Below are positions 1-64,000 of a stretch of 64,000 bases of DNA, in pieces (the stretch's first letter is position 1; every line of letters begins with the position of its first letter). The position numbers and the translations under genes are program-made. The notes below the pieces were generated by a model. It was given only the letters and a program-made list of their open reading frames with translations, was not told the origin of the DNA and did no database searches. Source of the stretch: Clostridiaceae bacterium BRH_c20a (lineage in GTDB: Bacteria > Bacillota > Peptococcia > Peptococcales > BICA1-8); assembly GCA_000961765.1 (NCBI GenBank), contig LADT01000086.1, positions 1 through 64,000 on the forward strand. The letters run 5' to 3'.

Positions 1-357
1 ATTGTCAGACGCTCAAGCTAGACCCTTAAGTATTGTCCGACCCCAAAAGTCAACATATAAGCAGATGTCAGACGCAATAAATTGCCCCCACAGTAATTGT
101 CAGACGCTCAAGCTAGACCCTTAAGTATTGTCCGACCCCAAAAGTCAACATATAAGCAGATGTCAGACGCAATAAATTGCCCCCACAGTAATTGTCAGAC
201 GCTCAAGCTAGACCCTTAAGTATTGTCCGACCCCAAAAGTCAACATATAAGCAGGTGTCAGACGCAATAAATTGCCCCCACAGTAATTGTCAGACGCAAT
301 AAATTGCCCCCATAGTAATTGTCAGACGCTCAAGCTAGACCCTTAAGTATTTCCGAC
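1..357. repeat. 95-bp tandem repeat array (TCAGACGC family)
   Basis: Three near-identical 95-bp units begin at 1, 96 and 191. They differ visibly only at one base (gcagatgtc versus gcaggtgtc). Shortened copies begin at 286 and 318, and the last decays near 357. Each unit contains TGTCAGACGCAATAAATTG and ATTGTCAGACGCTCAAGC. The array starts at the window edge and may extend further left. The same core words recur at 33.7-33.9 kb. There is no open coding frame and no unique spacers, so this is not a CRISPR array. The array ends about 50 bp before the rqcH ribosome site, so the rqcH promoter lies in or just after it. Confidence 0.9.
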
Positions 358-413
358 CTGCTAGCTAAACCCATTAGTAATATGGTATACTTGCAAATTA
401 GGAGGTGACTAAC

Positions 414-2195
414 TTGTCATTAGACGGTATAGCCATAAGAGCTTTAGTTGACGAACTTAAGCCCCAGTTAATTGGCGGCAGAATAGATAAGATACAACAG
501 CCTGATCATAATACTCTAATCATTACTGTTAGGCAGCCCGGTAAAAATCTGCGGCTTTTAATAACTTCAAAACCCCAAAGTGCCCGCTTCCATTTAACCC
601 ATAATGCCAGACAAAACCCTCTTCAGCCCCCTTTGTTTTGTATGGTACTAAGAAAGCACCTAGAAGGAAGTAAAATTATTAATATTGAACAGCAAGGTCT
701 AGAAAGAATTGTTCACTTTATATTAGAAGGTTTTGATGAGTTAGGTGATAAGGTAAATAGAATCCTCATTGGGGAGTTTATGGGAAAGCACAGTAATCTA
801 GTTTTAGTAAAACAAAAGGAAGGTATAATTCTCGATAGTATTAAACGTTTAAGTCATGCAGTGAATCAATACCGCGAAATATTACCAGGGGTTCCTTATA
901 TATCTCCACCACCCCATGAAAAAATTAAACTAGAGGAATTAACTGTAGAAAACTTAATTGATAGTTTTTTAAATCTGCCCCCTGAGCAAAAAGTCCATAA
1001 AGCATTGCTTAATATAATTGAAGGTATTGGACCCCAAACAGCCAAAGAGTTAACAGTTCGAGCCGGAATCGATCGGGAAAACAGTCTGGAATTTTTAGGT
1101 GAATATGAATACTTAAGTCTTTGGAAAAGTCTTAACTGGTTAAAAAACCAAATATTATCCCAAACATACCAGCCTACACTTATCAGAGATACTGATGGCA
1201 AGCCTTTTGCTTTTGCTCCCTTTTCCTTAGAGCAATTTGACGGTTTAGAACAAGAAACATATTCTTCTATGGGTGATTTAATAGACTCGTTCATCGGCAA
1301 AAGTGAAGAAACAAATCTCTTCAAACAAAAATCCAGCGACCTGGAAAAAATAATTGAAAAAGAACTAGACCGCTGCCAGCGCAAATTAGCTATTCAACTG
1401 GAAAAAATCGCAGAAGTCGAGATAGCAGCCAAATATAAACTATGGGGTGAACTTATTACCGCCAATTTACACAATCTCAAGCAAGCTAAAGAGGCAATAG
1501 TTTCTAATTTTTATTCAGAGGAATTGGAGAATATAGCTATTCCTCTGGAAGCAAACTTAACTCCTAATGAAAATGCTCAAAAATATTTTAAAAAGTATAG
1601 TAAAGCAAGAGTAGGTTCCGAAAAAACCCTTGAACAAAGTAAAATAACCATGGAAGAAATAAAATATTTGGAAAGCATCAAAAATAGTTTAGATGGATCT
1701 GATAATCCCCAGGATCTGCAGGATATTAGATGGGAATTAGAAGAAGCCGGTTATGCTAAAGCCCGGCCACAAAAAAATAATAATAAGGTTAAAACCACTG
1801 CTCAGTCAGAACCTCTGGCAGTTGCTATCGAAGATTATAAAATATTAATTGGAAAAAACAACAAGCAAAATGACTATGTAACTTTTAAGTTAGGTAAAAA
1901 TGAGGATTTATGGCTCCACGTCAAGGATATTCCCGGTTCCCATGTAATTATTAAAAACCCCGATAAAAAGGAAATTCCCCAAAAAATCTTCGACACAGCC
2001 GCTAATCTGGCAGCCTATTATAGCAAGGGACGTTATTCGGCACAGGTGCCAGTTGACTATACATTAAGAAAAAATGTAAAAAAACCCGGAGGATCAAAAC
2101 CGGGGATGGTAATATATGAGCATCAAAAAACAATTTATATTACACCGGATGAAGAAAAGGTTTTACAATTGCTCAAAAAAGACACCAGCCATTGA
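414..2195 (+). CDS. rqcH: Rqc2/RqcH-type NFACT protein (ribosome-associated quality control)
   Basis: RqcH binds stalled 50S subunits and, with tRNA-Ala, adds C-terminal Ala tails to the blocked peptide to mark it for degradation. The whole length aligns by eye to the NFACT family. It has an N-terminal NFACT-N domain (GGRIDKI near residue 21, PPLFCMVLRKHLEG near 72-84), a central helix-hairpin-helix (EGIGPQTAKEL), a long coiled coil, and the C-terminal NFACT-R domain (NDYVTFK, DLWLHVKDIPGSHVII, PVDYT). About 593 aa, usual for the family. I chose TTG at 414 because GGAGGTG at 401-407 lies 6 nt upstream; an earlier in-frame GTG at 405 overlaps that site. The conserved Asp-Arg pair of the N domain (D97/R98 in B. 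subtilis) reads Glu97-Arg98 here. Monocistronic; the next gene is convergent. Confidence 0.95.
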   Translation: MSLDGIAIRALVDELKPQLIGGRIDKIQQPDHNTLIITVRQPGKNLRLLITSKPQSARFHLTHNARQNPLQPPLFCMVLRKHLEGSKIINIEQQGLERIVHFILEGFDELGDKVNRILIGEFMGKHSNLVLVKQKEGIILDSIKRLSHAVNQYREILPGVPYISPPPHEKIKLEELTVENLIDSFLNLPPEQKVHKALLNIIEGIGPQTAKELTVRAGIDRENSLEFLGEYEYLSLWKSLNWLKNQILSQTYQPTLIRDTDGKPFAFAPFSLEQFDGLEQETYSSMGDLIDSFIGKSEETNLFKQKSSDLEKIIEKELDRCQRKLAIQLEKIAEVEIAAKYKLWGELITANLHNLKQAKEAIVSNFYSEELENIAIPLEANLTPNENAQKYFKKYSKARVGSEKTLEQSKITMEEIKYLESIKNSLDGSDNPQDLQDIRWELEEAGYAKARPQKNNNKVKTTAQSEPLAVAIEDYKILIGKNNKQNDYVTFKLGKNEDLWLHVKDIPGSHVIIKNPDKKEIPQKIFDTAANLAAYYSKGRYSAQVPVDYTLRKNVKKPGGSKPGMVIYEHQKTIYITPDEEKVLQLLKKDTSH

Positions 2196-2493
2196 GGAGA
2201 CCACTGAAAAAGTCCAGTTCCGTGTCATTCTGAATGAAACGAAGTGTAATGAAGAATCTATAAAGCCTCGAAAATGCTCAGATCCTTCGCTATCGCTCAG
2301 GTAAGCAGGGTATCAAAATCATGTGTTCAGATTTTGTTTACATCGCTTAGTTTTTTCACCTAATGACAAGTTTGGCTATTTGCCATATTACTTAACTTTT
2401 TCAGGTGCCTTCGCCATTGAGGCGGTGTCTTTATGAGTAGTCTTTTAACCATTTGTCCGAAAGACCCGTGGTTAAATTTTATTTTTTTCACTT
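2196..2493. repeat. Intergenic region with dispersed-repeat-like sequence
   Basis: Gap of 298 bp between convergent genes. Bases 2220-2302 resemble the widespread intergenic word family with cattctgaatgaaacgaag, gaagaatct and agatccttcgctatcgctca. An apparent short ORF here is part of it. Near 2465-2478 is acccgtggttaaat, an end of the ACCACGGG repeat family seen at 16.5, 46.9 and 56.3 kb. I see no convincing strong terminator and no gene. Confidence 0.5.
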
Positions 2494-3360
2494 TTATTTA
2501 TTCATTTCATCCAAATAGCTGACTGCACTTAGTCCGGCAACTGCTCCTTCGCCTACTGCTTTAGCCAACTGATAAGGAGAACCAATGCAGTCACCAGCAG
2601 CAAATACACCTGAAATATTTGTAGCCATTTTTCTATTTACTACTATTGCATTTTTTTCAAGCTCCAATCCAGGCAATAGTTGAGCAGGAGGGATACTATC
2701 TCTGATAATAAATAATCCATCTATTTCAAGGGTTTCCCCTTCTGTCTCTAAAGCTTGTAACCTATCTGTACCTAATAGCGCCTTAGGTCTTTCATTTAAA
2801 ATCCGAACTCTGCTATCGATGCTTCCCAGCCCTTGATACAAAGGAAGATATATAACTTGACTAGCTAATCCCGCCAAAAAATTAACCTCTTCCTCGGCTT
2901 CAGTATTATAACCGATTACTGCAACCTTTTTTCCTTTATACAAAGGACCATCACACGTAGCACAATAACCCACACCCTTGCCAAGAAGTTCTTCCTCTCC
3001 TGGCAGGTATTTAGGATTTTGCAAGCCTACTGCAATTATAATTGCATTACACATAATCATATTCCCTTTACTGACAACATTAAAAGATTTCCCGGCAGGA
3101 TAAATATTATCAATTTTTTGATATTCAATTTTTATATCTAATTGTTGAACATGATTGAGATAGTTATTCCGCAGTTCTTCTCCCGACACATCCCAGAAAC
3201 CTAAATAGTTATTGATATGGGGAGCCTTATGAAGTTTGGGACTGCAAAATTCTCCACCATACACTATTGCCTTTTTGTTGCGAATTGTGGCATTAACGGC
3301 CGCCGAAAGCCCAGCTGGTCCGCATCCGATAATTAAAATATCCCATTGAGGAAAATCCAT
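2494..3360 (-). CDS. Thioredoxin-reductase-like flavoprotein lacking NADPH motifs
   Basis: A 288-aa member of the low-molecular-weight thioredoxin reductase family. Visible are an N-terminal FAD motif GCGPAG (12-17), the redox-active CATC disulfide (133-136) followed by DGPLYKG, and the C-terminal FAD motif GVFAAGDC (near 250). In ordinary NADPH-dependent enzymes the second nucleotide domain has GGGDSA and then HRR..R. Here those places read VIGYNTEAEEE (148-158) and YLPLYQGLGS, so both NADPH signatures are missing. Clostridial ferredoxin-dependent flavin thioredoxin reductases (FFTR) are known to lack them, so ferredoxin as donor is a reasonable inference. No thioredoxin gene is adjacent. 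ATG start preceded by GAGGGGG. Divergent-type disulfide oxidoreductases (DFTR) are an alternative. Confidence 0.8.
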   Translation of the reverse strand: MDFPQWDILIIGCGPAGLSAAVNATIRNKKAIVYGGEFCSPKLHKAPHINNYLGFWDVSGEELRNNYLNHVQQLDIKIEYQKIDNIYPAGKSFNVVSKGNMIMCNAIIIAVGLQNPKYLPGEEELLGKGVGYCATCDGPLYKGKKVAVIGYNTEAEEEVNFLAGLASQVIYLPLYQGLGSIDSRVRILNERPKALLGTDRLQALETEGETLEIDGLFIIRDSIPPAQLLPGLELEKNAIVVNRKMATNISGVFAAGDCIGSPYQLAKAVGEGAVAGLSAVSYLDEMNK

Positions 3361-3485
3361 ATATTATCCCCCTCGAAACCGAACTATAACTCAAATATTT
3401 ATAAATTATTATACCCTTTACTTCATATGTTAAACCTTTTAGTGATTTAACTCTTTCTAGCTGCAAGTAAAGTCCATAAAATAAA

Positions 3486-3515
3486 GATGCTATTCTTAGA
3501 TCTAAGAATAGCATC
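3486..3515 (-). terminator. Perfect 30-bp palindromic terminator
   Basis: A perfect palindrome with 15-nt arms GATGCTATTCTTAGA. On the minus strand it is followed by a T-rich TTTATTTTA tract. It lies 26 bp after the stop of the response regulator gene and probably ends the two-component operon. Confidence 0.8.
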
Positions 3516-3540
3516 TTCTTATAAAATCTCACCCATTCAC

Positions 3541-4203
3541 TTAATTATCAACAAAACCTTCACGCCAGGCAAAGGTGGCTAACTGGACACGATTCTGGAG
3601 GTGAAGTTTCTCCATGATATTGCAGAGGTGATTCTTTACAGTATTTTCAGTAATAGCCAACTCAAAGGCAATTTCCTTATTAGTTATTCCCTGAGCTACT
3701 TGAATTAAAACCTCACCCTCCCTTTCAGTTAGATTAAATTTTTGATAATCTACTTCCTTCTGCTTTTTAGACAAGTTTGCAAATTCTTTTAAAATTTTAC
3801 TTGCTATCGTCTTTGATAAAGCAGCTTCACCCTTTAATAAACCTTTTATTTGTTTTATTAAATCATCTGGTTCCATACTCTTTAATAGATAACCTTGGGC
3901 TCCGTTTTTAATTGATTTAAATAAATTATCATCATCCTCAGATATTGTCAGCATAACTACTTTACACTGTGGGAGCTCTTCTTTAATAGCTCTTACAGCA
4001 TCTACTCCTGTCATTTCAGGCATTTCCACATCCATAATAATAATATCGGGTTTAAGTTCTCTAGCTTTTTCCACCCCTTCTCTACCATTACTTGCTTCAC
4101 CAATTATTTCTAATTCCTTTAGCTCATTTAATAAACTGGCTATCCCTTTACGGAATAAAGCGTGATCATCGACTAAAAGTACTTTAAACTTCAATAATTC
4201 CAT
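3541..4203 (-). CDS. NarL/FixJ-family response regulator
   Basis: Receiver domain plus LuxR-type DNA-binding domain, about 220 aa. The receiver shows the acidic pair in VLLVDDHALFRKG, the phosphoacceptor Asp in PDIIIMDVEMP, the switch Thr/Ser in VVMLTISED and the conserved Lys in GYLLKS. The C-terminal HTH reads LTEREGEVLIQVAQGITNKE and continues to NTVKNHLCNI. It is encoded just downstream of, and surely phosphorylated by, the histidine kinase at 4241-5557 (13 bp or more apart). The first in-frame start is a TTG at 4227; ATG at 4203 begins the conserved domain, but its AAAGGGGG site is unusually close, so the start is uncertain by a few residues. Targets are unknown; the nearest unassigned candidates are the YeiH-like genes to the right. 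Confidence 0.9.
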   Translation of the reverse strand: MELLKFKVLLVDDHALFRKGIASLLNELKELEIIGEASNGREGVEKARELKPDIIIMDVEMPEMTGVDAVRAIKEELPQCKVVMLTISEDDDNLFKSIKNGAQGYLLKSMEPDDLIKQIKGLLKGEAALSKTIASKILKEFANLSKKQKEVDYQKFNLTEREGEVLIQVAQGITNKEIAFELAITENTVKNHLCNIMEKLHLQNRVQLATFAWREGFVDN

Positions 4204-4240
4204 GCCCCCTTTAAATAAGCTATACAATTAATTTACTATC

Positions 4241-5557
4241 TTAATTATTATTTTCATATTGACTTTTCATCGGCAAAGTCAATTCCACAAGTGTTCCTCT
4301 GGGCTCACTAGGAAGTACTTTTAAATTGCCACCGATAATTTGGGCTCTTTCCTTCATTATTGTTAATCCAAAATGTTCATTAGTGCCCTTATTTAAAGTA
4401 GTTAAATCAATACCTTTTCCATTATCAGTAATTTTAATTTTTAGCTCATTTTCATTTTTGGTTAAAATAATATTTGTTTTAGTAGCTCGGGCATGCTTTC
4501 TGATATTTGTTAAAGCTTCTTGAATAATTCTAATTAATTGAACCTTGACATCAGTAGGTAGAATAAGTGCTTCTTGACAATCATAGAAAAAATCGGCTTC
4601 GATATGATTTATATAACCAAAGTTTTTTAGATAGTCTTCCATCCATACTCTAAAACAACTAGTTTCTTCCTTTGGAGGTGTTTTTAAATCGAAAATGTTC
4701 TGACGCACTTCATTAACAGCCTCTTGAGTAACCTGTCTAATTTCAACTATGTCTTTGACAATAGAATCATGGTTATCATGCTTTTCTAAATTCTTTTGAA
4801 TATTATATGCCTTGATATTTAAATAGACTAAAGCTTGTGCTAGGCCATCATGCATTTCTCTGGCTAATCTGTATCTTTCCTCTAGAGTAGCATAATTTTG
4901 AATTGCCTTTTCAAATTCTTTTTTTTCAGAGATATCCCTTAAAACAAGCTTTACCAACGGCCTTTCATCACCTACAGCAGGTATGTAGGAATAACTGGCA
5001 CCAACTTTAATTTTTTTGCCATTTTTACAAACTAAACACATTTCTACATAGGGAACTGAAATATGTTTTTCCAAGCAAGTCTTACCCCAGCACTCCCTAT
5101 GTCCACAGTCTACATTCATGCAACCTTCGGGATTTTGAGAATTCCAACAGGCCTCTGTACTTTTTAAGCACTGGTTCATTTCTTCACAAGTAATTTTCCG
5201 GATTACCTCTTTCGCTTTCCAACCTGTTAGTTTTTCTACTGCCGGGTTAATATCAAGGATCTGACAATTCTCTCCTAAGACTATAATTCCATCAGATGTA
5301 TGATGAAAAATAGTTTTCAGTTTTTGCTGCTCTAAAAAAAGCGAATTATGAATAGACCGAATTTTTTTAAACAAATAAGCCGAAAAAACAAGTCCAAAAA
5401 AACCAACTGAACATATTAGTATGACACTATTAATGATTGGCGTAAATATATTGCCTAGAATTTGAAACCGAAACACTTCATAAATGCCTACGCCTAGGAC
5501 TGGAATAACAAAAGCCATCCATTTTATATTGATATAATAATCTTCTAAATTTTTCAT
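4241..5557 (-). CDS. NarX/DegS-type sensor histidine kinase with Cys-rich PAS domain
   Basis: 438 aa. Two N-terminal membrane helices (about 12-30 and 40-63) have almost no extracytoplasmic loop, so sensing is probably cytoplasmic. A PAS domain (about 78-215) follows, then HisKA_3 with the phospho-acceptor in REMHDGLAQALV (His236), and HATPase with N and G boxes (QEALTNIRKHA, DNGKGID). The PAS domain carries an insertion with Cys at 124, 130, 137, 146, 151, 156, 161, 174 and 177, far more than chance. That suggests an Fe-S cluster or metal and hence an oxygen/redox or metal signal, by analogy to Fe-S kinases such as NreB. The ligand is inference. Cotranscribed with the response regulator. Start ATG; a weak site AGTTGGTTCAGT precedes it. 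Confidence 0.9.
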   Translation of the reverse strand: MKNLEDYYINIKWMAFVIPVLGVGIYEVFRFQILGNIFTPIINSVILICSVGFFGLVFSAYLFKKIRSIHNSLFLEQQKLKTIFHHTSDGIIVLGENCQILDINPAVEKLTGWKAKEVIRKITCEEMNQCLKSTEACWNSQNPEGCMNVDCGHRECWGKTCLEKHISVPYVEMCLVCKNGKKIKVGASYSYIPAVGDERPLVKLVLRDISEKKEFEKAIQNYATLEERYRLAREMHDGLAQALVYLNIKAYNIQKNLEKHDNHDSIVKDIVEIRQVTQEAVNEVRQNIFDLKTPPKEETSCFRVWMEDYLKNFGYINHIEADFFYDCQEALILPTDVKVQLIRIIQEALTNIRKHARATKTNIILTKNENELKIKITDNGKGIDLTTLNKGTNEHFGLTIMKERAQIIGGNLKVLPSEPRGTLVELTLPMKSQYENNN

Positions 5558-6054
5558 ACTGAACCAACTCCATCTTAGGTAAGAAGTACTATGGATTTTT
5601 ATAGTTAATTTGTACTATTCTACACAAGGTTTTCGAAAACCTACATAATTAGCAAAAGACTTTGTATAATTATTTTTTATGATTCAAATAATTCAAACTA
5701 ATATATAACCGATAATTTTACACTATACTTAAAATTAGTTTCGTCACACATCCCTCCCCTTTCCCCAAATAGCTGGCATTTTATACAGATGTCTTTAAAA
5801 GACTAAGTCTTTTTTATAATTTATGCTATTTATTTTTAGTTTATTTATATAAATAGTAAAATAGTGGGGTTTAATTAAAAAGATTTTATATCTATAATTA
5901 TATATAGCTAAAGATATTTATAAATAATTTCTATTAAAGACTTTATTAGGTGCTTTTACTTGTAATTATTTTCATATGACAAAAAAAAGGGGGGGTGTGG
6001 TGATTAGCTGTAACCCAACAACAAAGCTTTACAAATTTTCAGGAGGTGTAATTT
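5558..6054. promoter_or_regulatory. Long AT-rich divergent intergenic region
   Basis: 497 bp between the kinase gene (leftward) and the first YeiH-like gene (rightward), so it must carry both promoters. It is very AT-rich with several TATAAT-like words (for example tataattatatatagc near 5895). A run of Gs at 5990-5997 precedes the AGGAGGTG ribosome site at 6042. I see no ORF and no riboswitch I recognise. Confidence 0.4.
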
Positions 6055-7398
6055 ATGTCTGATGTAGTAACAAGTAGTAAGTTTAAATGGTCTGATTTAG
6101 TGAGTAAAGAAGATTGGTGGGCAATTTGGCTTGGATTTATTATTTTATTATTATCTACAATAAGTAAACTAACAGGTGCTTTTCCTTTTAAAACCGCCAA
6201 ACCTGTTACCTGGGGAAATGAAAAAGTCCCTTCAATATTTGGGTCTTTTGACGGAATTTTACCAGGTTTAATTCTTACATTTGTTGTCTTAGCTGTTCTG
6301 TTTACTATAGGAAAGAAATTTATGGGCGCCGATGTAGGAAAATTCATAACTGGTTTCCCAGTAGTATTTATTTTAGCAACTCTTGCTTATTTATTTGCTG
6401 CTAATGCCGGCATCAAAAACTATTTAGGATACGCCTTTTGGGCCTTAGGTATTGGATTATTGGTTAGCAATACCGTAAGAACCCCTGAATGGCTAAAGCC
6501 AGCCGTTAATACTGAATATTATATTAAAACAGGTTTAGTTATTTTTGGAGCCGAAGTATTATTCTCCAATGTAGTTAAATTTGGTTTGTATGGCTTAGGC
6601 ATTGCTTGGTTTGTAACTCCAATTGTTGTTATCTTTATGTGGTATTATGGTACAAGAATACTCAAAATGACCAGTAAACCTATGGTCATTGTTATCGCAA
6701 CTGCCACTTCAGTATGTGGGGTTTCGGCAGCTATTGCGGCCGCTGCAGCTTCAAAAGCTAAAAAAGAGGATTTAACCTTTGCCATTGGTTTAACCCTTAT
6801 TTTCACCGTAATAATGATGGTCACTATGCCTTTCATTGTTAAAGCTGTGGGCATGAGCGATATGGTCGGTGGAGCTTGGATGGGTGGTACTATCGACGCT
6901 ACTGGTGCTGTTGTGTTGGCTGGTGAAACTTTAGGACCACTAGCAGGTCAGGTTGCTGCCTTAGTAAAAATGATTCAAAACGTACTTATCGGTGTTATCG
7001 CTTTTGCAATTGCAGTGTTCTTTGCTACCAAGGTTGACAAAGCGGAAGGTGGACCCGAAGTAGGCGCTGATGAAATTTGGCACCGTTTCCCCAAATTTAT
7101 CCTTGGTTTTATTGCAGCTTCCGTTATTTTCTCCTTTATTTATGAACCAGGTTTAGGAACAGAAACAACAAAGGGTGTCTTGAGCCTTAGTAAAGGTTTT
7201 AGAGGCTGGTGTTTCTGTTTAGCCTTTACATGTATCGGTCTGGAATCCAACTTTAAAGACATGGCTGAGCTGGTTCAAGGCGGTAAGCCATTATGGTTAT
7301 ACATTGTTGGTCAATCCTTTAACCTAGTACTAACTTTATTAGTTGCTTGGTTATTACTAAGCGGAATTATTTTCCCAATACCAACATTGACAGTTTAA
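6055..7398 (+). CDS. YeiH-type putative sulfate exporter family protein, copy 1
   Basis: A 447-aa polytopic membrane protein of the Cons_hypoth698/UPF0324 (YeiH, putative sulfate exporter) family. About ten hydrophobic segments are visible. Family landmarks are EYYIKTGLVIFGAEVLFSN, the polar helix start ATSVCGVSAAIAAAAASKAK, GGAWMGGTIDATGAVVLAG, VAALVKMIQNVLIG and WHRFPKFILGF. In classical YeiH the equivalent of GTIDATG is nearer GTxHExxQ, so this is a distinct subgroup with a longer N-terminus (SKFKWSDL, EDWWAIWLGF). Transport is inferred from the family; the substrate is unproven (sulfite, sulfate or another anion). ATG with AGGAGGTG 7 nt upstream. It has its own terminator and two downstream paralogues. 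Regulation by the LysR genes at 11.4-14.4 kb is a guess from proximity. Confidence 0.85.
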   Translation: MSDVVTSSKFKWSDLVSKEDWWAIWLGFIILLLSTISKLTGAFPFKTAKPVTWGNEKVPSIFGSFDGILPGLILTFVVLAVLFTIGKKFMGADVGKFITGFPVVFILATLAYLFAANAGIKNYLGYAFWALGIGLLVSNTVRTPEWLKPAVNTEYYIKTGLVIFGAEVLFSNVVKFGLYGLGIAWFVTPIVVIFMWYYGTRILKMTSKPMVIVIATATSVCGVSAAIAAAAASKAKKEDLTFAIGLTLIFTVIMMVTMPFIVKAVGMSDMVGGAWMGGTIDATGAVVLAGETLGPLAGQVAALVKMIQNVLIGVIAFAIAVFFATKVDKAEGGPEVGADEIWHRFPKFILGFIAASVIFSFIYEPGLGTETTKGVLSLSKGFRGWCFCLAFTCIGLESNFKDMAELVQGGKPLWLYIVGQSFNLVLTLLVAWLLLSGIIFPIPTLTV

Positions 7399-7426
7399 TA
7401 TCAATATAAAATAAATAGATATTCTT

Positions 7427-7456
7427 AAGCCAAGCATTTATTGCTTGGCTTTTCTT
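7427..7456 (+). terminator. Rho-independent terminator after copy 1
   Basis: Hairpin AAGCCAAGCA-loop-TGCTTGGCTT followed by TTCTT, 28 bp after the stop codon. It separates transporter copy 1 from copy 2. The rest of the 323-bp gap (7457-7721) is AT-rich, has no ORF, and ends in the TAGGAGGT ribosome site. Confidence 0.85.
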
Positions 7457-7721
7457 ATGGTGTTATAAACAAATTTAATCATTTCGCTATAAATACTTTT
7501 GTACTAAATTTATATATAGGAAAATTTAGTTCCGTCGTAGATATTTTTTGTCAAAAAATAGTAGGAATGGTGGATTATCAGTTCATAATATTTTTTTATA
7601 TAATATAGTCGTAATAATCTATGCTCGAAATAAATCATTTATATGGGTGGTGATTGATGACTAAATATTCACTATATTTTTTCTACCGTCTTTATCTAAA
7701 ATTTATAGGAGGTATTATTTT

Positions 7722-9065
7722 ATGTCTGATATCGTAACTGCTAGTAAGTTTAAATGGTCAGATTTAGCTAAGAAAGAAGATTGGTGGGCAATTTGGCTTG
7801 GATTTATTGTATTAACTATAGCAGCAATAAGTAAATTTACTGGTGCTTTCGCCTTTAAGGCTGCCAAAATAGCTACTTGGGGAAATGAAAAGGCTCCTAG
7901 TATTATGGATGCTTTCAATGGTCAGTTAGGCTTATTAATTTTCAGTTTAATTGTACTAGGTGCATTATTCGCTCTCGGCCTTAAAGTAATGGGTGAAGAT
8001 GTGAAAGGCTTCTTAATAGCTTTTCCAGTTGTTTTTATCTTAGCAACAATTGCTTATGTTTTTGGTGCTCAAGCAACTATGAAAAAATATATTGAGTACG
8101 CCTTCTGGGCTCTAGTCGTCGGGCTTGCGGTAAGCAATACCGTAAAAACTCCTGATTGGCTGAAGCCGGCAGTAAAGACCGAATACTATATTAAAACAGG
8201 TCTTGTACTAATGGGTGCAGAAGTACTCTTCTCCAATGTTGTTAAATTTGGTTTCTATGGTCTAGGAATTGCATGGTTAGTTACTCCAATTGTTATTATC
8301 TTTATGTGGTATTACGGTACAAAAGTCCTTAAAATGACCAGCAAGCCTATGGTTATCGTTATCGCAACAGCTACTTCGGTTTGCGGGGTTTCTGCAGCTA
8401 TTGCTGCTGCTGCTGCTTCTAAAGCTAAAAAGGAAGACTTAACCTTTGCCATCGGCTTAACCCTTATCTTCACCGTTTTGATGATGGTCTTCATGCCTAT
8501 GATCATAAAAGCTATTGGTATGAATGAACTGATCGGCGGAGCCTGGATGGGTGGTACAATTGATTCCACTGGTGCAGTTGTACTAGCCGGTGAAACCTTA
8601 GGACCATTAGCAGGTCAAGTTTCTGCCTTGGTTAAAATGATTCAAAACGTTCTTATTGGTCTTATCGCTTTTGCCATTGCCGTATTTTTTGCAACTAAAG
8701 TTGAAAAGGATGCTGATGGACCCTCTGTGGGCGCAGATGAAATCTGGCACCGTTTCCCAAAATTCATCCTTGGTTTTATTGTAGGATCGATAATCTTTTC
8801 TTTCCTCGTTGAACCTTCCATAGGTACAAAAGATACTAAAGCTATTCTTTCCTTATCAGGCAGTTGGAAAGCATGGTGTTTCTGCATGGCCTTCGTATCA
8901 ATCGGTCTTGAGTCTAACTTTAAGGATATGGCTGAGCTTGTTCAAGGCGGTAAGCCACTTTGGTTGTATGTTGTGGGACAAAGCTTTAACTTAGTACTTA
9001 CTTTATTAGTAGCCTGGTTGTTACTAAGTGGCGTTATCTTCCCAATTCCAGTATTAACAGTGTAA
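7722..9065 (+). CDS. YeiH-type putative sulfate exporter family protein, copy 2
   Basis: 447 aa, same length and architecture as copy 1 and very similar throughout, with the core VIVIATATSVCGVSAAIAAA unchanged. It differs most in the first periplasmic stretch (about 55-80) and near 370-385 (VEPSIGTKDTKAILSLSG), as expected for duplicates under different selection. Landmark GGTIDSTGAVVLAG replaces GGTIDATG of copy 1. ATG with AGGAGGT 8 nt upstream. It has its own upstream region and terminator, so it can be expressed independently. Function is inferred from the family only. Confidence 0.85.
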   Translation: MSDIVTASKFKWSDLAKKEDWWAIWLGFIVLTIAAISKFTGAFAFKAAKIATWGNEKAPSIMDAFNGQLGLLIFSLIVLGALFALGLKVMGEDVKGFLIAFPVVFILATIAYVFGAQATMKKYIEYAFWALVVGLAVSNTVKTPDWLKPAVKTEYYIKTGLVLMGAEVLFSNVVKFGFYGLGIAWLVTPIVIIFMWYYGTKVLKMTSKPMVIVIATATSVCGVSAAIAAAAASKAKKEDLTFAIGLTLIFTVLMMVFMPMIIKAIGMNELIGGAWMGGTIDSTGAVVLAGETLGPLAGQVSALVKMIQNVLIGLIAFAIAVFFATKVEKDADGPSVGADEIWHRFPKFILGFIVGSIIFSFLVEPSIGTKDTKAILSLSGSWKAWCFCMAFVSIGLESNFKDMAELVQGGKPLWLYVVGQSFNLVLTLLVAWLLLSGVIFPIPVLTV

Positions 9066-9075
9066 TAGAGATATC

Positions 9076-9114
9076 AAAAGGGCACCATTCCTTAAGGAAT
9101 GGTGCCCTTTTTCA
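9076..9114 (+). terminator. Rho-independent terminator after copy 2
   Basis: Perfect hairpin AAAGGGCACCATTCC-TTAA-GGAATGGTGCCCTTT followed by TT, 10 bp past the stop codon. Confidence 0.9.
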
Positions 9115-9125
9115 TTTAGACACTA

Positions 9126-9163
9126 ATTATCAATCAATAAACAATTGTTTATTGATTGATAAT
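9126..9163. repeat. 38-bp perfect AT-rich palindrome
   Basis: A perfect inverted repeat with arm ATTATCAATCAATAAACAA, centred at 9144/9145. It sits just after the copy 2 terminator and 285 bp upstream of copy 3. It has no T-tract and no loop, so it is not a typical terminator. A dimeric regulator site or a cruciform is possible. The remaining gap to 9447 is AT-rich without genes. Confidence 0.6.
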
Positions 9164-9447
9164 CGATCTTTAAATTTTATTATTTTTATATTTAGTCTAA
9201 TTATATTTGCTTCAATTAATATAACTTTTTAGTTTAATAGATGCCTTTTTCTAAATTCATAAAATTCGTTAATGCATTTAATAAAAATAGTATTAAAGAA
9301 TGATATTAAGATTTTTTATGATAATTTATAATTAAATTATCACACTACACCACAGACACCACACTGATTTTCTAAGAAGGAGGGATCAAAAAATTACTTT
9401 AGTAAAATAATTAGTATAGTTTTTTAAAATTATTGGAGGTGTATTTA

Positions 9448-10785
9448 ATGTCAGATATCGTAACAGCTAGTAAATTTAAATGGTCTGATTTAATGAAAAA
9501 AGAAGACTGGTGGTCAATATGGCTTGGACTTATAGTAATTATAATCGCTGCTATCAGTAAAGCGACTGGAGCTTTTAGTTTTAAGGCGGCAAAAATTGCC
9601 ACTTGGGGAAATGATAAGATACCTAGTTTTTTAGGTTCATTTGATATCCCAAGCTTATTAATATCAATGGTAGTTTTAGCAGCTCTTTTCGCTATCGGTT
9701 TAAAATTCATGGGTGAAGATGTGCCAAAGTTTTTAATAGCTTTTCCTGTCATTTTTATTTTAGCAACAATAGCTTATGTTTTCGGTGCTCAAGCTACTAT
9801 GAAGAAATATGCAGAATATGCATTTTGGGCGTTAGTTGTTGGTCTTGTAATAAGCAATACTGTTAAAACTCCCGATTGGTTAAAACCTGCCGTTAAAACT
9901 GAGTACTACATTAAAACCGGTCTGGTTTTAATGGGTGGTGAGGTTTTATTCTCTAATGTGGTGAAATTTGGGGTTTATGGTTTAGGCATTGCTTGGTTTG
10001 TTACCCCGGTTGTAATTATTTTTATGTGGCATTATGGCACCAAAATACTTAAAATGACCAGTAAGCCTATGGTTATTGTTATCGCTACAGCTACTTCCGT
10101 TTGTGGTGTTTCCGCCGCTATCGCTGCAGCAGCTGCTTCAAAGGCAAAAAAGGATGACTTAACCTTTGCCATCGGCTTATCATTAATTTTTACAGTATTA
10201 ATGATGGTTACTATGCCTATCTTTATTAAGGCTATTGGAATGGATCCTATGGTCGGCGGTGCATGGATCGGTGGTACAGTAGACTCTACAGGTGCCGTTG
10301 TATTAGCCGGGGAAGCCTTAGGCCCTCTAGGCGGTCAGGTTGCTGCTTTAGTTAAAATGATTCAAAACGTATTGATAGGTGTTATCGCTTTTGCCATTGC
10401 CGTATTTTTTGCGACAAAAGTAGAAAAAGATGTTGATGGACCATCCGTAGGAGCTAGTGAAATCTGGCACCGCTTCCCAAAATTCATCCTAGGCTTTATT
10501 GGTGCATCACTAATTTTCTCCTTTATTGTAGAACCTGCAATAGGTGTTAAAGAAACTAAAGATCTATTAGGTTACACTGGTGGCTGGAAGGGCTGGTGCT
10601 TCTGTATGGCCTTCATATGTATCGGGCTTGAGTCTAATTTCAAGGAAATGGCTGAGCTTGTACAAGGCGGTAAACCACTATGGTTATATGTTGTGGGTCA
10701 AAGCTTTAACTTAGTACTTACTTTATTGGTTGCTTGGTTACTACTCAGTGGAGTCATCTTCCCAATACCAGTATTAGCTGTTTAA
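9448..10785 (+). CDS. YeiH-type putative sulfate exporter family protein, copy 3
   Basis: About 445 aa and closest to copy 2 (shared MSDIVTASKFKWSDL and AQATMKKY). It carries the same core helices with VKFGVYGLGIAWFVTP and GGTVDSTGAVVLAGEALGPL. I start it at ATG 9448, which has TTGGAGGTG 7 nt upstream; a longer reading from TTG 9433 would begin inside the ribosome site. Own promoter region and terminator. Three intact, separately controlled copies suggest different conditions or substrates rather than simple dosage. Confidence 0.85.
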   Translation: MSDIVTASKFKWSDLMKKEDWWSIWLGLIVIIIAAISKATGAFSFKAAKIATWGNDKIPSFLGSFDIPSLLISMVVLAALFAIGLKFMGEDVPKFLIAFPVIFILATIAYVFGAQATMKKYAEYAFWALVVGLVISNTVKTPDWLKPAVKTEYYIKTGLVLMGGEVLFSNVVKFGVYGLGIAWFVTPVVIIFMWHYGTKILKMTSKPMVIVIATATSVCGVSAAIAAAAASKAKKDDLTFAIGLSLIFTVLMMVTMPIFIKAIGMDPMVGGAWIGGTVDSTGAVVLAGEALGPLGGQVAALVKMIQNVLIGVIAFAIAVFFATKVEKDVDGPSVGASEIWHRFPKFILGFIGASLIFSFIVEPAIGVKETKDLLGYTGGWKGWCFCMAFICIGLESNFKEMAELVQGGKPLWLYVVGQSFNLVLTLLVAWLLLSGVIFPIPVLAV

Positions 10786-10794
10786 TCAATTTTT

Positions 10795-10827
10795 TAAAGG
10801 GTTCATTCTTTCGGAATGGACCTTTTT
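10795..10827 (+). terminator. Rho-independent terminator after copy 3
   Basis: Hairpin AAAGGGTTCATTC-TTTC-GGAATGGACCTTT followed by TTT. It ends copy 3 and separates it from the small membrane gene. Confidence 0.85.
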
Positions 10828-11030
10828 TATGTACATTTCGTCAATTAGTACAAAAGAGGGATATGAATAAGTTAAATTTATGATTATAATATAATTAAAG
10901 TTATAATTATATTTGAAAGGAGGCTAGCTTAGAAAACTCTTTGATAGTGTTTATTATTAATAATATCTTTCCAAATGGTTAAATAGCGGTATAATATGTT
11001 TATAAACTTTTATAATATTGAGGTGTTGTT

Positions 11031-11327
11031 ATGAGTGGTGGAAAATTTCTTACGACCCGCAAACTAAATATACTAAGTATCCTAGTCCTAACTTCAGTAA
11101 TAATTGCTGCAATATACATCATGCGCAATAACTTAGGACTAATTGAAGGTCTAGACTTTGGAGCTGGTCAGTATTATTATACAGATATCCCTGGTTGGGA
11201 CAAAGTATTCTTTGGCGAGAAGAGTATTACTTTAGGTACTAACCATCCCATCCTCTTCTTTAGTGCTTTTTTCCTTTGGGGATACGCCTGTTTTAAATTT
11301 TTATCTTGGATAGAAACTAAGAAATAA
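11031..11327 (+). CDS. Small two-helix membrane protein, unknown function
   Basis: 98 aa. Two predicted membrane helices (about 14-32 and 72-90) flank a roughly 35-residue outside loop rich in aromatic residues (GAGQYYYTDIPGWDKVFFGE). I do not recognise a family. ATG preceded by TTGAGGTG at 8 nt. It lies 245 bp after the third transporter, in the same direction, with a terminator between them, and has its own good terminator. It may be an accessory of the neighbouring transporters, but only position supports that. The lysine-rich C-terminus (ETKK) is cytoplasmic if the N-terminus (KFLTTRK) is. Confidence 0.6.
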   Translation: MSGGKFLTTRKLNILSILVLTSVIIAAIYIMRNNLGLIEGLDFGAGQYYYTDIPGWDKVFFGEKSITLGTNHPILFFSAFFLWGYACFKFLSWIETKK

Positions 11328-11332
11328 TAAAT

Positions 11333-11364
11333 AAGAAGAAGCACATTAATGTGCTTCTTCTTTT
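11333..11364 (+). terminator. Rho-independent terminator
   Basis: Hairpin AAGAAGAAGCACAT-TA-ATGTGCTTCTTCTT followed by TTATTTA repeats up to about 11385. It can serve the small gene on the left. The arms also suit the leftward lysR transcript. Confidence 0.85.
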
Positions 11365-11429
11365 ATTTATTTATTTATTTATTTAATATTTAAGTTTTGA
11401 TACTGTAGAATCTAATTCAAGTACCAGGA

Positions 11430-12341
11430 CTACCTTTCTAATAAATCTAGTGCCTCACTAGATTTAATAAAACGCAAAAACTCATCAGCTGCCTGGGTAC
11501 GGAACTTTTTCTTATGGTGGATTACATTGAAGTCCCTTTCAAAAATATCCTCCTTAAAACTAAGTTGAGCAAGCTGCCCCAGCTTAACTTTTTCTTTTGC
11601 AGCCCATTTAGAAATAATGGACATCCCTAAACCGCTTTCTACTGCTGCTTTGATGGCAGAAGTACTCCCCAATTCCATAATAACTTTTAAATTATTTGCT
11701 GAAAAACCCGTCTTTTTTAAATGCTGCTCAGTCTCAATTCTTGTCCCTGAGCCCTTTTCCCTAGAAACAAAGGGAAATTTGTCTAATTCAAATACGGATA
11801 TTTTATCCTGTTGAGCCCAAGGGTGATCATGGGAAACTACTAGAACCATCTGGTCTTTTAAAAACAGCTCTTTTTCTATATCCTTAACAGTTACCGGTCC
11901 TTCCACAAGTCCTATATCCAATGATGTATCGTGAATCTTAGTTTCAATATCCTCTGAATTACCAACCTCCAGGGAAAGCTCTACCTCAGGATATTTCTTC
12001 TTAAATGCACCTAAAAGATAGGGAACAATATATTCCCCTATGGTTGTACTGGCTCCTATTAATAGCCGCCCTTTTATAGTCCCAGTCAATTCCTGCATTT
12101 CTCGCTCTAGCTCACTTTGTAATTTAGTCATATTATTTGCATATCCAAGCAATAAATGTCCTGCTTGAGTTAAAGAAATATTTCTGCTTACCCTATCAAA
12201 AAGTCTTGTCCCATAATATTCTTCAAGCATTTGAATTTGAAAGCTAATAGCTGGCTGTGTAAGAAATAATGCCTTTGCTGCCTTAGAAAAACTTTTTTTA
12301 TCAACAACTGTTAAAAAAACTCTAATACTATCGTTTAGCAA
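11430..12341 (-). CDS. LysR-family transcriptional regulator 1 (CysL/CbbR-like)
   Basis: About 303 aa. The N-terminal winged HTH reads SFSKAAKALFLTQPAISFQI with SRNISLTQAG. The effector domain begins near KGRLLIGASTTIGEYIVPYL. It acts as a cytoplasmic dimer or tetramer sensing a small ligand. I start it at TTG 12341 with AAAGGTGG 9 nt upstream; the longer reading adds 21 residues (IIIIWKIYFKIYYERW) that no LysR protein has. It is clearly paralogous to the regulator at 13496-14413. In many bacteria this LysR subtype controls sulfur, carbon or anion genes, so the three YeiH-like genes are candidate targets, which is inference. Confidence 0.9.
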   Translation of the reverse strand: MLNDSIRVFLTVVDKKSFSKAAKALFLTQPAISFQIQMLEEYYGTRLFDRVSRNISLTQAGHLLLGYANNMTKLQSELEREMQELTGTIKGRLLIGASTTIGEYIVPYLLGAFKKKYPEVELSLEVGNSEDIETKIHDTSLDIGLVEGPVTVKDIEKELFLKDQMVLVVSHDHPWAQQDKISVFELDKFPFVSREKGSGTRIETEQHLKKTGFSANNLKVIMELGSTSAIKAAVESGLGMSIISKWAAKEKVKLGQLAQLSFKEDIFERDFNVIHHKKKFRTQAADEFLRFIKSSEALDLLER

Positions 12342-12557
12342 ACCCGTAGTCCACCTTTCATAATATATTTTAAAGTATATTTTCCATATTATAATTATAT
12401 ACAAATTATAATTTTAAAAAAGTAAAAGAAATATGTTAAATAATATATGTTTATTTTGTCCCAATCTTATCACCTCAATTTACAATATTCAACAATTTTT
12501 TTATAATTCCCTTCTTTTTATATAAAGAAAGTATCGAAAAGGAAAAGTGCTAAAAAG

Positions 12558-12584
12558 AATAAATCGCCTTTAAGGCGATTTATT
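12558..12584 (-). terminator. Terminator overlapping the XRE gene stop
   Basis: Stem AATAAATCGCCT / AGGCGATTTATT. On the minus strand it runs on into CTTTTTAG. The TAA stop of the XRE gene lies inside the hairpin. Confidence 0.8.
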
Positions 12585-13479
12585 GGTTGTTTGATTTTGC
12601 TTTTTTTAAAACCCATCGGGAGTTTTCAATAACAAATTTTTTATCATCTTCAGAAAGATTAGCCATGATCTCTAAAAGCTCTTTAGTCTGGTCATTTAAA
12701 GCTTCTTCTTCTATATTTAAGCGGTTGTGAGTTCTTAGTACATTTATTAAAGCAACTACTAAAGAGAAATCCTGGGGTTGAAGATCTTGAGTTATTTCAA
12801 TAAATTTATCGTAAGAATTATGTGAACCACTTGAGTTCGCCTGTCTCAAGGCCATTTCCTCAGTTTCTGTCATAAGAAAATAATAAATACCCACTCCAAA
12901 AACATTTGCAATTTCTTGTAAAGTATCTAGTGCCGGTTTTACCCTTCCAGTTTCAATTTGCCCGATGAGACTTAAGGATACCCCAATTTTTTCTGCCAAC
13001 TGAACCTGGGTAAGATTCTGCCTTTCCCTTAATCTTCTTATCTTATCACCCAAGGTAAAGCTTTCCTCAAGTTGGAAAAAATATCTAGTGGGTATTTCCA
13101 AAACTACAGCCAGTTTTTCTAAAGTTTTTAGGGAAGCACAGGTTTTCCCCCGCTCAATTTCACTAATATGTGTATAAGAAACACCGGATCTTTTTCCCAA
13201 TTGAACTAAGGTTATCTTCTTTTCTTCCCTGATGTGTCTAAGTTGGATGCCAATATTATCATAAATACTCTTTTTATTGTCTAATAATAGAGTTTCCTGG
13301 GGAACCTGTAAATAATCGGATATCTTATTTAAGATTTCAGGAGTAAAATCTTTGTGTCCTAAATAAACCTCATCTATGATTGCAACGGGAATGTCAGTAT
13401 TCTCGGCTAATTGAGCTAATGTTATCTTCTTTTCCCTTAAAATATTACTTAAATTATTATTTGTAAGCACGGTAAACAC
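12580..13479 (-). CDS. XRE-family regulator with three HTH domains
   Basis: 299 aa with three successive Cro/cI-type HTH units: about 8-60 (divergent; TLAQLAENTDIPVAIIDEV), 75-130 (TLVQLGKRSGVSYTHISEIE) and 140-200 (TQVQLAEKIGVSLSLIGQIE). A roughly 100-residue helical tail (EDDKKFVIENSRWVLKKAK) follows. Tandem XRE units imply recognition of an extended or multi-part operator. The gene lies 16 bp after lysR 2 on the same strand with a terminator behind it, so the two regulators are cotranscribed. No ligand domain or protease motif is visible. Start GTG or nearby; ATG is not obvious, and the first-HTH boundary argues for a start near 13479. Confidence 0.8.
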   Translation of the reverse strand: MFTVLTNNNLSNILREKKITLAQLAENTDIPVAIIDEVYLGHKDFTPEILNKISDYLQVPQETLLLDNKKSIYDNIGIQLRHIREEKKITLVQLGKRSGVSYTHISEIERGKTCASLKTLEKLAVVLEIPTRYFFQLEESFTLGDKIRRLRERQNLTQVQLAEKIGVSLSLIGQIETGRVKPALDTLQEIANVFGVGIYYFLMTETEEMALRQANSSGSHNSYDKFIEITQDLQPQDFSLVVALINVLRTHNRLNIEEEALNDQTKELLEIMANLSEDDKKFVIENSRWVLKKAKSNNQ

Positions 13480-13495
13480 CCTACCTTATTTAAAA

Positions 13496-14413
13496 CTATG
13501 ATTTTAGCATCTCATGCACTTCTTCACTACGTAAAAAATTCAAGAATTCATATGCAGCCTTTGTTCTGAATTTCTTTTCATGATAAATCACAGTAAATTG
13601 GCGTTCAAATTTAGTTTCATTTATAGCTATAGTTGCCAACTTATTTAGTTTTACTGAATCTTTAGCGGCCCATTCAGAAATAATCGATACACCTAATCCA
13701 CTAGCTACTGCTGCCTTTATAGCAGTAGTACTACCTAGTTCCATTATAATATTCAGATTATTTAGGTCAAAACCCACCTTTCTAAAAGCATTCTCCATTA
13801 TATGCCTAGTTCCAGAACCTTTCTCCCTGGTGATAAAGGGATATTGATTCAACTCAAAAACAGAGATTCTTTTATTATTTACCCAAGGGTGATCTATCTG
13901 AGTGATTAATACTAATTCATCATCAAGGAACTTTTCTGTATTCAAATCTTTTCCATTGACAGGACCTTCTACTAATGCCACATCTAAAGTTGTATTAATT
14001 ATACTTGTCTCTATATCCTCAGTATTGGCCACCACTAAGCTTACGTCAACTTCTGGAAACTGCTTTTTAAATCTCCCTACCAAGTAAGGTAAAACATATT
14101 CTCCTATGGTTGTGCTAGCACCTAGCATTAATCTACCCTTAATTGTACCGGTAAGTTCCTGCATCTCCTTTTCAAGATTTGCTTGAAGAATACTCAAGTC
14201 CTGAGCATACCTCAATAAGAGTTCACCAGCAGCTGTTAATGTAATATTACGATTGACTCTGTCAAATAAGACTGTGCCATAATATTGTTCTAACATCTGT
14301 ATCTGAAAGCTCACTGCAGGTTGGGTCAAAAACAAGGATTTAGCAGCCTTTGAAAAGTTTCTTTTTTCGGCTACCGCCAGAAAGACCCTAATGCTATCAT
14401 TTACCAATATCAA
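13496..14413 (-). CDS. LysR-family transcriptional regulator 2
   Basis: 305 aa, strongly similar to the regulator at 11430-12341 (both begin NDSIRVFL and share GTIKGRL and GASTTIGEY). HTH: NFSKAAKSLFLTQPAVSFQI. Effector-domain words are EGPVNG, REKGSGTR and GLGVSIISEWAAK. TTG start at 14413 with GGGGGG just upstream; a second TTG at 14407 is equally possible. First gene of a two-gene unit with the triple-HTH protein. Two near-duplicate LysR genes next to triplicated transporter genes suggest that regulators and transporters were amplified together. Confidence 0.9.
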   Translation of the reverse strand: MILVNDSIRVFLAVAEKRNFSKAAKSLFLTQPAVSFQIQMLEQYYGTVLFDRVNRNITLTAAGELLLRYAQDLSILQANLEKEMQELTGTIKGRLMLGASTTIGEYVLPYLVGRFKKQFPEVDVSLVVANTEDIETSIINTTLDVALVEGPVNGKDLNTEKFLDDELVLITQIDHPWVNNKRISVFELNQYPFITREKGSGTRHIMENAFRKVGFDLNNLNIIMELGSTTAIKAAVASGLGVSIISEWAAKDSVKLNKLATIAINETKFERQFTVIYHEKKFRTKAAYEFLNFLRSEEVHEMLKS

Positions 14414-14510
14414 ATGCCCCCCAACTATAAAGATATTTTATAACTAATATTTCGCTATTATATGACTATATTCCTTCTTTGGGACATTCAACAAAAAAAT
14501 GTTTAGAAAA

Positions 14511-15056
<546 letters not shown>

Positions 15057-15980
15057 TTAAAAATCCTCCTTACGTAAATTATCTAGAATTCCTTGATAAT
15101 TATCCGGCAAATCAACTTGAAAGTGCAGCTTTTCTTTAGTGCGGGGATGTTCAAAGCCAATAAGATAAGCATGTAAAGCCTGACCATCAAATCCCAAGCT
15201 ATTCCTTTTATTATATCCGTACAGGGAATCGCCTACTAGGGGATGACTAATATAAGCCATATGTACTCTGATTTGATGGGTCCTACCGGTTTCTAACCTG
15301 CATTCTACAAAGGAATAGTCACGGAAGCGCTCTTTAACCATATATTTAGTAATAGCATTTTTGGAGTTCTTAAGGGTAACTGCCATTTTTTTTCGTTCGA
15401 TAGGGTGTCTGCCCACAGGAGCATCAATAATACCACCAGGTTCTGTTACAATTCCATGAACTAATGCCAAATATGCGCGATCCACAGTATGCTCCTTTAG
15501 TTGCCGAGCTAACTGTTGATGACTAATATCATTTTTTGCAACCATTAACAACCCGGAAGTATCTTTATCAATTCGATGGACAATTCCCGGCCGCAGTTTT
15601 CCGTTAATACCTGATAGGTCTTGACAATGGTAAAGCAAAGCATTGACCAAAGTACCAGAATAATTGCCTGCAGCAGGATGAACTACCATATTAATTGGTT
15701 TATTTACTACTAGTAAATCACTATCTTCATAAACTATTTCTAACGGAATATTTTCTGCCTCAATAACCAAAGGCTGGGGATCAGGTATAACTGCTTCGAT
15801 TAAATCTTCTTCTTTAAGACGATAATTAGGCTTTACTTTTTTCCCATTAACTTTTATTAATTCTTCACTAATTAGTTTTTGGATATAGGAACGAGATATT
15901 TCCTCGACATTTTCAGAAATAAAGACATCTAAGCGCTGTTCTTGTTCATCTTCTTCAACAATAAAGGTTAACTTATCCAT
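15057..15980 (-). CDS. rluD: RluD-family 23S rRNA pseudouridine synthase
   Basis: 307 aa with an N-terminal S4 RNA-binding domain (about 14-75; RSYIQKLISEELIKVNG) and a catalytic RluA-type domain. The catalytic-Asp motif HRIDKDTSGLLMVAKN is near 135. Other family words are VVHPAAGN, GRTHQIRVHM and HPLVGDSLYG. It isomerises uridines in large-subunit rRNA; exact sites cannot be told from sequence. Its ATG overlaps the lspA stop by one base, so translation is coupled. The name rluD is by orthologous position and architecture; RluC-like specificity is not excluded. Confidence 0.92.
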   Translation of the reverse strand: MDKLTFIVEEDEQEQRLDVFISENVEEISRSYIQKLISEELIKVNGKKVKPNYRLKEEDLIEAVIPDPQPLVIEAENIPLEIVYEDSDLLVVNKPINMVVHPAAGNYSGTLVNALLYHCQDLSGINGKLRPGIVHRIDKDTSGLLMVAKNDISHQQLARQLKEHTVDRAYLALVHGIVTEPGGIIDAPVGRHPIERKKMAVTLKNSKNAITKYMVKERFRDYSFVECRLETGRTHQIRVHMAYISHPLVGDSLYGYNKRNSLGFDGQALHAYLIGFEHPRTKEKLHFQVDLPDNYQGILDNLRKEDF

Positions 15981-16426
15981 TAAAATTCCTCCCCGCGAAA
16001 GAGAAGCTGATATGAGATATAAATCATTCCTAAGACAATGGCTGAATCAGCAATATTAAAAACAGGCCAAATTCTAAAATCGAAAAAATCTGTTACTGTA
16101 CCCATTCGTACTCGATCAACTAGATTACCCAAAGCTCCACCCACTACCATTCCTAAAGCAATCCGCAATAACAGGTGTGGACCCTTTAATTGCTTATAAA
16201 AATAGATAACTGCAAGTAAAATTATAGTTGTTATAACTATAAAAAAAACTCTTTGGTTAGCAAGCAAACCAAAAGCAGCTCCGGGATTTTCTATATAAGT
16301 TAAGTGAAAGATATTAGGGATTAACGGAATGCTTTCATACAAAGACATGGTGGTTTTCACCATTAATTTAGTACCTTGATCAAAAATTAATACAATTACT
16401 ATAGTTATCCAAAAAAACAACTGCAA
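15980..16426 (-). CDS. lspA: Lipoprotein signal peptidase (SPase II)
   Basis: 148 aa, four membrane helices, full length. It cleaves diacylglyceryl prolipoproteins at the lipobox; a client in this window is the LivJ lipoprotein at 30343-31542. Family motifs present are DQGTK near 17, ENPGAAFG near 46-53, and the catalytic aspartates in GNLVDRVRMGTVTDF and FNIADSAI. First gene of lspA-rluD-pyrR. It follows a 300-bp repeat-bearing gap. Confidence 0.95.
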   Translation of the reverse strand: MQLFFWITIVIVLIFDQGTKLMVKTTMSLYESIPLIPNIFHLTYIENPGAAFGLLANQRVFFIVITTIILLAVIYFYKQLKGPHLLLRIALGMVVGGALGNLVDRVRMGTVTDFFDFRIWPVFNIADSAIVLGMIYISYQLLFRGEEF

Positions 16427-16523
16427 GTCACTCCTTCAAAATCAACAAAAATTTTTGTACTCTGTAATTTTAGCATAAAAACAACAAATCTCCTACAACG
16501 TTCAAGAGGCTAAGGCATTAATT

Positions 16524-16705
16524 TAACCACGGGCCCCTCTGGGGCACACGGATGAACACGGTAGGGATTAGGAGATGACACAGCAACAATAAATACTTCC
16601 ATATCAATGAATAAGGTTTTTCTTCATTTCAGGATAGACTAATAATTTTTAATATTATTATTTTTAACCGTGTATATCCGTGTGCCCTGAAGGGGCCCGT
16701 GGTTA
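16524..16705. repeat. 39-bp inverted repeats around 104 bp (ACCACGGGCCCC family)
   Basis: Left arm 16524-16562 (TAACCACGGGCCCCTCTGGG...) and right arm 16667-16705 are inverted copies with about five mismatches. The GC-rich arms contrast with the AT-rich core, which has no ORF. Single copies of the same unit occur at 46913-46950 and 56343-56378, and an end piece at about 2465. Mobile-type flanks such as target duplications are not evident. This is most of the 305-bp gap between lspA and the next gene. Confidence 0.8.
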
Positions 16706-16720
16706 ATTAATTAGTTTTTT

Positions 16721-16751
16721 AAAAGCCGGGCTTACAACGCCCGGCTTTTTT
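16721..16751. terminator. GC-rich hairpin at the end of the membrane-protein gene
   Basis: Stem AAAAGCCGGGC / GCCCGGCTTTT around a short loop that contains the TAA stop of the leftward gene. The longer T-run is on the plus strand; on the minus strand only TTTT follows. Probably works for the leftward transcript, perhaps in both directions. Confidence 0.65.
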
Positions 16752-17319
16752 GTAGTTCATTTACCTTTTTTACCCACAGCTTAATGTCAGATACCTCAAA
16801 GCAGAATTCATTGCGGAAAATACTCTGTTCCACAGTTATCTGTAATCTACCACAGTTTAAATCAGCTATTTCCGCAGCCATCTGAGTAACTTGAGGAAGA
16901 TTGGGGGATCTTCGTTCAAACTTAGAAATTAACTCAGCAAGAGCTTCTTTATCACTTTGCTCAGTTTCCCCCTGTACTTTTAAAATTTTTTTTACTGGTA
17001 TAAATAAGTCAACCTTATTATTAATAACAAAGGTTATCCCGTCCTTACAGAGATATAGTTTTCCTTTTAAATCTAAACTTCTGGAATAATACTTTATATT
17101 GCCTTCAGCTACTAAAATTTTTTCTAATCCAAGGTCTTTAGCAGTATTTTTTAAGCAACAATCAGAAAAGAACGGCTGGAAAAATATAAATATAAAGGCC
17201 GTCAGCCCAATAATTATTCCAGCCCAAGGATTAACAAATGCTGCAGTTAGTAATCCTAAAAATGGTCCTAAGGAGAATGCCAATATCTGAATTAAAATTC
17301 GTTCTGCATATAAATACAT
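16732..17319 (-). CDS. Membrane-anchored protein, unknown function
   Basis: 195 aa. Two close N-terminal helices (about 8-50) precede a soluble domain. The segment LYLCKDGITFVINNKVDLFIPVKKIL has the strand pattern of a bacterial PH/GRAM-like domain, but that is a weak visual match. I know no function for it. It lies 8 bp downstream of the DksA/TraR-like gene and is probably cotranscribed with it. Its stop sits inside a terminator hairpin. Start ATG at 17319 with a GGTAATATT context that is poor as a ribosome site; coupling to the upstream gene may compensate. Confidence 0.6.
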   Translation of the reverse strand: MYLYAERILIQILAFSLGPFLGLLTAAFVNPWAGIIIGLTAFIFIFFQPFFSDCCLKNTAKDLGLEKILVAEGNIKYYSRSLDLKGKLYLCKDGITFVINNKVDLFIPVKKILKVQGETEQSDKEALAELISKFERRSPNLPQVTQMAAEIADLNCGRLQITVEQSIFRNEFCFEVSDIKLWVKKVNELQKSRAL

Positions 17320-17327
17320 AATATTAC

Positions 17328-18053
17328 CTATTCTTCATCATGGGCATAGGGTGGTCCATCTTCATCATCTAATCCTTTAAAATCTTGATAAAACTGCCCA
17401 TCCTCATCTTTATATACGGGAATCTTTTCATACTCTTCCACTGTTCCTATATCTTCGTCATAGTCATAATATATATTGTCATAGTTAAGTACACTTCCTA
17501 TATCACTAGGAGACTCTGAAGTGCCATAACGGGCAACGGCCTGCCAAGAATCCTCGCCATCAAATTCATTAAGATCTAATCCTTGTCCTAATTTATCTTC
17601 AAAGGTATCGTTGGTTTCTCCACCAAAGGGTGGCATTACAACTTCTTCTTCAGCAGGCCGCCTGGCTTTTACATTATATTGGGGTCCATCCTCCCATTCC
17701 TCTTTTCGGCACTTTACACACATTGTTGTTAAGGGAATGGTTTCTAGCCTTTCTTCAGGAATTTGCCTGCCGCATTTATCACAAGTGCCATACTTCCCTT
17801 GTTCTAATCTCTCTAACGCATCTTCTACCTTCTCAATCTGCTCTAACGCATAGGTTTTAAAACCGATGTCTTTTCCTCTTTCATAAACCTCACTAGCTAC
17901 ATCAGCAGGATGGTTATCATATAAAGAAAGTTCGGAAGTTGTCCAACTCATTGGGTCATTTAATCCTTGTTCTAATGAGTTAATTAATTCACTATACTCC
18001 CCTTTAAGTTTTTCCAATAGGTCTTTATATTTTTTTTCTTTTAGATTGTCCAT
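17328..18053 (-). CDS. DksA/TraR-type C4 zinc-finger protein, YteA-like
   Basis: 241 aa. An N-terminal helical hairpin (about 5-90) leads to the C4 zinc finger CDKCGRQIPEERLE...CVKC (about 95-118), the DksA/TraR signature. A long acidic C-terminal tail follows, rich in Asp, Glu and Tyr, as in B. subtilis YteA. The DxxDxA tip of true DksA is not seen, so direct RNA polymerase control is not certain; the role of YteA proteins is poorly known and linked to general stress or sporulation. ATG with GGGGGTAAT upstream. In related Clostridia this gene sits between ileS and lspA, as it would here if the 18.7-38.9 kb block were removed. Confidence 0.85.
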   Translation of the reverse strand: MDNLKEKKYKDLLEKLKGEYSELINSLEQGLNDPMSWTTSELSLYDNHPADVASEVYERGKDIGFKTYALEQIEKVEDALERLEQGKYGTCDKCGRQIPEERLETIPLTTMCVKCRKEEWEDGPQYNVKARRPAEEEVVMPPFGGETNDTFEDKLGQGLDLNEFDGEDSWQAVARYGTSESPSDIGSVLNYDNIYYDYDEDIGTVEEYEKIPVYKDEDGQFYQDFKGLDDEDGPPYAHDEE

Positions 18054-18076
18054 ACATATTACCCCCTTTATTCGTT

Positions 18077-18285
18077 GGGGACATTCCTATTCAAAAGGCA
18101 AGAAACATGATGCAAGAAGCATGATATCATTTTCCTGTCTCCTGCATCCTGCCTCCTGTTACGGTGTGTCCCCATTCGTTGGGGACATTCCTCAACCTAA
18201 GATGCATCCAAGATGAGGTGTGTCCCCGTTACTCGTTGGGGACATTCCTCAGCCTAAGATGAATCCCAAGATGAGGTGTGTCCCC
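18077..18285. repeat. Three units of the GGGGACATTCCT palindromic repeat family
   Basis: Units at 18077-18173, 18181-18227 and 18238-18285. Each begins GGGGACATTCCT and ends GGTGTGTCCCC. Units 2 and 3 are 47-48 bp near-copies (TCCTCARCCTAAGATG...AAGATGAGG), and each can fold into a hairpin. Unit 1 has an unrelated middle containing a CTCCTGCATCCTGCCTCCTG tract. A second cluster is at 53232-53336, and a related fragment (gggtacattcctcagcac) is near 23477. The layout resembles REP/BIME-type sequences, but no REP-associated transposase is in the window. Confidence 0.75.
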
Positions 18286-18290
18286 GTTCC

Positions 18291-18587
18291 TTAATATTTG
18301 GGAACTCTGGCATTGTTTTGTACCATTCTTACGATATCTGCAATAAAATCACTTATTAGAGGTAGTTTTAACAGTACAAGTTTTTGCAAAAAATATAGAA
18401 TTATTGCAAAAAGAATTGTAAATCCAATAGCAGTACCTAATCCTCTTGCAACCCCTGCAATAAAATTTACCCAAAGGAGTTTTTTGGGGTTATTTAGGAG
18501 CTCAATATATTCTGCTAATTTCATTTTTTCCATATCTAGTGCTAACTTTTTAAGTAAATCTTCAAGTTTTTTACCAGTATTAAGCAT
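18291..18587 (-). CDS. DUF5665-type small membrane protein
   Basis: 98 aa. An amphipathic N-terminal helix (LEDLLKKLALDMEKMKLAEY) is followed by NPKKLLWVNFIAGVARGLG and one or two membrane helices (about 48-72). A conserved tail LPLISDFIADIVRMVQ follows. This layout fits the DUF5665 family of Firmicutes, whose role is unknown. ATG with GGGGAGGAGTTAGG about 6-10 nt upstream. It sits between a repeat cluster and a terminator, so it is probably expressed alone. Confidence 0.75.
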   Translation of the reverse strand: MLNTGKKLEDLLKKLALDMEKMKLAEYIELLNNPKKLLWVNFIAGVARGLGTAIGFTILFAIILYFLQKLVLLKLPLISDFIADIVRMVQNNARVPKY

Positions 18588-18627
18588 CCTAACTCCTCCC
18601 CATCTTGTGTTATTTTTCCCATTTTAG

Positions 18628-18658
18628 AAAAAAAAATACCGCCCTGCTTAGGACGGTA
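18628..18658 (-). terminator. Terminator of the UPF0237-UPF0210 operon
   Basis: On the minus strand the stem TACCGTCC-TAAGCA-GGGCGGTA is followed by nine Ts, 20 bp after the UPF0210 stop. Confidence 0.9.
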
Positions 18659-18677
18659 AAAGTATTTTAAATAATCA

Positions 18678-20045
18678 TTAGTTGTTTAAGGCATGTATGG
18701 GCGCGGGGATCCTGCCCCCTCGGTTAATAAAGCTCTCCGAACTAAATTTATTTACAGGCATAATAGGAGCACGGCCTAGTAATCCTCCAAAGATTACCAT
18801 CTCACCTATTTGCTTACCTGGTACAGGAATAATTCGAACAGCAGTGGTTTTCTTATTGATCATCCCAATAGCTGCTTCATCGGCAATAATTGCTGAAAGA
18901 GTTGCAGCGCTGGTATCACCAGGTACTGCAATCATATCTAAGCCAACAGAACAGACACAGGTCATGGCTTCTAATTTATTAATATCCAAGGCTCCGTCTT
19001 CAACTGCCCTAATCATCCCGGCATCTTCACTGACGGGAATAAAAGCACCACTTAAACCTCCCACATAAGAGGATGCCATAGCACCACCTTTTTTAACCGC
19101 ATCATTAAGCATAGCCAAAGCTGCTGTTGTTCCGTGGGTTCCGCATCTTTCAAGACCCATAGCTTCTAAAATATCGGCAACACTGTCACCTATGGCAGGG
19201 GTAGGAGCTAAGGAAAGGTCAACAATACCAAAGGGCAGACCTAATCTTCTAGCCGCTTGTTTTCCCACTAATTCGCCCATTCTGGTTATTTTAAAGGCGG
19301 TTTCTTTAATCCTAGAAGCTAGCACACCAAAGGTAATATCAGGGTTATTCTTGACTACATTTAAGATAACCCCGGGGCCACTAACACCTACATTAATAAC
19401 TGCTTCCGGTTCGCCAATACCATGAAAAGCTCCAGCCATAAAGGGATTATCTTCTGGTACATTACAGAAAACTACCAGCTTAGCACAGCCTAAGCCATTT
19501 TCTTCTTTGGTTAATTCTGCCGTTTCTTTAATTATTCTACCCATTATTTTTACAGCATCCATATTGATGCCTGCCTTGGTAGTAGCCACATTAACAGAAG
19601 CACAAACTCTTTCTGTTTGGGCCAAGCTTTGAGGTAAAGAATAAATTAGCTTTTCATCTCCTTTTGTCATCCCTTTATGAACTAAGGCGGAAAAACCTCC
19701 AATAAAATTCACCCCTACCTCTTTGGCAGCTTTATCAAGACTTATTGCTAGATCAACATAATTTTCTGCCTCACAGGCTTCTGCCACAATGGCAATGGGG
19801 GTAACAGAGATTCTTTTATTAATAATGGGTATTCCATACTCTGCTTCAATTTGTTCTCCTACTTTTAGCAGATTTTCTGCTGTTTGGGTAACCTTATCAT
19901 AAATTTTCCTAGAGGTAACTTTTAAGTCAGAATGGGCACAGTCCCGTAAAGAAATCCCCATGGTAATAGTACGGATATCTAAATTTTCAGCCTCCACCAT
20001 CCTAATAGTCTCTAATATTTCTTCAGTAGTTATGGAAATAGGCAT
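18678..20045 (-). CDS. UPF0210 (PFL-like, DUF711) family protein
   Basis: About 455 aa, full length for UPF0210. Recognisable segments are [63 protein letters not shown] and [15 protein letters not shown]. No experimental function is known to me; the fold is related to pyruvate formate-lyase-like barrels in annotation, but no glycyl radical motif is seen. I start it at ATG 20045 with AAAGGAGG 8 nt upstream, dropping 25 residues of the longer reading that overlaps the gene before it. It is always paired with the small ACT protein (UPF0237), here directly upstream with a 16-bp gap. Confidence 0.9.
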
Positions 20046-20061
20046 TTTTTTTCTTCCTCCT

Positions 20062-20349
20062 TTAAATCCGATGCATAAATTGGAAAACATCCTCATGCTG
20101 AGCAGATATTTTGACACCAATATCCTGACCTTTATCCTCCAGTCTTGTTTTTAAAGTATTAAAATCCACATTACACTTTGCAATATCGGCAATCATTATC
20201 ATGGTAAAGAAATCCTGTAAAATCGTTTGACTTATGTCTAAGATATTTGCATTTAATTCACTCAAGACATTGGCAACACCAGCGATTATACCTACTTTGT
20301 CTTTACCAACAACTGTAACAACTATCCTTGTACTTCCCTTAACCTGCAT
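20062..20349 (-). CDS. UPF0237 ACT-domain protein
   Basis: 95 aa consisting of one ACT domain: [20 protein letters not shown], then [18 protein letters not shown] domains bind amino acids and regulate partners, so it is likely the ligand-sensing partner of the UPF0210 protein downstream. I take ATG 20349 with GGGAGGAAATATA upstream; a longer reading adds 13 residues through the ribosome site. First gene of the two-gene unit. Ligand unknown; glycine, serine or a branched-chain amino acid would fit the surroundings, but nothing here decides it. Confidence 0.9.
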
Positions 20350-20550
20350 TATATTTCCTCCCTTAATATAAAAAAGACAATTAAACAAAGTTTATTCAAC
20401 AATTTATAACAAATTCCTTTAAATATTTTAATATTAATACAAATATTTCTTTTTGATCAGAATAATATCTAGCAATTATTAGATATTATAGCCCAATTTC
20501 TTTATTATATATATCCAGAGTAGCAAGTACTACCCTTTCCAGGTGATAAA

Positions 20551-20583
20551 AAACCGACCCTAAAATAAAAATTTTGGGTCGGT
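20551..20583 (-). terminator. Terminator of the ferredoxin-AOR-MoaD operon
   Basis: On the minus strand ACCGACCC-AAAATTTTTATTTTA-GGGTCGGT is followed by TTTTTTA, directly after the MoaD-like gene. Confidence 0.9.
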
Positions 20584-20589
20584 AATATT

Positions 20590-20787
20590 TCATCCTCCTG
20601 CAATAGGATGGATTATTTTTACATCATCACCGTCTGCAACGGCAGCTTCTTCGTATTTTTCCCTTGGGATATGTTCACCATTAATAGTGACAATCAGAAC
20701 AGGATAGGAGTATTTGAGGCTATTTATTAGTTTTTTTATAGTCATGCCCTCCTGCCACTCTATCGGTCTATTGTTTACCTTAATCAT
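20590..20787 (-). CDS. MoaD/ThiS-like ubiquitin-fold protein
   Basis: 65 aa with the beta-grasp pattern and the mature C-terminal Gly-Gly (HPIAGG) that is adenylated and thiocarboxylated in this family. It lies 23 bp after the tungsten aldehyde oxidoreductase gene. A MoaD-like gene next to an AOR is a known arrangement and suggests a role in making the tungstopterin dithiolene for that enzyme. ThiS for thiamine is the alternative, but no thi genes are near. ATG with CGGAGGGAT upstream. Confidence 0.85.
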   Translation of the reverse strand: MIKVNNRPIEWQEGMTIKKLINSLKYSYPVLIVTINGEHIPREKYEEAAVADGDDVKIIHPIAGG

Positions 20788-20810
20788 TATATCCCTCCGG
20801 TTTAGTTATT

Positions 20811-22985
20811 TTAGAGATGTTTTTTCAGGACTTCTACAACCTCTGGGAAATCTATACCCAGATTTTTAATGTGCTCTAAAGTTGGAATACCGTTTTCTGT
20901 CCAACCTCTCCTTTTATAGACTGTCTGTCTTAGCTCATCGTATTGGTCTTCTCTGTATTTTCGGGTAATCTGCATTTTCTCTTCTATAGTTTTCCCTTCA
21001 GGATCTACACCTATTAATTCCTTCATCTGCTGGTCATAGCGATCCTGACGGGATAGGTATTCCTCAACAGTTACAGGACCAACAGAGCGATAAGGCGGAT
21101 TATCATGAAGACTTTGTCCAAAACCCATTTTGATATTGAAAATCCGTTGGAAGTTATAGACCCTCTCTGACTGGACTATCAATTCTTTTTTATCAATAGT
21201 TTTACCTGTTACACTATTAAATAATTCTACATAATTCTGTACGTGTTCAGGAACCTTGGCAGGTTCACTGGTTTGCCTGTTATCAGCAGGCTCTATATCA
21301 TTCCAAGGCAGCTTACATAAGCCCATCAAGCCAAACCAGGTACGAAACATAGGAAAATAATGCAGCGCTTCCGCCTTATCCTCAAAGGAAGGAATCTGAT
21401 TATTAACCATATCCATAAAAATCAGCCAAGCTTCATCATGCTGAGGCCCTTTGTTGGTCATAGCATAACCGCCCTGCTGGGCTAAAGATTCCTTAGAAAT
21501 ATACTGGGAATACTCCATACCCTTGTTTTCCATGCCAATATCATTTAAAAAATGTGAATCGGCACCATACTCCTTAACCAAAAGCTCTTTGATTTTTCTT
21601 ACACCTTGACCTGCAATCTTACTAAAACCTTCCCCTCTGGACATTTGATGGAGAAGCTCCATAGCAGCGTCCTTATTGCCAAAGGTCAGCTCTAAGCCTC
21701 CGGTAATTTCTTTATTGAGAATATTGCTTTCATAGCACTCCATTAAAAAGGCGGTAGTAGTACCTAAGGAAATTGTATCTACTCCATAGGTATCACAATA
21801 AAAATTGCACTCTAAAATATGCTCCAGGTCAAAAATGCCCAGATTACTGCCTACTGCTGCTACAGTTTCATATTCTGGTCCGTCAATTAAGACCTTATGA
21901 CCTTTATAAGGACCTGTTTTTAGTTCAAAGCCATCTACAGCCTTGGCACAAGCCATTGAACAACCATACCAGCAGCCATCGGGCATATTTTGGGTTACTT
22001 TTTTCTTGATCTGTTTGGAATCAATTTTCCAGGTCTCCGGATGATAGCCGTATTTAAAATTATTGACCGGCAGCAGGTCATAATCATTCATAATTTCTAC
22101 CAGATTGGCAGTACCTACTTCCCGCTTTTGGGTCTGGATAGCATCAAAATCATGGATTTCTTTATGGAGTTTAATTCCTAGCTCTTGAATTTTTTTAAGG
22201 TCTACGGGGTTGTTCAAATCACCCTTAACACCATTGAATTTGACAACAACGGCTTTAATATTTTTGTCTCTGAATACAGTTCCAATACCCCCCCGGCCTG
22301 CCTGTTTAACCCGAGGAGATTTTCGTCTTTTATCATAAAAACTGAAATTAAGCAAACCGATAAGGGAATTTTGGGCAGCAGTTCCGGAAGATACCACGGA
22401 AATATTTCTTTTATCCTCTTCTGATTCAGCATACATTTCAGTCAATTCTTCTATAATTAAGTGGGTATCCACAGCTTCAAGAGGAGCTTCTTCAATACTT
22501 ATAGTTCCTTTATTACCATCAATAAAAACAATTACCTCCTGGTCAGCCTTACCTTGAATTTCCAAAGCATCCCAGCCGGAAAATTTTAATAAAGGTCCGA
22601 AATGACCACCAACGTTACTGTCCACCACTGAACCGGTAGTAGGAGATAAACTGACAACCAAAGATTTACCTGCACCTGGGTACTGGGTTATACCGCCGAC
22701 AGGACCCGGTGAAATCACAATTTCATTTTCGGGGTCATTCCATTTGGTTGAAGGAGCAACTGCATTCCAAAGATACCATAAGCCAAAGCCTTTACCGCCG
22801 ATAAAAACATCCTTCATTTTTTCAGTAACATCTTTAGAAACTATGGAATTATCACTAAGATTGATGTACAAGGTTTTATTAGCATAACCTTTTTCGAGCT
22901 TAGCCGGCTCGTATTTGATCTCTTTAAGAACTTTACGGGCTGCTTTCAATTTTTGAACTTTTTCAGCCGTCAAAACACAACTCAT
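20811..22985 (-). CDS. Tungsten aldehyde:ferredoxin oxidoreductase (AOR family)
   Basis: 724 aa. AOR enzymes carry a tungsten bis-pyranopterin and one [4Fe-4S] cluster and oxidise aldehydes to acids with ferredoxin. N-terminal domain words: FIGGKGFGLWYL, ISPGPVGGITQYPGAGKS and GRGGIGTVF. Cluster ligands would be Cys338, 342, 346 and 556 (GLCKLPW). The first spacing is C-x3-C-x3-C, whereas most family members have C-x2-C-x3-C. The pterin-site motif DTYGVDTISLG (398-408) is present. About 100 residues longer than archaeal AOR, with an N-terminal extension (SCVLTAEKVQKLKAARK). ATG with GGAAGGAGGAAGGAAT. Operon: 4x[4Fe-4S] ferredoxin, AOR, MoaD. Specific aldehyde unknown. Confidence 0.92.
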   Translation of the reverse strand: MSCVLTAEKVQKLKAARKVLKEIKYEPAKLEKGYANKTLYINLSDNSIVSKDVTEKMKDVFIGGKGFGLWYLWNAVAPSTKWNDPENEIVISPGPVGGITQYPGAGKSLVVSLSPTTGSVVDSNVGGHFGPLLKFSGWDALEIQGKADQEVIVFIDGNKGTISIEEAPLEAVDTHLIIEELTEMYAESEEDKRNISVVSSGTAAQNSLIGLLNFSFYDKRRKSPRVKQAGRGGIGTVFRDKNIKAVVVKFNGVKGDLNNPVDLKKIQELGIKLHKEIHDFDAIQTQKREVGTANLVEIMNDYDLLPVNNFKYGYHPETWKIDSKQIKKKVTQNMPDGCWYGCSMACAKAVDGFELKTGPYKGHKVLIDGPEYETVAAVGSNLGIFDLEHILECNFYCDTYGVDTISLGTTTAFLMECYESNILNKEITGGLELTFGNKDAAMELLHQMSRGEGFSKIAGQGVRKIKELLVKEYGADSHFLNDIGMENKGMEYSQYISKESLAQQGGYAMTNKGPQHDEAWLIFMDMVNNQIPSFEDKAEALHYFPMFRTWFGLMGLCKLPWNDIEPADNRQTSEPAKVPEHVQNYVELFNSVTGKTIDKKELIVQSERVYNFQRIFNIKMGFGQSLHDNPPYRSVGPVTVEEYLSRQDRYDQQMKELIGVDPEGKTIEEKMQITRKYREDQYDELRQTVYKRRGWTENGIPTLEHIKNLGIDFPEVVEVLKKHL

Positions 22986-23005
22986 ATTCCTTCCTCCTTC
23001 ACTAT

Positions 23006-23425
23006 TTATTCAACTACACCTGCTGCTACCTGTCCTTCGTTTATTATTTCCTTAAGGTAAATAGCCTCGGTAGGACATTCCTTAGTACATTTGCCACAGG
23101 CTATACATTTAAAGGGAACAGATATTTCTTCATGAAAAATCATAGACAAACTAGGACAATAACCAACACAAACCAAACATCCGATACACTTACTTTTATT
23201 GATGAGGATCACCCCATTTGTAGCTTTAAAAATAGCCTGTTCTGAACAAACCTCAATACATTCACCACACTGATTACAAACATTAATTATTCCTATATTT
23301 TTCCCATCATCAATTCTGATAGCGGATTTTTCTCTATCATCACTTTTATTGATTGCCGCGGCACAAACATCCTCACAAAGATGACATTTGGTACAAAGCT
23401 CCTCATTTTTATCCACGAATTGCAT
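23006..23425 (-). CDS. Polyferredoxin with four [4Fe-4S] motifs
   Basis: About 139 aa built almost wholly of four cluster motifs in order: CTKCHLCEDVC, CNQCGECIEVC, CIGCLVCVGYC and CIACGKCTKEC. It would move electrons between the AOR encoded 20 bp downstream and a soluble or membrane acceptor. I choose ATG 23425, 6 nt after GTGGGGTG; a GTG at 23434 lies in that site. The 70-bp region before it holds a fragment of the GGGACATTCCTCA repeat. It may be the electron subunit of the AOR rather than a free carrier. Confidence 0.9.
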   Translation of the reverse strand: MQFVDKNEELCTKCHLCEDVCAAAINKSDDREKSAIRIDDGKNIGIINVCNQCGECIEVCSEQAIFKATNGVILINKSKCIGCLVCVGYCPSLSMIFHEEISVPFKCIACGKCTKECPTEAIYLKEIINEGQVAAGVVE

Positions 23426-23503
23426 ATATTTCACCCCACTTATTTATTTATTTTTTTCAGCAATGCTTTTTTATCGGGTACATTCCTCAGCACCAGAGTC
23501 TAG

Positions 23504-24652
23504 CTAAACAACTGAATGCTCCAGGAGGTATTCACCTCTACTGAAACGGTCTATTCCAAAAGGTTTAACAGGTAAAACGGTCTGCTCACCTAAGATCATT
23601 TGAGCTACCATTACACCAGTGATAGGAGCTACCATAAAACCGTGACCACTAAAGCCGGCTACTGTATAAAAGCCTTTAACCCTTACTAATTCATCTATGA
23701 TTGGATTGGCATCAGGGCTCATATCATATAGACCTGCCCATTGCCGCACAACTCTAATATCCTTTAGTGGTGGCAGAATATTTACAACCTTCTGGGCCAC
23801 TTCTTCTAAAAACTGCCAGCTTGATTTTTGATTAAAGCTGGTTGGTTCATTAGGGTCTCCCATTCCCATAACAAAACTCCCATGAGGAACCTGCTGGCAA
23901 TAGATATGGTGGTGAAATGAAATCACCATTGGGTCTTGCATACTTTCTACAGGTTCAGTTACCAAAGCTTGGTGCCGTTCGGGATAGACAGGAATCTCTT
24001 CCCCAACCATTTTGGCAATCTCACCACTATGGGCACCGGCACAGTTAACTACAATAGGAGCATAAATATCACCCTTGTTTGTTTTCACTTTCTTTACTTT
24101 CCCCTTTTCCACTTCAAAGCCAATAACCTCAGTATATGTTTCAATTTTTACACCTAACTTCCGGGCTGCCTCAGCATAAGCATATGTTACATGAAAAGGA
24201 TTAGCATGACCGTCAGTACCGCAATAAGTAGCTCCAATAAGGCCTTCAATATTTAAATGGGGGACAATATCCTTCGCTCCTTGAGGGTCGACCATTTCAA
24301 CGGGGATACCTAAGCTTTGCTGCAATTTCACGTTCTTTTTAAACTGGTTCCACTGAGCATCAGTATAGGCTAACAAGAGATATCCCTTCTGCTTGAATTC
24401 TATATCCTTGGAGTAGCCTAGTTCTTCATTCATGTTTTCAAACATTCTGACGCTTTCTTTTGCTAATAAACAGTTAGTCTCAGTAGCCCATTGCTGCCGG
24501 ACACCTGCCCCACAACGACCGGTAGCACCCGATGTTAAGTATTCCTTTTCTAAAACAACAATATCTTTGACACCCCGTCTTGCTAACTGATAAGCTAAGG
24601 CACAGCCCATTACTCCACCGCCAATAATCACGATGCTGCTTGTTTTCTGCAT
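23504..24652 (-). CDS. DAO-family FAD oxidase/dehydrogenase, SoxB/HcnC-like catalytic subunit
   Basis: 382 aa of the DadA/sarcosine-oxidase-beta type. Visible are the Rossmann FAD motif VIIGGGVMGCALAYQLARRG (7-26), EKEYLTSGATGRCGAGVRQQW (substrate/flavin loop), VVNCAGAHSG and the C-terminal GFYTVAGFSGHGFMVAP. It resembles SoxB of sarcosine oxidase, HcnC, opine oxidase and D-hydroxyproline dehydrogenase beta. Such enzymes oxidise a C-N bond of an N-alkyl or D-amino acid. The four genes just upstream encode matching alpha, ferredoxin and [2Fe-2S] parts, so it acts as part of a complex. ATG with GGGAGGGG upstream. The substrate cannot be read from sequence; sarcosine is attractive because glycine cleavage genes are near. 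Confidence 0.85.
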   Translation of the reverse strand: MQKTSSIVIIGGGVMGCALAYQLARRGVKDIVVLEKEYLTSGATGRCGAGVRQQWATETNCLLAKESVRMFENMNEELGYSKDIEFKQKGYLLLAYTDAQWNQFKKNVKLQQSLGIPVEMVDPQGAKDIVPHLNIEGLIGATYCGTDGHANPFHVTYAYAEAARKLGVKIETYTEVIGFEVEKGKVKKVKTNKGDIYAPIVVNCAGAHSGEIAKMVGEEIPVYPERHQALVTEPVESMQDPMVISFHHHIYCQQVPHGSFVMGMGDPNEPTSFNQKSSWQFLEEVAQKVVNILPPLKDIRVVRQWAGLYDMSPDANPIIDELVRVKGFYTVAGFSGHGFMVAPITGVMVAQMILGEQTVLPVKPFGIDRFSRGEYLLEHSVV

Positions 24653-24653
24653 A

Positions 24654-24920
24654 CTATTCCCCTCCCGCCAAAAGCCCTAATTTTATTGGCTTGACCGGTG
24701 GACGAAAAGAGGGCATTAAAACCTCTTCTACATTTACCCCATAGGCTTTAGCCAATTCTTGAGCAATGAGCATTCGACAAGTTCTACCCTGACAGGGGCC
24801 CATTCCCGCCCTGCTAACCCTTTTTATCTCATCTATTGTTCTATGACCTTGACTTATTAATTCTTTGATTTGAGCTAGAGTAATATCTTCACAGCGGCAA
24901 ACAAATATTTCCTTATCCAA
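24654..24920 (-). CDS. BFD-like [2Fe-2S] protein
   Basis: 88 aa. Cluster ligands Cys8, Cys10 (CRCEDI) and Cys43, Cys48 (GPCQGRTC) are spaced as in bacterioferritin-associated-ferredoxin-like domains. In HcnB/SoxA-type alpha chains this domain is usually the C-terminal part; here it is a separate protein. UUG start with AAAGGGTGG 6 nt upstream, overlapping the end of the previous gene by 8 bp. Electron relay within the flavoprotein complex. Confidence 0.88.
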   Translation of the reverse strand: MDKEIFVCRCEDITLAQIKELISQGHRTIDEIKRVSRAGMGPCQGRTCRMLIAQELAKAYGVNVEEVLMPSFRPPVKPIKLGLLAGGE

Positions 24921-25416
24921 CGTTTACCACCCTTTCTATCTGAATATTTCGTAATTCAAAAGCTAACTGGTTGGGAACAGCAACCCATATTAAAGCTGTT
25001 TTATTATGTATTCCGCCTTTTTGCACTTTTATCACCTTGAATTTACCTAACTTCTCCCCCGCCCTATTCAAGCCTATTACTTCTTCATCTGCCTCTGGAA
25101 GAGGATAAAATTCATAAGGAAGGCGAACAACAGCTTCAGTAGGACTATAAGATGAATCAATAATAAATATGGCTAAACCTGGACATTTCATGGCACAGGT
25201 TCCACAGCCGTTACATTTATCAAAATTTAGCTTTGGAATATTATTCATATCATCCATCCCTAAAATGGCTCCCTTAGCACATGCTTCCCAACAGGGGTTG
25301 CAGGGGATTTCTTGAAAACATTCAATAACTGCCACAGGGCCAGCTGCCAATCTTTCTTGGGATGGAGATACTTGACGAACTTGTTCTTCAGTGGGAATAC
25401 CTGTCTTAACTAGCAT
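24913..25416 (-). CDS. 4Fe-4S protein of the amino-acid-oxidase complex
   Basis: 167 aa. One clear ferredoxin motif CNGCGTCAMKC with CP (near 68-80) and a second Cys-rich motif CFQEIPCNPCWEACAKGA (near 33-50) suggest two [4Fe-4S] clusters. The C-terminal half (about 95-167) has no motif I know. Fe-S proteins like this accompany anaerobic versions of HcnB/HcnC-like dehydrogenases and point to ferredoxin or membrane electron carriers rather than oxygen. It overlaps its neighbours by 7-8 bp on both sides, so the genes are translationally coupled. Confidence 0.85.
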   Translation of the reverse strand: MLVKTGIPTEEQVRQVSPSQERLAAGPVAVIECFQEIPCNPCWEACAKGAILGMDDMNNIPKLNFDKCNGCGTCAMKCPGLAIFIIDSSYSPTEAVVRLPYEFYPLPEADEEVIGLNRAGEKLGKFKVIKVQKGGIHNKTALIWVAVPNQLAFELRNIQIERVVNVG

Positions 25417-26501
25417 GCTGTTTCCCCCTTCGCCAATAATTTTTCTAGTCCCTTCAAGATTTTTTCTCCAGCAGGACCGGATCTAAGTTCCTCTAAATCC
25501 TTTAATGCTGCTTTTAGAGCTTGAACATTATTTAAGCCATAACCTAGACTTTCTGCTGCCGCAATGCCGGCCACCCGTCCTTCAACCATAGCGGCACTGG
25601 CCTCCTCTACCCCGCCAGCATCACCACAAACATATAATCCTGGTACAGTTGTTTCTAAAAATTCGTTTTTTCTAGGCACATAACCGCCAAATTCCGGTAT
25701 ATATTTCATTTCACAGCCGGCCTGCCAGCATAACTCCGTTAAAGGGCTGAGACCTACCGCTAAACAAATCACATCTACAGTTAAGTCTTTTTCAGTTCCC
25801 GCTATAGGCTGCCATTTGTCATCTAAGGAAGCAAGAATTGCTCCTTCTACGAACTCCTGACCATAAGCGTTTAAGATGGTATGAGATGTTAATATAGGTA
25901 CACCTGCCCGGCGAATTTTGGATGCATGGACTAAGTATCCACCTATCTTAGGGGCGGCATCGATAATGGCTGCTACCTCTACACCACTTTGCATTAATTG
26001 ATAGGAAACGATTAAACCTATATTTCCCGCTCCAACCATCAACACCCGCTGTCCCGGTGTAACACCGTAGACATTCATCAGGGTTTGCACAGCTCCTGCA
26101 CCATAAATTCCAGGCAAATCATTATTTGCAAAGGGTAGAAATTTCTCTGAAGCACCAGTTGCTATTATGGTCCGCTTCGGCTTCAATTTTAGATGTTTAT
26201 CAGCACCTTCCATGGTAACGACTCCATCTTCATAAATCCCTAAAACTGTAGTTTCAGTTAAAATTTCGATATTTGAATTATTAGACAGTTTTCCCTCTAA
26301 TAATTTGGATATATCTATTCCCCGTGAACCAGCATACTGTTTTTGGGAACCAAAAAATTTATGTGTCTGTTTAATAAGCTGCCCGCCTAGTCGGTCATCT
26401 CTTTCTGTTAAGACAACCTTGGCTCCTCTTTCCGCTGCTTCTATAGCTGCTACCATCCCGGCCGGCCCACCACCAACCACTAAAACTTCCGTTTCTCTCA
26501 T
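25410..26501 (-). CDS. NAD(P)/FAD oxidoreductase, HcnB/SoxA-alpha-like subunit
   Basis: About 363 aa with two nucleotide-binding motifs: FAD VLVVGGGPAGMVAAIEAAER near the N-terminus and VLMVGAGNIGLIVSYQL near 165, and C-terminal GLYVCGDAGGVEEA. It matches the central domain of SoxA/HcnB chains. Full-length SoxA also has a C-terminal GcvT-like folate domain; that is absent here, so methylene transfer to THF on this enzyme is not expected. ATG at 26501 forms an ATGA overlap with the upstream stop; an earlier in-frame GTG at 26513 lies in the ribosome site. Confidence 0.88.
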   Translation of the reverse strand: MRETEVLVVGGGPAGMVAAIEAAERGAKVVLTERDDRLGGQLIKQTHKFFGSQKQYAGSRGIDISKLLEGKLSNNSNIEILTETTVLGIYEDGVVTMEGADKHLKLKPKRTIIATGASEKFLPFANNDLPGIYGAGAVQTLMNVYGVTPGQRVLMVGAGNIGLIVSYQLMQSGVEVAAIIDAAPKIGGYLVHASKIRRAGVPILTSHTILNAYGQEFVEGAILASLDDKWQPIAGTEKDLTVDVICLAVGLSPLTELCWQAGCEMKYIPEFGGYVPRKNEFLETTVPGLYVCGDAGGVEEASAAMVEGRVAGIAAAESLGYGLNNVQALKAALKDLEELRSGPAGEKILKGLEKLLAKGETAC

Positions 26502-26806
26502 TGGGCTAAACACCCCTTCCCTTTTTGGGTTTCAACCCTCATCCCTTCCCGCAGTTTTTCTACACATACCCGAACATTAGGCTGACCATCTACTACCATC
26601 AGACAAGAAGAGCAGTTACCTATAGCACAAAACAGACCCCGGGGATGATGAAATTCATGGCTATGACTTAGTACCTTAATACCTGCAGCATGGAGTGCAG
26701 CAGCTATGGTTTCACCTGAATAACCTTTGATTTCTTCTCCATTAAAGAAAAACGAGAGGGTTTTACCCCGATTAAAACTTAAAATTGGATGATTTTCTAT
26801 ACGCAT
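26498..26806 (-). CDS. [2Fe-2S] protein, HcnA/SoxA N-terminal-like
   Basis: About 102 aa with a plant-type [2Fe-2S] fold: CAIGNCSSCLMVVDG with a later Cys in NVRVCV. Equivalent to HcnA or the N-terminal domain of SoxA alpha. First gene of the five-gene complex, so it heads the transcript. ATG at 26806 with GGAG 8 nt upstream. In the 150 bp before it I see AT-rich promoter-like sequence but no clear -24/-12 element. Confidence 0.88.
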   Translation of the reverse strand: MRIENHPILSFNRGKTLSFFFNGEEIKGYSGETIAAALHAAGIKVLSHSHEFHHPRGLFCAIGNCSSCLMVVDGQPNVRVCVEKLREGMRVETQKGKGCLAQ

Positions 26807-26964
26807 ACTAATCACTCCACACGATATTTTTTTAAGTAAATGTACAGTTATTTGTACTAGTGTCGGTTTCTAGACATAATTTTTAGCCAGCATTAGTAGC
26901 AAAAAATAATTAGAAATAAGGACTGTCTTCTAAACTTCTAACTTCAGCTTTTAGCTTTTAGTTT

Positions 26965-27669
26965 TTAAAGTCCTAAATAGGCTTTTTGCACTTCTTTATT
27001 TTCAGCCATTTCTTTAGCTTCACCGGAAATTGCTACTTGTCCCGTTTCCAAAACATATGCTCTATTGGCAATTGATAAGGCCATGCGAGCATTCTGTTCT
27101 ACTAACAAAATGGTAGTTCCTTCAGAATTGATCTCCCGAATAATCTTAAAAATTTCCTGAACAAGCATAGGTGCTAAACCCATAGAAGGTTCATCCATCA
27201 AAAGCAATTTTGGATTACTCATTAATGCCCGACCGATAGCAAGCATCTGTTGTTCTCCACCACTTAAGGTTCCTGCTAATTGGTTTTTCCGTTCCTCTAA
27301 ACGAGGAAAACGCTGGAATATCTTCTTCATATCGTCTTTAATTTTATTTTTATCTTTACGGGTGAAGGCTCCCATTTCAAGGTTTTCAAGAACCGACATC
27401 AAGGGGAAAACCCTTCTGCCCTCAGGAACCTGAGAAATCCCCATTTCTACTATTTTATGAGCCGGCATACTTGTTAATTCAATATCATTGTAAAAAATTT
27501 TCCCTTGTTCCGGTTTTACTAATCCTGAAATACTCCTTAAAGATGTGGTTTTGCCGGCACCATTTGCTCCAATTAGAGCCACAATTTCCCCAGCCTTAAC
27601 TTCAAATGAGATACCCATTACCGCCCTTATTGCCCCATATTTTACATGAATATCTTGAATGGATAACAC
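26965..27669 (-). CDS. livF: Branched-chain-type amino acid ABC transporter ATPase LivF
   Basis: 234 aa. Walker A GANGAGKTT, signature LSGGEQQM, Walker B LLLMDEPSMGL and H-loop region LLVEQNA are all present. The short form and GRRVFP word are typical of LivF. It is last of livJHMGF and powers uptake with LivG. Start GTG at 27669 right after the livG stop, GGAAGTGG upstream. The stretch after it to 26806 holds no clear strong terminator, so read-through into the [2Fe-2S]/flavoprotein genes is possible and would link uptake and oxidation. Confidence 0.93.
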   Translation of the reverse strand: MLSIQDIHVKYGAIRAVMGISFEVKAGEIVALIGANGAGKTTSLRSISGLVKPEQGKIFYNDIELTSMPAHKIVEMGISQVPEGRRVFPLMSVLENLEMGAFTRKDKNKIKDDMKKIFQRFPRLEERKNQLAGTLSGGEQQMLAIGRALMSNPKLLLMDEPSMGLAPMLVQEIFKIIREINSEGTTILLVEQNARMALSIANRAYVLETGQVAISGEAKEMAENKEVQKAYLGL

Positions 27670-27670
27670 C

Positions 27671-28435
27671 CTAAACCACTTCCTTTCCTAGATAGGCGGC
27701 TATAACATCGGCGTTTACCTGTACCTCTTCTGGGGTACCATCGGCAATTTTTACACCATAATCTAAAACTGCAACTCTATCTGATAGCCCCATTACAAAC
27801 TTCATATCATGTTCAACTAGAAAAATTGTCAAGCCCATTTCTCTAATCTTATTAATTTTCTCAATTAAAACAATCTTTTCCTGAAGGTTCATGCCAGCGG
27901 CTGGTTCATCGAGCAAGAGGAGTTCGGGCTCTGAGGCCATAGCTCGAGCAATTTCTAAGCAGCGCTGTTCACCATAAGATAAATTATCAGCAAATTCATC
28001 ATATTTTTTGTCTAATCCCATCAATTTTAAAGCTTGAAAAGCTTTTTCTTCTATTTGTTTTTCCTCATTTTTAATGGCAGATAGTCGGGTTATGGCTCCA
28101 AAAATACCAGCTTTACTTCGGGAATGACAACCTATCTTGACATTATCTAAAACTGTCAGTTCTTTGAATAACCTAATATTTTGAAAGGTCCTAGCGATCC
28201 CTAATCCATTAATGTAATAAGGAGGTTTGCCACTAATATCCTGACCTTTGTAAAGAACCTTACCACTAGTTGGGCTATATATTCCTGTTGCTAGGTTAAA
28301 GGCGGTGCTTTTTCCGGCACCATTGGGACCAATCAAGGCACTTATTTGACCTTTTTCTACTTTTAAGTCAACTTTATTTACAGCAATTAATCCACCGAAC
28401 TGAATAGTAAGTTTGTTTAATTCTAATAAGGCCAT
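27671..28435 (-). CDS. livG: ABC transporter ATPase LivG
   Basis: 254 aa. Walker A GPNGAGKST, signature LSYGEQRCLE, Walker B LLLLDEPAAGMN, switch His in LVEHDMKFVM, and the LivG-type ending DVIAAYLG are present. Partner of LivF on the cytoplasmic face of the LivHM permease. One base separates it from livM, and one base from livF. Confidence 0.93.
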   Translation of the reverse strand: MALLELNKLTIQFGGLIAVNKVDLKVEKGQISALIGPNGAGKSTAFNLATGIYSPTSGKVLYKGQDISGKPPYYINGLGIARTFQNIRLFKELTVLDNVKIGCHSRSKAGIFGAITRLSAIKNEEKQIEEKAFQALKLMGLDKKYDEFADNLSYGEQRCLEIARAMASEPELLLLDEPAAGMNLQEKIVLIEKINKIREMGLTIFLVEHDMKFVMGLSDRVAVLDYGVKIADGTPEEVQVNADVIAAYLGKEVV

Positions 28436-29365
28436 TTAATTCCCCCCCTTTACCTTTTTTTTCTCTTTATCGGCAAAGTTACTGCCAGTAATTGATTTAA
28501 TGCTTTTTTTAACTAATTTTGTTACATCAACTCCGCCTAGCAAGCCATTAGGTCTAAATCTCATCATAATAACCAGTAAGGCACCGTATAAAAGCATCCG
28601 ATAATCAGAGGAGAAACGAAGCACCTCAGGAATAGATGTCAATACTATTGCACCAAGTACCGTGCCAGGAATGCTTCCTAATCCACCTAGAACTACCATG
28701 TTTAAAATCTCAATAGATTTCATAAAACCAAAATCCCTAGGCTGTAATACCATTATCTTATGTGCCCATAAGGCTCCACCTATACCAGCAATAAATGTGC
28801 CTAATACAAACATTTTAACTTTATAAAGGGACGTATTTATTCCGTAACATTCTGCAGCAATATCATCTTCCCGAATAGCTAGAAGGGCCCTTCCAAAACG
28901 GGACCTTTCAACTCTTACCATCATCCAGATAACAATAATTACAACAATCAAGGTGACAGTTAACGTTGACTTAAAAGGTATTCCAGCCAGACCCATAGCA
29001 CCACCAACGATGGGCATATTAAATAAGAGGGATTTAACAATTTCTCCGAAGCCCAGTGTTGCTATGGCCAGATAATCTCCAGTTAAACGTAATGTTGGAT
29101 AGCCAATAATTAAACCAAAAAATCCTGCTGCTATCCCTCCCGCCAAGAGGGCAAAAATAAAAGGCATACCCAATTGAAGTGATACAACGGCAGAAGCATA
29201 AGCCCCTATACTCATATATGCCGCGTGACCTAAAGAAAGCTGTCCGGTAACACCAGTAATTAAATTTAACCCTAAGGCCATAATTATATATATTCCTACA
29301 GTAATGGCTATGGATTCAATATAAGGCGGTAATAAACCATTTAGTAAAGTCATACCTTCTGCCAC
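28436..29365 (-). CDS. livM: ABC transporter permease LivM
   Basis: 309 aa, about nine membrane helices. Family words are GLNLITGVTGQLSLGHAAYM, YLAIATLGFGEI and GGLGSIPGTVLGA. The C-terminus has a basic tail (ADKEKKKVKGG). A GTG start at 29365 abuts the livH stop; ATG at 29353 is an alternative. It forms the membrane channel with LivH. Confidence 0.92.
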   Translation of the reverse strand: MAEGMTLLNGLLPPYIESIAITVGIYIIMALGLNLITGVTGQLSLGHAAYMSIGAYASAVVSLQLGMPFIFALLAGGIAAGFFGLIIGYPTLRLTGDYLAIATLGFGEIVKSLLFNMPIVGGAMGLAGIPFKSTLTVTLIVVIIVIWMMVRVERSRFGRALLAIREDDIAAECYGINTSLYKVKMFVLGTFIAGIGGALWAHKIMVLQPRDFGFMKSIEILNMVVLGGLGSIPGTVLGAIVLTSIPEVLRFSSDYRMLLYGALLVIMMRFRPNGLLGGVDVTKLVKKSIKSITGSNFADKEKKKVKGGN

Positions 29366-30268
29366 CTACACTTTCTTGAAAATTTGTTTACCGAATAACC
29401 CTGTAGGCTTGATTAGTAACACCAGGATTAAGATGCCAAATGCTATAGCATCTCGGTAAGACGAAAACCCAATTGCTACTGTCATCATTTCAATTACTCC
29501 GAGAATAATTCCGCCAAACATTGCCCCCGGAATGCTGCCAATACCGCCCAGAACCGCTGCTGTAAAAGCTTTCATGCCAGGCAGCATACCCATATTATAT
29601 TTTACAACACCAAAGTATATCCCTACTAACACTCCACCAGCACCGGCTAAAGCAGAACCAATTGCAAAGGTATAGGATATAATCCTGTTTACATTTATTC
29701 CCATCAAAGCAGCTGTATCATAATCCTGAGAGGTTGCCCTCATGGCTTTGCCAACCTTTGTTCTTTTAACTATATACTGCAAACCAATCATAAGTATTGC
29801 GGAGACAATAATTAACAATATTTGCAGAGTATTAATCTGAGCTCCAGCTATTAAGTCAAAGGATTTAATTTCAAATAATATTTTTTCAATAGAAGGAAAA
29901 GTCTGAGGTTTAGGTCCAACCAAGAGGTTAACTAAATTCGATAAAATAATAGATATCCCAATAGCACTGATAAGTGCTGCTAAACGTTTAGAACGCCTTA
30001 GCGGCCTATAAGCAATAATTTCAATTGAAACCGCCATAAGCATACAAAAAAGCATAGCTCCCAAAAATGCAATAATTATATGCACTTTAAAGATAGTAAC
30101 TAGTGCTAAGCCTACAAAAGCTCCCACCATGTATATTTCACCATGGGCAAAATTGATTAGCATAATAATACCGTAAACCATTGTGTAACCTAGGGCAATT
30201 AGGGCATAGGTAGACCCAAGTGCTATTCCATTAATCAACTGTACAATAAAATTACTGGTAAAATCCAT
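29366..30268 (-). CDS. livH: ABC transporter permease LivH
   Basis: About 300 aa, about eight membrane helices. Family words are ALGYTMVYGIIMLINFAHGE, MRATSQDYDTAALMGINV and AAVLGGIGSIPGAMFGG. I prefer ATG 30268 over TTG 30283 because GGGGGATGGAGG precedes it. Specificity of Liv importers ranges over branched-chain and other amino acids, amides and urea, so the substrate must come from context. Confidence 0.92.
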   Translation of the reverse strand: MDFTSNFIVQLINGIALGSTYALIALGYTMVYGIIMLINFAHGEIYMVGAFVGLALVTIFKVHIIIAFLGAMLFCMLMAVSIEIIAYRPLRRSKRLAALISAIGISIILSNLVNLLVGPKPQTFPSIEKILFEIKSFDLIAGAQINTLQILLIIVSAILMIGLQYIVKRTKVGKAMRATSQDYDTAALMGINVNRIISYTFAIGSALAGAGGVLVGIYFGVVKYNMGMLPGMKAFTAAVLGGIGSIPGAMFGGIILGVIEMMTVAIGFSSYRDAIAFGILILVLLIKPTGLFGKQIFKKV

Positions 30269-30291
30269 CCTCCATCCCCCCAAATTAAATT

Positions 30292-30329
30292 CTTAAAAGG
30301 GTCTGCCATTAAGGCCAGACCCTTTTAAG
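30292..30329 (-). terminator. Intra-operon hairpin between livJ and livH
   Basis: A 14-bp perfect stem CTTAAAAGGGTCTG with a 10-base loop lies in the 60-bp gap. On the minus strand it is followed by AATTTAATTT, so termination would be partial. Such hairpins commonly give more binding protein than permease, or protect the upstream mRNA. Confidence 0.75.
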
Positions 30330-30342
30330 GTCCACTAATTGC

Positions 30343-31542
30343 CTATTTTTTTACAGGAACTTTCTTCAACAAGGACCAGTTACCATCTTTAACTTGTAAT
30401 AGGTATACTGGAGATTTGATAGGTTCACGGTTAGCATCAAAGGATGTATTACCGGAAACACCAGGGTAATCTTGTATTTTCGCCAATGCATCTTTAAATA
30501 CCTTAGGATCTGCACTATTGGCGTTCTTAATAGCTTCAGCAACTAACATAACTGCATCATAACCTTGGGCATGGAACAGATCAGGTGCTTTACCATATTT
30601 AGCTTTAAATCTTTCAATAAACTTTTCTACTTCAGGAGTAGGCTGTTCTGGTGAGAAGCCTGCATAGGAAACACTGCCTTCTACTGCACTTCCGCCTAAT
30701 TCCCAGAAGGTTGGTGCTTGTAGTCCATCACCGCCAACCATGATTATTTCGTTCATACCTTGCTTGCGAACTTCTTTCATGATCAGACCGCCTTCAGTAT
30801 AGTAACCTGAGAAAACTATTACTTCAGCACCGGACTTTTTAATATTACTGACTTGTCCGCTAAAATCAGTATCGCCATCTTGTACACTTTCTTCAATTAC
30901 TACTTCCCCGCCATTATTTAAGATACCCTCTTTAAAGATTTTACTTAGACCAACGCTAAAGTCATTATTAACTGCAGTAATTAATGCTACTTTTTTCCAT
31001 CCTAGTTCATTTACTAGATAATCCATGGTAGTAGGTCCACCAACAGTATCCAGCAAAGTATTACGGAAGATAAAGGGACCTATTTCTACAACACCAGGTC
31101 CTGTAGCACCAGCGGAAATCTGGACAACACTACCTTGATTAATAATAGGAGCTGTTGCTTTAGTAATACCGGTAGTTGGATCACCGATAACCGCAATTAC
31201 TTTATCTGAGTTAACAAATTTTTGTACAATATTGGCAGCTTCTGCCTTGTCATAACGGTGGTCAGCTTCTACTATTTCAAAGTTGCTTCCTAATACGCCG
31301 CCTGCTGCATTAATGTCTTCAACAGCCATTTTCATTCCATCAAGAGTGTTTTGTCCATACATTGCTGTATCGCCTGTCAAGTCACCTAAAAATCCGATTT
31401 TTAAAGCTGCAGGAGCTTTAGCTTCCTTTTTCACTTCTTCCTTTGGTGCAGGCTCTTCCTTTTGCCCACCACAGCCTACTAATGTTAATGATAAAATTAA
31501 TAAAATAGATAAAACCCAAAATATTTTCCTAGACTTAATCAT
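30343..31542 (-). CDS. livJ: Amino-acid-binding lipoprotein of the Liv ABC importer
   Basis: 399 aa, periplasmic-binding-protein type 1 fold (ANF receptor/Peripla_BP_6). The signal sequence (KSRKIFWVLSILLILSLTL) ends in lipobox LVGC at about 21-24, then a Pro/Lys/Glu-rich linker. Core words: KIGFLGDLTGDTAMYGQN, GVLGSNFEIVEAD and AVIGDPTTG. Exported, lipid-anchored and processed by LspA. First gene of the Liv operon, TTAGGGGG upstream. Divergent from nothing: the RpoN-type activator gene upstream reads the same way and may control it. Ligand unknown. Confidence 0.92.
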   Translation of the reverse strand: MIKSRKIFWVLSILLILSLTLVGCGGQKEEPAPKEEVKKEAKAPAALKIGFLGDLTGDTAMYGQNTLDGMKMAVEDINAAGGVLGSNFEIVEADHRYDKAEAANIVQKFVNSDKVIAVIGDPTTGITKATAPIINQGSVVQISAGATGPGVVEIGPFIFRNTLLDTVGGPTTMDYLVNELGWKKVALITAVNNDFSVGLSKIFKEGILNNGGEVVIEESVQDGDTDFSGQVSNIKKSGAEVIVFSGYYTEGGLIMKEVRKQGMNEIIMVGGDGLQAPTFWELGGSAVEGSVSYAGFSPEQPTPEVEKFIERFKAKYGKAPDLFHAQGYDAVMLVAEAIKNANSADPKVFKDALAKIQDYPGVSGNTSFDANREPIKSPVYLLQVKDGNWSLLKKVPVKK

Positions 31543-31651
31543 TTTTTTACCCCCTAATTTTTTTAATATTGTGTAATATTGTGATTAATAAGAGTTTTTA
31601 TAAACTATGTAGTCTAACTCCCTCCCCCCCTTTATTTTTTTCCTCTCCTCG

Positions 31652-33349
31652 TTAACGGATACCAAGCTTGTTCATTTTATAGTAGAGTGTACTGCGGGGA
31701 ATACCCAAAATTTTCGCAGCCTTTGCTTTATTGCCCGAAGTACCCTCTAAAGCTTGCCTTATAACTTCCTTTTCAGCCCTATCAGCAACTTCATCTAAAG
31801 TTGAACCTTCATAATATAACTTTTTAAATTTAGTAAGTTTGAGAGAAATCGGTAGATTTTCCTCAGTAATTTTATCATCTTCAGCCATGATAACCATTCT
31901 TTCGATAACATTACGAAGTTCTCTAATATTCCCCGGCCAAAGATAGCCAAGAAAAATATTCATTACCTCCGAGTCAATCTGAACTATATTTCTATTATGC
32001 TGATTGCAAAACTCTCGGGTAAAAAGATATACCAACTCAGGAATATCCTCCTTGCGATTCCTTAATTCCGGGATCTCTAGAGCGACAACATTTAGGCGAT
32101 AATAGAGGTCCTCTCGAAAAGAGCCATCCTCAATCATTTGTTCCAAGTTTCTGTTAGTAGCAGCAATAACTCTGACATCTACACGAACAGGCTCACTTCC
32201 TCCAACTCGGTAGAAATGCATAGTTTGCAAGGCTCTTAGAAGTTTAACCTGCATCTCCGGCTGCAGCTCAGCAATTTCATCTAAAAAAATGGTTCCATTG
32301 TGGGCTAGTTCAAATTTTCCGGGTTTACCCTTTTTGTCCGTACCGGTGATGGCACCAGGCTGATAACCAAATAGCTCACTTTCAAATAAAGCAGGTGTTA
32401 CTGCCCCACAGTTAATTACAATAAAAGGCTTGTCGCGCCTAGTACTATAGTTATGGATAGATTCTGCAAAAAGTTCTTTGCCTGTACCACTTTCCCCACG
32501 AATTAACACTACAGTATTAGTGGTAGCTACTTTTTTGGCTAGACCAATAACTTCCAGCATCTTTTTACTGTGACCATATATTTTCCCAAAAGCATCAGCT
32601 GGACCACTAATCTTCTTTATCTCACTTTTTAGAAGATTTACCTGGGAGCTAGCTTTTGATAATTCATTATGCAGGTTTACCGTTTCTGTGATGTCTCGCT
32701 CAGAACAAACACTGCCTAAGATGGTTTTCTCCTGATAAAGAATCGGTCTCGCATTAATCAAAACATGATTTTCCGGTCGAGGCTGATGGTATTTATCCCG
32801 AACTTCCTTTTTGTTGACTACATCAGTTACAACAAGACTAGAAAAAAATTGACCGATTTTTTTGCCCATAATAGTAGCGCAGGGAATTTGATACATATTT
32901 TCAGCCCGCTTGTTCCAGCCGATTACGTTATTCTCATTGTCTATCATAGTAACAGCTTCATTTACAGTATCCATCAAAGTATTCATCTCACACTCTAAAT
33001 GGAGGATCTCCTGCCAAAGGGTAGTATGTAATAGATATGGATCTAGAACTCCAAGTGGCTCATTATTTTCAAATACTACTCCAAGCTTCCCTCGGTTGGT
33101 ATGTAAAGCTGGGAATACCTGATTTAACGGGGTTTCCTTTTCTAAGATAAGCCCATTATATATCTTGGACGGAAAAGATTTTAGAATCACTTTCCAGCAG
33201 TTTGATCCAGTATTAATAAGTACAGCTTCAATTCCCCATTCTTTAAAAAGCTGGTCAACCTCCTCTTGAGATAAGACTTGGTTAACTACCTTGATAGGCC
33301 TTAGTGTCAGTTTAACTAAATCCAGAGTCTGGCTTGGGCCTGAAAACAT
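31652..33349 (-). CDS. Sigma-54-type activator with PAS domain and altered GAFTGA loop
   Basis: 565 aa. An N-terminal region (1-110) of no known family is followed by a PAS domain (about 118-225; DNENNVIGWNKRAENMY), a AAA+ domain (about 258-485) and a Fis-type HTH (AAKILGIPRSTLYYKMNKL). Walker A GESGTGKE, Walker B GTIFLDEIAEL and the R-finger region are intact. The sigma-54 contact loop, normally GAFTGA, reads GAITGT (codons GGT GCC ATC ACC GGT ACG), so the key Phe is Ile. It lies 110 bp before livJ, same strand, a typical place for a pathway-specific activator. ATG with GGGAGGCAGGGAG upstream. PAS ligand unknown. Confidence 0.9.
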   Translation of the reverse strand: MFSGPSQTLDLVKLTLRPIKVVNQVLSQEEVDQLFKEWGIEAVLINTGSNCWKVILKSFPSKIYNGLILEKETPLNQVFPALHTNRGKLGVVFENNEPLGVLDPYLLHTTLWQEILHLECEMNTLMDTVNEAVTMIDNENNVIGWNKRAENMYQIPCATIMGKKIGQFFSSLVVTDVVNKKEVRDKYHQPRPENHVLINARPILYQEKTILGSVCSERDITETVNLHNELSKASSQVNLLKSEIKKISGPADAFGKIYGHSKKMLEVIGLAKKVATTNTVVLIRGESGTGKELFAESIHNYSTRRDKPFIVINCGAVTPALFESELFGYQPGAITGTDKKGKPGKFELAHNGTIFLDEIAELQPEMQVKLLRALQTMHFYRVGGSEPVRVDVRVIAATNRNLEQMIEDGSFREDLYYRLNVVALEIPELRNRKEDIPELVYLFTREFCNQHNRNIVQIDSEVMNIFLGYLWPGNIRELRNVIERMVIMAEDDKITEENLPISLKLTKFKKLYYEGSTLDEVADRAEKEVIRQALEGTSGNKAKAAKILGIPRSTLYYKMNKLGIR

Positions 33350-33449
33350 ACTCCCTGCCTCCCAATATTAAATTCCAAAAACTTAAGCAAGTGTCAGTAA
33401 TTTGACATAAAAATATTTTTAGTGGTTGGCATAAAATGGGTTTCAATGG

Positions 33450-33487
33450 CATAAAAAGGCGCTCACTAAATAACCTCAGTGAGCGTC
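33450..33487 (-). terminator. Terminator, probably of the gcv operon
   Basis: On the minus strand GCGCTCACT-GAGGTTATTT-AGTGAGCGC is followed by CTTTTTATG. It lies 437 bp past the gcvPB stop; the gap between is filled by repeats. Confidence 0.75.
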
Positions 33488-33671
33488 GTTGCTCTTAAGT
33501 ACTATAATAATACTCACTATATCTTATTGTCTTGTTGTATAACAATTTATCCTATTTTAAAACAAATTGCAATAGTTTTTCAATAAGAATACTGAATACA
33601 ATATATAATAGTTTTATATAAAATTGTGAATTGTATAACAATTCTATTATTCATATACTTCTGGGTGATTA

Positions 33672-33925
33672 TTTTGCGTCTGACAGTACTGCTGGGTAAA
33701 CATTTTGTGTCTGATGTACTACTTCTGCGTCTGACAGTACTGCAGTGTGAACATTTTGCGTCTGATGTACTACTGGGTAAAGATTTTGCGTCTGAGACAA
33801 TTAACATGCAATGCTTGTGTCAGACGCAATAAATTGGCCACAAAGTATGTCAGACCATAAATGAATCCAATGAGTAATTGTCAGACCCGGAAAGTGACCC
33901 ACAAGTTATTTCAGACGCAATTGTT
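33672..33925. repeat. Second cluster of TCAGACGC-family repeats in both orientations
   Basis: Left half (33672-33798): repeated TTTTGCGTCTGA words alternating with CAGTACTGC and TGTACTAC in units of roughly 20-32 bp. Right half (33815-33925): TGTCAGACGCAATAAATTGG, ATGTCAGACC, TTGTCAGACC and TTCAGACGCAAT, i.e. the opposite orientation. The core matches the 95-bp array at 1-357. Short ORFs across it are made of repeat and are not genes. The rest of the gap (33488-33671) is AT-rich with nothing I recognise. Confidence 0.8.
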
Positions 33926-35396
33926 AGTCCCCAAAGTAGGTAGATTTCCAGCGTAAGACAGGCTTCCTCGCTGCTGATGCCTCATCAAATCTGGAAACAT
34001 GGGTTGAAATAGGTGCATCATGTAAAAGTTCTGGGGTATTAATTGCTTCCTCGCTGATTTTAATAAGAGCCTGACAAAAATCATCTAAGGTCTCTTTGCT
34101 TTCAGTTTCTGTGGGTTCAATCATCATAGCTTCCTCTACGATCAATGGGAAGTAGATGGTTGGGGGATGGAAGCCGTAGTCAATTAACCTCTTAGCTATA
34201 TCCATAGTATGAATTCCTTTAGCCTTCATTTCTTTGGTGGGCGTAATAATAAATTCATGTTTACAGACCTGGTCTAAAGGAAGATAATAATGTTCCTTTA
34301 ATACTGCTTTGAGATAGTTGGCATTTAGTACCGCAAATTCACTGGCCTCTTTTAGGCCCTTGCCTCCCAATGCCAAGATATAAGTAAAGGCCTTTACTGC
34401 TACTCCAAAATTGCCATAAAAAGCTTTGACTTTACCAATAGAATGGGGGCGTTCATTGTCAAAATAATACTGTTCTTGCTCAGAGCTATATTCAACAGTA
34501 GGTTTAGGCAGATAAGGAACTAAATAATCCTTTACCCCTACTGGGCCAGAACCAGGTCCACCACCTCCATGGGGGGTAGAAAAGGTTTTGTGCAGGTTAA
34601 AGTGAATAACATCAAAACCCATATCCCCCGGACGGGCATAGCCCATAATAGCATTCATATTAGCTCCGTCATAATATAAGAGTCCTCCCGCTTCATGGAC
34701 AATATCGGCAATTTTTACGATATCCTCCTCGAATAATCCCAGTGTATTGGGATTAGTCAGCATTAAAGCGGCAGTATCTTCTCCTGCTACTTTTTTTAAC
34801 TCCTCTAGGTCAACAAAACCTCTTTCGTTAGACTTAATCTCTATTATTTCATAACCACACATATTTGCTGTAGCTGGATTAGTGCCGTGGGCAGAATCGG
34901 GGACAATCACCTTATTCCTTTTAAAGTCTCCACGGTGCTCGTGATAGGCTTTAATGATCAGGATACCTGTTAACTCACCATGGGCACCAGCGGCAGGCTG
35001 CAAAGTAACCCTTTGCATACCGGCTATCTCACTTAGATACTGATCTAAATCATACATAAGTTTCATGGCACCTTGAGATAACCCTTCTGCCTGATATGGG
35101 TGAGATAAAGCAAAGCCCGGAAGTCTGGACATATCTTCATTTATTTTAGGATTGTACTTCATGGTACAAGAACCCAAAGGATAGAAGCCCGTATCTACAC
35201 CATAATTCATTTGAGATAATCTCGTAAAATGGCGAACAACATCAACTTCACTCACTTCCGGCAGTTCCGGCTCAGTTTCTCTTTTTAAATCTAAAGGCAA
35301 CAGTTCGTCAATAGCAACTGTAGGTACATCTAGTGCTGGTAATGAATAGGCTTTACGGCCGGGAGCAGATAATTCAAATATCATTTTTTCTTTCAT
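33924..35396 (-). CDS. gcvPB: Glycine decarboxylase (P-protein) subunit 2
   Basis: About 490 aa. Catalytic PLP subunit of the two-part glycine decarboxylase; the Lys Schiff-base motif is in [20 protein letters not shown]. Other words are [21 protein letters not shown] and [12 protein letters not shown] start it at ATG 35396, which forms an ATGA overlap with gcvPA and has GGAGGGAG upstream. Last gene of gcvT-H-PA-PB. With T- and H-proteins and a lipoamide dehydrogenase (not in the window) it splits glycine into CO2, NH3 and methylene-THF; it can run in reverse. Confidence 0.96.
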
Positions 35397-36736
35397 TCTT
35401 CTCCCTCCCAAACCCTTTTTAATAAATCAATTTCTATTTTACTCCGAGCTTCTGTTACGCAGAGAAGCATATGGTTTTTTAGTTCTGGATAAAATTCCCC
35501 TAAATCCAAACCACCAATAATTCCTGCATCTAATAAGCGTTTATTTATAGATTCAATTGATTCCTCTGTTTTCACTACAAATTCTTTAAAGCTTTTAGTA
35601 TTTGGATAGGCAATTTCTACTCCTGGAATATCGTTTAACACACTTTTAGCATAATGGGCCTTATAAATACACTGCTCCGCTACTTCCTTGATACCACTTT
35701 TACCCAATGTGCTGAGATATATAGTTGCAGCTAAAGCGCATAAGGCTTGATTGGAGCAAATATTAGAGGAAGCCTTTTCCCTGCGGATATGCTGCTCCCG
35801 TGCCTGCAGCGTCAAAATAAATCCTTCGTTTCCTTTTCTATCCTGAGCAATCCCCACTATTCTACCAGGCATACGACGAATAAACTTTTCCTTAGTAGCA
35901 ATAAAGCCTAGATATGGTCCACCAAAGCTTATGGGAATTCCAAGGGGCTGCCCCTCCCCTACTACAATATCAACACCTATTTTTCCAGGTGCTTCTAATA
36001 GGCCAAGCAACATGGGGTCTGCACAAAGAATTACCATAGTCTTATTCTTTTGAGCTAGCTCAACTATATTCTTTAAGCTCTCTATACCGCCGAAAAAATT
36101 GGGATTTTGAATAACTACAGCACCTATATCAGTGGTCAGCATCTTTTCTAACTCTTTTGTATCAGTGAGTCCTTGTTGATAAGGAATTTCCAACAATTCC
36201 ATACCCCGAGCCCAAGCATAAGTTTTAGCTACTTCTCGATATTCGGGATGAATAGTAGAGCTAATTAGAAATTTATTCTTTCTGGTTTGTCCGGCAGCCA
36301 TAATTATTGCCTCGGCCAGCGCTGTTGCCCCATCATACATAGAAGCGTTTGCCACATCCATACCAGTCAGCTCACAAACGGCAGTTTGAAATTCAAAAAT
36401 TGCCTGTAGAGTACCCTGACTTATTTCTGGCTGATAGGGAGTATAAGCTGTGTAAAACTCCGACCTTAGTAATAGATGATCTATTAGGGCCGGACGGAAA
36501 TGTTCATAAGCTCCAGCACCTAAAAAAGAAACATATTCATCAACATGGGCATTTTCCTGGCTAATCATTGTAATTTCTTTTCGTAAGGACATTTCATCCA
36601 ATCCCGGGAAAAGCTTTAGTTCTTCTGCTAACTTAACCTCAGGAGAAATATCCCTAAATAATTCATCAGTAGAGGAGATACCAATGCTAGCCAACATCTC
36701 CCTCTTCTCTGACTGAGTATGGGGAACAAAATTCAT
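35393..36736 (-). CDS. gcvPA: Glycine decarboxylase (P-protein) subunit 1
   Basis: 447 aa. Words typical of Gcv[48 protein letters not shown] and [19 protein letters not shown]. It dimerises with GcvPB; the split form is normal in Firmicutes and archaea. Two bases separate it from gcvH. ATG start with GAGGAGGAATAGGT upstream. Confidence 0.96.
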
Positions 36737-36738
36737 AC

Positions 36739-37107
36739 CTATTCCTCCTCAATTATCTTTTGATACCCTTGTGCATCTAAGAGGTCTTCTTCTCCTTCGG
36801 TAATCTCCATTTGTAAAATCCAGCCTTTACCATAGGTATCTTGATTAATTAGTTCTGGATTGTCTAATAACTCTTCATTTACAGCGATAACCTTACCGCT
36901 AACTGGTGCGTAAATATCGGAGACGGCTTTTACTGATTCCACTACACCTATACTATCCCCTACTTCTAAATGTGTACCTACTTCAGGCAGTTCAACAAAT
37001 ACCACATCACCTAATGCCTCTTGAGCATATTGGGTAATACCTATCTTTTTTGTTTCTAAATCAACCCACTCATGTTCTTTTGTGTACTTTAAATTTTCTG
37101 GATACAT
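36739..37107 (-). CDS. gcvH: Glycine cleavage H-protein
   Basis: 122 aa lipoyl carrier. The lipoylated Lys lies in VGVVESVKAVSDIYAP (near 60). Other words are YTKEHEWV, ITQYAQEALGDVVFVELPE and NPELINQDTYGKGWI. Three bases before gcvPA's ATG region and 3 bp after gcvT, so one transcript. Confidence 0.96.
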   Translation of the reverse strand: MYPENLKYTKEHEWVDLETKKIGITQYAQEALGDVVFVELPEVGTHLEVGDSIGVVESVKAVSDIYAPVSGKVIAVNEELLDNPELINQDTYGKGWILQMEITEGEEDLLDAQGYQKIIEEE

Positions 37108-37110
37108 AAT

Positions 37111-38211
37111 TTATACCTCCCTTTTATAAAATGGTGTTTTTACAATGACGGCCTGACAGGGCCGGTTTCTAATACTGACAGCTAACGTGTTACCAATTTG
37201 AGCTTGAGCAATGTTTATTAAGGCATTTGCTAAGTTTTTCCCTAGACTAGGGCAAAAGGAACCAGAGGTAACATAACCTATTTCTTGTTCATCCTTGTAA
37301 ACTACATAGCCTTCTCTAGGAATACCCCTCTCTAGCATCTCAAGCCCTATTTTTTTGCGTTTTAAGCCCTCTTCTTTTTGTTTAAGTAGAGCGCTTTTAC
37401 CTATAAAATCATTATCTGATTTTAAGTCAACAAACATGCCTAAACCTGCCTCCAAAGGTGTAATCTTAGAGCCTAGCTCATGACCATATAAGGGCAAGCC
37501 TGCTTCAAACCGTAAAGTATCCCTAGCTCCCAAACCGATAGGAGCTATACCCTGAGATTGTCCCTGAGTTAATAGTTCCTTCCATAAAAATACTACCTCA
37601 TTTGCATTAAGATAGATTTCAAAACCATCTTCTCCTGTATACCCGGTCCTTGACACAACGCTTTGGCAGCCTGCTACCAGCTCTTCTTGGAAACGGTAGT
37701 ATTTTATTTCTCCTAAATCAATAGAGGTAAGGGACTGTAATATTTCCTGAGCCTTAGGCCCTTGCAGAGCTAATTGGGCAGTTTTCCCGGAGATATTGGC
37801 CAATTCAACATCCTCATCACTCTTTTGTTCTTGAACCCACTGCCAGTCTTTTTCGATATTAGAAGCATTAACAACCAGCCAAAAATGTTCCCAAGTAAAA
37901 CAATAAACCAATAAATCATCTACTGTACCGCCATTTTCGTAGCACATTGGTGAGTAAATTATCTTTCCAGGTTCAATTTTTTCTACATCATTTGTAATCA
38001 ATTTCTGAATAAACTTTTTCGCATCTTTCCCCTTAATTTCAAATTCACCCATATGTGATACATCAAAAAGACCAGCCTGCTCTCTTACAGTATTATGTTC
38101 TTCAATAATACCTTTATATTGGACAGGCATTTCGAAGCCACCAAACTCAACAATTTTTCCTCCAAGTTTTACATGTTCTTCATATAACGGCGTTCTTTTC
38201 ACTTCAGTCAT
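37111..38211 (-). CDS. gcvT: Glycine cleavage T-protein (aminomethyltransferase)
   Basis: 366 aa, full length. It moves the aminomethyl carbon to THF. Words: FGGFEMPVQYKGI, GLFDVSHMGE (with the catalytic Asp region), SRTGYTGEDGFEIY and GLGARDTLRFEAGLPLYGHE. First gene of the operon, behind a tandem glycine riboswitch and terminator. ATG with GGGGGTGAAAGTA upstream. Confidence 0.96.
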   Translation of the reverse strand: MTEVKRTPLYEEHVKLGGKIVEFGGFEMPVQYKGIIEEHNTVREQAGLFDVSHMGEFEIKGKDAKKFIQKLITNDVEKIEPGKIIYSPMCYENGGTVDDLLVYCFTWEHFWLVVNASNIEKDWQWVQEQKSDEDVELANISGKTAQLALQGPKAQEILQSLTSIDLGEIKYYRFQEELVAGCQSVVSRTGYTGEDGFEIYLNANEVVFLWKELLTQGQSQGIAPIGLGARDTLRFEAGLPLYGHELGSKITPLEAGLGMFVDLKSDNDFIGKSALLKQKEEGLKRKKIGLEMLERGIPREGYVVYKDEQEIGYVTSGSFCPSLGKNLANALINIAQAQIGNTLAVSIRNRPCQAVIVKTPFYKREV

Positions 38212-38342
38212 TTACTTTCACCCCCGATTTAATTAGTTTAGTTTTGTCTTTAGCTCATAGAAATATTTACATTAACATGTTGTATGCTATGCAATTCTGT
38301 TATCGGTGCCTATGAACTATTAGTTCTTGGGTATCTTGGACA

Positions 38343-38386
38343 TAAAAAAACAGAGCAACAAGAAAAGAATCGCCTTGTTACTCTGT
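38343..38386 (-). terminator. Riboswitch-controlled terminator before gcvT
   Basis: On the minus strand CAGAGTAACAAG-loop-CTTGTTGCTCTG is followed by TTTTTTT; one U-G wobble in the stem. The first arm begins with the same CAGAG that closes helix P1 of the second aptamer. Confidence 0.9.
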
Positions 38387-38387
38387 C

Positions 38388-38533
38388 CTTAAACCTGAGA
38401 GATTTTACCCCTTTGGTGCTCATAAAGAGCTCTCCAGAGACCCATCAGAATGCGGTACTGGTACCTGAGAGTTTCCAATACCTTGGCATAAAGTATTGTT
38501 GCTCCTTCGGTGTCCACTTAAGGACTCTCCCAC
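38388..38533 (-). promoter_or_regulatory. Tandem glycine riboswitch
   Basis: Read on the minus strand. Aptamer 1 (about 38533-38452) has GGGAGAGTCC, CACCGAAGGAGCAA and AAACTCTCAGGTACC. Aptamer 2 (about 38445-38382) has CTCTGGAGAGC, GCACCAAAGGGGTAAA and ATCTCTCAGGTTTAAGGAC. These are the conserved glycine-riboswitch blocks in the usual tandem order. P1 of aptamer 2 pairs CUCUG with CAGAG, and CAGAG is also the start of the terminator stem, so glycine binding should block termination and turn the gcv operon on. Confidence 0.95.
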
Positions 38534-38619
38534 ATTCCTCATTTAGTTTATTCTGTTTTTAAAAAAAGAAATATTTTCTAATGATTGTGATAATTATATT
38601 CGCCATTAACCCAAAAATT

Positions 38620-38650
38620 CCTGCAAAAAAAACCGCCTTTTGGGGGCGAT
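38620..38650 (-). terminator. Terminator of the winged-helix gene
   Basis: On the minus strand ATCGCCCCCAAAAGGCGGT followed by TTTTTTT, 13 bp after the stop. The stem is short (CGCC/GGCG), but the T-run is good. Confidence 0.7.
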
Positions 38651-38662
38651 GAAAAAAATTAT

Positions 38663-38926
38663 TTATATCTTTGATAATATTTCTGTTATTTCCTCACAGC
38701 CGCATTCTATTGGCTTATAACAATACCTTCTATGATTATTCATATCAACAGTCCGAACTCGAGTAATTACACCTTTACTAACTAATTCTTCTATTATACT
38801 GCGGCATTGACCTTCATGAAGTTTGGTTTCTGTAGTAATTCTCCCAATACAACAAGCCTGGCCATTGAATTTCTTCCACAAGCGACAAACAGCTTCAAAT
38901 ACCTTTTTATTATCATCTTGTTCCAT
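38663..38926 (-). CDS. Small winged-helix-like Cys-rich protein
   Basis: 87 aa. The pattern TETKLHEGQCRSIIEELVSKGVITRV followed by NHRRYCYKP looks like a helix-turn-helix with a wing. Six Cys (CRLW, QACC, GQC, YC, CGC) suggest metal binding or redox control. It is between the glycine riboswitch and ileS, same strand, with its own ribosome site (CGGGAGGGATAC) and terminator. I know no named family; a metal- or redox-responsive repressor is possible. Confidence 0.6.
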   Translation of the reverse strand: MEQDDNKKVFEAVCRLWKKFNGQACCIGRITTETKLHEGQCRSIIEELVSKGVITRVRTVDMNNHRRYCYKPIECGCEEITEILSKI

Positions 38927-39063
38927 AGTATCCCTCCCGCAAATATAATTGAATTGAATTATATCTTAATCTAATAATAATAGAAATATGATGAATAGTA
39001 AAGATATTATAATTGAAAAAGTGTAATATAACAGATAATATCTATCTACCAATAATTCTAGAA

Positions 39064-39102
39064 TAAAAAAAGTATCTCCTCACCAAGTGGTAAGGAGATG
39101 CT
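39064..39102 (-). terminator. Terminator of ileS
   Basis: On the minus strand GCATCTCCT-loop-AGGAGATAC followed by TTTTTTTATTC, about 10 bp after the ileS stop. Confidence 0.9.
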
Positions 39103-39110
39103 TTAATAAA

Positions 39111-41906
39111 TTAAATTAATGCACTCAAGCAACGACTACAAATAGTAGGGTGTTCAGGGTACTGACCCACATCCTCAGTATATGTCCAGCACCTTTCACA
39201 TTTTTCTCCCGGGGCTTGCGTCACTTTAACCGCCAACCCTTTTAATTCCTCAGATCGGAAAACCGCTTCCGCAGCTTCTTCTAATTTTTCCTCAGTAACT
39301 ATAACAACCTTAGAGACAATAAATATTCCTGACAAATCCTTTTCTATCTCTTTTAAGAACGAATACCAATTATTATCTGCATATATTTCTATACTTGCAT
39401 TTAGAGAATGACCAATTACTTTAGCCCTTCTAGTCTCTTCTAATTGTTTAGTTACTACCTCCCGAACAGCAAGTATTTTATCCCACTTGGCTTCTAATAC
39501 TGAATCCAGATATTCAGCATTAAATTGAGGCCAGCCTGCCAACTGTACACTTAATTCTTTATCTTTCTGTGGCAGATGGCTCCAAACCTCTTCCGTTGTA
39601 AAAGCTAGAATTGGCGTGAGCATTTTTACTAAAGCAGTGCAAGCTTCATAGATTACTGTTTGAGCTGCTCTACGTTCTAGTGAATTGGGTTTTGAAGTAT
39701 ATAGACGATCTTTAACAACATCTAAATAGAAAGCACTCATATCAACAGTACAGAAATTATGAACCCCGTGATAAACTACATGAAACTCATAGTCATCATA
39801 GGCTTTAGTAACCCGATTGATTAGTTTAGCCAATTTCATAAGTGCCCACTTATCTAATTCTGTTAAGCCTTCATAACTTACTTTATGCTGCTCATACTCG
39901 AAATCATAGAGAGTACCTAACATATAGCGGAAGGTATTACGAATTTTTCTATAGGTTTCCGTGACCTGCTTTAAAATCCCCGAAGACACCGCCACATCAG
40001 AGCGATAATCAGCAGAACCGACCCAAAGCCTTAAAATATCAGCCCCTAATTGTTCAATAACCTCTAAGGGATCAATACCATTACCTAGTGATTTTGACAT
40101 TTTCCTGCCTTTTTCATCCACTAAAAAACCATGGGTTAAAACTGCCTTATATGGAGCCTTTCCCGTTGTAGCTACAGATGTTGATAAAGAAGAATTAAAC
40201 CAGCCCCGATGCTGATCGCTTCCTTCTAAATATAAATCAGCAGGCCAAACTAGATCGTCCCTGGTGGTTAAAACTGCTTTATGACTTGAACCAGAATCAA
40301 ACCAAACATCCATGATATCAGTTTCTTTACGGAAATTGGTTCTTCCACACCCAGAGCAGGTAAACCCCGGGGGTACTAAATCCTCTGCTTCCTTGGCAAA
40401 CCAAATATCTGAACCATGTTTTCTAAATAGTTCTTGAATATGTGCGATAGTAGTATCATTGATAATTTCTTTATTACAGTCCTGACAGTAGAAAATTGGT
40501 ATAGGGACTCCCCATGTCCTTTGCCGTGAAATACACCAGTCACCCCGATCAGCAACCATATTATAAATGCGGTCTCTGCCCCAGCTAGGAATAAACTGAA
40601 CCTTATCAATCTCCGCTAGTGTTTCCTGCCTAAACCCATCTATAGAAGCAAACCATTGTTCTGTAGCCCGGAACATCGTGGGGCTTTTACATCTCCAACA
40701 ATGGGGATACTGGTGATTAATAAAGCTTAGGTTTAATAAAAAGCCAAGTTTATCTAATTCCTCGGCAATCAATTTATTGGCAGCATCTGCTTTGACCCCT
40801 GCAAATTGCCCCGCTTCTTCGGTAAAAGTCCCCTTATCATCTAAAGGTGAAATTACATCTAGACCATATGCCTTGCCAACTATAAAGTCATCAGCACCAT
40901 GACCAGGAGCCGTATGAACACAACCTGTACCCTGTTCTAAAGTAACATGCTCACCTAGGATAATCAGTGAATCCCTATCCATAAAAGGATGCCTGCATAA
41001 TACTCCCTCTAGATCTTGACCTTTAAAATCTTTTACTACCTCATATTCCCCAGTACCCCCTGCTGCATCTAATACAGATTTCACTAGATCCTTAGCTATC
41101 AATAGCCTTTCATCACCAACTTTAATCAATTGATATTCAAAGTCAGGGTGTAAAGCAATGGCCATATTTGCAGGTAGAGTCCAAGGGGTAGTTGTCCAGA
41201 TAACTACAAAACTATTTTCTTCCTCAAACTTACCATCAGCATCTTTAACGGGAAATTTTACATAAATTGAGGGTGATCTTTTATCATGATATTCTATTTC
41301 CGCTTCCGCTAGTGCAGTTTCACATTGGGCACACCAGTGTACTGGCTTTAGTCCTTTGTAAATATAGCCCTTTTTGGCCATCTCACCGAAAACACCAATT
41401 TGTTCCGCCTCAAACTCCGGCTGCAGCGTGATATAAGGATTTCCCCAATCACCCCTTACCCCCAGCCGTTTAAATTGTTCTTTTTGCACTTCTACATATT
41501 TCAAGGCATATTCCTGACAATGCTGACGAAATTTCACTTTATCAATTTCATGCCGGTTCAAACTTAGGTCTTTAATAGCCTGAAGTTCAATGGGTAAACC
41601 ATGGGTATCCCAACCTGGTACATATGGTGCGTCATAACCATTTTGAGAACGATATTTAACTATAATATCTTTTAATATTTTATTTAGTGTATGGCCTAGG
41701 TGAATATTACCATTAGCATAAGGTGGTCCATCATGCAGGATAAACTTAGCCTTGCCGGAATTATTTTTCTGAACTTTTTCATATATTTCTACGTCTTTCC
41801 AAAAGTTTAAAATCTCCGGTTCTTTAGCCGGTAAATTGCCCCGCATGGGAAATTCAGTCTGGGGCAAATTCAAAGTCTTGCCATAATCAAATTTTTCTTT
41901 TTCCAT
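39111..41906 (-). CDS. ileS: Isoleucyl-tRNA synthetase
   Basis: About 931 aa, class I synthetase. HIGH-type motif PPYANGNIHLGHTLN near 57, CP1 editing domain with TTPWTLPANMA, KMSKS motif KGRKMSKSLGN, and a C-terminal zinc module CERCW...CSRCL. I start it at ATG 41906 with GAGGTGAAGAAA; the longer reading (35 extra residues) runs into the leader. Preceded by a T-box leader, so it responds to uncharged tRNA-Ile. The DivIVA-type cluster precedes it, as in related Firmicutes. Confidence 0.97.
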   Translation of the reverse strand: MEKEKFDYGKTLNLPQTEFPMRGNLPAKEPEILNFWKDVEIYEKVQKNNSGKAKFILHDGPPYANGNIHLGHTLNKILKDIIVKYRSQNGYDAPYVPGWDTHGLPIELQAIKDLSLNRHEIDKVKFRQHCQEYALKYVEVQKEQFKRLGVRGDWGNPYITLQPEFEAEQIGVFGEMAKKGYIYKGLKPVHWCAQCETALAEAEIEYHDKRSPSIYVKFPVKDADGKFEEENSFVVIWTTTPWTLPANMAIALHPDFEYQLIKVGDERLLIAKDLVKSVLDAAGGTGEYEVVKDFKGQDLEGVLCRHPFMDRDSLIILGEHVTLEQGTGCVHTAPGHGADDFIVGKAYGLDVISPLDDKGTFTEEAGQFAGVKADAANKLIAEELDKLGFLLNLSFINHQYPHCWRCKSPTMFRATEQWFASIDGFRQETLAEIDKVQFIPSWGRDRIYNMVADRGDWCISRQRTWGVPIPIFYCQDCNKEIINDTTIAHIQELFRKHGSDIWFAKEAEDLVPPGFTCSGCGRTNFRKETDIMDVWFDSGSSHKAVLTTRDDLVWPADLYLEGSDQHRGWFNSSLSTSVATTGKAPYKAVLTHGFLVDEKGRKMSKSLGNGIDPLEVIEQLGADILRLWVGSADYRSDVAVSSGILKQVTETYRKIRNTFRYMLGTLYDFEYEQHKVSYEGLTELDKWALMKLAKLINRVTKAYDDYEFHVVYHGVHNFCTVDMSAFYLDVVKDRLYTSKPNSLERRAAQTVIYEACTALVKMLTPILAFTTEEVWSHLPQKDKELSVQLAGWPQFNAEYLDSVLEAKWDKILAVREVVTKQLEETRRAKVIGHSLNASIEIYADNNWYSFLKEIEKDLSGIFIVSKVVIVTEEKLEEAAEAVFRSEELKGLAVKVTQAPGEKCERCWTYTEDVGQYPEHPTICSRCLSALI

Positions 41907-42070
41907 TTTCTTCACCTCATCATATTTCGCTTTCGCGTGGGCGCGTGTACCCGTGGGCGCGATAAAATCTTGTACCAATACTATAACCATCAACTGTGAT
42001 CCATAGTCCATTGACTATAGACTATAGTCTTACTAGTCACCAGTCACTATCCCGAGAAAATCTGCCTAAA

Positions 42071-42300
42071 AGCAAAAAACCCCCCATCCCCTAAGGGACG
42101 AGAGTTGTTTCCCGCGGTACCACCCTGATAACAGTATAATAATTCTGCCTCTTTGGAGTCAGATAACGATGACCAGCCGAATAGAATTACTAAATTTCAA
42201 ACTATTAACTCCTGGATGATTTTCCCCTAAGTCGAGTATCCGGCTTCCACCTCCTCCGAATTCGCTGTAACCCAAGTAATCAAGGTACTTTTCCATTCAT
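42071..42300 (-). promoter_or_regulatory. T-box leader of ileS
   Basis: Read on the minus strand. Stem I region starts near 42300 with the AGUA word (AAAAGTACC). A candidate specifier AUC (Ile) sits at 42220-42218 in GGGGAAAATCATCC, in the expected GAA...A setting. The T-box core AGGGTGGTACCGCGGG is at about 42126-42111. The terminator CTCTCGTCCC-TTA-GGGGATGGGG with six Ts follows at 42108-42072. Uncharged tRNA-Ile should favour the antiterminator. Between it and ileS (41907-42070) lies short-repeat sequence with GACTATAG words. Confidence 0.93.
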
Positions 42301-42365
42301 TGTATTTCCTTTATATTCTTTCTATCAAATAGTAAAACAGATAAATTAAAATGTCAACTCATCTG

Positions 42366-42947
42366 CTAAACTACTTTTTTAAGCAAAAACAATAAGCTTT
42401 GTACTATGTTACTAGTTACTTCAGTATCTAGCTCCTCATTATGCTTCTCGGAATTGATTATTCTTATAGCCAAGGAAGAAAGGCCTTTATTTTTTGCTGT
42501 TAAAAACAGCTGGCTAGAAGATAAATCCAAACAAGCTAGTCCGACTATATTTTCATCATTTACAGGTTCGTTATAGATATTACCGGCAAAAATTCTCAAG
42601 GGTAATTCATCATCTGCTACAGCTTGATTCAGAAAACGGTCAACTAGTACTTGACAGCTTCCACTTGGATAATCATTAATAAGTATATCACCCTGTCTTA
42701 GATGTTCTACCAGAGAACTAGCTAATCCAATAGAAATTATATTTTTAATTGGACCATCTGCAATCATTATATCTAATAGGTCATTTATACTATTTTCATC
42801 ATAGTTTTCTACCAAATATAACTCTTTTGTATAAAACTTTCCTTTGTACCAGGAATATTTATCGCTTGGGTGAAGCTGCAGCTCAGATAATGCATCTTTT
42901 ATATATTCACTGATTACATTGTAATTAGATATGATTAATGTCTTCAT
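42366..42947 (-). CDS. Degenerate nucleoside-phosphorylase-fold protein
   Basis: About 193 aa. The order NIISIGLASSL...QGDILI...IVGLACLDLSSSQLFLTAKNKGLSSLAIRIIN follows the pattern of the PNP/MTAN family (TGSAGG, GDIVI, DMESAA, LAIRxISD). The purine-site Met-Glu and the catalytic Asp are replaced (DLSSS; INSE). So I infer the fold but doubt the usual nucleosidase reaction. I prefer ATG 42947, 7 nt after AAGGAG. It sits alone between divIVA and the ileS T-box. No terminator is obvious. The 180-bp gap to divIVA holds no gene I can see. Confidence 0.55.
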   Translation of the reverse strand: MKTLIISNYNVISEYIKDALSELQLHPSDKYSWYKGKFYTKELYLVENYDENSINDLLDIMIADGPIKNIISIGLASSLVEHLRQGDILINDYPSGSCQVLVDRFLNQAVADDELPLRIFAGNIYNEPVNDENIVGLACLDLSSSQLFLTAKNKGLSSLAIRIINSEKHNEELDTEVTSNIVQSLLFLLKKVV

Positions 42948-43142
42948 ATACATACTCCTTTGATGTAACTATAAATACTGATTAATAATATTCATAAATA
43001 CCACTTTTGATAAGCCCTCAATTAGCAGGCTTTTATTACGGCTTATTAAACCAGTTGCAATTTTCACGCATCACCTTGAACACCTTCGAGTTCGTTTTTA
43101 CTAGCTTTGGGCTGCACTTTTATTTTAACTAGTACGCCGGCT

Positions 43143-43637
43143 TCATTCTCCCTCAACTCTAACAATTGTTTCTCCTTTTTCTACTAGTGGGCCTACCTGT
43201 TTACCTTCATCAATTAATTCTAATTGTGTAATTAAAAACGCTTTAAACTGTGCTTTAAATTGCTGCACATTTTTCTGCAGTTCTTTATATTCCCCTTTTA
43301 ACTCAAATATATCTTCTTTAGCAACATTGATAATATCTTCTGCCTTTTGCCTGGCATTGCGAATAATTAAGTCCGCCTCTTTATCTGCATTTTTTTTAAC
43401 TTCTTCCGAAGTCTGTTGAGCTAGAATCATAGTATTATGCAGGGTATCTTCTAAATCTCGATATCTAGCAATACTTTCTTGGTAATTATCAGCTTGATCC
43501 TTAAGATTTAGATTTTCTTTATACAGATTCTCATAGTCCTTTATTACTTCATCCAAGAATTCATCGACTTCATCAGCATCATAACCTCTTAAAGCCTTTT
43601 TAAACTCCTTATTGTGGATATCCAAAGGTGTAAGCAA
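43143..43637 (-). CDS. divIVA: DivIVA-family cell-pole/septum protein
   Basis: 164 aa. N-terminal lipid-binding signature [20 protein letters not shown] with [15 protein letters not shown], then a long coiled coil (about 30-145). It self-assembles at curved membrane and recruits division or growth factors. UUG start with GGAGGGGAAAAC upstream. Shorter than actinobacterial forms and typical of Clostridia. Follows ylmH as in B. subtilis. Confidence 0.95.
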
Positions 43638-43699
43638 AGTTTTCCCCTCCTCTTCGTCTTATTCGTCTACTCATCTACTCATCAATATCCTAGTGAATA

Positions 43700-43752
43700 T
43701 ATATTGACCATCGACCATAGACTATCGACTATAGACCATAGACTATAGCCTG
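43700..43752. repeat. 7-mer tandem array (GACYATM)
   Basis: Consecutive 7-base units GACCATC, GACCATA, GACTATC, GACTATA, GACCATA, GACTATA between ylmH and divIVA. A related short array (GACTATAGACTATAG, with GATCCATAGTCCATT) is at about 41995-42032 before ileS. Non-coding. Confidence 0.75.
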
Positions 43753-43759
43753 TTACTTC

Positions 43760-44524
43760 TTATTCATACCTAGTAATAGTTACTTTTAAGCGACCTTTAC
43801 GGGTCTCGCCGCTAACGTTAGAAACTATTATTCTGCCTTTACCACGAAAAGATATTACATCATCCTGACTACATAAGTGATCTGTATCAACTACAACCTG
43901 CCAATTCACTTTAACTTTACCGCCTTTAATAAAACTAGTAACTTTAGTTCTAGAGATACCGAAACCATTTGCTAGCACAGTATCAAGTCGTAAAGATGCA
44001 AGTGTAGTATTTACAATTTTGCCTGCAGATTGTAGAGGCTCCCAGTGATTAGGTTTTAATATTTGAGCCTCTAAGGAAACACCTTTAATTACAATAGGAC
44101 CTAAGAGAATAAAGTCAGCCAGTTCTCGACTAATTACCACTATAAAGCCGTTCTCTATGGGATATAAATCCCCGACCTTTCCTCTTTTAATCCCTTGCCC
44201 CAGTAGAGCTCCTAAAAAATCTCTATGACTTGAGTTAATATGATCTAATTTACCGGTAAATTCAACTAAGCATAACTGAGCCATACTCAGTTCAGGTTCT
44301 GAATAATCTGGACATATAACAATCCTTTGTCTTTCTGCACCATCGACTCCACCATAGGCAGCATAGTTTATGCCTGAAATATTTTTAAGAAATTCACAAG
44401 CACAATTTTTTAGATAGGGATCTACAAACTCTGTTACCTGTTCTATGTGTCTCCTAAGAACAATATCCGCCTTATCCTCGACCCGTCCTAAAAAATCTTT
44501 TGCTTCAGCAGTAAGTTTAGTCAC
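43760..44524 (-). CDS. ylmH: YlmH-type S4 RNA-binding protein
   Basis: 254 aa. N-terminal domain (about 1-170) as in YlmH, then an S4 domain (about 180-245; RLDTVLANGFGISRTKVTSF and KGGKVKVN). B. subtilis YlmH is reported to bind stalled 50S subunits in ribosome quality control, alongside RqcH; this window also encodes rqcH 42 kb away. GTG start with GAGGCTATTAAA upstream, 11 bp after yggT. Confidence 0.93.
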   Translation of the reverse strand: MTKLTAEAKDFLGRVEDKADIVLRRHIEQVTEFVDPYLKNCACEFLKNISGINYAAYGGVDGAERQRIVICPDYSEPELSMAQLCLVEFTGKLDHINSSHRDFLGALLGQGIKRGKVGDLYPIENGFIVVISRELADFILLGPIVIKGVSLEAQILKPNHWEPLQSAGKIVNTTLASLRLDTVLANGFGISRTKVTSFIKGGKVKVNWQVVVDTDHLCSQDDVISFRGKGRIIVSNVSGETRKGRLKVTITRYE

Positions 44525-44535
44525 TTTAATAGCCT

Positions 44536-44805
44536 CTAGTAAAGCATTCTGCTTAACAAGTCAATTACAACAGATTTTAATAACTGCAAAAGCAGAATTG
44601 CTATGATAGGAGAAAAATCTATTGCCATACCACGCATAGGAAGAAATTTACGAACAGGTGCTAAAACTATTTCCGTAATTTCATAGATAAACCTGAAAAT
44701 CGGATTATGTGGATCATGCCTAACCCACGAAAGTATAACTCGCACTATGACTAACCAATACATCACATCAAAGATTATATCAACAAAATCAATAAGAAAA
44801 TACAT
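44536..44805 (-). CDS. ylmG: YggT-family membrane protein
   Basis: 89 aa with two membrane helices (about 8-25 and 65-85) around VRVILSWVRHDPHNPIFRFI and ITEIVLAPVRKFLP, the YggT signature. Located in the conserved sepF-ylmG-ylmH order; thought to help membrane-linked division functions. ATG start; ribosome site GGGGTG about 8 nt upstream. Confidence 0.92.
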   Translation of the reverse strand: MYFLIDFVDIIFDVMYWLVIVRVILSWVRHDPHNPIFRFIYEITEIVLAPVRKFLPMRGMAIDFSPIIAILLLQLLKSVVIDLLSRMLY

Positions 44806-44817
44806 CTAAACACCCCA

Positions 44818-45630
44818 TCATTTATCTAAACCCAATTGTTTAGATTTAAGATATGAAGCCTCAACAGCATCCATTACCATAGCCCTAAAGCCTGCTTTCT
44901 CTAAAACATTAATAGCTCTGATCGCCGCTCCCCCTGGGGAAGTAACCATATCCTTTAGCTCACCGGGATGCAACCCTGTTTTTAATACCATCAATCCTGC
45001 CCCAATTACCGTTTGAGCTGCTAGCATATAAGAAGTTTTTCGGGGTAAACCAACCTGAACTCCCCCATCCGCTAAAGCTTCAATAAATTGGTAAACATAA
45101 GCAGGACCACTACCACTTAGTCCTGTTACTGCATCAATTAAGCCTTCATCAATAATTACTGTTTTGCCTACTGATTTAAAAATTTTCTCAGCAATTTGCA
45201 AATGATCATCTAAAGCAAATTTGCCTTTACTTAATGCGGTCATACCCGCCGCCACTAATGCAGGTGTATTAGGCATAACCCTGACAACAGGAATTTCTCC
45301 TAAAAATTGCTCTAGAAAAGCGGTAGAAATGCCGGCGGCAACAGAAATAATTATTTTGCCTTTATCTGGTTTAAACTCCAGACTTCCTAATACATTTTTA
45401 AAGTGTTGAGGTTTGATTGCCAGAATAATTATATCAGACTTTTCCATAACCTCATTATTATTTGAAGTAGTATTAATCTCTAGCTCAGAATTAATTTGAA
45501 GCAACCTATGTTCATTTATATCTGATGCGATAATCTCATTTGATTTATAAATTTCTGATCTGGTAACCCCATACATAATGGCTTCCGCCATTGCTCCTGA
45601 TCCGATAAAACCCAGTTTATACTTTAACAA
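44818..45630 (-). CDS. proC: Pyrroline-5-carboxylate reductase
   Basis: 270 aa. N-terminal NAD(P) motif GFIGSGAMAEAI, VRVMPNTPALVAAG, TGLSGSGPAYVYQFIEAL and MVTSPGGAAIRAI: the full P5C reductase set. Makes proline from pyrroline-5-carboxylate. It is found in this division cluster in several Firmicutes. UUG start at 45630, with AAGGGAGA 13 nt upstream, so weak. Could also supply or recycle proline if the flavoprotein complex acts on proline-type substrates, but that is speculation. Confidence 0.95.
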   Translation of the reverse strand: MLKYKLGFIGSGAMAEAIMYGVTRSEIYKSNEIIASDINEHRLLQINSELEINTTSNNNEVMEKSDIIILAIKPQHFKNVLGSLEFKPDKGKIIISVAAGISTAFLEQFLGEIPVVRVMPNTPALVAAGMTALSKGKFALDDHLQIAEKIFKSVGKTVIIDEGLIDAVTGLSGSGPAYVYQFIEALADGGVQVGLPRKTSYMLAAQTVIGAGLMVLKTGLHPGELKDMVTSPGGAAIRAINVLEKAGFRAMVMDAVEASYLKSKQLGLDK

Positions 45631-45633
45631 GAT

Positions 45634-46104
45634 TTATAAATCTCCCTTCTTAGCAAACTTAGAAACCCAGGCAAATACATCTTCCTGATTATCAGGATAT
45701 GTTTCTTTGTATTCACCACCGATATCAACATTTGGGGGAACTACCAGAATAATACCCTGCCCTATTTTTTGCATGGATCCACCTATAGCATATACTGTTC
45801 CGCCAATAAAATCTATTAACCTTTTACCCAATTCATAATCAGCATTTTCCAGGTTAATAATTACTGCTTTTTTATTTTTTAAGTTATCAGCAATAACTTG
45901 AGCTTCATTGAAATCTTCAGGTTCTAAAACAACTACCTTTAAATTATCTTTAGCATGATTATGTATTGCAACCAATTGACCTTTTCTTCTCTTATTTTCG
46001 TCGGAATATGGGGATTCCCGGTTCTGCTGGTCTTCCGGCTCTTCATACTCCTCTTCTCGGTCTATAAATCCCATTATATCAAGAAATTTATCAACCATTT
46101 TCAT
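45634..46104 (-). CDS. sepF: SepF cell-division protein
   Basis: 156 aa. N-terminal membrane-targeting helix (VDKFLDIMGFIDR), an acidic linker, then the SepF domain (about 65-150) with EDFNEAQVIADNLKNKKAV and RLIDFIGGTVYAIGGSMQKIG. It bundles FtsZ and anchors it to membrane. Start near 46104 with GAGGGGAGATAAATAG upstream; four bases separate it from proC. Confidence 0.95.
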   Translation of the reverse strand: MKMVDKFLDIMGFIDREEEYEEPEDQQNRESPYSDENKRRKGQLVAIHNHAKDNLKVVVLEPEDFNEAQVIADNLKNKKAVIINLENADYELGKRLIDFIGGTVYAIGGSMQKIGQGIILVVPPNVDIGGEYKETYPDNQEDVFAWVSKFAKKGDL

Positions 46105-46123
46105 CTATTTATCTCCCCTCTTT

Positions 46124-46810
46124 CTAATATCTAGGACCAAAAATCGCACTACCAATCCTGACCATATTGGACCCTTCTTCCACTGCAATCTTATAATCAT
46201 TAGTCATCCCCATAGAAAGATACTCCATTTCCACACCAAAGATTTTAGTCTCTTTAATCTCATTAAACAAATGAAACATTTCTTTAAAAATAGGTCTAAC
46301 TTCTTCAGGATTATTGACTTCCGGCGCAATAGTCATCAGCCCTTTAATTTTCAACCCGGGAAGATGGGCGACTTCTTTAATAAAAGTCATTATCTCGTGC
46401 ACCTCTAGACCGTATTTGCTTTCCTCACGGGCCGGGTTAACCTGTACTAAACACTCCATGGGCTTCTTTTCTACTGCCATTCGTTTGCTAATTTCTTCTG
46501 CTAATGAATAGTTTTCTAAAGAATGGATTAATTTCACTTTATCGACAATATACTTTACCTTGTTGCGTTGCAAATGTCCTATTAAATGCCAGTCCACTTC
46601 CATTGGAAGCTGGTCATATTTATCTTTTAATTCTTGTACCCTGTTTTCACCTAAAATAAAATGACCCTCTTTTAATACTTCATTGATTTCTTTAATTTCT
46701 TGATTTTTTGTCACTACAATAACCGTAACCTTCCGCTCTGGATTAGTACTTTTTAATAGAGAAGCATCAATCTCAGTTTTGATTCTTCTTAGATTAGCAC
46801 GGATATCCAA
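46124..46810 (-). CDS. ylmE: YggS/YlmE-type PLP-binding protein
   Basis: 228 aa, alanine-racemase-like TIM barrel. The PLP Lys lies in VIVVTKNQEI; later words are LGENRVQELKDK, WHLIGHLQRNKVK, SKYGLEV, LSMGMTNDY and VRIGSAIFG. Family members manage PLP and amino/keto acid balance, not catalysis of a known pathway. UUG start with GGAGGTACTATA upstream. Directly before sepF as in B. subtilis. Confidence 0.94.
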   Translation of the reverse strand: MDIRANLRRIKTEIDASLLKSTNPERKVTVIVVTKNQEIKEINEVLKEGHFILGENRVQELKDKYDQLPMEVDWHLIGHLQRNKVKYIVDKVKLIHSLENYSLAEEISKRMAVEKKPMECLVQVNPAREESKYGLEVHEIMTFIKEVAHLPGLKIKGLMTIAPEVNNPEEVRPIFKEMFHLFNEIKETKIFGVEMEYLSMGMTNDYKIAVEEGSNMVRIGSAIFGPRY

Positions 46811-46854
46811 TATAGTACCTCCATCTGTATAGTGACTGGTTACTGGTTAATTAT

Positions 46855-47045
46855 TTGTGCCCAGGGCCCAGGGCTCAGGGCTCAGTGCCCGGAAAAAGCA
46901 TTTTAATCTAACCACGGGCCCCTTCGGGGCACACGGATAAACACGGATAATTATGCTCTTGGTGTCTTTAATCTAGCATAGCGAAATCTTAATCTCAATT
47001 CTTCCTTTATCCTCAACCTCAACCTTAACCTTAACCTTAGTTATT
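46855..47045. repeat. Mosaic of dispersed repeats between ylmE and the HlyD-like gene
   Basis: 46858-46892: GCCCAGG/GCTCAGG short tandem words. 46913-46950: one unit of the ACCACGGGCCCC family (aaccacgggccccttcgggg, cacacggataaacacgg). 46968-46995: ATCTAGCATAGCGAAATCTTAATC, related to the inner part of the hexamer elements at 54.6 and 56.1 kb. 47020-47045: CCTCAACCTTAACCTTAACC hexamers. No gene. Confidence 0.75.
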
Positions 47046-47074
47046 ATTATCTCGCCCACTAATTGACTATTCAA

Positions 47075-48046
47075 CTAATAAAGATGTTGTCCTTCTTTAA
47101 CTAAACCCGGATTTAGAATCACTTCAGTAAATTGTTCCAGTCCTTCAATTAATATATTATCGCCATCCTCGGAAATTATTTCCACGGGCTGCCAAAAAAC
47201 AAAACCTTTTCTTAACCAGTATACCCCTGTTTCCTCATTATTTTTAGTAACAAGTGCTTTTTTCGGCAAAATAATACCTGTCTTTTTTTCGATAATTAGT
47301 TCAACCTTTTGCGTTCGTTGGTTTAAGAGGCTATACCAAAATTCAGGCAGCTTAACAAGAACTTGGGCGTTATTGGCAATACCTTTTAAATCAATAATTA
47401 CTGACTTAACTTCTTTATTTACTCCAGGGAAAAAGAGATTTAACTCTTGGCCTTTTTGTAATGGATCTTCAAAAATATTCAGAGGGAACTCTAAATAAAC
47501 CTGCAATCCCTCTAAATTATTTACGATTTTACAAAACCTTTTTCCTTTTTCTACCACATCTTTCTTGCTGTTGTCAATAGTATCTGCTTTAAGGTCCTCT
47601 ATTTTATCCATATCTAAAGACTGGAGTAAATTAGGCCAAAAAATTGCCTCTAAGCCATCGGTAAAATAAGATACTACACCAGCCATCGATGCATTGACAG
47701 TAATAGGCTCCCCTGATTCTAGAGCTGTTCCGGCAGTGCCCTCCACCACAAAAAGGGGCATATCCAGGCCTACCCGTTCTCCTGTATTAACCTTACTAAT
47801 TATGCGGCCTGTCACTGGGGAGTTTACAGTTACCTCATCCCTAATAATATATCCGATAGTCGGGTATTTTTTTTCAATATCACTTTTTACCATAATTTGG
47901 GTATCAACAAGATGTCCTATTATAAAACCAAACAAGCTGCTGCCGACAAACCAAAATATAACAAAAAAAAAGATTGCCCGATAAATTAGAAAAATCCTTT
48001 CCCTGCGCTTTCTTCTATTACCTTTTAATGTTTTTGCTTCTACCAT
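47075..48046 (-). CDS. HlyD-like membrane-fusion protein
   Basis: About 323 aa. A basic N-terminus (KGNRRKRRERI), one membrane helix (about 25-48), then an extracytoplasmic part with biotinyl/lipoyl-like halves (VNSPVTGRIISKVNTGERV and VNASMAGVVSYF) and a C-terminal beta domain (VLPKKALVTKNNE-like, ending GLVKEGQHLY). Similar proteins lie next to ylmE/sepF in other Clostridia, with unknown role in the cell envelope. No ABC or RND partner is adjacent, so export is not supported. ATG 48046 with AGGGTG upstream; a GTG at 48055 lies in that site. Confidence 0.75.
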   Translation of the reverse strand: MVEAKTLKGNRRKRRERIFLIYRAIFFFVIFWFVGSSLFGFIIGHLVDTQIMVKSDIEKKYPTIGYIIRDEVTVNSPVTGRIISKVNTGERVGLDMPLFVVEGTAGTALESGEPITVNASMAGVVSYFTDGLEAIFWPNLLQSLDMDKIEDLKADTIDNSKKDVVEKGKRFCKIVNNLEGLQVYLEFPLNIFEDPLQKGQELNLFFPGVNKEVKSVIIDLKGIANNAQVLVKLPEFWYSLLNQRTQKVELIIEKKTGIILPKKALVTKNNEETGVYWLRKGFVFWQPVEIISEDGDNILIEGLEQFTEVILNPGLVKEGQHLY

Positions 48047-48178
48047 TATTTTCACACCCTGGTCATACTAGGCTTTCTTTCCTATTTTTTTTCGACAATA
48101 GTCATAAGAAATCCTGCTTGAAAAAATGCGTTGCTCTATTTTTACGCTAATCCGTTATTTCGTGAGCCAGTGGGCGCG

Positions 48179-48205
48179 AAAAAAGAGGACGCCCAATGGG
48201 CATCC
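48179..48205 (-). terminator. Terminator of the iclR-synthase-acn-idh operon
   Basis: On the minus strand GATGCCCATTGGGCGTC followed by CTCTTTTTT, immediately after the idh stop. Confidence 0.85.
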
Positions 48206-49213
48206 CTACAAGTTCTCTTTAATATATTCACATAAATCTCGAGTCAGAGAAGTAGTTGTTCCTCTACCTCCCAAATCTGGAGTTAGTTTTTCTTTATGAT
48301 TTAATATCCAGTTGATGGCCCTTTCAATATTTTCTGCAGCTTGGACTTCGTCAATATGTTTAAGCATTAATACTGCCGAATTTAATAGGGCCAAGGGATT
48401 AGCCATGTTTTTCCCTGCTATATCTAAAGCACTTCCATGTACTGCTTCAAACACACTATAACTATCCCCGATGTTAGCACCGGGGACTAATCCTAATCCA
48501 CCTACAAGTCCCGCACATAAATCTGAAACAATGTCACCGTAGAAATTTGGCAAGACAAGAACATCAAATTTCTCAGGCCGTTGCACCAACTGCATACAAA
48601 GATTATCAATAATCATCTCCTCATACTCAATATCAGGAAACTGCTCTCTTATTTCCCTGATACTTTCAAGAAACAAGCCATCAGAAATTTTCAGTATATT
48701 GGCTTTATGGACAGCTGTCACTTTTTTTCTGCCCATCTTTTGCGCATAGGAAAAGGCAAAATAGCCTATTTTCTCGGATGCATCCTTTGTAATTAATTTT
48801 ATTGCTTCCGCTCTGCCAGCATCTACTTTACATTCGATGCCGGCATAAAGGTCTTCAGTGTTTTCCCTTACTACTACCAAATCTACATTATTAAAGGGTG
48901 TCTCGATTCCTGGCAGGTTTTTCATAGGTCTTAAATTAGCATATAAACCAAGCTCTTTACGCAAAGCCACATTTACACTGCGAAACCCAGTACCTATAGG
49001 GGTTGTCACAGGACCTTTCAAGGCAACTTTATTTTTTAAAACCGATTGAATTACTTCGTCAGGCAGGGGATTTCCGACTGCACGAAAAGCTTTATCACCG
49101 GCATCCTTAATTTCCCAATTAATTTTTACACCTGTACTTTCAATTATCTCCTTTACAGCAAAGGCCACCTCTGGGCCAATACCATCGCCGGGTATCAATG
49201 TTATATTATGCAT
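48206..49213 (-). CDS. NAD(P)-dependent isocitrate/isopropylmalate-family dehydrogenase (likely isocitrate)
   Basis: 335 aa. LIPGDGIGPEV, then SVNVALRKELGLYANLRP (substrate loop with Ser-Asn and the Arg residues), VVRENTEDLYAGIE, the catalytic Lys/Asp regions (VHKANILKISDG, NFYGDIVSDL) and EAVHGSA. The RENTEDLYAGIE and SVNVALR words fit NAD-linked isocitrate or homoisocitrate dehydrogenase better than 3-isopropylmalate dehydrogenase. With aconitase and the citrate/homocitrate-type synthases upstream it would complete citrate to 2-oxoglutarate. ATG with GGAGGGTTAAT; 2 bp from acn's stop region. Confidence 0.88.
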   Translation of the reverse strand: MHNITLIPGDGIGPEVAFAVKEIIESTGVKINWEIKDAGDKAFRAVGNPLPDEVIQSVLKNKVALKGPVTTPIGTGFRSVNVALRKELGLYANLRPMKNLPGIETPFNNVDLVVVRENTEDLYAGIECKVDAGRAEAIKLITKDASEKIGYFAFSYAQKMGRKKVTAVHKANILKISDGLFLESIREIREQFPDIEYEEMIIDNLCMQLVQRPEKFDVLVLPNFYGDIVSDLCAGLVGGLGLVPGANIGDSYSVFEAVHGSALDIAGKNMANPLALLNSAVLMLKHIDEVQAAENIERAINWILNHKEKLTPDLGGRGTTTSLTRDLCEYIKENL

Positions 49214-49214
49214 A

Positions 49215-51149
49215 TTAACCCTCCTTGCTGCTTTTTGTATAGTTTAAGAGACCACCGGCTATAAGAAGTTTTGCTTGATTTCTTGTAAAATAAGCCCGTA
49301 CTCTAATCGAATTATCTTTTTCCAACCTAAGAGTCCAATTTTCCTCTTCACTCTTTAGGTGAGTAATTATTTCACCTAGTTCAAAATTGCTTCCCTGTAA
49401 TACCTTTTCATAATCCTCAATATCTTCAAAGGTTAAAGGTATTACCCCCATATTAATAAGGTTATCAAAATGAATCCGAGCAAAGGATTTGGCCAAAACT
49501 GCCCTCACCCCAAGAAAACGTGGTATTAGGGCTGCATGCTCTCTGCTAGAGCCTTGTCCGTAATTGTCTCCGGCCACTATTATTCCATTTTTTACACTTT
49601 TAGCTCTAGCAGAAAAGTCTTTATCTAACCCCGAAAAACAGTAATTGGCAAGATAAGGAATATTTGATCTATAGGGCAATAGTTGAGCTGTTGAAGGCAT
49701 GATATCATCAGTGTTAATATTATCGCCAACCTTTAATAATACGTGGCCGCTGATATCCTCCTCCATTTCTTCATTAATAGCAAGAGGGATAATGTTAGGG
49801 CCTCTAATTACTTCGATATCCCTAGTGTCTTCAGGTGGAATTAAAACAAGATTATCATTTACGGTAAATTTTTCTGGCATAGCAACATGGATAGCTTCCC
49901 CCCATGTTCTAGGATCTGCTATAAAACCTTGAAGCGCCGATACTGCTGCTGTTTCTGGACTTACTAAAAATACTTTAGCATCAGAAGTACCACTGCGACC
50001 ACAAAAATTGCGATTATTTGTTCTTAAAGAGATACCTCCCGTTTCCGGAGCCTGTCCCATACCGATACACGGACCACAGGCACTTTCTAATATTCTGGCC
50101 CCGGCATTAACCATGTCCAAAAGCCCGCCATTCTCAGCCAGCATAGTTAAGACCTGTTTTGATCCGGGAGCAATAGCCAAGCTAACATCTGGATGAACTG
50201 TCTTGCCCCGTAAAATGTATGCTGCCTTCATTAAATCCTGAAAAGAGCTATTGGTACAACTACCGATTATAACCTGATTTACAGGCATCCCTGCTATTTC
50301 GCTTACCTTTACAACATTATCAGGACTGTGGGGTTGGGCGATTAATGGCTCTAATTTATCAAGCTCAATTACTATCTCTTCATCATAATAGGCTCCAGAG
50401 TCAGCCGTTATTTCTTGCCAGGATTCTTCCCTGCCTTGGGCCTTTAAAAATTTCTTTGTCTCTTGATCACTTGGGAAAATCGAAGTAGTAGCTCCAAGCT
50501 CTGCGCCCATATTGGTAATTGTTGCTCTTTCAGGTACCGAAAGTCCTAAAATACCCTCACCAGAATACTCAATTATCCTGCCACGGCCACCTTTTACTGT
50601 TAATCGCTTTAATAATTCCAGAATAATATCTTTAGCACTAACCCAGGGTGCTAAAGAACCAGTAAGCTTAACATTGCAGATTTTAGGTTTATTAAAATAA
50701 TAAGGTTTGCCAGCCATACTTACAGCAACATTTAAGCCACCGGCACCGAAAGCCAACATTCCTAATCCACCTGCTGTAGGAGTGTGGGAGTCTGACCCTA
50801 ATAAAGTTGCACCGGGAACAGCAAACCTTTCTAAAAATACCTGATGACAAATTCCATTACCAGGCTTAGAAAAGTAAATGCCGTGTTTGGCGGCAACTGT
50901 TTGCAAATAACGGTGGTCATCGGCATTTTCATAACCGGTTTGTAAAGTATTATGGTCAATAAAGGCAACCGATAATTTGGTTTTTACCTTAGGAATACCA
51001 AGAGCCTCCCATTGTAAATAGGTAAGGGTGCCGGTGGAGTCTTGAGTCAAAGTATAATCAATTTTGAGCGCTAAATCATTAGCGGCACCTTGATCATCAT
51101 CGGTAAATAGATGTCTGTCAATTATTTTCTCTACAACATTTTGTGCCAT
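49215..51149 (-). CDS. acnA: Aconitate hydratase (bacterial single-chain, 644 aa type)
   Basis: 644 aa, carrying the cluster ligands in GSCTNSSFQDL and ESACGPCIGMGQ, with LLGSDSHTPTAGGLGMLAFG and, in the C-terminal swivel domain, GDNYGQGSSREHAAL. Shorter than AcnA/AcnB of E. coli; this compact form is common in anaerobes. Interconverts citrate and isocitrate. Its ATG shares a base with the stop of the synthase gene upstream, so it is cotranscribed. A homoaconitase role is the alternative if the synthase makes homocitrate. Confidence 0.92.
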   Translation of the reverse strand: MAQNVVEKIIDRHLFTDDDQGAANDLALKIDYTLTQDSTGTLTYLQWEALGIPKVKTKLSVAFIDHNTLQTGYENADDHRYLQTVAAKHGIYFSKPGNGICHQVFLERFAVPGATLLGSDSHTPTAGGLGMLAFGAGGLNVAVSMAGKPYYFNKPKICNVKLTGSLAPWVSAKDIILELLKRLTVKGGRGRIIEYSGEGILGLSVPERATITNMGAELGATTSIFPSDQETKKFLKAQGREESWQEITADSGAYYDEEIVIELDKLEPLIAQPHSPDNVVKVSEIAGMPVNQVIIGSCTNSSFQDLMKAAYILRGKTVHPDVSLAIAPGSKQVLTMLAENGGLLDMVNAGARILESACGPCIGMGQAPETGGISLRTNNRNFCGRSGTSDAKVFLVSPETAAVSALQGFIADPRTWGEAIHVAMPEKFTVNDNLVLIPPEDTRDIEVIRGPNIIPLAINEEMEEDISGHVLLKVGDNINTDDIMPSTAQLLPYRSNIPYLANYCFSGLDKDFSARAKSVKNGIIVAGDNYGQGSSREHAALIPRFLGVRAVLAKSFARIHFDNLINMGVIPLTFEDIEDYEKVLQGSNFELGEIITHLKSEEENWTLRLEKDNSIRVRAYFTRNQAKLLIAGGLLNYTKSSKEG

Positions 51150-52294
51150 TATTTAATCTCTCCTCGAAGTTTTTGCTCTAAATATTCCTCATACATATAA
51201 ACAAGCTCTTTATCAAATAACGTTCTTTTTAAAGATATCGCAGCGCTTCTTACCTTTTCTAAAAGATCTTGAGCTTCCTGATCTGATATCTCCGTACCGT
51301 ATTCTCTGAACTTCTGTTTAATAGAAGCTGATCCTGAGTGTTTCCCGATAATAATTTGTCTCTCAAGACCTATCTCTTTCGGATCAAGTACTTCATAGGT
51401 AAGGGGATTTTTTAAGGCACCATCGACATGGATACCAGACTCGTGGGCAAACATATTTGTTCCTACTATTGCCTTCCAAACTGGTAAATCTCGATTTGAA
51501 GCCTGAGAAACATATCTAGAGAGCTCTAAGAAGTGTGATGTATCCAGACTTACTTCATATTCCAAAAGGTGCTTCAAGGCCATACCAACTTCTTCTAAAG
51601 CGGCGTTTCCGGCTCTTTCTCCCAAACCATTAACAGTAACACCTACATGGGTTGCTCCCGCCATTATCCCTGATATAGCATTGGCAGTTGCCATACCGAA
51701 ATCATCATGGGTATGCATTTCAATATCTATATCAATTTCTTCCCTTAATGCTTTAATTCTCTCAAAGGTACTAATGGGATTTAAAATACCGACTGTATCA
51801 CAATAGCGCAGCCTATTAGCTCCAGCCTTTTTAGCTGTCCGGGCAAATTCACACAAGAATCCAAAATCAGTCCTAGAAGCATCTTCCGCATTTACAGATA
51901 CATAGAGACCAAAACTCTTAGCATAATCTGCAGCAGCTGTCATATCATATATAACTTTTTCTCTACTAGATTTCAATTTATTAGTGATATGGATGTCTGA
52001 CGTTGAAATAGAGATAGCTACCGCATCAACCCCACATTTTATGGATTCTTGAACATCCCTTATTACTGCCCTATTCCAGGCCATAATACTTGCTTTTAAG
52101 TTGGCCCCAGCTATTTCCTGGATCGCCTCCTGCTCTTCCCCTCCCATTACGGGAATACCGACTTCTAATTGGTCTACTCCCAATTTATCCAGCATCTTGG
52201 CAATTTGAAGTTTCTCCCTTTTAGCAAAAACGACGCCGGCAGTTTGTTCTCCATCTCTTAATGTAGTATCTACAAAAATAATTTTTTTTGCCAT
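51149..52294 (-). CDS. Homocitrate-synthase-like protein 1, candidate Re-citrate synthase
   Basis: About 381 aa, single DRE-TIM barrel acyltransferase without the LeuA regulatory domain. Motifs: FVDTTLRDGEQTAG (Mg/substrate Asp-Arg), IEMHTHDDFGMA (metal His pair at 194-196), VNGLGERAGN and MFAHESGIHVDG (284-292, lid His). Such proteins make homocitrate (NifV), citramalate or, in Clostridia such as C. kluyveri, citrate of Re stereochemistry. Directly ahead of aconitase and isocitrate dehydrogenase, so citrate is the economical product. I use ATG 52294 with AAAGGTGATCAAA. In an operon with the IclR gene 25 bp upstream. Confidence 0.88.
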   Translation of the reverse strand: MAKKIIFVDTTLRDGEQTAGVVFAKREKLQIAKMLDKLGVDQLEVGIPVMGGEEQEAIQEIAGANLKASIMAWNRAVIRDVQESIKCGVDAVAISISTSDIHITNKLKSSREKVIYDMTAAADYAKSFGLYVSVNAEDASRTDFGFLCEFARTAKKAGANRLRYCDTVGILNPISTFERIKALREEIDIDIEMHTHDDFGMATANAISGIMAGATHVGVTVNGLGERAGNAALEEVGMALKHLLEYEVSLDTSHFLELSRYVSQASNRDLPVWKAIVGTNMFAHESGIHVDGALKNPLTYEVLDPKEIGLERQIIIGKHSGSASIKQKFREYGTEISDQEAQDLLEKVRSAAISLKRTLFDKELVYMYEEYLEQKLRGEIK

Positions 52295-52319
52295 TTTGAT
52301 CACCTTTCTTTTGTTTATT

Positions 52320-53090
52320 TTATTTGATATATCCCAGGTTTTTTGAAATTTGCTGAGCCCCGTTAACAACTAGCATCTTATACCGTTCATTATTTTCATC
52401 ACCAAAACGGGCATCTGGGCCAGAAATACTTACGGCAGCTATCACAACTCCAGCATGGTTTCTTATGGGTGCAGCTACTGAAGTAACTCCTACCTCTCTT
52501 TCTCCTCTAGAATAGGCATAACCTAATTTCTTAATGTCTGCTAATTGACCTTTAATTTCCATTTGCTCAGTAATAGTATTTTTCGTCCAGAATTTTAACC
52601 CCGTTTCTTTTAAAACTTTTTCTACTTCTTTATCCTCTTGATAAGCTAAGAGAAGCTTACCAGATGCCCCACAGTACAGAGGTAAAAAATCACCAATATT
52701 AGAAATCCTCCTCAAATTATGAAACCCTTCCACCTGTTGAATACAGACCCGTTCTATACCCCTCTTAGCATAAAGATTTATTGTCTCCCCTGTTTCGTCT
52801 CTCAATATAACCATTACCGGCAAAGCAATTTCGTTTAGGTCATAATTTATTAAGGCCATCTTTGATAATTTAATAAATCTTAAACCTAATTGATATTTAC
52901 CTGCTTTCTGATTATGCTCAATAAAACCTCTAGTTACCAATGTGGAAAGCAGGCGATAGACAGTACTTTTGGGCATATTAATCATGGTACATATTTCCAG
53001 CAGGGAGAGCTGGGCTTTATCCTCACTGAAAGCCAAAATTATATCTAATGCTTTTTCCACTGACCGAACCGTATCTGTTTTTTTATCCAT
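52320..53090 (-). CDS. IclR-family transcriptional regulator
   Basis: 256 aa from ATG 53090 (GGGGGGTGGCTGC upstream; 15 extra residues in the longer reading are leader). N-terminal winged HTH SLLEICTMINMPKSTVYRLLSTL, then a GAF-like effector domain (LYAKRGIERVCIQQV, PLYCGASGKLLLAY, GVTSVAAPIRN). First gene of an operon with synthase 1, aconitase and isocitrate dehydrogenase, so it likely senses a TCA-type metabolite and controls them and itself. Effector unknown. Confidence 0.92.
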   Translation of the reverse strand: MDKKTDTVRSVEKALDIILAFSEDKAQLSLLEICTMINMPKSTVYRLLSTLVTRGFIEHNQKAGKYQLGLRFIKLSKMALINYDLNEIALPVMVILRDETGETINLYAKRGIERVCIQQVEGFHNLRRISNIGDFLPLYCGASGKLLLAYQEDKEVEKVLKETGLKFWTKNTITEQMEIKGQLADIKKLGYAYSRGEREVGVTSVAAPIRNHAGVVIAAVSISGPDARFGDENNERYKMLVVNGAQQISKNLGYIK

Positions 53091-53231
53091 GCAGCCACCC
53101 CCCAGTTCCCACCATACGAGACTTGACTCCCGCATTATGGATTAATATTAATATTCAATATTGAACCTAATAATCCTGCTATTTATAAAAAGTATTTTGT
53201 ATTCTTAATTGGAAAGGGGGATAATCGGAAT

Positions 53232-53336
53232 GGGGACACACCTCAATATTGGAAAGGGGACACACCTCAATATGGATATCATTTTGTGCTGAGGAATGTC
53301 CCCAACTAATATCATTTTGTGCTGAGGAATGTACCC
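53232..53336. repeat. GGGGACA palindromic repeat cluster
   Basis: Two GGGGACACACCTCAATAT words (53232, 53256) and two TTTTGTGCTGAGGAATGT words ending CCCC or ACCC (to 53303 and 53336). Arms match those at 18077-18285 in opposite orientation. An apparent 66-aa ORF across it (53179-53379) has no gene-like features. It is most of the 316 bp between the iclR start and the synthase 2 stop. Confidence 0.75.
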
Positions 53337-53360
53337 AATGAATAGACGATGGATTAAAAG

Positions 53361-53400
53361 AATAAAAAAGCCAACTCACAGTGGAGTTGACTTTTTTATT
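53361..53400 (-). terminator. Terminator of synthase 2
   Basis: On the minus strand AATAAAAAAGTCAACTCCAC, loop, then GTTGGCTTTTTTATT, six bases after the stop. Perfect A-stem-T layout, so usable in both directions. Confidence 0.9.
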
Positions 53401-53406
53401 CTTTTA

Positions 53407-54537
53407 TTATTTATTGGCTGATAGATATTCTTCATAAAGTAAGATCAATTCTTTATCAAAGAGGGACCTTTTCATCGAAATAGTAGCCTCTCTAACCTTT
53501 GTAAGTAGGTTATTAGCATCATCATCGCTTATTTCCGTACCGTACTCCCGAAATTTTTGTTTCAAGGCGGCAGAGCTAGAATGCTTACCGATAATAATTT
53601 GTCTTGCTAAGCCTCCTACTTCTTTTGGATCAAAAATTTCATAGGAATGGGGATTCCTTTGAATACCATCACTGTATCTACCGGAATGGGTAAACATATT
53701 CGCACCAACAATAGCCTTCCAGGCTGGAACCTCTCGATTAGAAGCCTGGGCCACATAGTCTGATAACTCCATAAATCGTGTGGTATTAAGGCTAACCTTG
53801 TAATCTAAAACATATTTTAAAGCCATGGCTACTTCTTCTAATGCGGCATTTCCGGCCCTTTCACCTAAACCATTTACAGTAACGTTAACATGGGTAGCTC
53901 CAGCTGCTATACCCGCGACCGCATTGGCTGTAGCCATCCCGAAATTATTATGGGTGTGCATCTCTACGTCTATATCAACAGCTTCCCTTAAAGCCTTTAT
54001 CCGCTCATAAGTAGTAATAGGGTCTAATAACCCTACAGTATCACAGTATCTAAGCCGATCTGCACCTGCATCTTTAGCAGCTTTTGCAAACCTTAATAAA
54101 AAATCAAAATCCGTACGTGAAGCATCCTCTGCGCTCACTGAAATATATAAGCCATAGCCTTTTGCATAACCAACTGCCCCCACCATATCATGGATAACTT
54201 GATTTGGGGTAGTGCTTAGCTTGCTCGCAATATGGATATTGGAGGTTGGAATAGATATAGCAACTGCATCAACTCCAGTTCTAATTGATGCCTCTACATC
54301 TTCAATATTAGGACGGTTCCAGGCCATAATACTAGCTCTATGGTTAGAATTAACTATCTGCTTTATAGCCTCCACTTCATCTCCACCCATGACGGGTATG
54401 CCCACTTCTATCTGATCAACACCAATTTCATCAAGCATTTTGGCTATTTGCACCTTTTCCCTTAAGGCAAATACCACACCGGCAGTTTCTTCCCCATCTC
54501 TTAATGTTGAATCCACAAAAATTATTTTTCTTTTCAC
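53407..54537 (-). CDS. Homocitrate-synthase-like protein 2 with altered lid motif
   Basis: About 376 aa and closely related to synthase 1 along the whole barrel: FVDSTLRDGEETAGVVF, VEMHTHNNFGMA and VNGLGERAGN. The lid that reads MFAHESGIHVDG in synthase 1 reads MFTHSGRYSDG here, one residue shorter and without the Gly-Ile-His. The reading frame stays open and conserved on both sides, so this is substitution, not a frameshift. A different acceptor, reduced activity or a true Re-citrate synthase subtype are possible. GTG 54537 chosen with AAAGGGGG 6 nt upstream. Own terminator. Confidence 0.85.
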   Translation of the reverse strand: MKRKIIFVDSTLRDGEETAGVVFALREKVQIAKMLDEIGVDQIEVGIPVMGGDEVEAIKQIVNSNHRASIMAWNRPNIEDVEASIRTGVDAVAISIPTSNIHIASKLSTTPNQVIHDMVGAVGYAKGYGLYISVSAEDASRTDFDFLLRFAKAAKDAGADRLRYCDTVGLLDPITTYERIKALREAVDIDVEMHTHNNFGMATANAVAGIAAGATHVNVTVNGLGERAGNAALEEVAMALKYVLDYKVSLNTTRFMELSDYVAQASNREVPAWKAIVGANMFTHSGRYSDGIQRNPHSYEIFDPKEVGGLARQIIIGKHSSSAALKQKFREYGTEISDDDANNLLTKVREATISMKRSLFDKELILLYEEYLSANK

Positions 54538-54605
54538 AATATGTCCCCCTTTCATAAATTTTGCTTAATATATCTATTATATAATAAATTGAAAAATAGT
54601 ACAGA

Positions 54606-54632
54606 AAAAAACCTGCGGTGCAGGTTTTTTTA
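54606..54632 (-). terminator. Terminator before the hexamer repeat element
   Basis: AAAAAAACCTGC-GGT-GCAGGTTTTTTT, symmetrical, so usable both ways. It probably ends the pgeF/zinc-ribbon transcript. Confidence 0.85.
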
Positions 54633-54848
54633 GGTTAAGGTTAAGGTTTAGGTTAAAAAAAATAGATTTCACTTCGTTAGATTAAGATTTCACTACATTT
54701 CATTTCGTTAGATTTTTTTAAGCTTTTCTTCACATCTTTTTCTCAACCTTAGCCTTAGCCTTAGCCTTAGCCTTAGCCTTAGCCTTAGCCTTAGCCTCAG
54801 CCTCAGCCTCAGCCTTAGCCTCAGCCTCAGCCTCAGCCTTAGCCTTAA
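54633..54848. repeat. Hexamer element: GGTTAA left end, CCTTAG/CCTCAG right end
   Basis: Left end 54633-54656 has GGTTAAGGTTAAGGTTTAGG. The middle has two copies of ATTTCACT...TTCGTTAGATT. The right end 54742-54848 has about 17 six-base units CCTTAG or CCTCAG ending CCTTAAC. Left and right ends are inverted relative to each other, so RNA could form a long imperfect hairpin. Related elements lie at 55196-55277, 56117-56340 and 46968-47045. No coding frame. Confidence 0.8.
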
Positions 54849-55088
54849 CTACATCCTTTCCAGAGGGACTATTATCTGCTGCTCATGCTCACAATTTGTA
54901 CAGCTAAATAAATGAATGCAATTTCCCGGAAGCTCTTGCAAGAGAGGTATCCCATCCTGTTCTTCATAAGGACTATAGGGGCTATAGAAATCTTCTATTC
55001 TCCCCTGATCCTCCATTACATCACGGCAGTTCTCACACAATTCTCCAATGCTTAGAAGACCGTTACAAACAGGACATCCAATTTCCAT
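54849..55088 (-). CDS. Small zinc-ribbon-like protein
   Basis: 79 aa with CPVC (5-8), CENC (18-21), and in the C-terminus C...CTNC, enough ligands for two zinc sites. Acidic Tyr/Pro-rich middle (DFYSPYSPYEEQDG). Unknown function. About 190 bp after pgeF, same direction, in a position often taken by small zinc proteins in related genomes. Ribosome site GGGAGAG is far (about 12 nt). Confidence 0.6.
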   Translation of the reverse strand: MEIGCPVCNGLLSIGELCENCRDVMEDQGRIEDFYSPYSPYEEQDGIPLLQELPGNCIHLFSCTNCEHEQQIIVPLERM

Positions 55089-55195
55089 GCAAAAATCAAC
55101 TCTCCCTTAGTTGAAAATAGTATCATAAGTTTGCCATTAAAAGAAAGAATATATGCCTGCATTATATAAAAATAAATAATTAGTGACTGGTGATT

Positions 55196-55277
55196 TTGTT
55201 TGAGGTTAAGGTTTCGCTGCATTTCATTTCGCTAGGTTAAGGTTAAGTATTTTCTCAACCTCAGCCTTAGCCTTAGT
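55196..55277. repeat. Short hexamer element
   Basis: GAGGTTAAGGTTTCGCTGCA, TTTCATTTCGCTAGGTTAAGG and CTCAACCTCAGCCTTAGCC in order: a compact copy of the 54.6-kb element between pgeF and the zinc-ribbon gene. Confidence 0.7.
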
Positions 55278-55279
55278 TA

Positions 55280-56110
55280 TTAATTAGTAAGCATAATTAT
55301 TCCAGCTAAACGTCCAGTCTTACCATTTTCATACCGATAGGAATACAAAATTTCGGGATGACAGTAGGTGCAAATTTCAGAAACAGTTATATGTCTATCT
55401 AATATTCCTGAATCTAATAGCTGTAAGCGGTTTGCTTCCCATAGATTCAATTGTGCTTTTCCACCAGGCTTTAACTTGAGTATTTTTTCCCACTTGTTAA
55501 AGTTATTTTGAAACTGTGAAATAACAGGAGTATCTACTTCATAGTGGCAAGGACCAATAGAAGGGCAAATTGCGACTAGAATATTTTGCGGCTGACAACC
55601 GTATGCTTCTCCCATTTTTTCGACAGTTTTTCTAGTAATATTCAGCACTGTACCTTTCCAACCAGCATGGGCGATAGCAATGGCTTTTAAAACAGGGTCC
55701 AAAAACATAATTGGTACACAATCGGCATAAAAGGCTATTAGGGCCACTCCCGGCTCATTAGTAATTAAGGCATCAGTTTCCTTAACAGCAGTATTCTGTT
55801 CTATTGCTCCTCTACCACGATCGCTAGTGCCTGCTTTAAATATTTTATCTCCATGGACCTGATTGGCAGCTACAATATTCTCTAAAGGGATGCCTAAGCT
55901 TTGGGCAAATAATCTTCTGTTTTCTTTAACCGTTTCCCAATCATCATCAGTAAGAAAACCCATATTAAGTGTATTAAATGGCTCCCCACTGATTCCCCCT
56001 ATCCTGGTACTAAAGCCATGTTTTACCAAGCCCGTCTCAGAAAAAGCAGGAATAGTATAAAATTGCACTCCGTTATTTTCTTTTAAGACAAAGTTACTGA
56101 TTATTGACAC
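55280..56110 (-). CDS. pgeF: PgeF/YlmD-type (DUF152, laccase-domain) protein
   Basis: 276 aa. Metal ligands in NQVHGDKI, FYADCVPIMF and IAHAGWKGT. Other words are HGFSTRIGG and CPSIGPCHYEVD. Known as peptidoglycan editing factor, and family members act on purine nucleosides. First gene upstream of the ylmE-sepF cluster in the usual order, here separated by the TCA module. GTG start at 56110 next to AGGGGG; exact start unsure. Confidence 0.92.
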   Translation of the reverse strand: MSIISNFVLKENNGVQFYTIPAFSETGLVKHGFSTRIGGISGEPFNTLNMGFLTDDDWETVKENRRLFAQSLGIPLENIVAANQVHGDKIFKAGTSDRGRGAIEQNTAVKETDALITNEPGVALIAFYADCVPIMFLDPVLKAIAIAHAGWKGTVLNITRKTVEKMGEAYGCQPQNILVAICPSIGPCHYEVDTPVISQFQNNFNKWEKILKLKPGGKAQLNLWEANRLQLLDSGILDRHITVSEICTYCHPEILYSYRYENGKTGRLAGIIMLTN

Positions 56111-56116
56111 CCCCTA

Positions 56117-56378
56117 AATTTAAGGTTGAGGTTTCGCTCCACTTCATTCCGCTAGGTTAAGGTTAAAAAAACAGATTTCACTTTGTTAGATTAAAAATTT
56201 CACTACATTTCATTTCGTTAGATTTTAAAATTTTATCTAGCGAGTCGCAGTCTTACTCTTACTCTTACTCTTAACCTTAACCTTAACCTTAACCTTAACC
56301 TCAGCCTCAGCCTCAGCCTTAACCTCAGCCTTAGCCTTATATTTTCCCGTCCGTGTACCCCGGAGGGGACCGTGGTTA
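56117..56378. repeat. Hexamer element plus ACCACGG-family unit
   Basis: Left GGTTGAGG...GGTTAAGG (56124-56165), middle ATTTCACTTTGTTAGATT and TTTCATTTCGTTAGATTTTA, right about 15 units CTTACT, CCTTAA, CCTCAG and CCTTAG (56250-56338). 56343-56378 is a unit of the ACCACGGGCCCC family, inverted (CCCGTCCGTGTACCCCGGAG). This is nearly all of the 317-bp gap; 56380-56427 adds TTTCACTCTTTCACTC words. No gene. Confidence 0.8.
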
Positions 56379-56427
56379 AATATTTTTTTCCAATCTACAC
56401 TATTTCACTCTTTCACTCTTTCACTTT

Positions 56428-57480
56428 TCACTTTTCCACTATTTTTGTCAAATCCACCTTATAATATTTCCCTTCAAACATCAAGGTATGTGTGAGCTGG
56501 TCATAAGCCATAAAATTCTGACCAACCTTTTTTGGTGAGTTTTTTTGTAACAACTCAATAGCATAAATATTTGTTTCCTCTTCTGGGACCCAATCCTCCA
56601 AGGCAGCTTTAATTCTTGCGACTCCTTCTGTATCCTGTTGAACTACATTTTCAGGTTTTAAGGAATTGACCAGCACTTGAAAATCCTTTGGAGCCAGGAT
56701 GTTTTTTTCAGTTCTTTCATTCATTGTCATGGAATTAAATATTCTAGCTTGATCATAGTTGTTAATATTTTTAGAATCCACCAGTAGTTTTTCCAGTAAT
56801 TCTTCTAGTTCATTGTTTTTATAATAGGCTAAACGCTCACCTGCTACCCATTCCTCAAACAATCCCTGATCATAGCTCAGTATTTTGGAATACCATTTAC
56901 CATCAGTCCTTCTATAATTAATCCACATTGTTAAATAAGGCTGGTCAAATTTCTGCTCTTTTCCACTGACCACTTCCTTTAGCCCCAATTCTCGAATTAG
57001 TTTTCCAAAGTCCGCTAAATATTGTTCAGGGACTTCAATAGACTTAACCACACCACCAGCGGATGATGAGCTTGTTTTAAACATGAGGGAATTCCCAGTG
57101 CTGTTTGACCTTATTGTAATCTCGGTAGGAATTGTGCTTTCCGCCTTAGTTACCAGGCTTACGGCATGCATTCTAAAGATACCGACAATCATCAGCGGTA
57201 CTATAATCAGCAAAGAAATTACGGCTAGATAGCTTTTCTGATGGATTTTAAAGCTCTTTTTTTCAACCACTAAGTTAAATAATAAGTAAGTGAGAAGAAT
57301 AGCTACCACCGCGCCAATAATGCCGAAATACATATCCGGAAGATGGCGATTGTTGATTGGAGGTAATATTTTTAATAGACAATCCCGAATAATGCCTCTG
57401 AACAGGGAAAGACCTAAGTAATACCCCAGAAGACCTGCTCCTAGTAAAGCAATAATTTTATCTTGAAAAACTTTTTTCAT
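56428..57480 (-). CDS. Membrane protein of the ECF operon, unknown function
   Basis: 350 aa. Three N-terminal helices (about 9-28, 48-68, 82-102) and a large C-terminal soluble domain (about 115-350) of no family I recognise. It is last of sigma, anti-sigma and this gene; the overlap with the anti-sigma stop is one base. It could be the signal receptor or the effector of the regulon. ATG with GGGAAATA upstream. Confidence 0.6.
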   Translation of the reverse strand: MKKVFQDKIIALLGAGLLGYYLGLSLFRGIIRDCLLKILPPINNRHLPDMYFGIIGAVVAILLTYLLFNLVVEKKSFKIHQKSYLAVISLLIIVPLMIVGIFRMHAVSLVTKAESTIPTEITIRSNSTGNSLMFKTSSSSAGGVVKSIEVPEQYLADFGKLIRELGLKEVVSGKEQKFDQPYLTMWINYRRTDGKWYSKILSYDQGLFEEWVAGERLAYYKNNELEELLEKLLVDSKNINNYDQARIFNSMTMNERTEKNILAPKDFQVLVNSLKPENVVQQDTEGVARIKAALEDWVPEEETNIYAIELLQKNSPKKVGQNFMAYDQLTHTLMFEGKYYKVDLTKIVEK

Positions 57481-58463
57481 TATTTCCCACCTCCCGGCAA
57501 ATCATTTAGAAGTTCCATTTTATCAGGAGAAACTTGATAAGCATCTCCATTATGAACAATCATTTCTCCGGTATTCTTTTCTAAATAAATAGGAATTTGA
57601 CCTCCACCTTTAAAATCCACTAACAGCTCAAAACCGTTCTTTTCCTGGGGAAACATTTTTTTACCCTTTTTTTCTGCCTGGGAAATTGCTGCCACTAGTT
57701 CTGCATATTTTTCTTCCCTCAGGGCATCTTGATCAATCCTTATTAACCAAGAAGTACTATTTTTTTCCGCTTTATAGATAGTCATCCCTGTAACTCCACT
57801 AAGACTATCAATTTTTGCTAATGTATAGCCGTAGGTGCCATATAGGACGCCGGTCCATACTAAAAATACTATGAGCCAGGCTAAGAGAAAATTAATAATT
57901 TTCCTGCGTATAAAAATTCTTTTATCACTAAAGAGATACCCAATAATCACAGCAATAAAAGAGGCAATTATGGCTGGAGTAAGGGATGTTGCTACAAAGT
58001 CTAATATCGGGTGGTACGGAAAAAAACCCATTTCTCCTGCATACCTATAAAACATCCCTTCCCAAGGGTGCAGGGTATTTTTCGAAAAGAAAATTCCCAA
58101 GGCAAATTCAGCCAATTTATAGGGTAATGCCATCACCGCCTTGGTTAAAAGAAAGTCATCCCTGGTATAAAACCGCGAAAACACTCCTATGATAAATCCC
58201 AGCAAACCATAGAGGGTAATGCGTCTTACTCCTTTTATCCGAGCTTTAATTTTGCTGATTAAAACTGCATCATCAACTTCTAACTGCTCTGTTTCTAAAT
58301 TTATATTATCATTCAGCAATTTATCTAATTCTTTCTGACAATCCCTACAGTTCTCTAAGTGCTTCTCGATAGTTTTCATTTCCTGTTCAGGCAACTTTTC
58401 TTCTAAAAACCCTTTAATCTTACTTTTATTAGTACAGGCCACTTTATTCCGCCTCCATTTCAT
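57480..58463 (-). CDS. Membrane anti-sigma factor with zinc-binding N-terminus
   Basis: 327 aa. The N-terminal zf-HC2 motif has HLENCRDC (near 35-42) with an earlier Cys10, the ZAS type. Membrane helices are at about 79-98, 110-130, 158-180 and 195-215. The C-terminal outer part is of unknown fold. Overlaps the ECF gene by 20 bp, the usual coupling. The first Cys spacing differs a little from textbook H-x3-C-x2-C plus upstream His. Holds its sigma factor inactive until signal. Confidence 0.8.
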   Translation of the reverse strand: MKWRRNKVACTNKSKIKGFLEEKLPEQEMKTIEKHLENCRDCQKELDKLLNDNINLETEQLEVDDAVLISKIKARIKGVRRITLYGLLGFIIGVFSRFYTRDDFLLTKAVMALPYKLAEFALGIFFSKNTLHPWEGMFYRYAGEMGFFPYHPILDFVATSLTPAIIASFIAVIIGYLFSDKRIFIRRKIINFLLAWLIVFLVWTGVLYGTYGYTLAKIDSLSGVTGMTIYKAEKNSTSWLIRIDQDALREEKYAELVAAISQAEKKGKKMFPQEKNGFELLVDFKGGGQIPIYLEKNTGEMIVHNGDAYQVSPDKMELLNDLPGGGK

Positions 58464-58953
58464 GGTAAACTTTCCGAAATTCTCTTCTTGCCCTATAAAT
58501 TCCGACTTTGACGGTGTTTAGCTCCATTTCTGTAATCTCGCAGATTTCCTTATAAGATAGATTCTGGATGTCCCGGAGAATAAGGAACGTTCTATACTTA
58601 TCACCCAATTTGTCTAGAGTTTTTCCGATAAGCTCTTTTGTTGCATTGTTTACTGCATATTCTTCAGGACCTATGCCCTTATCTACTAATTCCTTGGCAA
58701 AATGCTCTAGATTATCAATTCCTACTTCCTTATTTTTAGCTCGTACATAGTCAAGATAGGTGTTCTTTGCTATTTTATAAATCCAGGTTTTAAAGCTAGA
58801 CCTGCCCTCAAATTTAGCAATATTTAAATATACCTTTAAAAAAACATCCTGACATATTTCCTCAGCCACACTTCGGTCACTAGCCAAGTAATAAACATAT
58901 GAAAATATTGTATTTTTATATTTCTGATATAGGGCAGTAAATTCAGCATCCAA
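58444..58953 (-). CDS. ECF-family RNA polymerase sigma factor
   Basis: 169 aa. Region 2 with SVAEEICQDVFLKVY and FKTWIYKIAKNTYLDYVR, and region 4 with RTFLILRDIQNLSYKEICEI and LNTVKVGIYRAR. UUG start with GGGAAGATTAAA upstream. The promoter region holds TGTAACTTTTT about 17 bp ahead of GTATAGTC, possibly self-recognised. Its three-gene operon is complete here. Confidence 0.93.
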   Translation of the reverse strand: MDAEFTALYQKYKNTIFSYVYYLASDRSVAEEICQDVFLKVYLNIAKFEGRSSFKTWIYKIAKNTYLDYVRAKNKEVGIDNLEHFAKELVDKGIGPEEYAVNNATKELIGKTLDKLGDKYRTFLILRDIQNLSYKEICEITEMELNTVKVGIYRARREFRKVYHEMEAE

Positions 58954-59039
58954 TTTTAATCTTCCCTTTCCTTCCGGTCACCGGTAACCGTCTGTCACAA
59001 TTATAGACTATACTTTTTTTAAAAAGTTACAACAATACA

Positions 59040-59072
59040 AAAAAGAGACTTAAGTATAGTCTCTTTTCTTCT
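59040..59072. terminator. Bidirectional hairpin upstream of the ECF promoter
   Basis: AAAAAGAGACT-TAAGTAT-AGTCTCTTTT with T-runs on both strands. It insulates the ECF operon from the corrinoid operon. Confidence 0.75.
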
Positions 59073-59130
59073 TAAATACCACTTTATTAATAATTTTAAG
59101 AAAAAAGTTCCATCCTATTCCTTACAGAAA

Positions 59131-59170
59131 ATAAAGCTCTATCAATTATAAATAATTGATAGAGCTTTAT
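59131..59170 (-). terminator. Terminator of the corrinoid operon
   Basis: Stem ATAAAGCTCTATCAATTAT / ATAATTGATAGAGCTTTAT, continuing on the minus strand into TTTTCTG, 19 bp past the corrinoid-protein stop. Confidence 0.85.
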
Positions 59171-59189
59171 GCTTGCAACAACAATACAG

Positions 59190-59816
59190 CTATTTTTTTA
59201 TTATTCCACGGCAGATCGCAATGGCATTTGTAACATCTGTTGCATAATAATCAGCACCGGTGTATTCCTTTACTGTTTGGTTAACCGGATAACCACCAAT
59301 AACCACTTTTACTTGTTCTCTTAGACCAGCTTCCTCAAGCAGATCAACTACCTTTTTAATGGAACCTACACAAAAAGAAAGTAAAACGCTTATTCCCAAT
59401 ATTGGAGCACCGGTTTCACTTACTGCCTTTACAAATTGCTCTGGTGAAACATCAACACCTAAATCATAAACCTGAAAACCTGAAGAGCGCAATAAATAAA
59501 TCATTATGTTCTTGCCTAGGTCATGGATATCCCCTTCAATAGTACCAAAGACAATAGAAATGCCGTTAGTTGGTACATCAACTGAAAGATATGGCTCAAC
59601 AATTCCCATTATTCCCTTAAGGATTTCTTCTGCCATAATCAAATCAGCCAAAAAGTAATGCCCTTCACTATATCTTTTCCCTACAATTTCCACACCATTT
59701 TTACAAATCTCCACGATTTCTAAAGGTGTTTGCCCTGCTTCTATCTGTTTTTCGACAAGGGCAAGGGCTTCTTCTTCATCCAGGTTTACTAAAGCCTTGA
59801 GGAGTTCATCTTTCAA
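59190..59816 (-). CDS. Corrinoid protein of a methyltransferase system (MtaC/MttC-like)
   Basis: 208 aa. An N-terminal helical cap (about 1-85) precedes the B12-binding Rossmann domain with GDIHDLGKNI (Asp96, His98, Gly101 ligand motif) and GVDVSPEQFV and GISVLLS...VVIGGYPV. It shuttles a methyl group between a substrate methyltransferase and a THF methyltransferase. Neither methyltransferase is in the window; they may lie to the right. UUG start with GGAGGTTTTATAA. Same strand as the GntR, activator and transporter genes. Confidence 0.93.
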   Translation of the reverse strand: MKDELLKALVNLDEEEALALVEKQIEAGQTPLEIVEICKNGVEIVGKRYSEGHYFLADLIMAEEILKGIMGIVEPYLSVDVPTNGISIVFGTIEGDIHDLGKNIMIYLLRSSGFQVYDLGVDVSPEQFVKAVSETGAPILGISVLLSFCVGSIKKVVDLLEEAGLREQVKVVIGGYPVNQTVKEYTGADYYATDVTNAIAICRGIIKK

Positions 59817-59837
59817 TTATAAAACCTCCAGTTCCCC

Positions 59838-60593
59838 CTAATCTTCTTTACACCAGCCATCATTACTGGTCAACTTATACCGATCCCCGCGATAAACCGA
59901 CTTGCTCCATCCTACAGGTTTTAATTGTCCATCATAGATTGTCTGTTCCACTACCAAAAGTGGTAGATTCAAACCTATACCAAGAATGGAAGCATCATCT
60001 TTTGAAGATATGACAGCTTGCAATACTTTTTTAGAACTCATGGGCAGATAGTCAGTGTTAGCTGTTATTAAATTTGGCAAGTTTGGATCCTGTAACTCAA
60101 ATTCAAGTATTGGTTTATTTTTGGTATATATAGTATATTTGACTTCATATGCTAATTTTTCATCTTCGGCAGATATTACTGAGCGAAAATGGAGAAGCCT
60201 AAAATTAGGATCATTTATTTTAAATATTTTTCTAAGCCCTTCATCAGCCTTTATTATTTTTGCTTCAATCAGAGTTGTTTTGTACTGAATTCCCTTTCGC
60301 TTAATATCTTCATCAAAGTTATTGAGTTCAAAGACTACATTATCAAGCTTAGGATAGCTAACATATGTTCCTTTACCCTGTTGGGCATGAACCATCCCTT
60401 TGGCTACCAATTCAGCGATGGCTTTACGTACCGTCATGCGGCTTACCCCAAAATCAGCAACAATTTTCATCTCAGTAGGCATTGCCTCGCCCGGTTTAAG
60501 CTCTCCTCTTTGTATTTTTCCTTCAAAAAGCTTAGCTAACTGGTAATAGATAGGTATCACTGAGTTTTTATCTATTGACATTTCTTCATACAT
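59838..60593 (-). CDS. GntR/HutC-family regulator
   Basis: 251 aa. Winged HTH (about 10-75; IVADFGVSRMTVRKAIAELV and GMVHAQQGKGTYVS) and a UTRA ligand domain (about 95-240). It probably represses the corrinoid operon until a methylated substrate appears. ATG 60593 or 60581; the ribosome site is weak. It sits 21 bp before the corrinoid gene, so it is in the operon it likely controls. Confidence 0.9.
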   Translation of the reverse strand: MYEEMSIDKNSVIPIYYQLAKLFEGKIQRGELKPGEAMPTEMKIVADFGVSRMTVRKAIAELVAKGMVHAQQGKGTYVSYPKLDNVVFELNNFDEDIKRKGIQYKTTLIEAKIIKADEGLRKIFKINDPNFRLLHFRSVISAEDEKLAYEVKYTIYTKNKPILEFELQDPNLPNLITANTDYLPMSSKKVLQAVISSKDDASILGIGLNLPLLVVEQTIYDGQLKPVGWSKSVYRGDRYKLTSNDGWCKED

Positions 60594-60642
60594 AGTTCAA
60601 ACACCATCTCGTTAGTTTATTTTAGATTTAAAAGACAGTCTT

Positions 60643-62442
60643 TTAGAAATTAATTCCAAGTGACAGTGATTTAATAAATTCATCCTGAAAGCCTTTTTTG
60701 TTGGAAAGCTCAATATGCTCCGCTGTCTTGGCTAACTCCACTGCCCGTATTCTTTCCTTAGCAGATAAGAGCACCATTTTAGCCCCTTCACTAGCAGCGT
60801 TACCAATGGTGATAATATCTTTTATGGGTATTGGTGGTAATAACCCCATTCCTAAAGCACTTTCTTTTTTAATAAAGTTTCCAAAAGCACCGGCCAACAT
60901 GACCTTATTGAGTTGAGTAAATTTAACACCCATTTCCTTTAAAAGTATCTTAGTACCGGCAGCAATGGCACCTTTGGCTAACTGCAGTTCCCTAATATCC
61001 TTTTGCGTAAGAACTATATCTTCTCCGATAACTGTATCTTTTGCCCAAACCAGTACAAACTCCGCTTGACCACTACTACTGCTGCGCACACGACTAGCAA
61101 TAAGGGGCGGAAGCTTTTTTAGTTGATCAGCCTTAAGCTGAAAACGTCCTGATGGATCAATAATACCCACCCGAACCATTTCAGCTACAGCATCGATTAA
61201 ACCTGATCCGCAAATTCCCCGAGCCTTGTCACCGGCAATAATTTCTAATTGTACATCATCTGTAATTCTCACTTCTTCAATTGCTCCCCCTGAGGCTCGC
61301 ATTCCAAATTTTATTTCCGCTCCCTCAAAGGCCGGTCCCGCTGCCGTAGAACAAGTTAAAATCTTTCCTGTACCAACAAGAATTATTTCCCCATTTGTAC
61401 CAATGTCTATTATAAGATTAATACCCTCAAGACTATTAACTTCTGCAGAAACCATTACACCCACTGTATCAGAACCAACATAACCGGCAACATTAGGTAA
61501 AACAAGGACTTTTCCAGTACTAAGCATTGCCAACCCTAATTCCTTAGCCTCTACTTCAACCTCCTGTTGGAAAACAGGAGTAAATGGAGCAGGTGCTAAG
61601 TAGGTAGGATCAATCCCTAAGAATAAATGGGACATAGTTGTATTGCCTACGACTACTGCTTGATATATTTCTTCTGAGGCTACAGCATTTACTTCGCTTA
61701 ATTCAGAAATTAGAGTATTTAAGCCACCGATGACCCTTTTTTGAAGTTCTTCTAATTGGCTGGGTCCTTGGCTTGCATGGGTAATTCTGGAAATTACATC
61801 TGCCCCAAATGTATTTTGGGGATTTGTCATTCCTCGACTTGAAATTAATTGCCCACCTATCAGGTCAATTAAATGGGCTACAATGGTTGTTGTCCCAATA
61901 TCAATTGCTAAACCGAAACAGCGATTACTAGTATCCCCCGGCTCAATTGCTATAGGCACCATAGAATCCATAACCACCGTTACCTCATGATTATTTTCCC
62001 GTAAAATCCTGGGTAAAGAAACGGCAAGTGAGCGCCTAAAAGTAATTTTTGAATCAGGCAAGAGAGCTTCAAGTCTTTCCCAGTCCGGCACGGGGTTTTC
62101 TAAGCTCGGCTTGGGAACCTGAAGAACGTATTTTTTGATACTAGGTTCTAATATTATTTTCTTTATTTGATCTAAGCTGGTTTTGCGTTGGGAAACTTCC
62201 TTTTTTTCATCCAGGAAAACAACGGTTTCTTCTTGTAAAAAATATTGGCATGCCAAAACCCATTGAGTAGTAGCATCCTTGGAGTTAGCAGATCTTTTTG
62301 CTACTTTACACTTTCCACAGGTTCCTTTGCCACCGCAAGTACTTTCTATCTGTACCCCGGCAATTCTTGCTGCTTCTAATATACTTTTACCCCTAGGAAC
62401 TTCCACCGTTTTATTTACAGGCAAAAATTGCACCTTGACCAA
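60643..62442 (-). CDS. RamA-like ASKHA-domain [2Fe-2S] corrinoid activation protein
   Basis: About 599 aa. N-terminal [2Fe-2S] ferredoxin domain with Cys36, 42, 45 and 65 (STCGGKGTCGKC, LACQ), then a linker and an actin-like ATPase fold with AIDIGTTTIVAHLIDL, GNTTMSHLFLG, DIGTNGEI and GSGLIDAVAEM. It reduces Co(II) corrinoid to Co(I) at ATP cost. UUG 62442 with AAAGGAGG 7 nt upstream. The partner is the corrinoid protein at 59190-59816. No MttB-type gene is visible here. Confidence 0.93.
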   Translation of the reverse strand: MVKVQFLPVNKTVEVPRGKSILEAARIAGVQIESTCGGKGTCGKCKVAKRSANSKDATTQWVLACQYFLQEETVVFLDEKKEVSQRKTSLDQIKKIILEPSIKKYVLQVPKPSLENPVPDWERLEALLPDSKITFRRSLAVSLPRILRENNHEVTVVMDSMVPIAIEPGDTSNRCFGLAIDIGTTTIVAHLIDLIGGQLISSRGMTNPQNTFGADVISRITHASQGPSQLEELQKRVIGGLNTLISELSEVNAVASEEIYQAVVVGNTTMSHLFLGIDPTYLAPAPFTPVFQQEVEVEAKELGLAMLSTGKVLVLPNVAGYVGSDTVGVMVSAEVNSLEGINLIIDIGTNGEIILVGTGKILTCSTAAGPAFEGAEIKFGMRASGGAIEEVRITDDVQLEIIAGDKARGICGSGLIDAVAEMVRVGIIDPSGRFQLKADQLKKLPPLIASRVRSSSSGQAEFVLVWAKDTVIGEDIVLTQKDIRELQLAKGAIAAGTKILLKEMGVKFTQLNKVMLAGAFGNFIKKESALGMGLLPPIPIKDIITIGNAASEGAKMVLLSAKERIRAVELAKTAEHIELSNKKGFQDEFIKSLSLGINF

Positions 62443-62497
62443 TTGCCTGCCTCCTTTCATTTTTAAAAAAAATCAAGCCCTTTAATCTAACTAACCT

Positions 62498-63184
62498 TTA
62501 AAATTGATTAGGACATTTTAACTCAAAATTATTTAATTTTACAGCTACTCCCGCAGGTACTTTAAGAAAACCTTCGTCCCATTCCCCATTTAAAGCTTTA
62601 GCAATCAGGCATAGAGTTCCTGGGACAGTTTTTTGCTCAAGGTTTAAGCTTTGTGCCAAATCAGCGGTAATATCCATTGTTTTTTTGATATCATAGGTTC
62701 CTGTATCAATAAAGTTAAGGGCGGAATAATTTTTAAGCATGACGTTAAAAATTCTTTTTGCCTTAACCGGTCCGTATTTTTTTATACATTGGTCATATTC
62801 ATAATAAATATTATTTTCGTAACGCAGCCAACCTTCAGTCAAATAATAAGCGTGGGTCTTAGAGCTTAAATCAAGCCTAGACTGATCTCCTCCAATTAAA
62901 AGGGAAATGCAATCCTCAACCTTTGGCACTACCAACTGAGCTTTCGGCGAACACAAACCGTCTATACAATTGCCACAGTAACCAAAAAGCAAGACAATAT
63001 TTTCTACATTAGACACTGTTTCAGTTATTTTGTCAATTTCTTCTTGAATTCTATCCTTTAACTTCAAAGGGTAGTTGTGGAGACCGGATTCGATCCAAAA
63101 GATGGAACTACATGTTGGCAATACCCTGACAACAGCATTTATTTCATCTTCAATTGTACGACAGCCAATAAATACTGTTTGCAA
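62498..63184 (-). CDS. DUF1638 protein
   Basis: About 228 aa. QTVFIGCRTIEDEINAV at the start, then LLFGYCGNCIDGL, CISLLIGG and LTEGWLRYE: the DUF1638 pattern, with conserved Cys in GYCGNC. DUF1638 genes commonly lie next to corrinoid methyltransferase genes; role unknown. UUG at 63184 with AGGGGTGG. Several Cys and a GG motif hint at metal or cofactor binding. Confidence 0.85.
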   Translation of the reverse strand: MQTVFIGCRTIEDEINAVVRVLPTCSSIFWIESGLHNYPLKLKDRIQEEIDKITETVSNVENIVLLFGYCGNCIDGLCSPKAQLVVPKVEDCISLLIGGDQSRLDLSSKTHAYYLTEGWLRYENNIYYEYDQCIKKYGPVKAKRIFNVMLKNYSALNFIDTGTYDIKKTMDITADLAQSLNLEQKTVPGTLCLIAKALNGEWDEGFLKVPAGVAVKLNNFELKCPNQF

Positions 63185-63215
63185 AAAACCACCCCTCTCA
63201 TGAATATGCAATGTT

Positions 63216-64000
63216 TTAAGACTCCTTGACCATACTTACTGCATCCTTTGCCCTAGCTTTGGAACCAAGTTCAGGAAGAAATAAGGAAATAACACCCATA
63301 ATTAAAAAACACATACTGCATAACATAAATAACAAGGTATAATTTTGACCTGATAGAGGTGCGAGAATAAATGATGGAATAAAGACTGCTCCTAGTAATT
63401 GTAAAGTTGCAATAAGTCCACCGGCAGTTCCCGCATATACAGGACCTATTTCCGGCAAAAGCATAGGAAATGATAATAAAAGAGGCAGAATTCCTCCCAC
63501 AAGAATACCTACAAAAACTAAAAGAACCATATTAATTCCAAGAGGGGCTAACCAAGATAAATACATAGTAACTCCACCCAAAAATGCCACTGGGCCTAAA
63601 AAAGGTTTAATTATACCTATACGGTCCGATAAAAAAGGAAGAAAAATGCTCCCAAGAATTGTTCCAATAGAAAAAAGCGAGGCCATAAACCCTGCTGCAA
63701 CAGGGTCGATTCCTTTTGCCTCATGGAGAGCATTAGGAAGAAATCCCGAGAATGCCATATTTGTTGCCATAATAAACATCAAAGCCATACCCACCAACCA
63801 CAATCTTGAACTTCTAGCAGCAACACCAATATACTTAAGAACCGGCATTACAGGAAAGTCAGGTGCACCTTGAGGCTTGACCTTAATAAATGCCATCCAG
63901 ATTATCCAGACTGCAATCATAATATAACCAGCTGTTACATAAGCACTTTTAGTTGTAGGAAATAATGCAGAAGTAGATAAACTTACTGTTATGCCAACAC
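63216..64000 (-). CDS. MFS transporter, 5' end beyond the window
   Basis: C-terminal part of about 260 residues with at least seven membrane helices. MFS words FLSDRIGIIKPFLGP (loop 8-9 type) and GIDPVAAGFMASLFSIGTILG. An internal ATG at 63920 is not the start: the frame stays open to 64000 with no stop. Probably brings in the methylated substrate of the corrinoid locus, which is inference from position. Last visible gene, heading the operon. Confidence 0.85.
   Translation of the reverse strand, partial: VGITVSLSTSALFPTTKSAYVTAGYIMIAVWIIWMAFIKVKPQGAPDFPVMPVLKYIGVAARSSRLWLVGMALMFIMATNMAFSGFLPNALHEAKGIDPVAAGFMASLFSIGTILGSIFLPFLSDRIGIIKPFLGPVAFLGGVTMYLSWLAPLGINMVLLVFVGILVGGILPLLLSFPMLLPEIGPVYAGTAGGLIATLQLLGAVFIPSFILAPLSGQNYTLLFMLCSMCFLIMGVISLFLPELGSKARAKDAVSMVKES

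Follow-up and report, generated by a model that had tools for sequence, protein, structure and literature searches.

The closest characterised relatives of the transporters described here are the YeiH proteins of Salmonella and E. coli (TIGR00698), with which they have in common the PF03601 family, the CPA/AT clan, a probable link to sulfite and a YeiE-type LysR regulator. In Salmonella, YeiE activates yeiH, and YeiH confers sulfite resistance (PMC12880088); residue Glu145 of YeiE discriminates sulfite from sulfate (PMC12423496). The copies of the present array differ from YeiH by two extra predicted N-terminal helices, by the motif GGT[IV]DxTGAV and by the presence of a small partner protein. 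A comparable arrangement is, by its description, that of Hden_0834/Hden_0835 in Hyphomicrobium denitrificans, in which a YeiH-annotated sulfite exporter adjoins a LysR of YeiE type that carries the Glu discriminating sulfite; in that case, however, the host is a sulfur oxidiser (PMC12423496). In D. vulgaris Hildenborough, the gene pair DVU0543-DVU0544 encodes a PSE transporter and, downstream of it, a small membrane protein, as here, and likewise diverges from the genes of a sensor kinase and a response regulator, but it differs by the universal stress proteins in the operon and by a molybdate phenotype (PMC10102598). Since the likeness is one of layout alone, membership of DVU0543/DVU0544 in the subtype described below should be taken as a lead. 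Finally, the PSE_2 topology class is defined, in the accessible part of its description, by a pair of additional helices at the N-terminus and by a transmembrane helix with a re-entrant helix on either side (PMC8396727). Within that part, PSE_2 is the name of a topology, while the partner gene, the link to dsr genes and the division by motif are features of this locus. Evidence on the biochemistry of sulfite uptake is scarce (PMC6302107).

The window, that is, the whole stretch of 64,000 nucleotides of Clostridiaceae bacterium BRH_c20a that was analysed, contains three such transporters, A, B and C. Downstream of C, the gene order is a 98-aa ORF followed by the minus-strand genes of LysR1, a helix-turn-helix regulator and LysR2, with pyrR marking the edge. 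The features are the following:

3541-4227, minus strand: NarL-type response regulator, transcribed divergently from the array (Response_reg and GerE domains; 85% identical in L005)
4241-5557, minus strand: sensor histidine kinase containing a PAS domain and, at Cys124-177, a cysteine-rich segment (PAS, HisKA_3, HATPase_c)
6055-7398, plus strand: transporter A, 447 aa, predicted PSE_2 type, GTIDATG (PF03601 match with alignment)
about 7427-7451, plus strand: terminator-like hairpin 3' of A (z -3.3)
7722-9065, plus strand: transporter B, 447 aa, GTIDSTG (PF03601 match; AF2 model)
9076-9111, plus strand: terminator-like hairpin 3' of B (z -7.0; 18-nt arms with perfect complementarity)
9448-10785, plus strand: transporter C, 445 aa from ATG, GTVDSTG (PF03601 match)
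10796-10826, plus strand: terminator-like hairpin 3' of C (z -4.0)
11031-11327, plus strand: predicted small two-helix membrane protein, 98 aa, with a YYYTDI loop (co-occurrence, adjacency, two-helix model)
11333-11362, detected on both strands: bidirectional terminator hairpin separating the partner gene from LysR1 (z -8.0)
11430-12404, minus strand: LysR1, YeiE-like (NF040786, 279 bits against a cut-off of 250)
12580-13479, minus strand: helix-turn-helix regulator between the LysR genes (HTH_3 matches; same place in G003)
13496-14413, minus strand: LysR2, YeiE-like (NF040786, 267 bits against a cut-off of 250)

The first-pass annotation of this DNA had described three intact tandem paralogues of about 447 aa with separate ribosome sites and terminators, and both observations hold. 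The three ORFs (447, 447 and 445 aa) are arranged head to tail, are all intact and encode proteins that are 77-84% identical (A-B 78%, A-C 77%, B-C 84%); a TTG at 9433, upstream of the ATG of copy C, is an alternative start that would give 450 aa. Strong GGAGG-type ribosome sites lie ahead of all three starts, the intergenic gaps measure 323 bp (A/B) and 382 bp (B/C), and a strong hairpin follows each stop, none of these hairpins being matched by any of 200 shuffles (0/200). As far as the sequence indicates, A, B and C are separate transcription units, and their independent control, as had been proposed, is plausible from the gaps and terminators. An Rfam search found no RNA in the transporter array, and its upstream regions contained local palindromes only, with no shared regulatory repeats of sufficient length. 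Downstream of the terminator of B and ahead of copy C (9126-9163) there is a perfect 38-bp A+T-rich palindrome, ATTATCAATCAATAAACAATTGTTTATTGATTGATAAT, the 34-bp core of which is a single site genome-wide with up to 3 mismatches allowed. Upstream of the sensor kinase, a block at about 5587-5645 is near-identical in G003, a genome from another genus of the same family, and holds in the window the palindrome GGTTTTCGAAAACC, a possible regulator site. In the kinase itself, most cysteines of the cysteine-rich segment are retained in L005.

All three copies are above the Pfam gathering cut-off of PF03601 (Cons_hypoth698 / PSE family; 166, 163 and 156 bits for A, B and C against 24.5) and below the curated cut-off of TIGR00698 for YeiH (71.7, 71.7 and 75.2 bits against 232.6). 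The VH[ED]xAQV motif of classical proteins such as E. coli YeiH is replaced by GGT[IV]DxTGAV. The departure from classical YeiH noticed earlier is therefore borne out, and the motif then given as GTIDxTG was nearly right, since A and B conform to it, whereas C has a valine in place of the isoleucine. Copy A is 27% identical to a classical-type copy located elsewhere in the genome. The GGT[IV]D motif was found in every protein of the Bacillota and long-form sets (41/41) and in none of the 39 distant-set proteins, of which 37 carry SEFADAAG instead. GGT[IV]D, SEFADAAG and VHExAQV may thus mark three substrate-site subtypes inside PF03601.

The AF2 model of copy B (pLDDT 83.7) displays extra N-terminal helices at 19-40 and 69-90 and broken helices at 208-233 and 269-291 around a helix at 237-265, the helix breaks coinciding with SVCGVSA and GGT[IV]DxTGAV. 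The same N-terminal helices and re-entrant core characterise the PSE_2 class in the available portion of its description (PMC8396727), and the copies are accordingly predicted to have PSE_2 topology, with two added N-terminal helices and a core made of a re-entrant segment, a helix and a second re-entrant segment. The N-termini that had been called unusual do appear to carry two extra helices, but this topology had already been described, in relatives from several phyla, in the part of that source at hand (PMC8396727). A sequence search for structural relatives of the transporter matched 0 PDB chains, and a fold search of the PDB gave weak CitS/NhaP matches alone (best E about 0.01, low TM-scores), which agree with the CPA/AT clan and fall short of proof. 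The excess of about 130 aa in the Desulfobacterota forms was considered as a possible fused partner; this idea was rejected, as the extra residues form an Ala/Lys-rich insert separating helices one and two, and the Desulfobacterota loci have a partner gene of their own.

This partner, the 98-aa ORF, is the most informative neighbour of the array and had been overlooked in the first-pass annotation, where the kinase/regulator pair (3541-5557) was also unmentioned. The protein has 0 matches in Pfam or NCBIfam models, and its own model consists of two helices at low confidence (pLDDT 65). It is present in 8 of 60 related genomes, all of them among the nine that carry the transporter subtype (Fisher p 3.5e-9, kinship ignored), and in the ninth the transporter is truncated by the contig end. 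In the Bacillota loci examined, the partner gene is located at most 141 bp from the transporter, on the same strand except in G007; the window is exceptional in its spacing, with the partner 246 bp after C, past the terminator of C. In addition, 25 long-form loci, mostly of sulfate reducers, encode directly 3' of the transporter a small membrane protein with a Y-rich YT[DE] loop. The Bacillota and long-form partners match in profile comparison with a probability of 92% (pairwise E 6e-7, from shallow profiles) and weakly in cross-search (E 0.013), so that the Bacillota and long-form/Desulfobacterota partners are likely homologous. A KEDWW N-terminal motif was excluded as evidence because the locus search had been seeded with it. 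Taken at the sequence level, the 98-aa protein appears to be a conserved partner of this transporter subtype, belonging to no named family. Other small neighbours were observed. In G003, another small partner gene (L115:2211-2498) lies in the interval from LysR1 to the helix-turn-helix regulator, a place where the window carries nothing corresponding. An uncharacterised protein of about 200 aa is encoded near the long-form transporter and partner in L016 (10158-10757) and 15 other loci, and the one scanned had 0 Pfam matches. In 14 loci of the distant PF03601 set (L077:2086-2355 and 13 others), the neighbour is a different one, a small Cys-rich protein with a LSSAYGSVRGEAGIC-like motif, for which the one scanned also had 0 Pfam matches.

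The two duplicated LysR regulators reported to follow the array are indeed there, 65% identical and separated by the helix-turn-helix regulator; the true start of LysR1 is probably near 12341, as judged from its orthologue. Both are below the YeiE equivalog model NF040889 (209 and 203 bits against a cut-off of 480). Their best PDB matches include YeiE structures, and the counterpart of YeiE Glu145, the one contact compared, is conserved in the VEGP of LysR1 and LysR2. By these comparisons, LysR1 and LysR2 resemble the sulfite sensor YeiE.

The genome encodes dsrA (552.5 bits against a cut-off of 392.85) and dsrB (501 against 341.5) and, with both above cut-off, is classed as that of a dissimilatory sulfite reducer. 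It also contains dsrC and a DsrN-like gene, the dsr genes being on another contig than the array. In this genome, rated 100% complete, sat (TIGR00339) had 0 matches, and the best aprA match scored 407.7 against the TIGR02061 cut-off of 641.75, while the same protein passes NF005331 (657 against 557); by the rule of sat plus TIGR02061 aprA, the organism would not be counted among the sulfate reducers. This AprA-like protein has as neighbours an HdrA-like protein and a DASS-type transporter (L126:7778-12616). A TRAP transporter (DctP, DctQ, DctM) adjoins dsrC (L109:5941-8815) and represents a rival candidate for sulfite/sulfonate uptake. In relatives, the transporter follows dsrM, dsrAB, dsrC and dsrN, with dsrN 0.9 kb away (L006), is preceded by dsrKJOP and dsrN and then by the small partner (L009), or has dsrKJOP at 4-7 kb (L008). 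The dsrA gene is above cut-off in 15 of the 20 genomes that carry either this subtype or the distant one and is not matched in some carriers (G002, G016 and the genomes of L014, L028 and L041). The co-occurrence of dsr and transporter has a p of 0.004 over 60 genomes, where relatedness confounds it, and of 0.48 within the order, and it therefore fails as stand-alone proof; likewise, within the order, carriers and non-carriers were not distinguished by the absence of sat. The anion flux that had been called unknown is not wholly so: in three relatives the transporter is linked to dsr genes, and the LysRs are YeiE-like, both of which indicate sulfite.

Our tentative interpretation, held at a little short of an even chance, is that the locus of this dissimilatory sulfite reducer encodes a sulfite permease system that responds to sulfite, with regulatory paralogues. 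It is suggested by the dsrAB, dsrC and DsrN-like genes of a genome with sat unmatched, by the transporter lying beside dsr genes in the three relatives (L006, L009 and L008), by the partner in 8 of 9 carriers with a probable homologue downstream of the transporter in 25 long-form loci, by LysRs that pass NF040786, match YeiE structures and keep Glu145, and by an AF2 core with two broken helices flanking one transmembrane helix, as in the family according to the accessible part of PMC8396727. Three anciently duplicated PSE_2-type transporters would cooperate with one shared small two-helix partner (11031-11327), which may act as an accessory subunit. Transport would proceed via the two re-entrant helices, with SVCGVSA and GGT[IV]DxTGAV as their tips, and the two YeiE-like LysRs would sense sulfite and, together with the cysteine-rich two-component system, choose the copy and the timing. 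Uptake of external sulfite for cytoplasmic DsrAB is slightly favoured over export because the genome has dsrAB and no recognised sat. We infer the substrate, the direction, the subunit role of the partner and the regulation from these features. Several observations argue against this interpretation: the dsr genes are on another contig, their association with the transporter has a p of 0.48 within the order, and some carriers have no dsrA match; the subtype is also carried by sulfate reducers, which make sulfite intracellularly; the characterised relative YeiH serves sulfite resistance, usually read as export; a single partner gene, in its own transcription unit, serves three transporters; and the Bacillota and Desulfobacterota partners are joined by weak profile similarity. 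A broader proposal, which we regard as doubtful, is that dissimilatory sulfite and sulfate reducers of different phyla share an undescribed two-part sulfite permease, made up of the GGT[IV]D transporter and, as an obligatory subunit, the small YYYT[DE] protein; sulfite respirers would keep several versions of it under different regulation. The transporter-partner pair, dsr-linked in relatives and found across sulfate- and sulfite-reducing phyla, would be a concrete candidate for the way in which sulfite crosses the membrane; with it, an as yet unnamed family of membrane proteins would gain a function, and the family loosely called "putative sulfate exporter" would be divided by core motif.

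The same regulators could instead serve detoxification, the YeiE-like LysRs inducing one or more of the copies at high sulfite so that excess sulfite is expelled by YeiH-like exporters. Membership of the copies in the Pfam family of YeiH, the YeiE-like LysRs of the locus, the sulfite resistance conferred by Salmonella YeiH (PMC12880088) and the 526-fold induction of YeiH by thiosulfate in the sulfite-excreting Hyphomicrobium (PMC12423496) are all consistent with export. However, the genome already has a classical-type copy elsewhere, copy A is only 27% identical to it, the core motif is different, and the dsr-adjacent placing in relatives suits supply at least as well as detoxification; we thus consider this explanation unlikely. 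Slightly more unlikely, in our view, is that the array transports a different oxyanion or sulfur anion (sulfate, thiosulfate, molybdate or a sulfonate) and that the sulfite signals merely mirror shared sulfur regulation. The PSE cluster of D. vulgaris, with its small membrane protein, two-component pair and molybdate phenotypes (PMC10102598), agrees with such a substrate, as do the similar layout around this transporter subtype in L153, L154 and L156 and its presence in sulfate reducers, but the YeiE glutamate kept in the LysRs favours sulfite over sulfate, and sulfate is unlikely as the main substrate because sat is unmatched in the genome.

The three copies of the array are old, since their third codon positions agree at only 51-56% despite the 77-84% protein identity. 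Recent gene amplification is ruled out by this divergence and by the same arrangement in another genus. In G003, the kinase/regulator pair is followed by an A-like copy and a B-like start up to a contig break, beyond which come a C-like end (90% to C), a small gene, LysR1, the second small gene, the helix-turn-helix regulator and LysR2; the contig ends overlap by exactly 99 bases, and owing to the break there may be either two or three copies there. In the tree, B pairs with the B-like piece of G003 (96/89), the C-like piece groups with B and C (95/71), and A is unplaced. Upstream of the A-like copy in G003, two short matches (E 3e-4 and 0.03) are likely the remains of a decayed extra copy, and tandem transporter pairs arose independently in Desulfovibrionales (G113, G111). 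From these cases, the copy number is fluid, with diverged copies long retained. The triplication does not support the strong need, in the sense of dosage, that had been suggested: it is not recent, and G003 keeps an A-like copy together with B-like and C-like pieces. That the paralogues are redundant, with one substrate and overlapping control, and persist through drift in an unstable tandem array, the triplication having no special function, would suit the fluid copy number, the likely decayed copy and the independent pairs in Desulfovibrionales, but is very improbable given that the long-separated copies are all intact and that diverged B-like and C-like forms are retained in another genus.

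Elsewhere in the window, glycine-cleavage-like genes are preceded by a tandem glycine riboswitch (38381-38542), and a large tRNA-synthetase-like ORF by a T-box leader (42091-42309).
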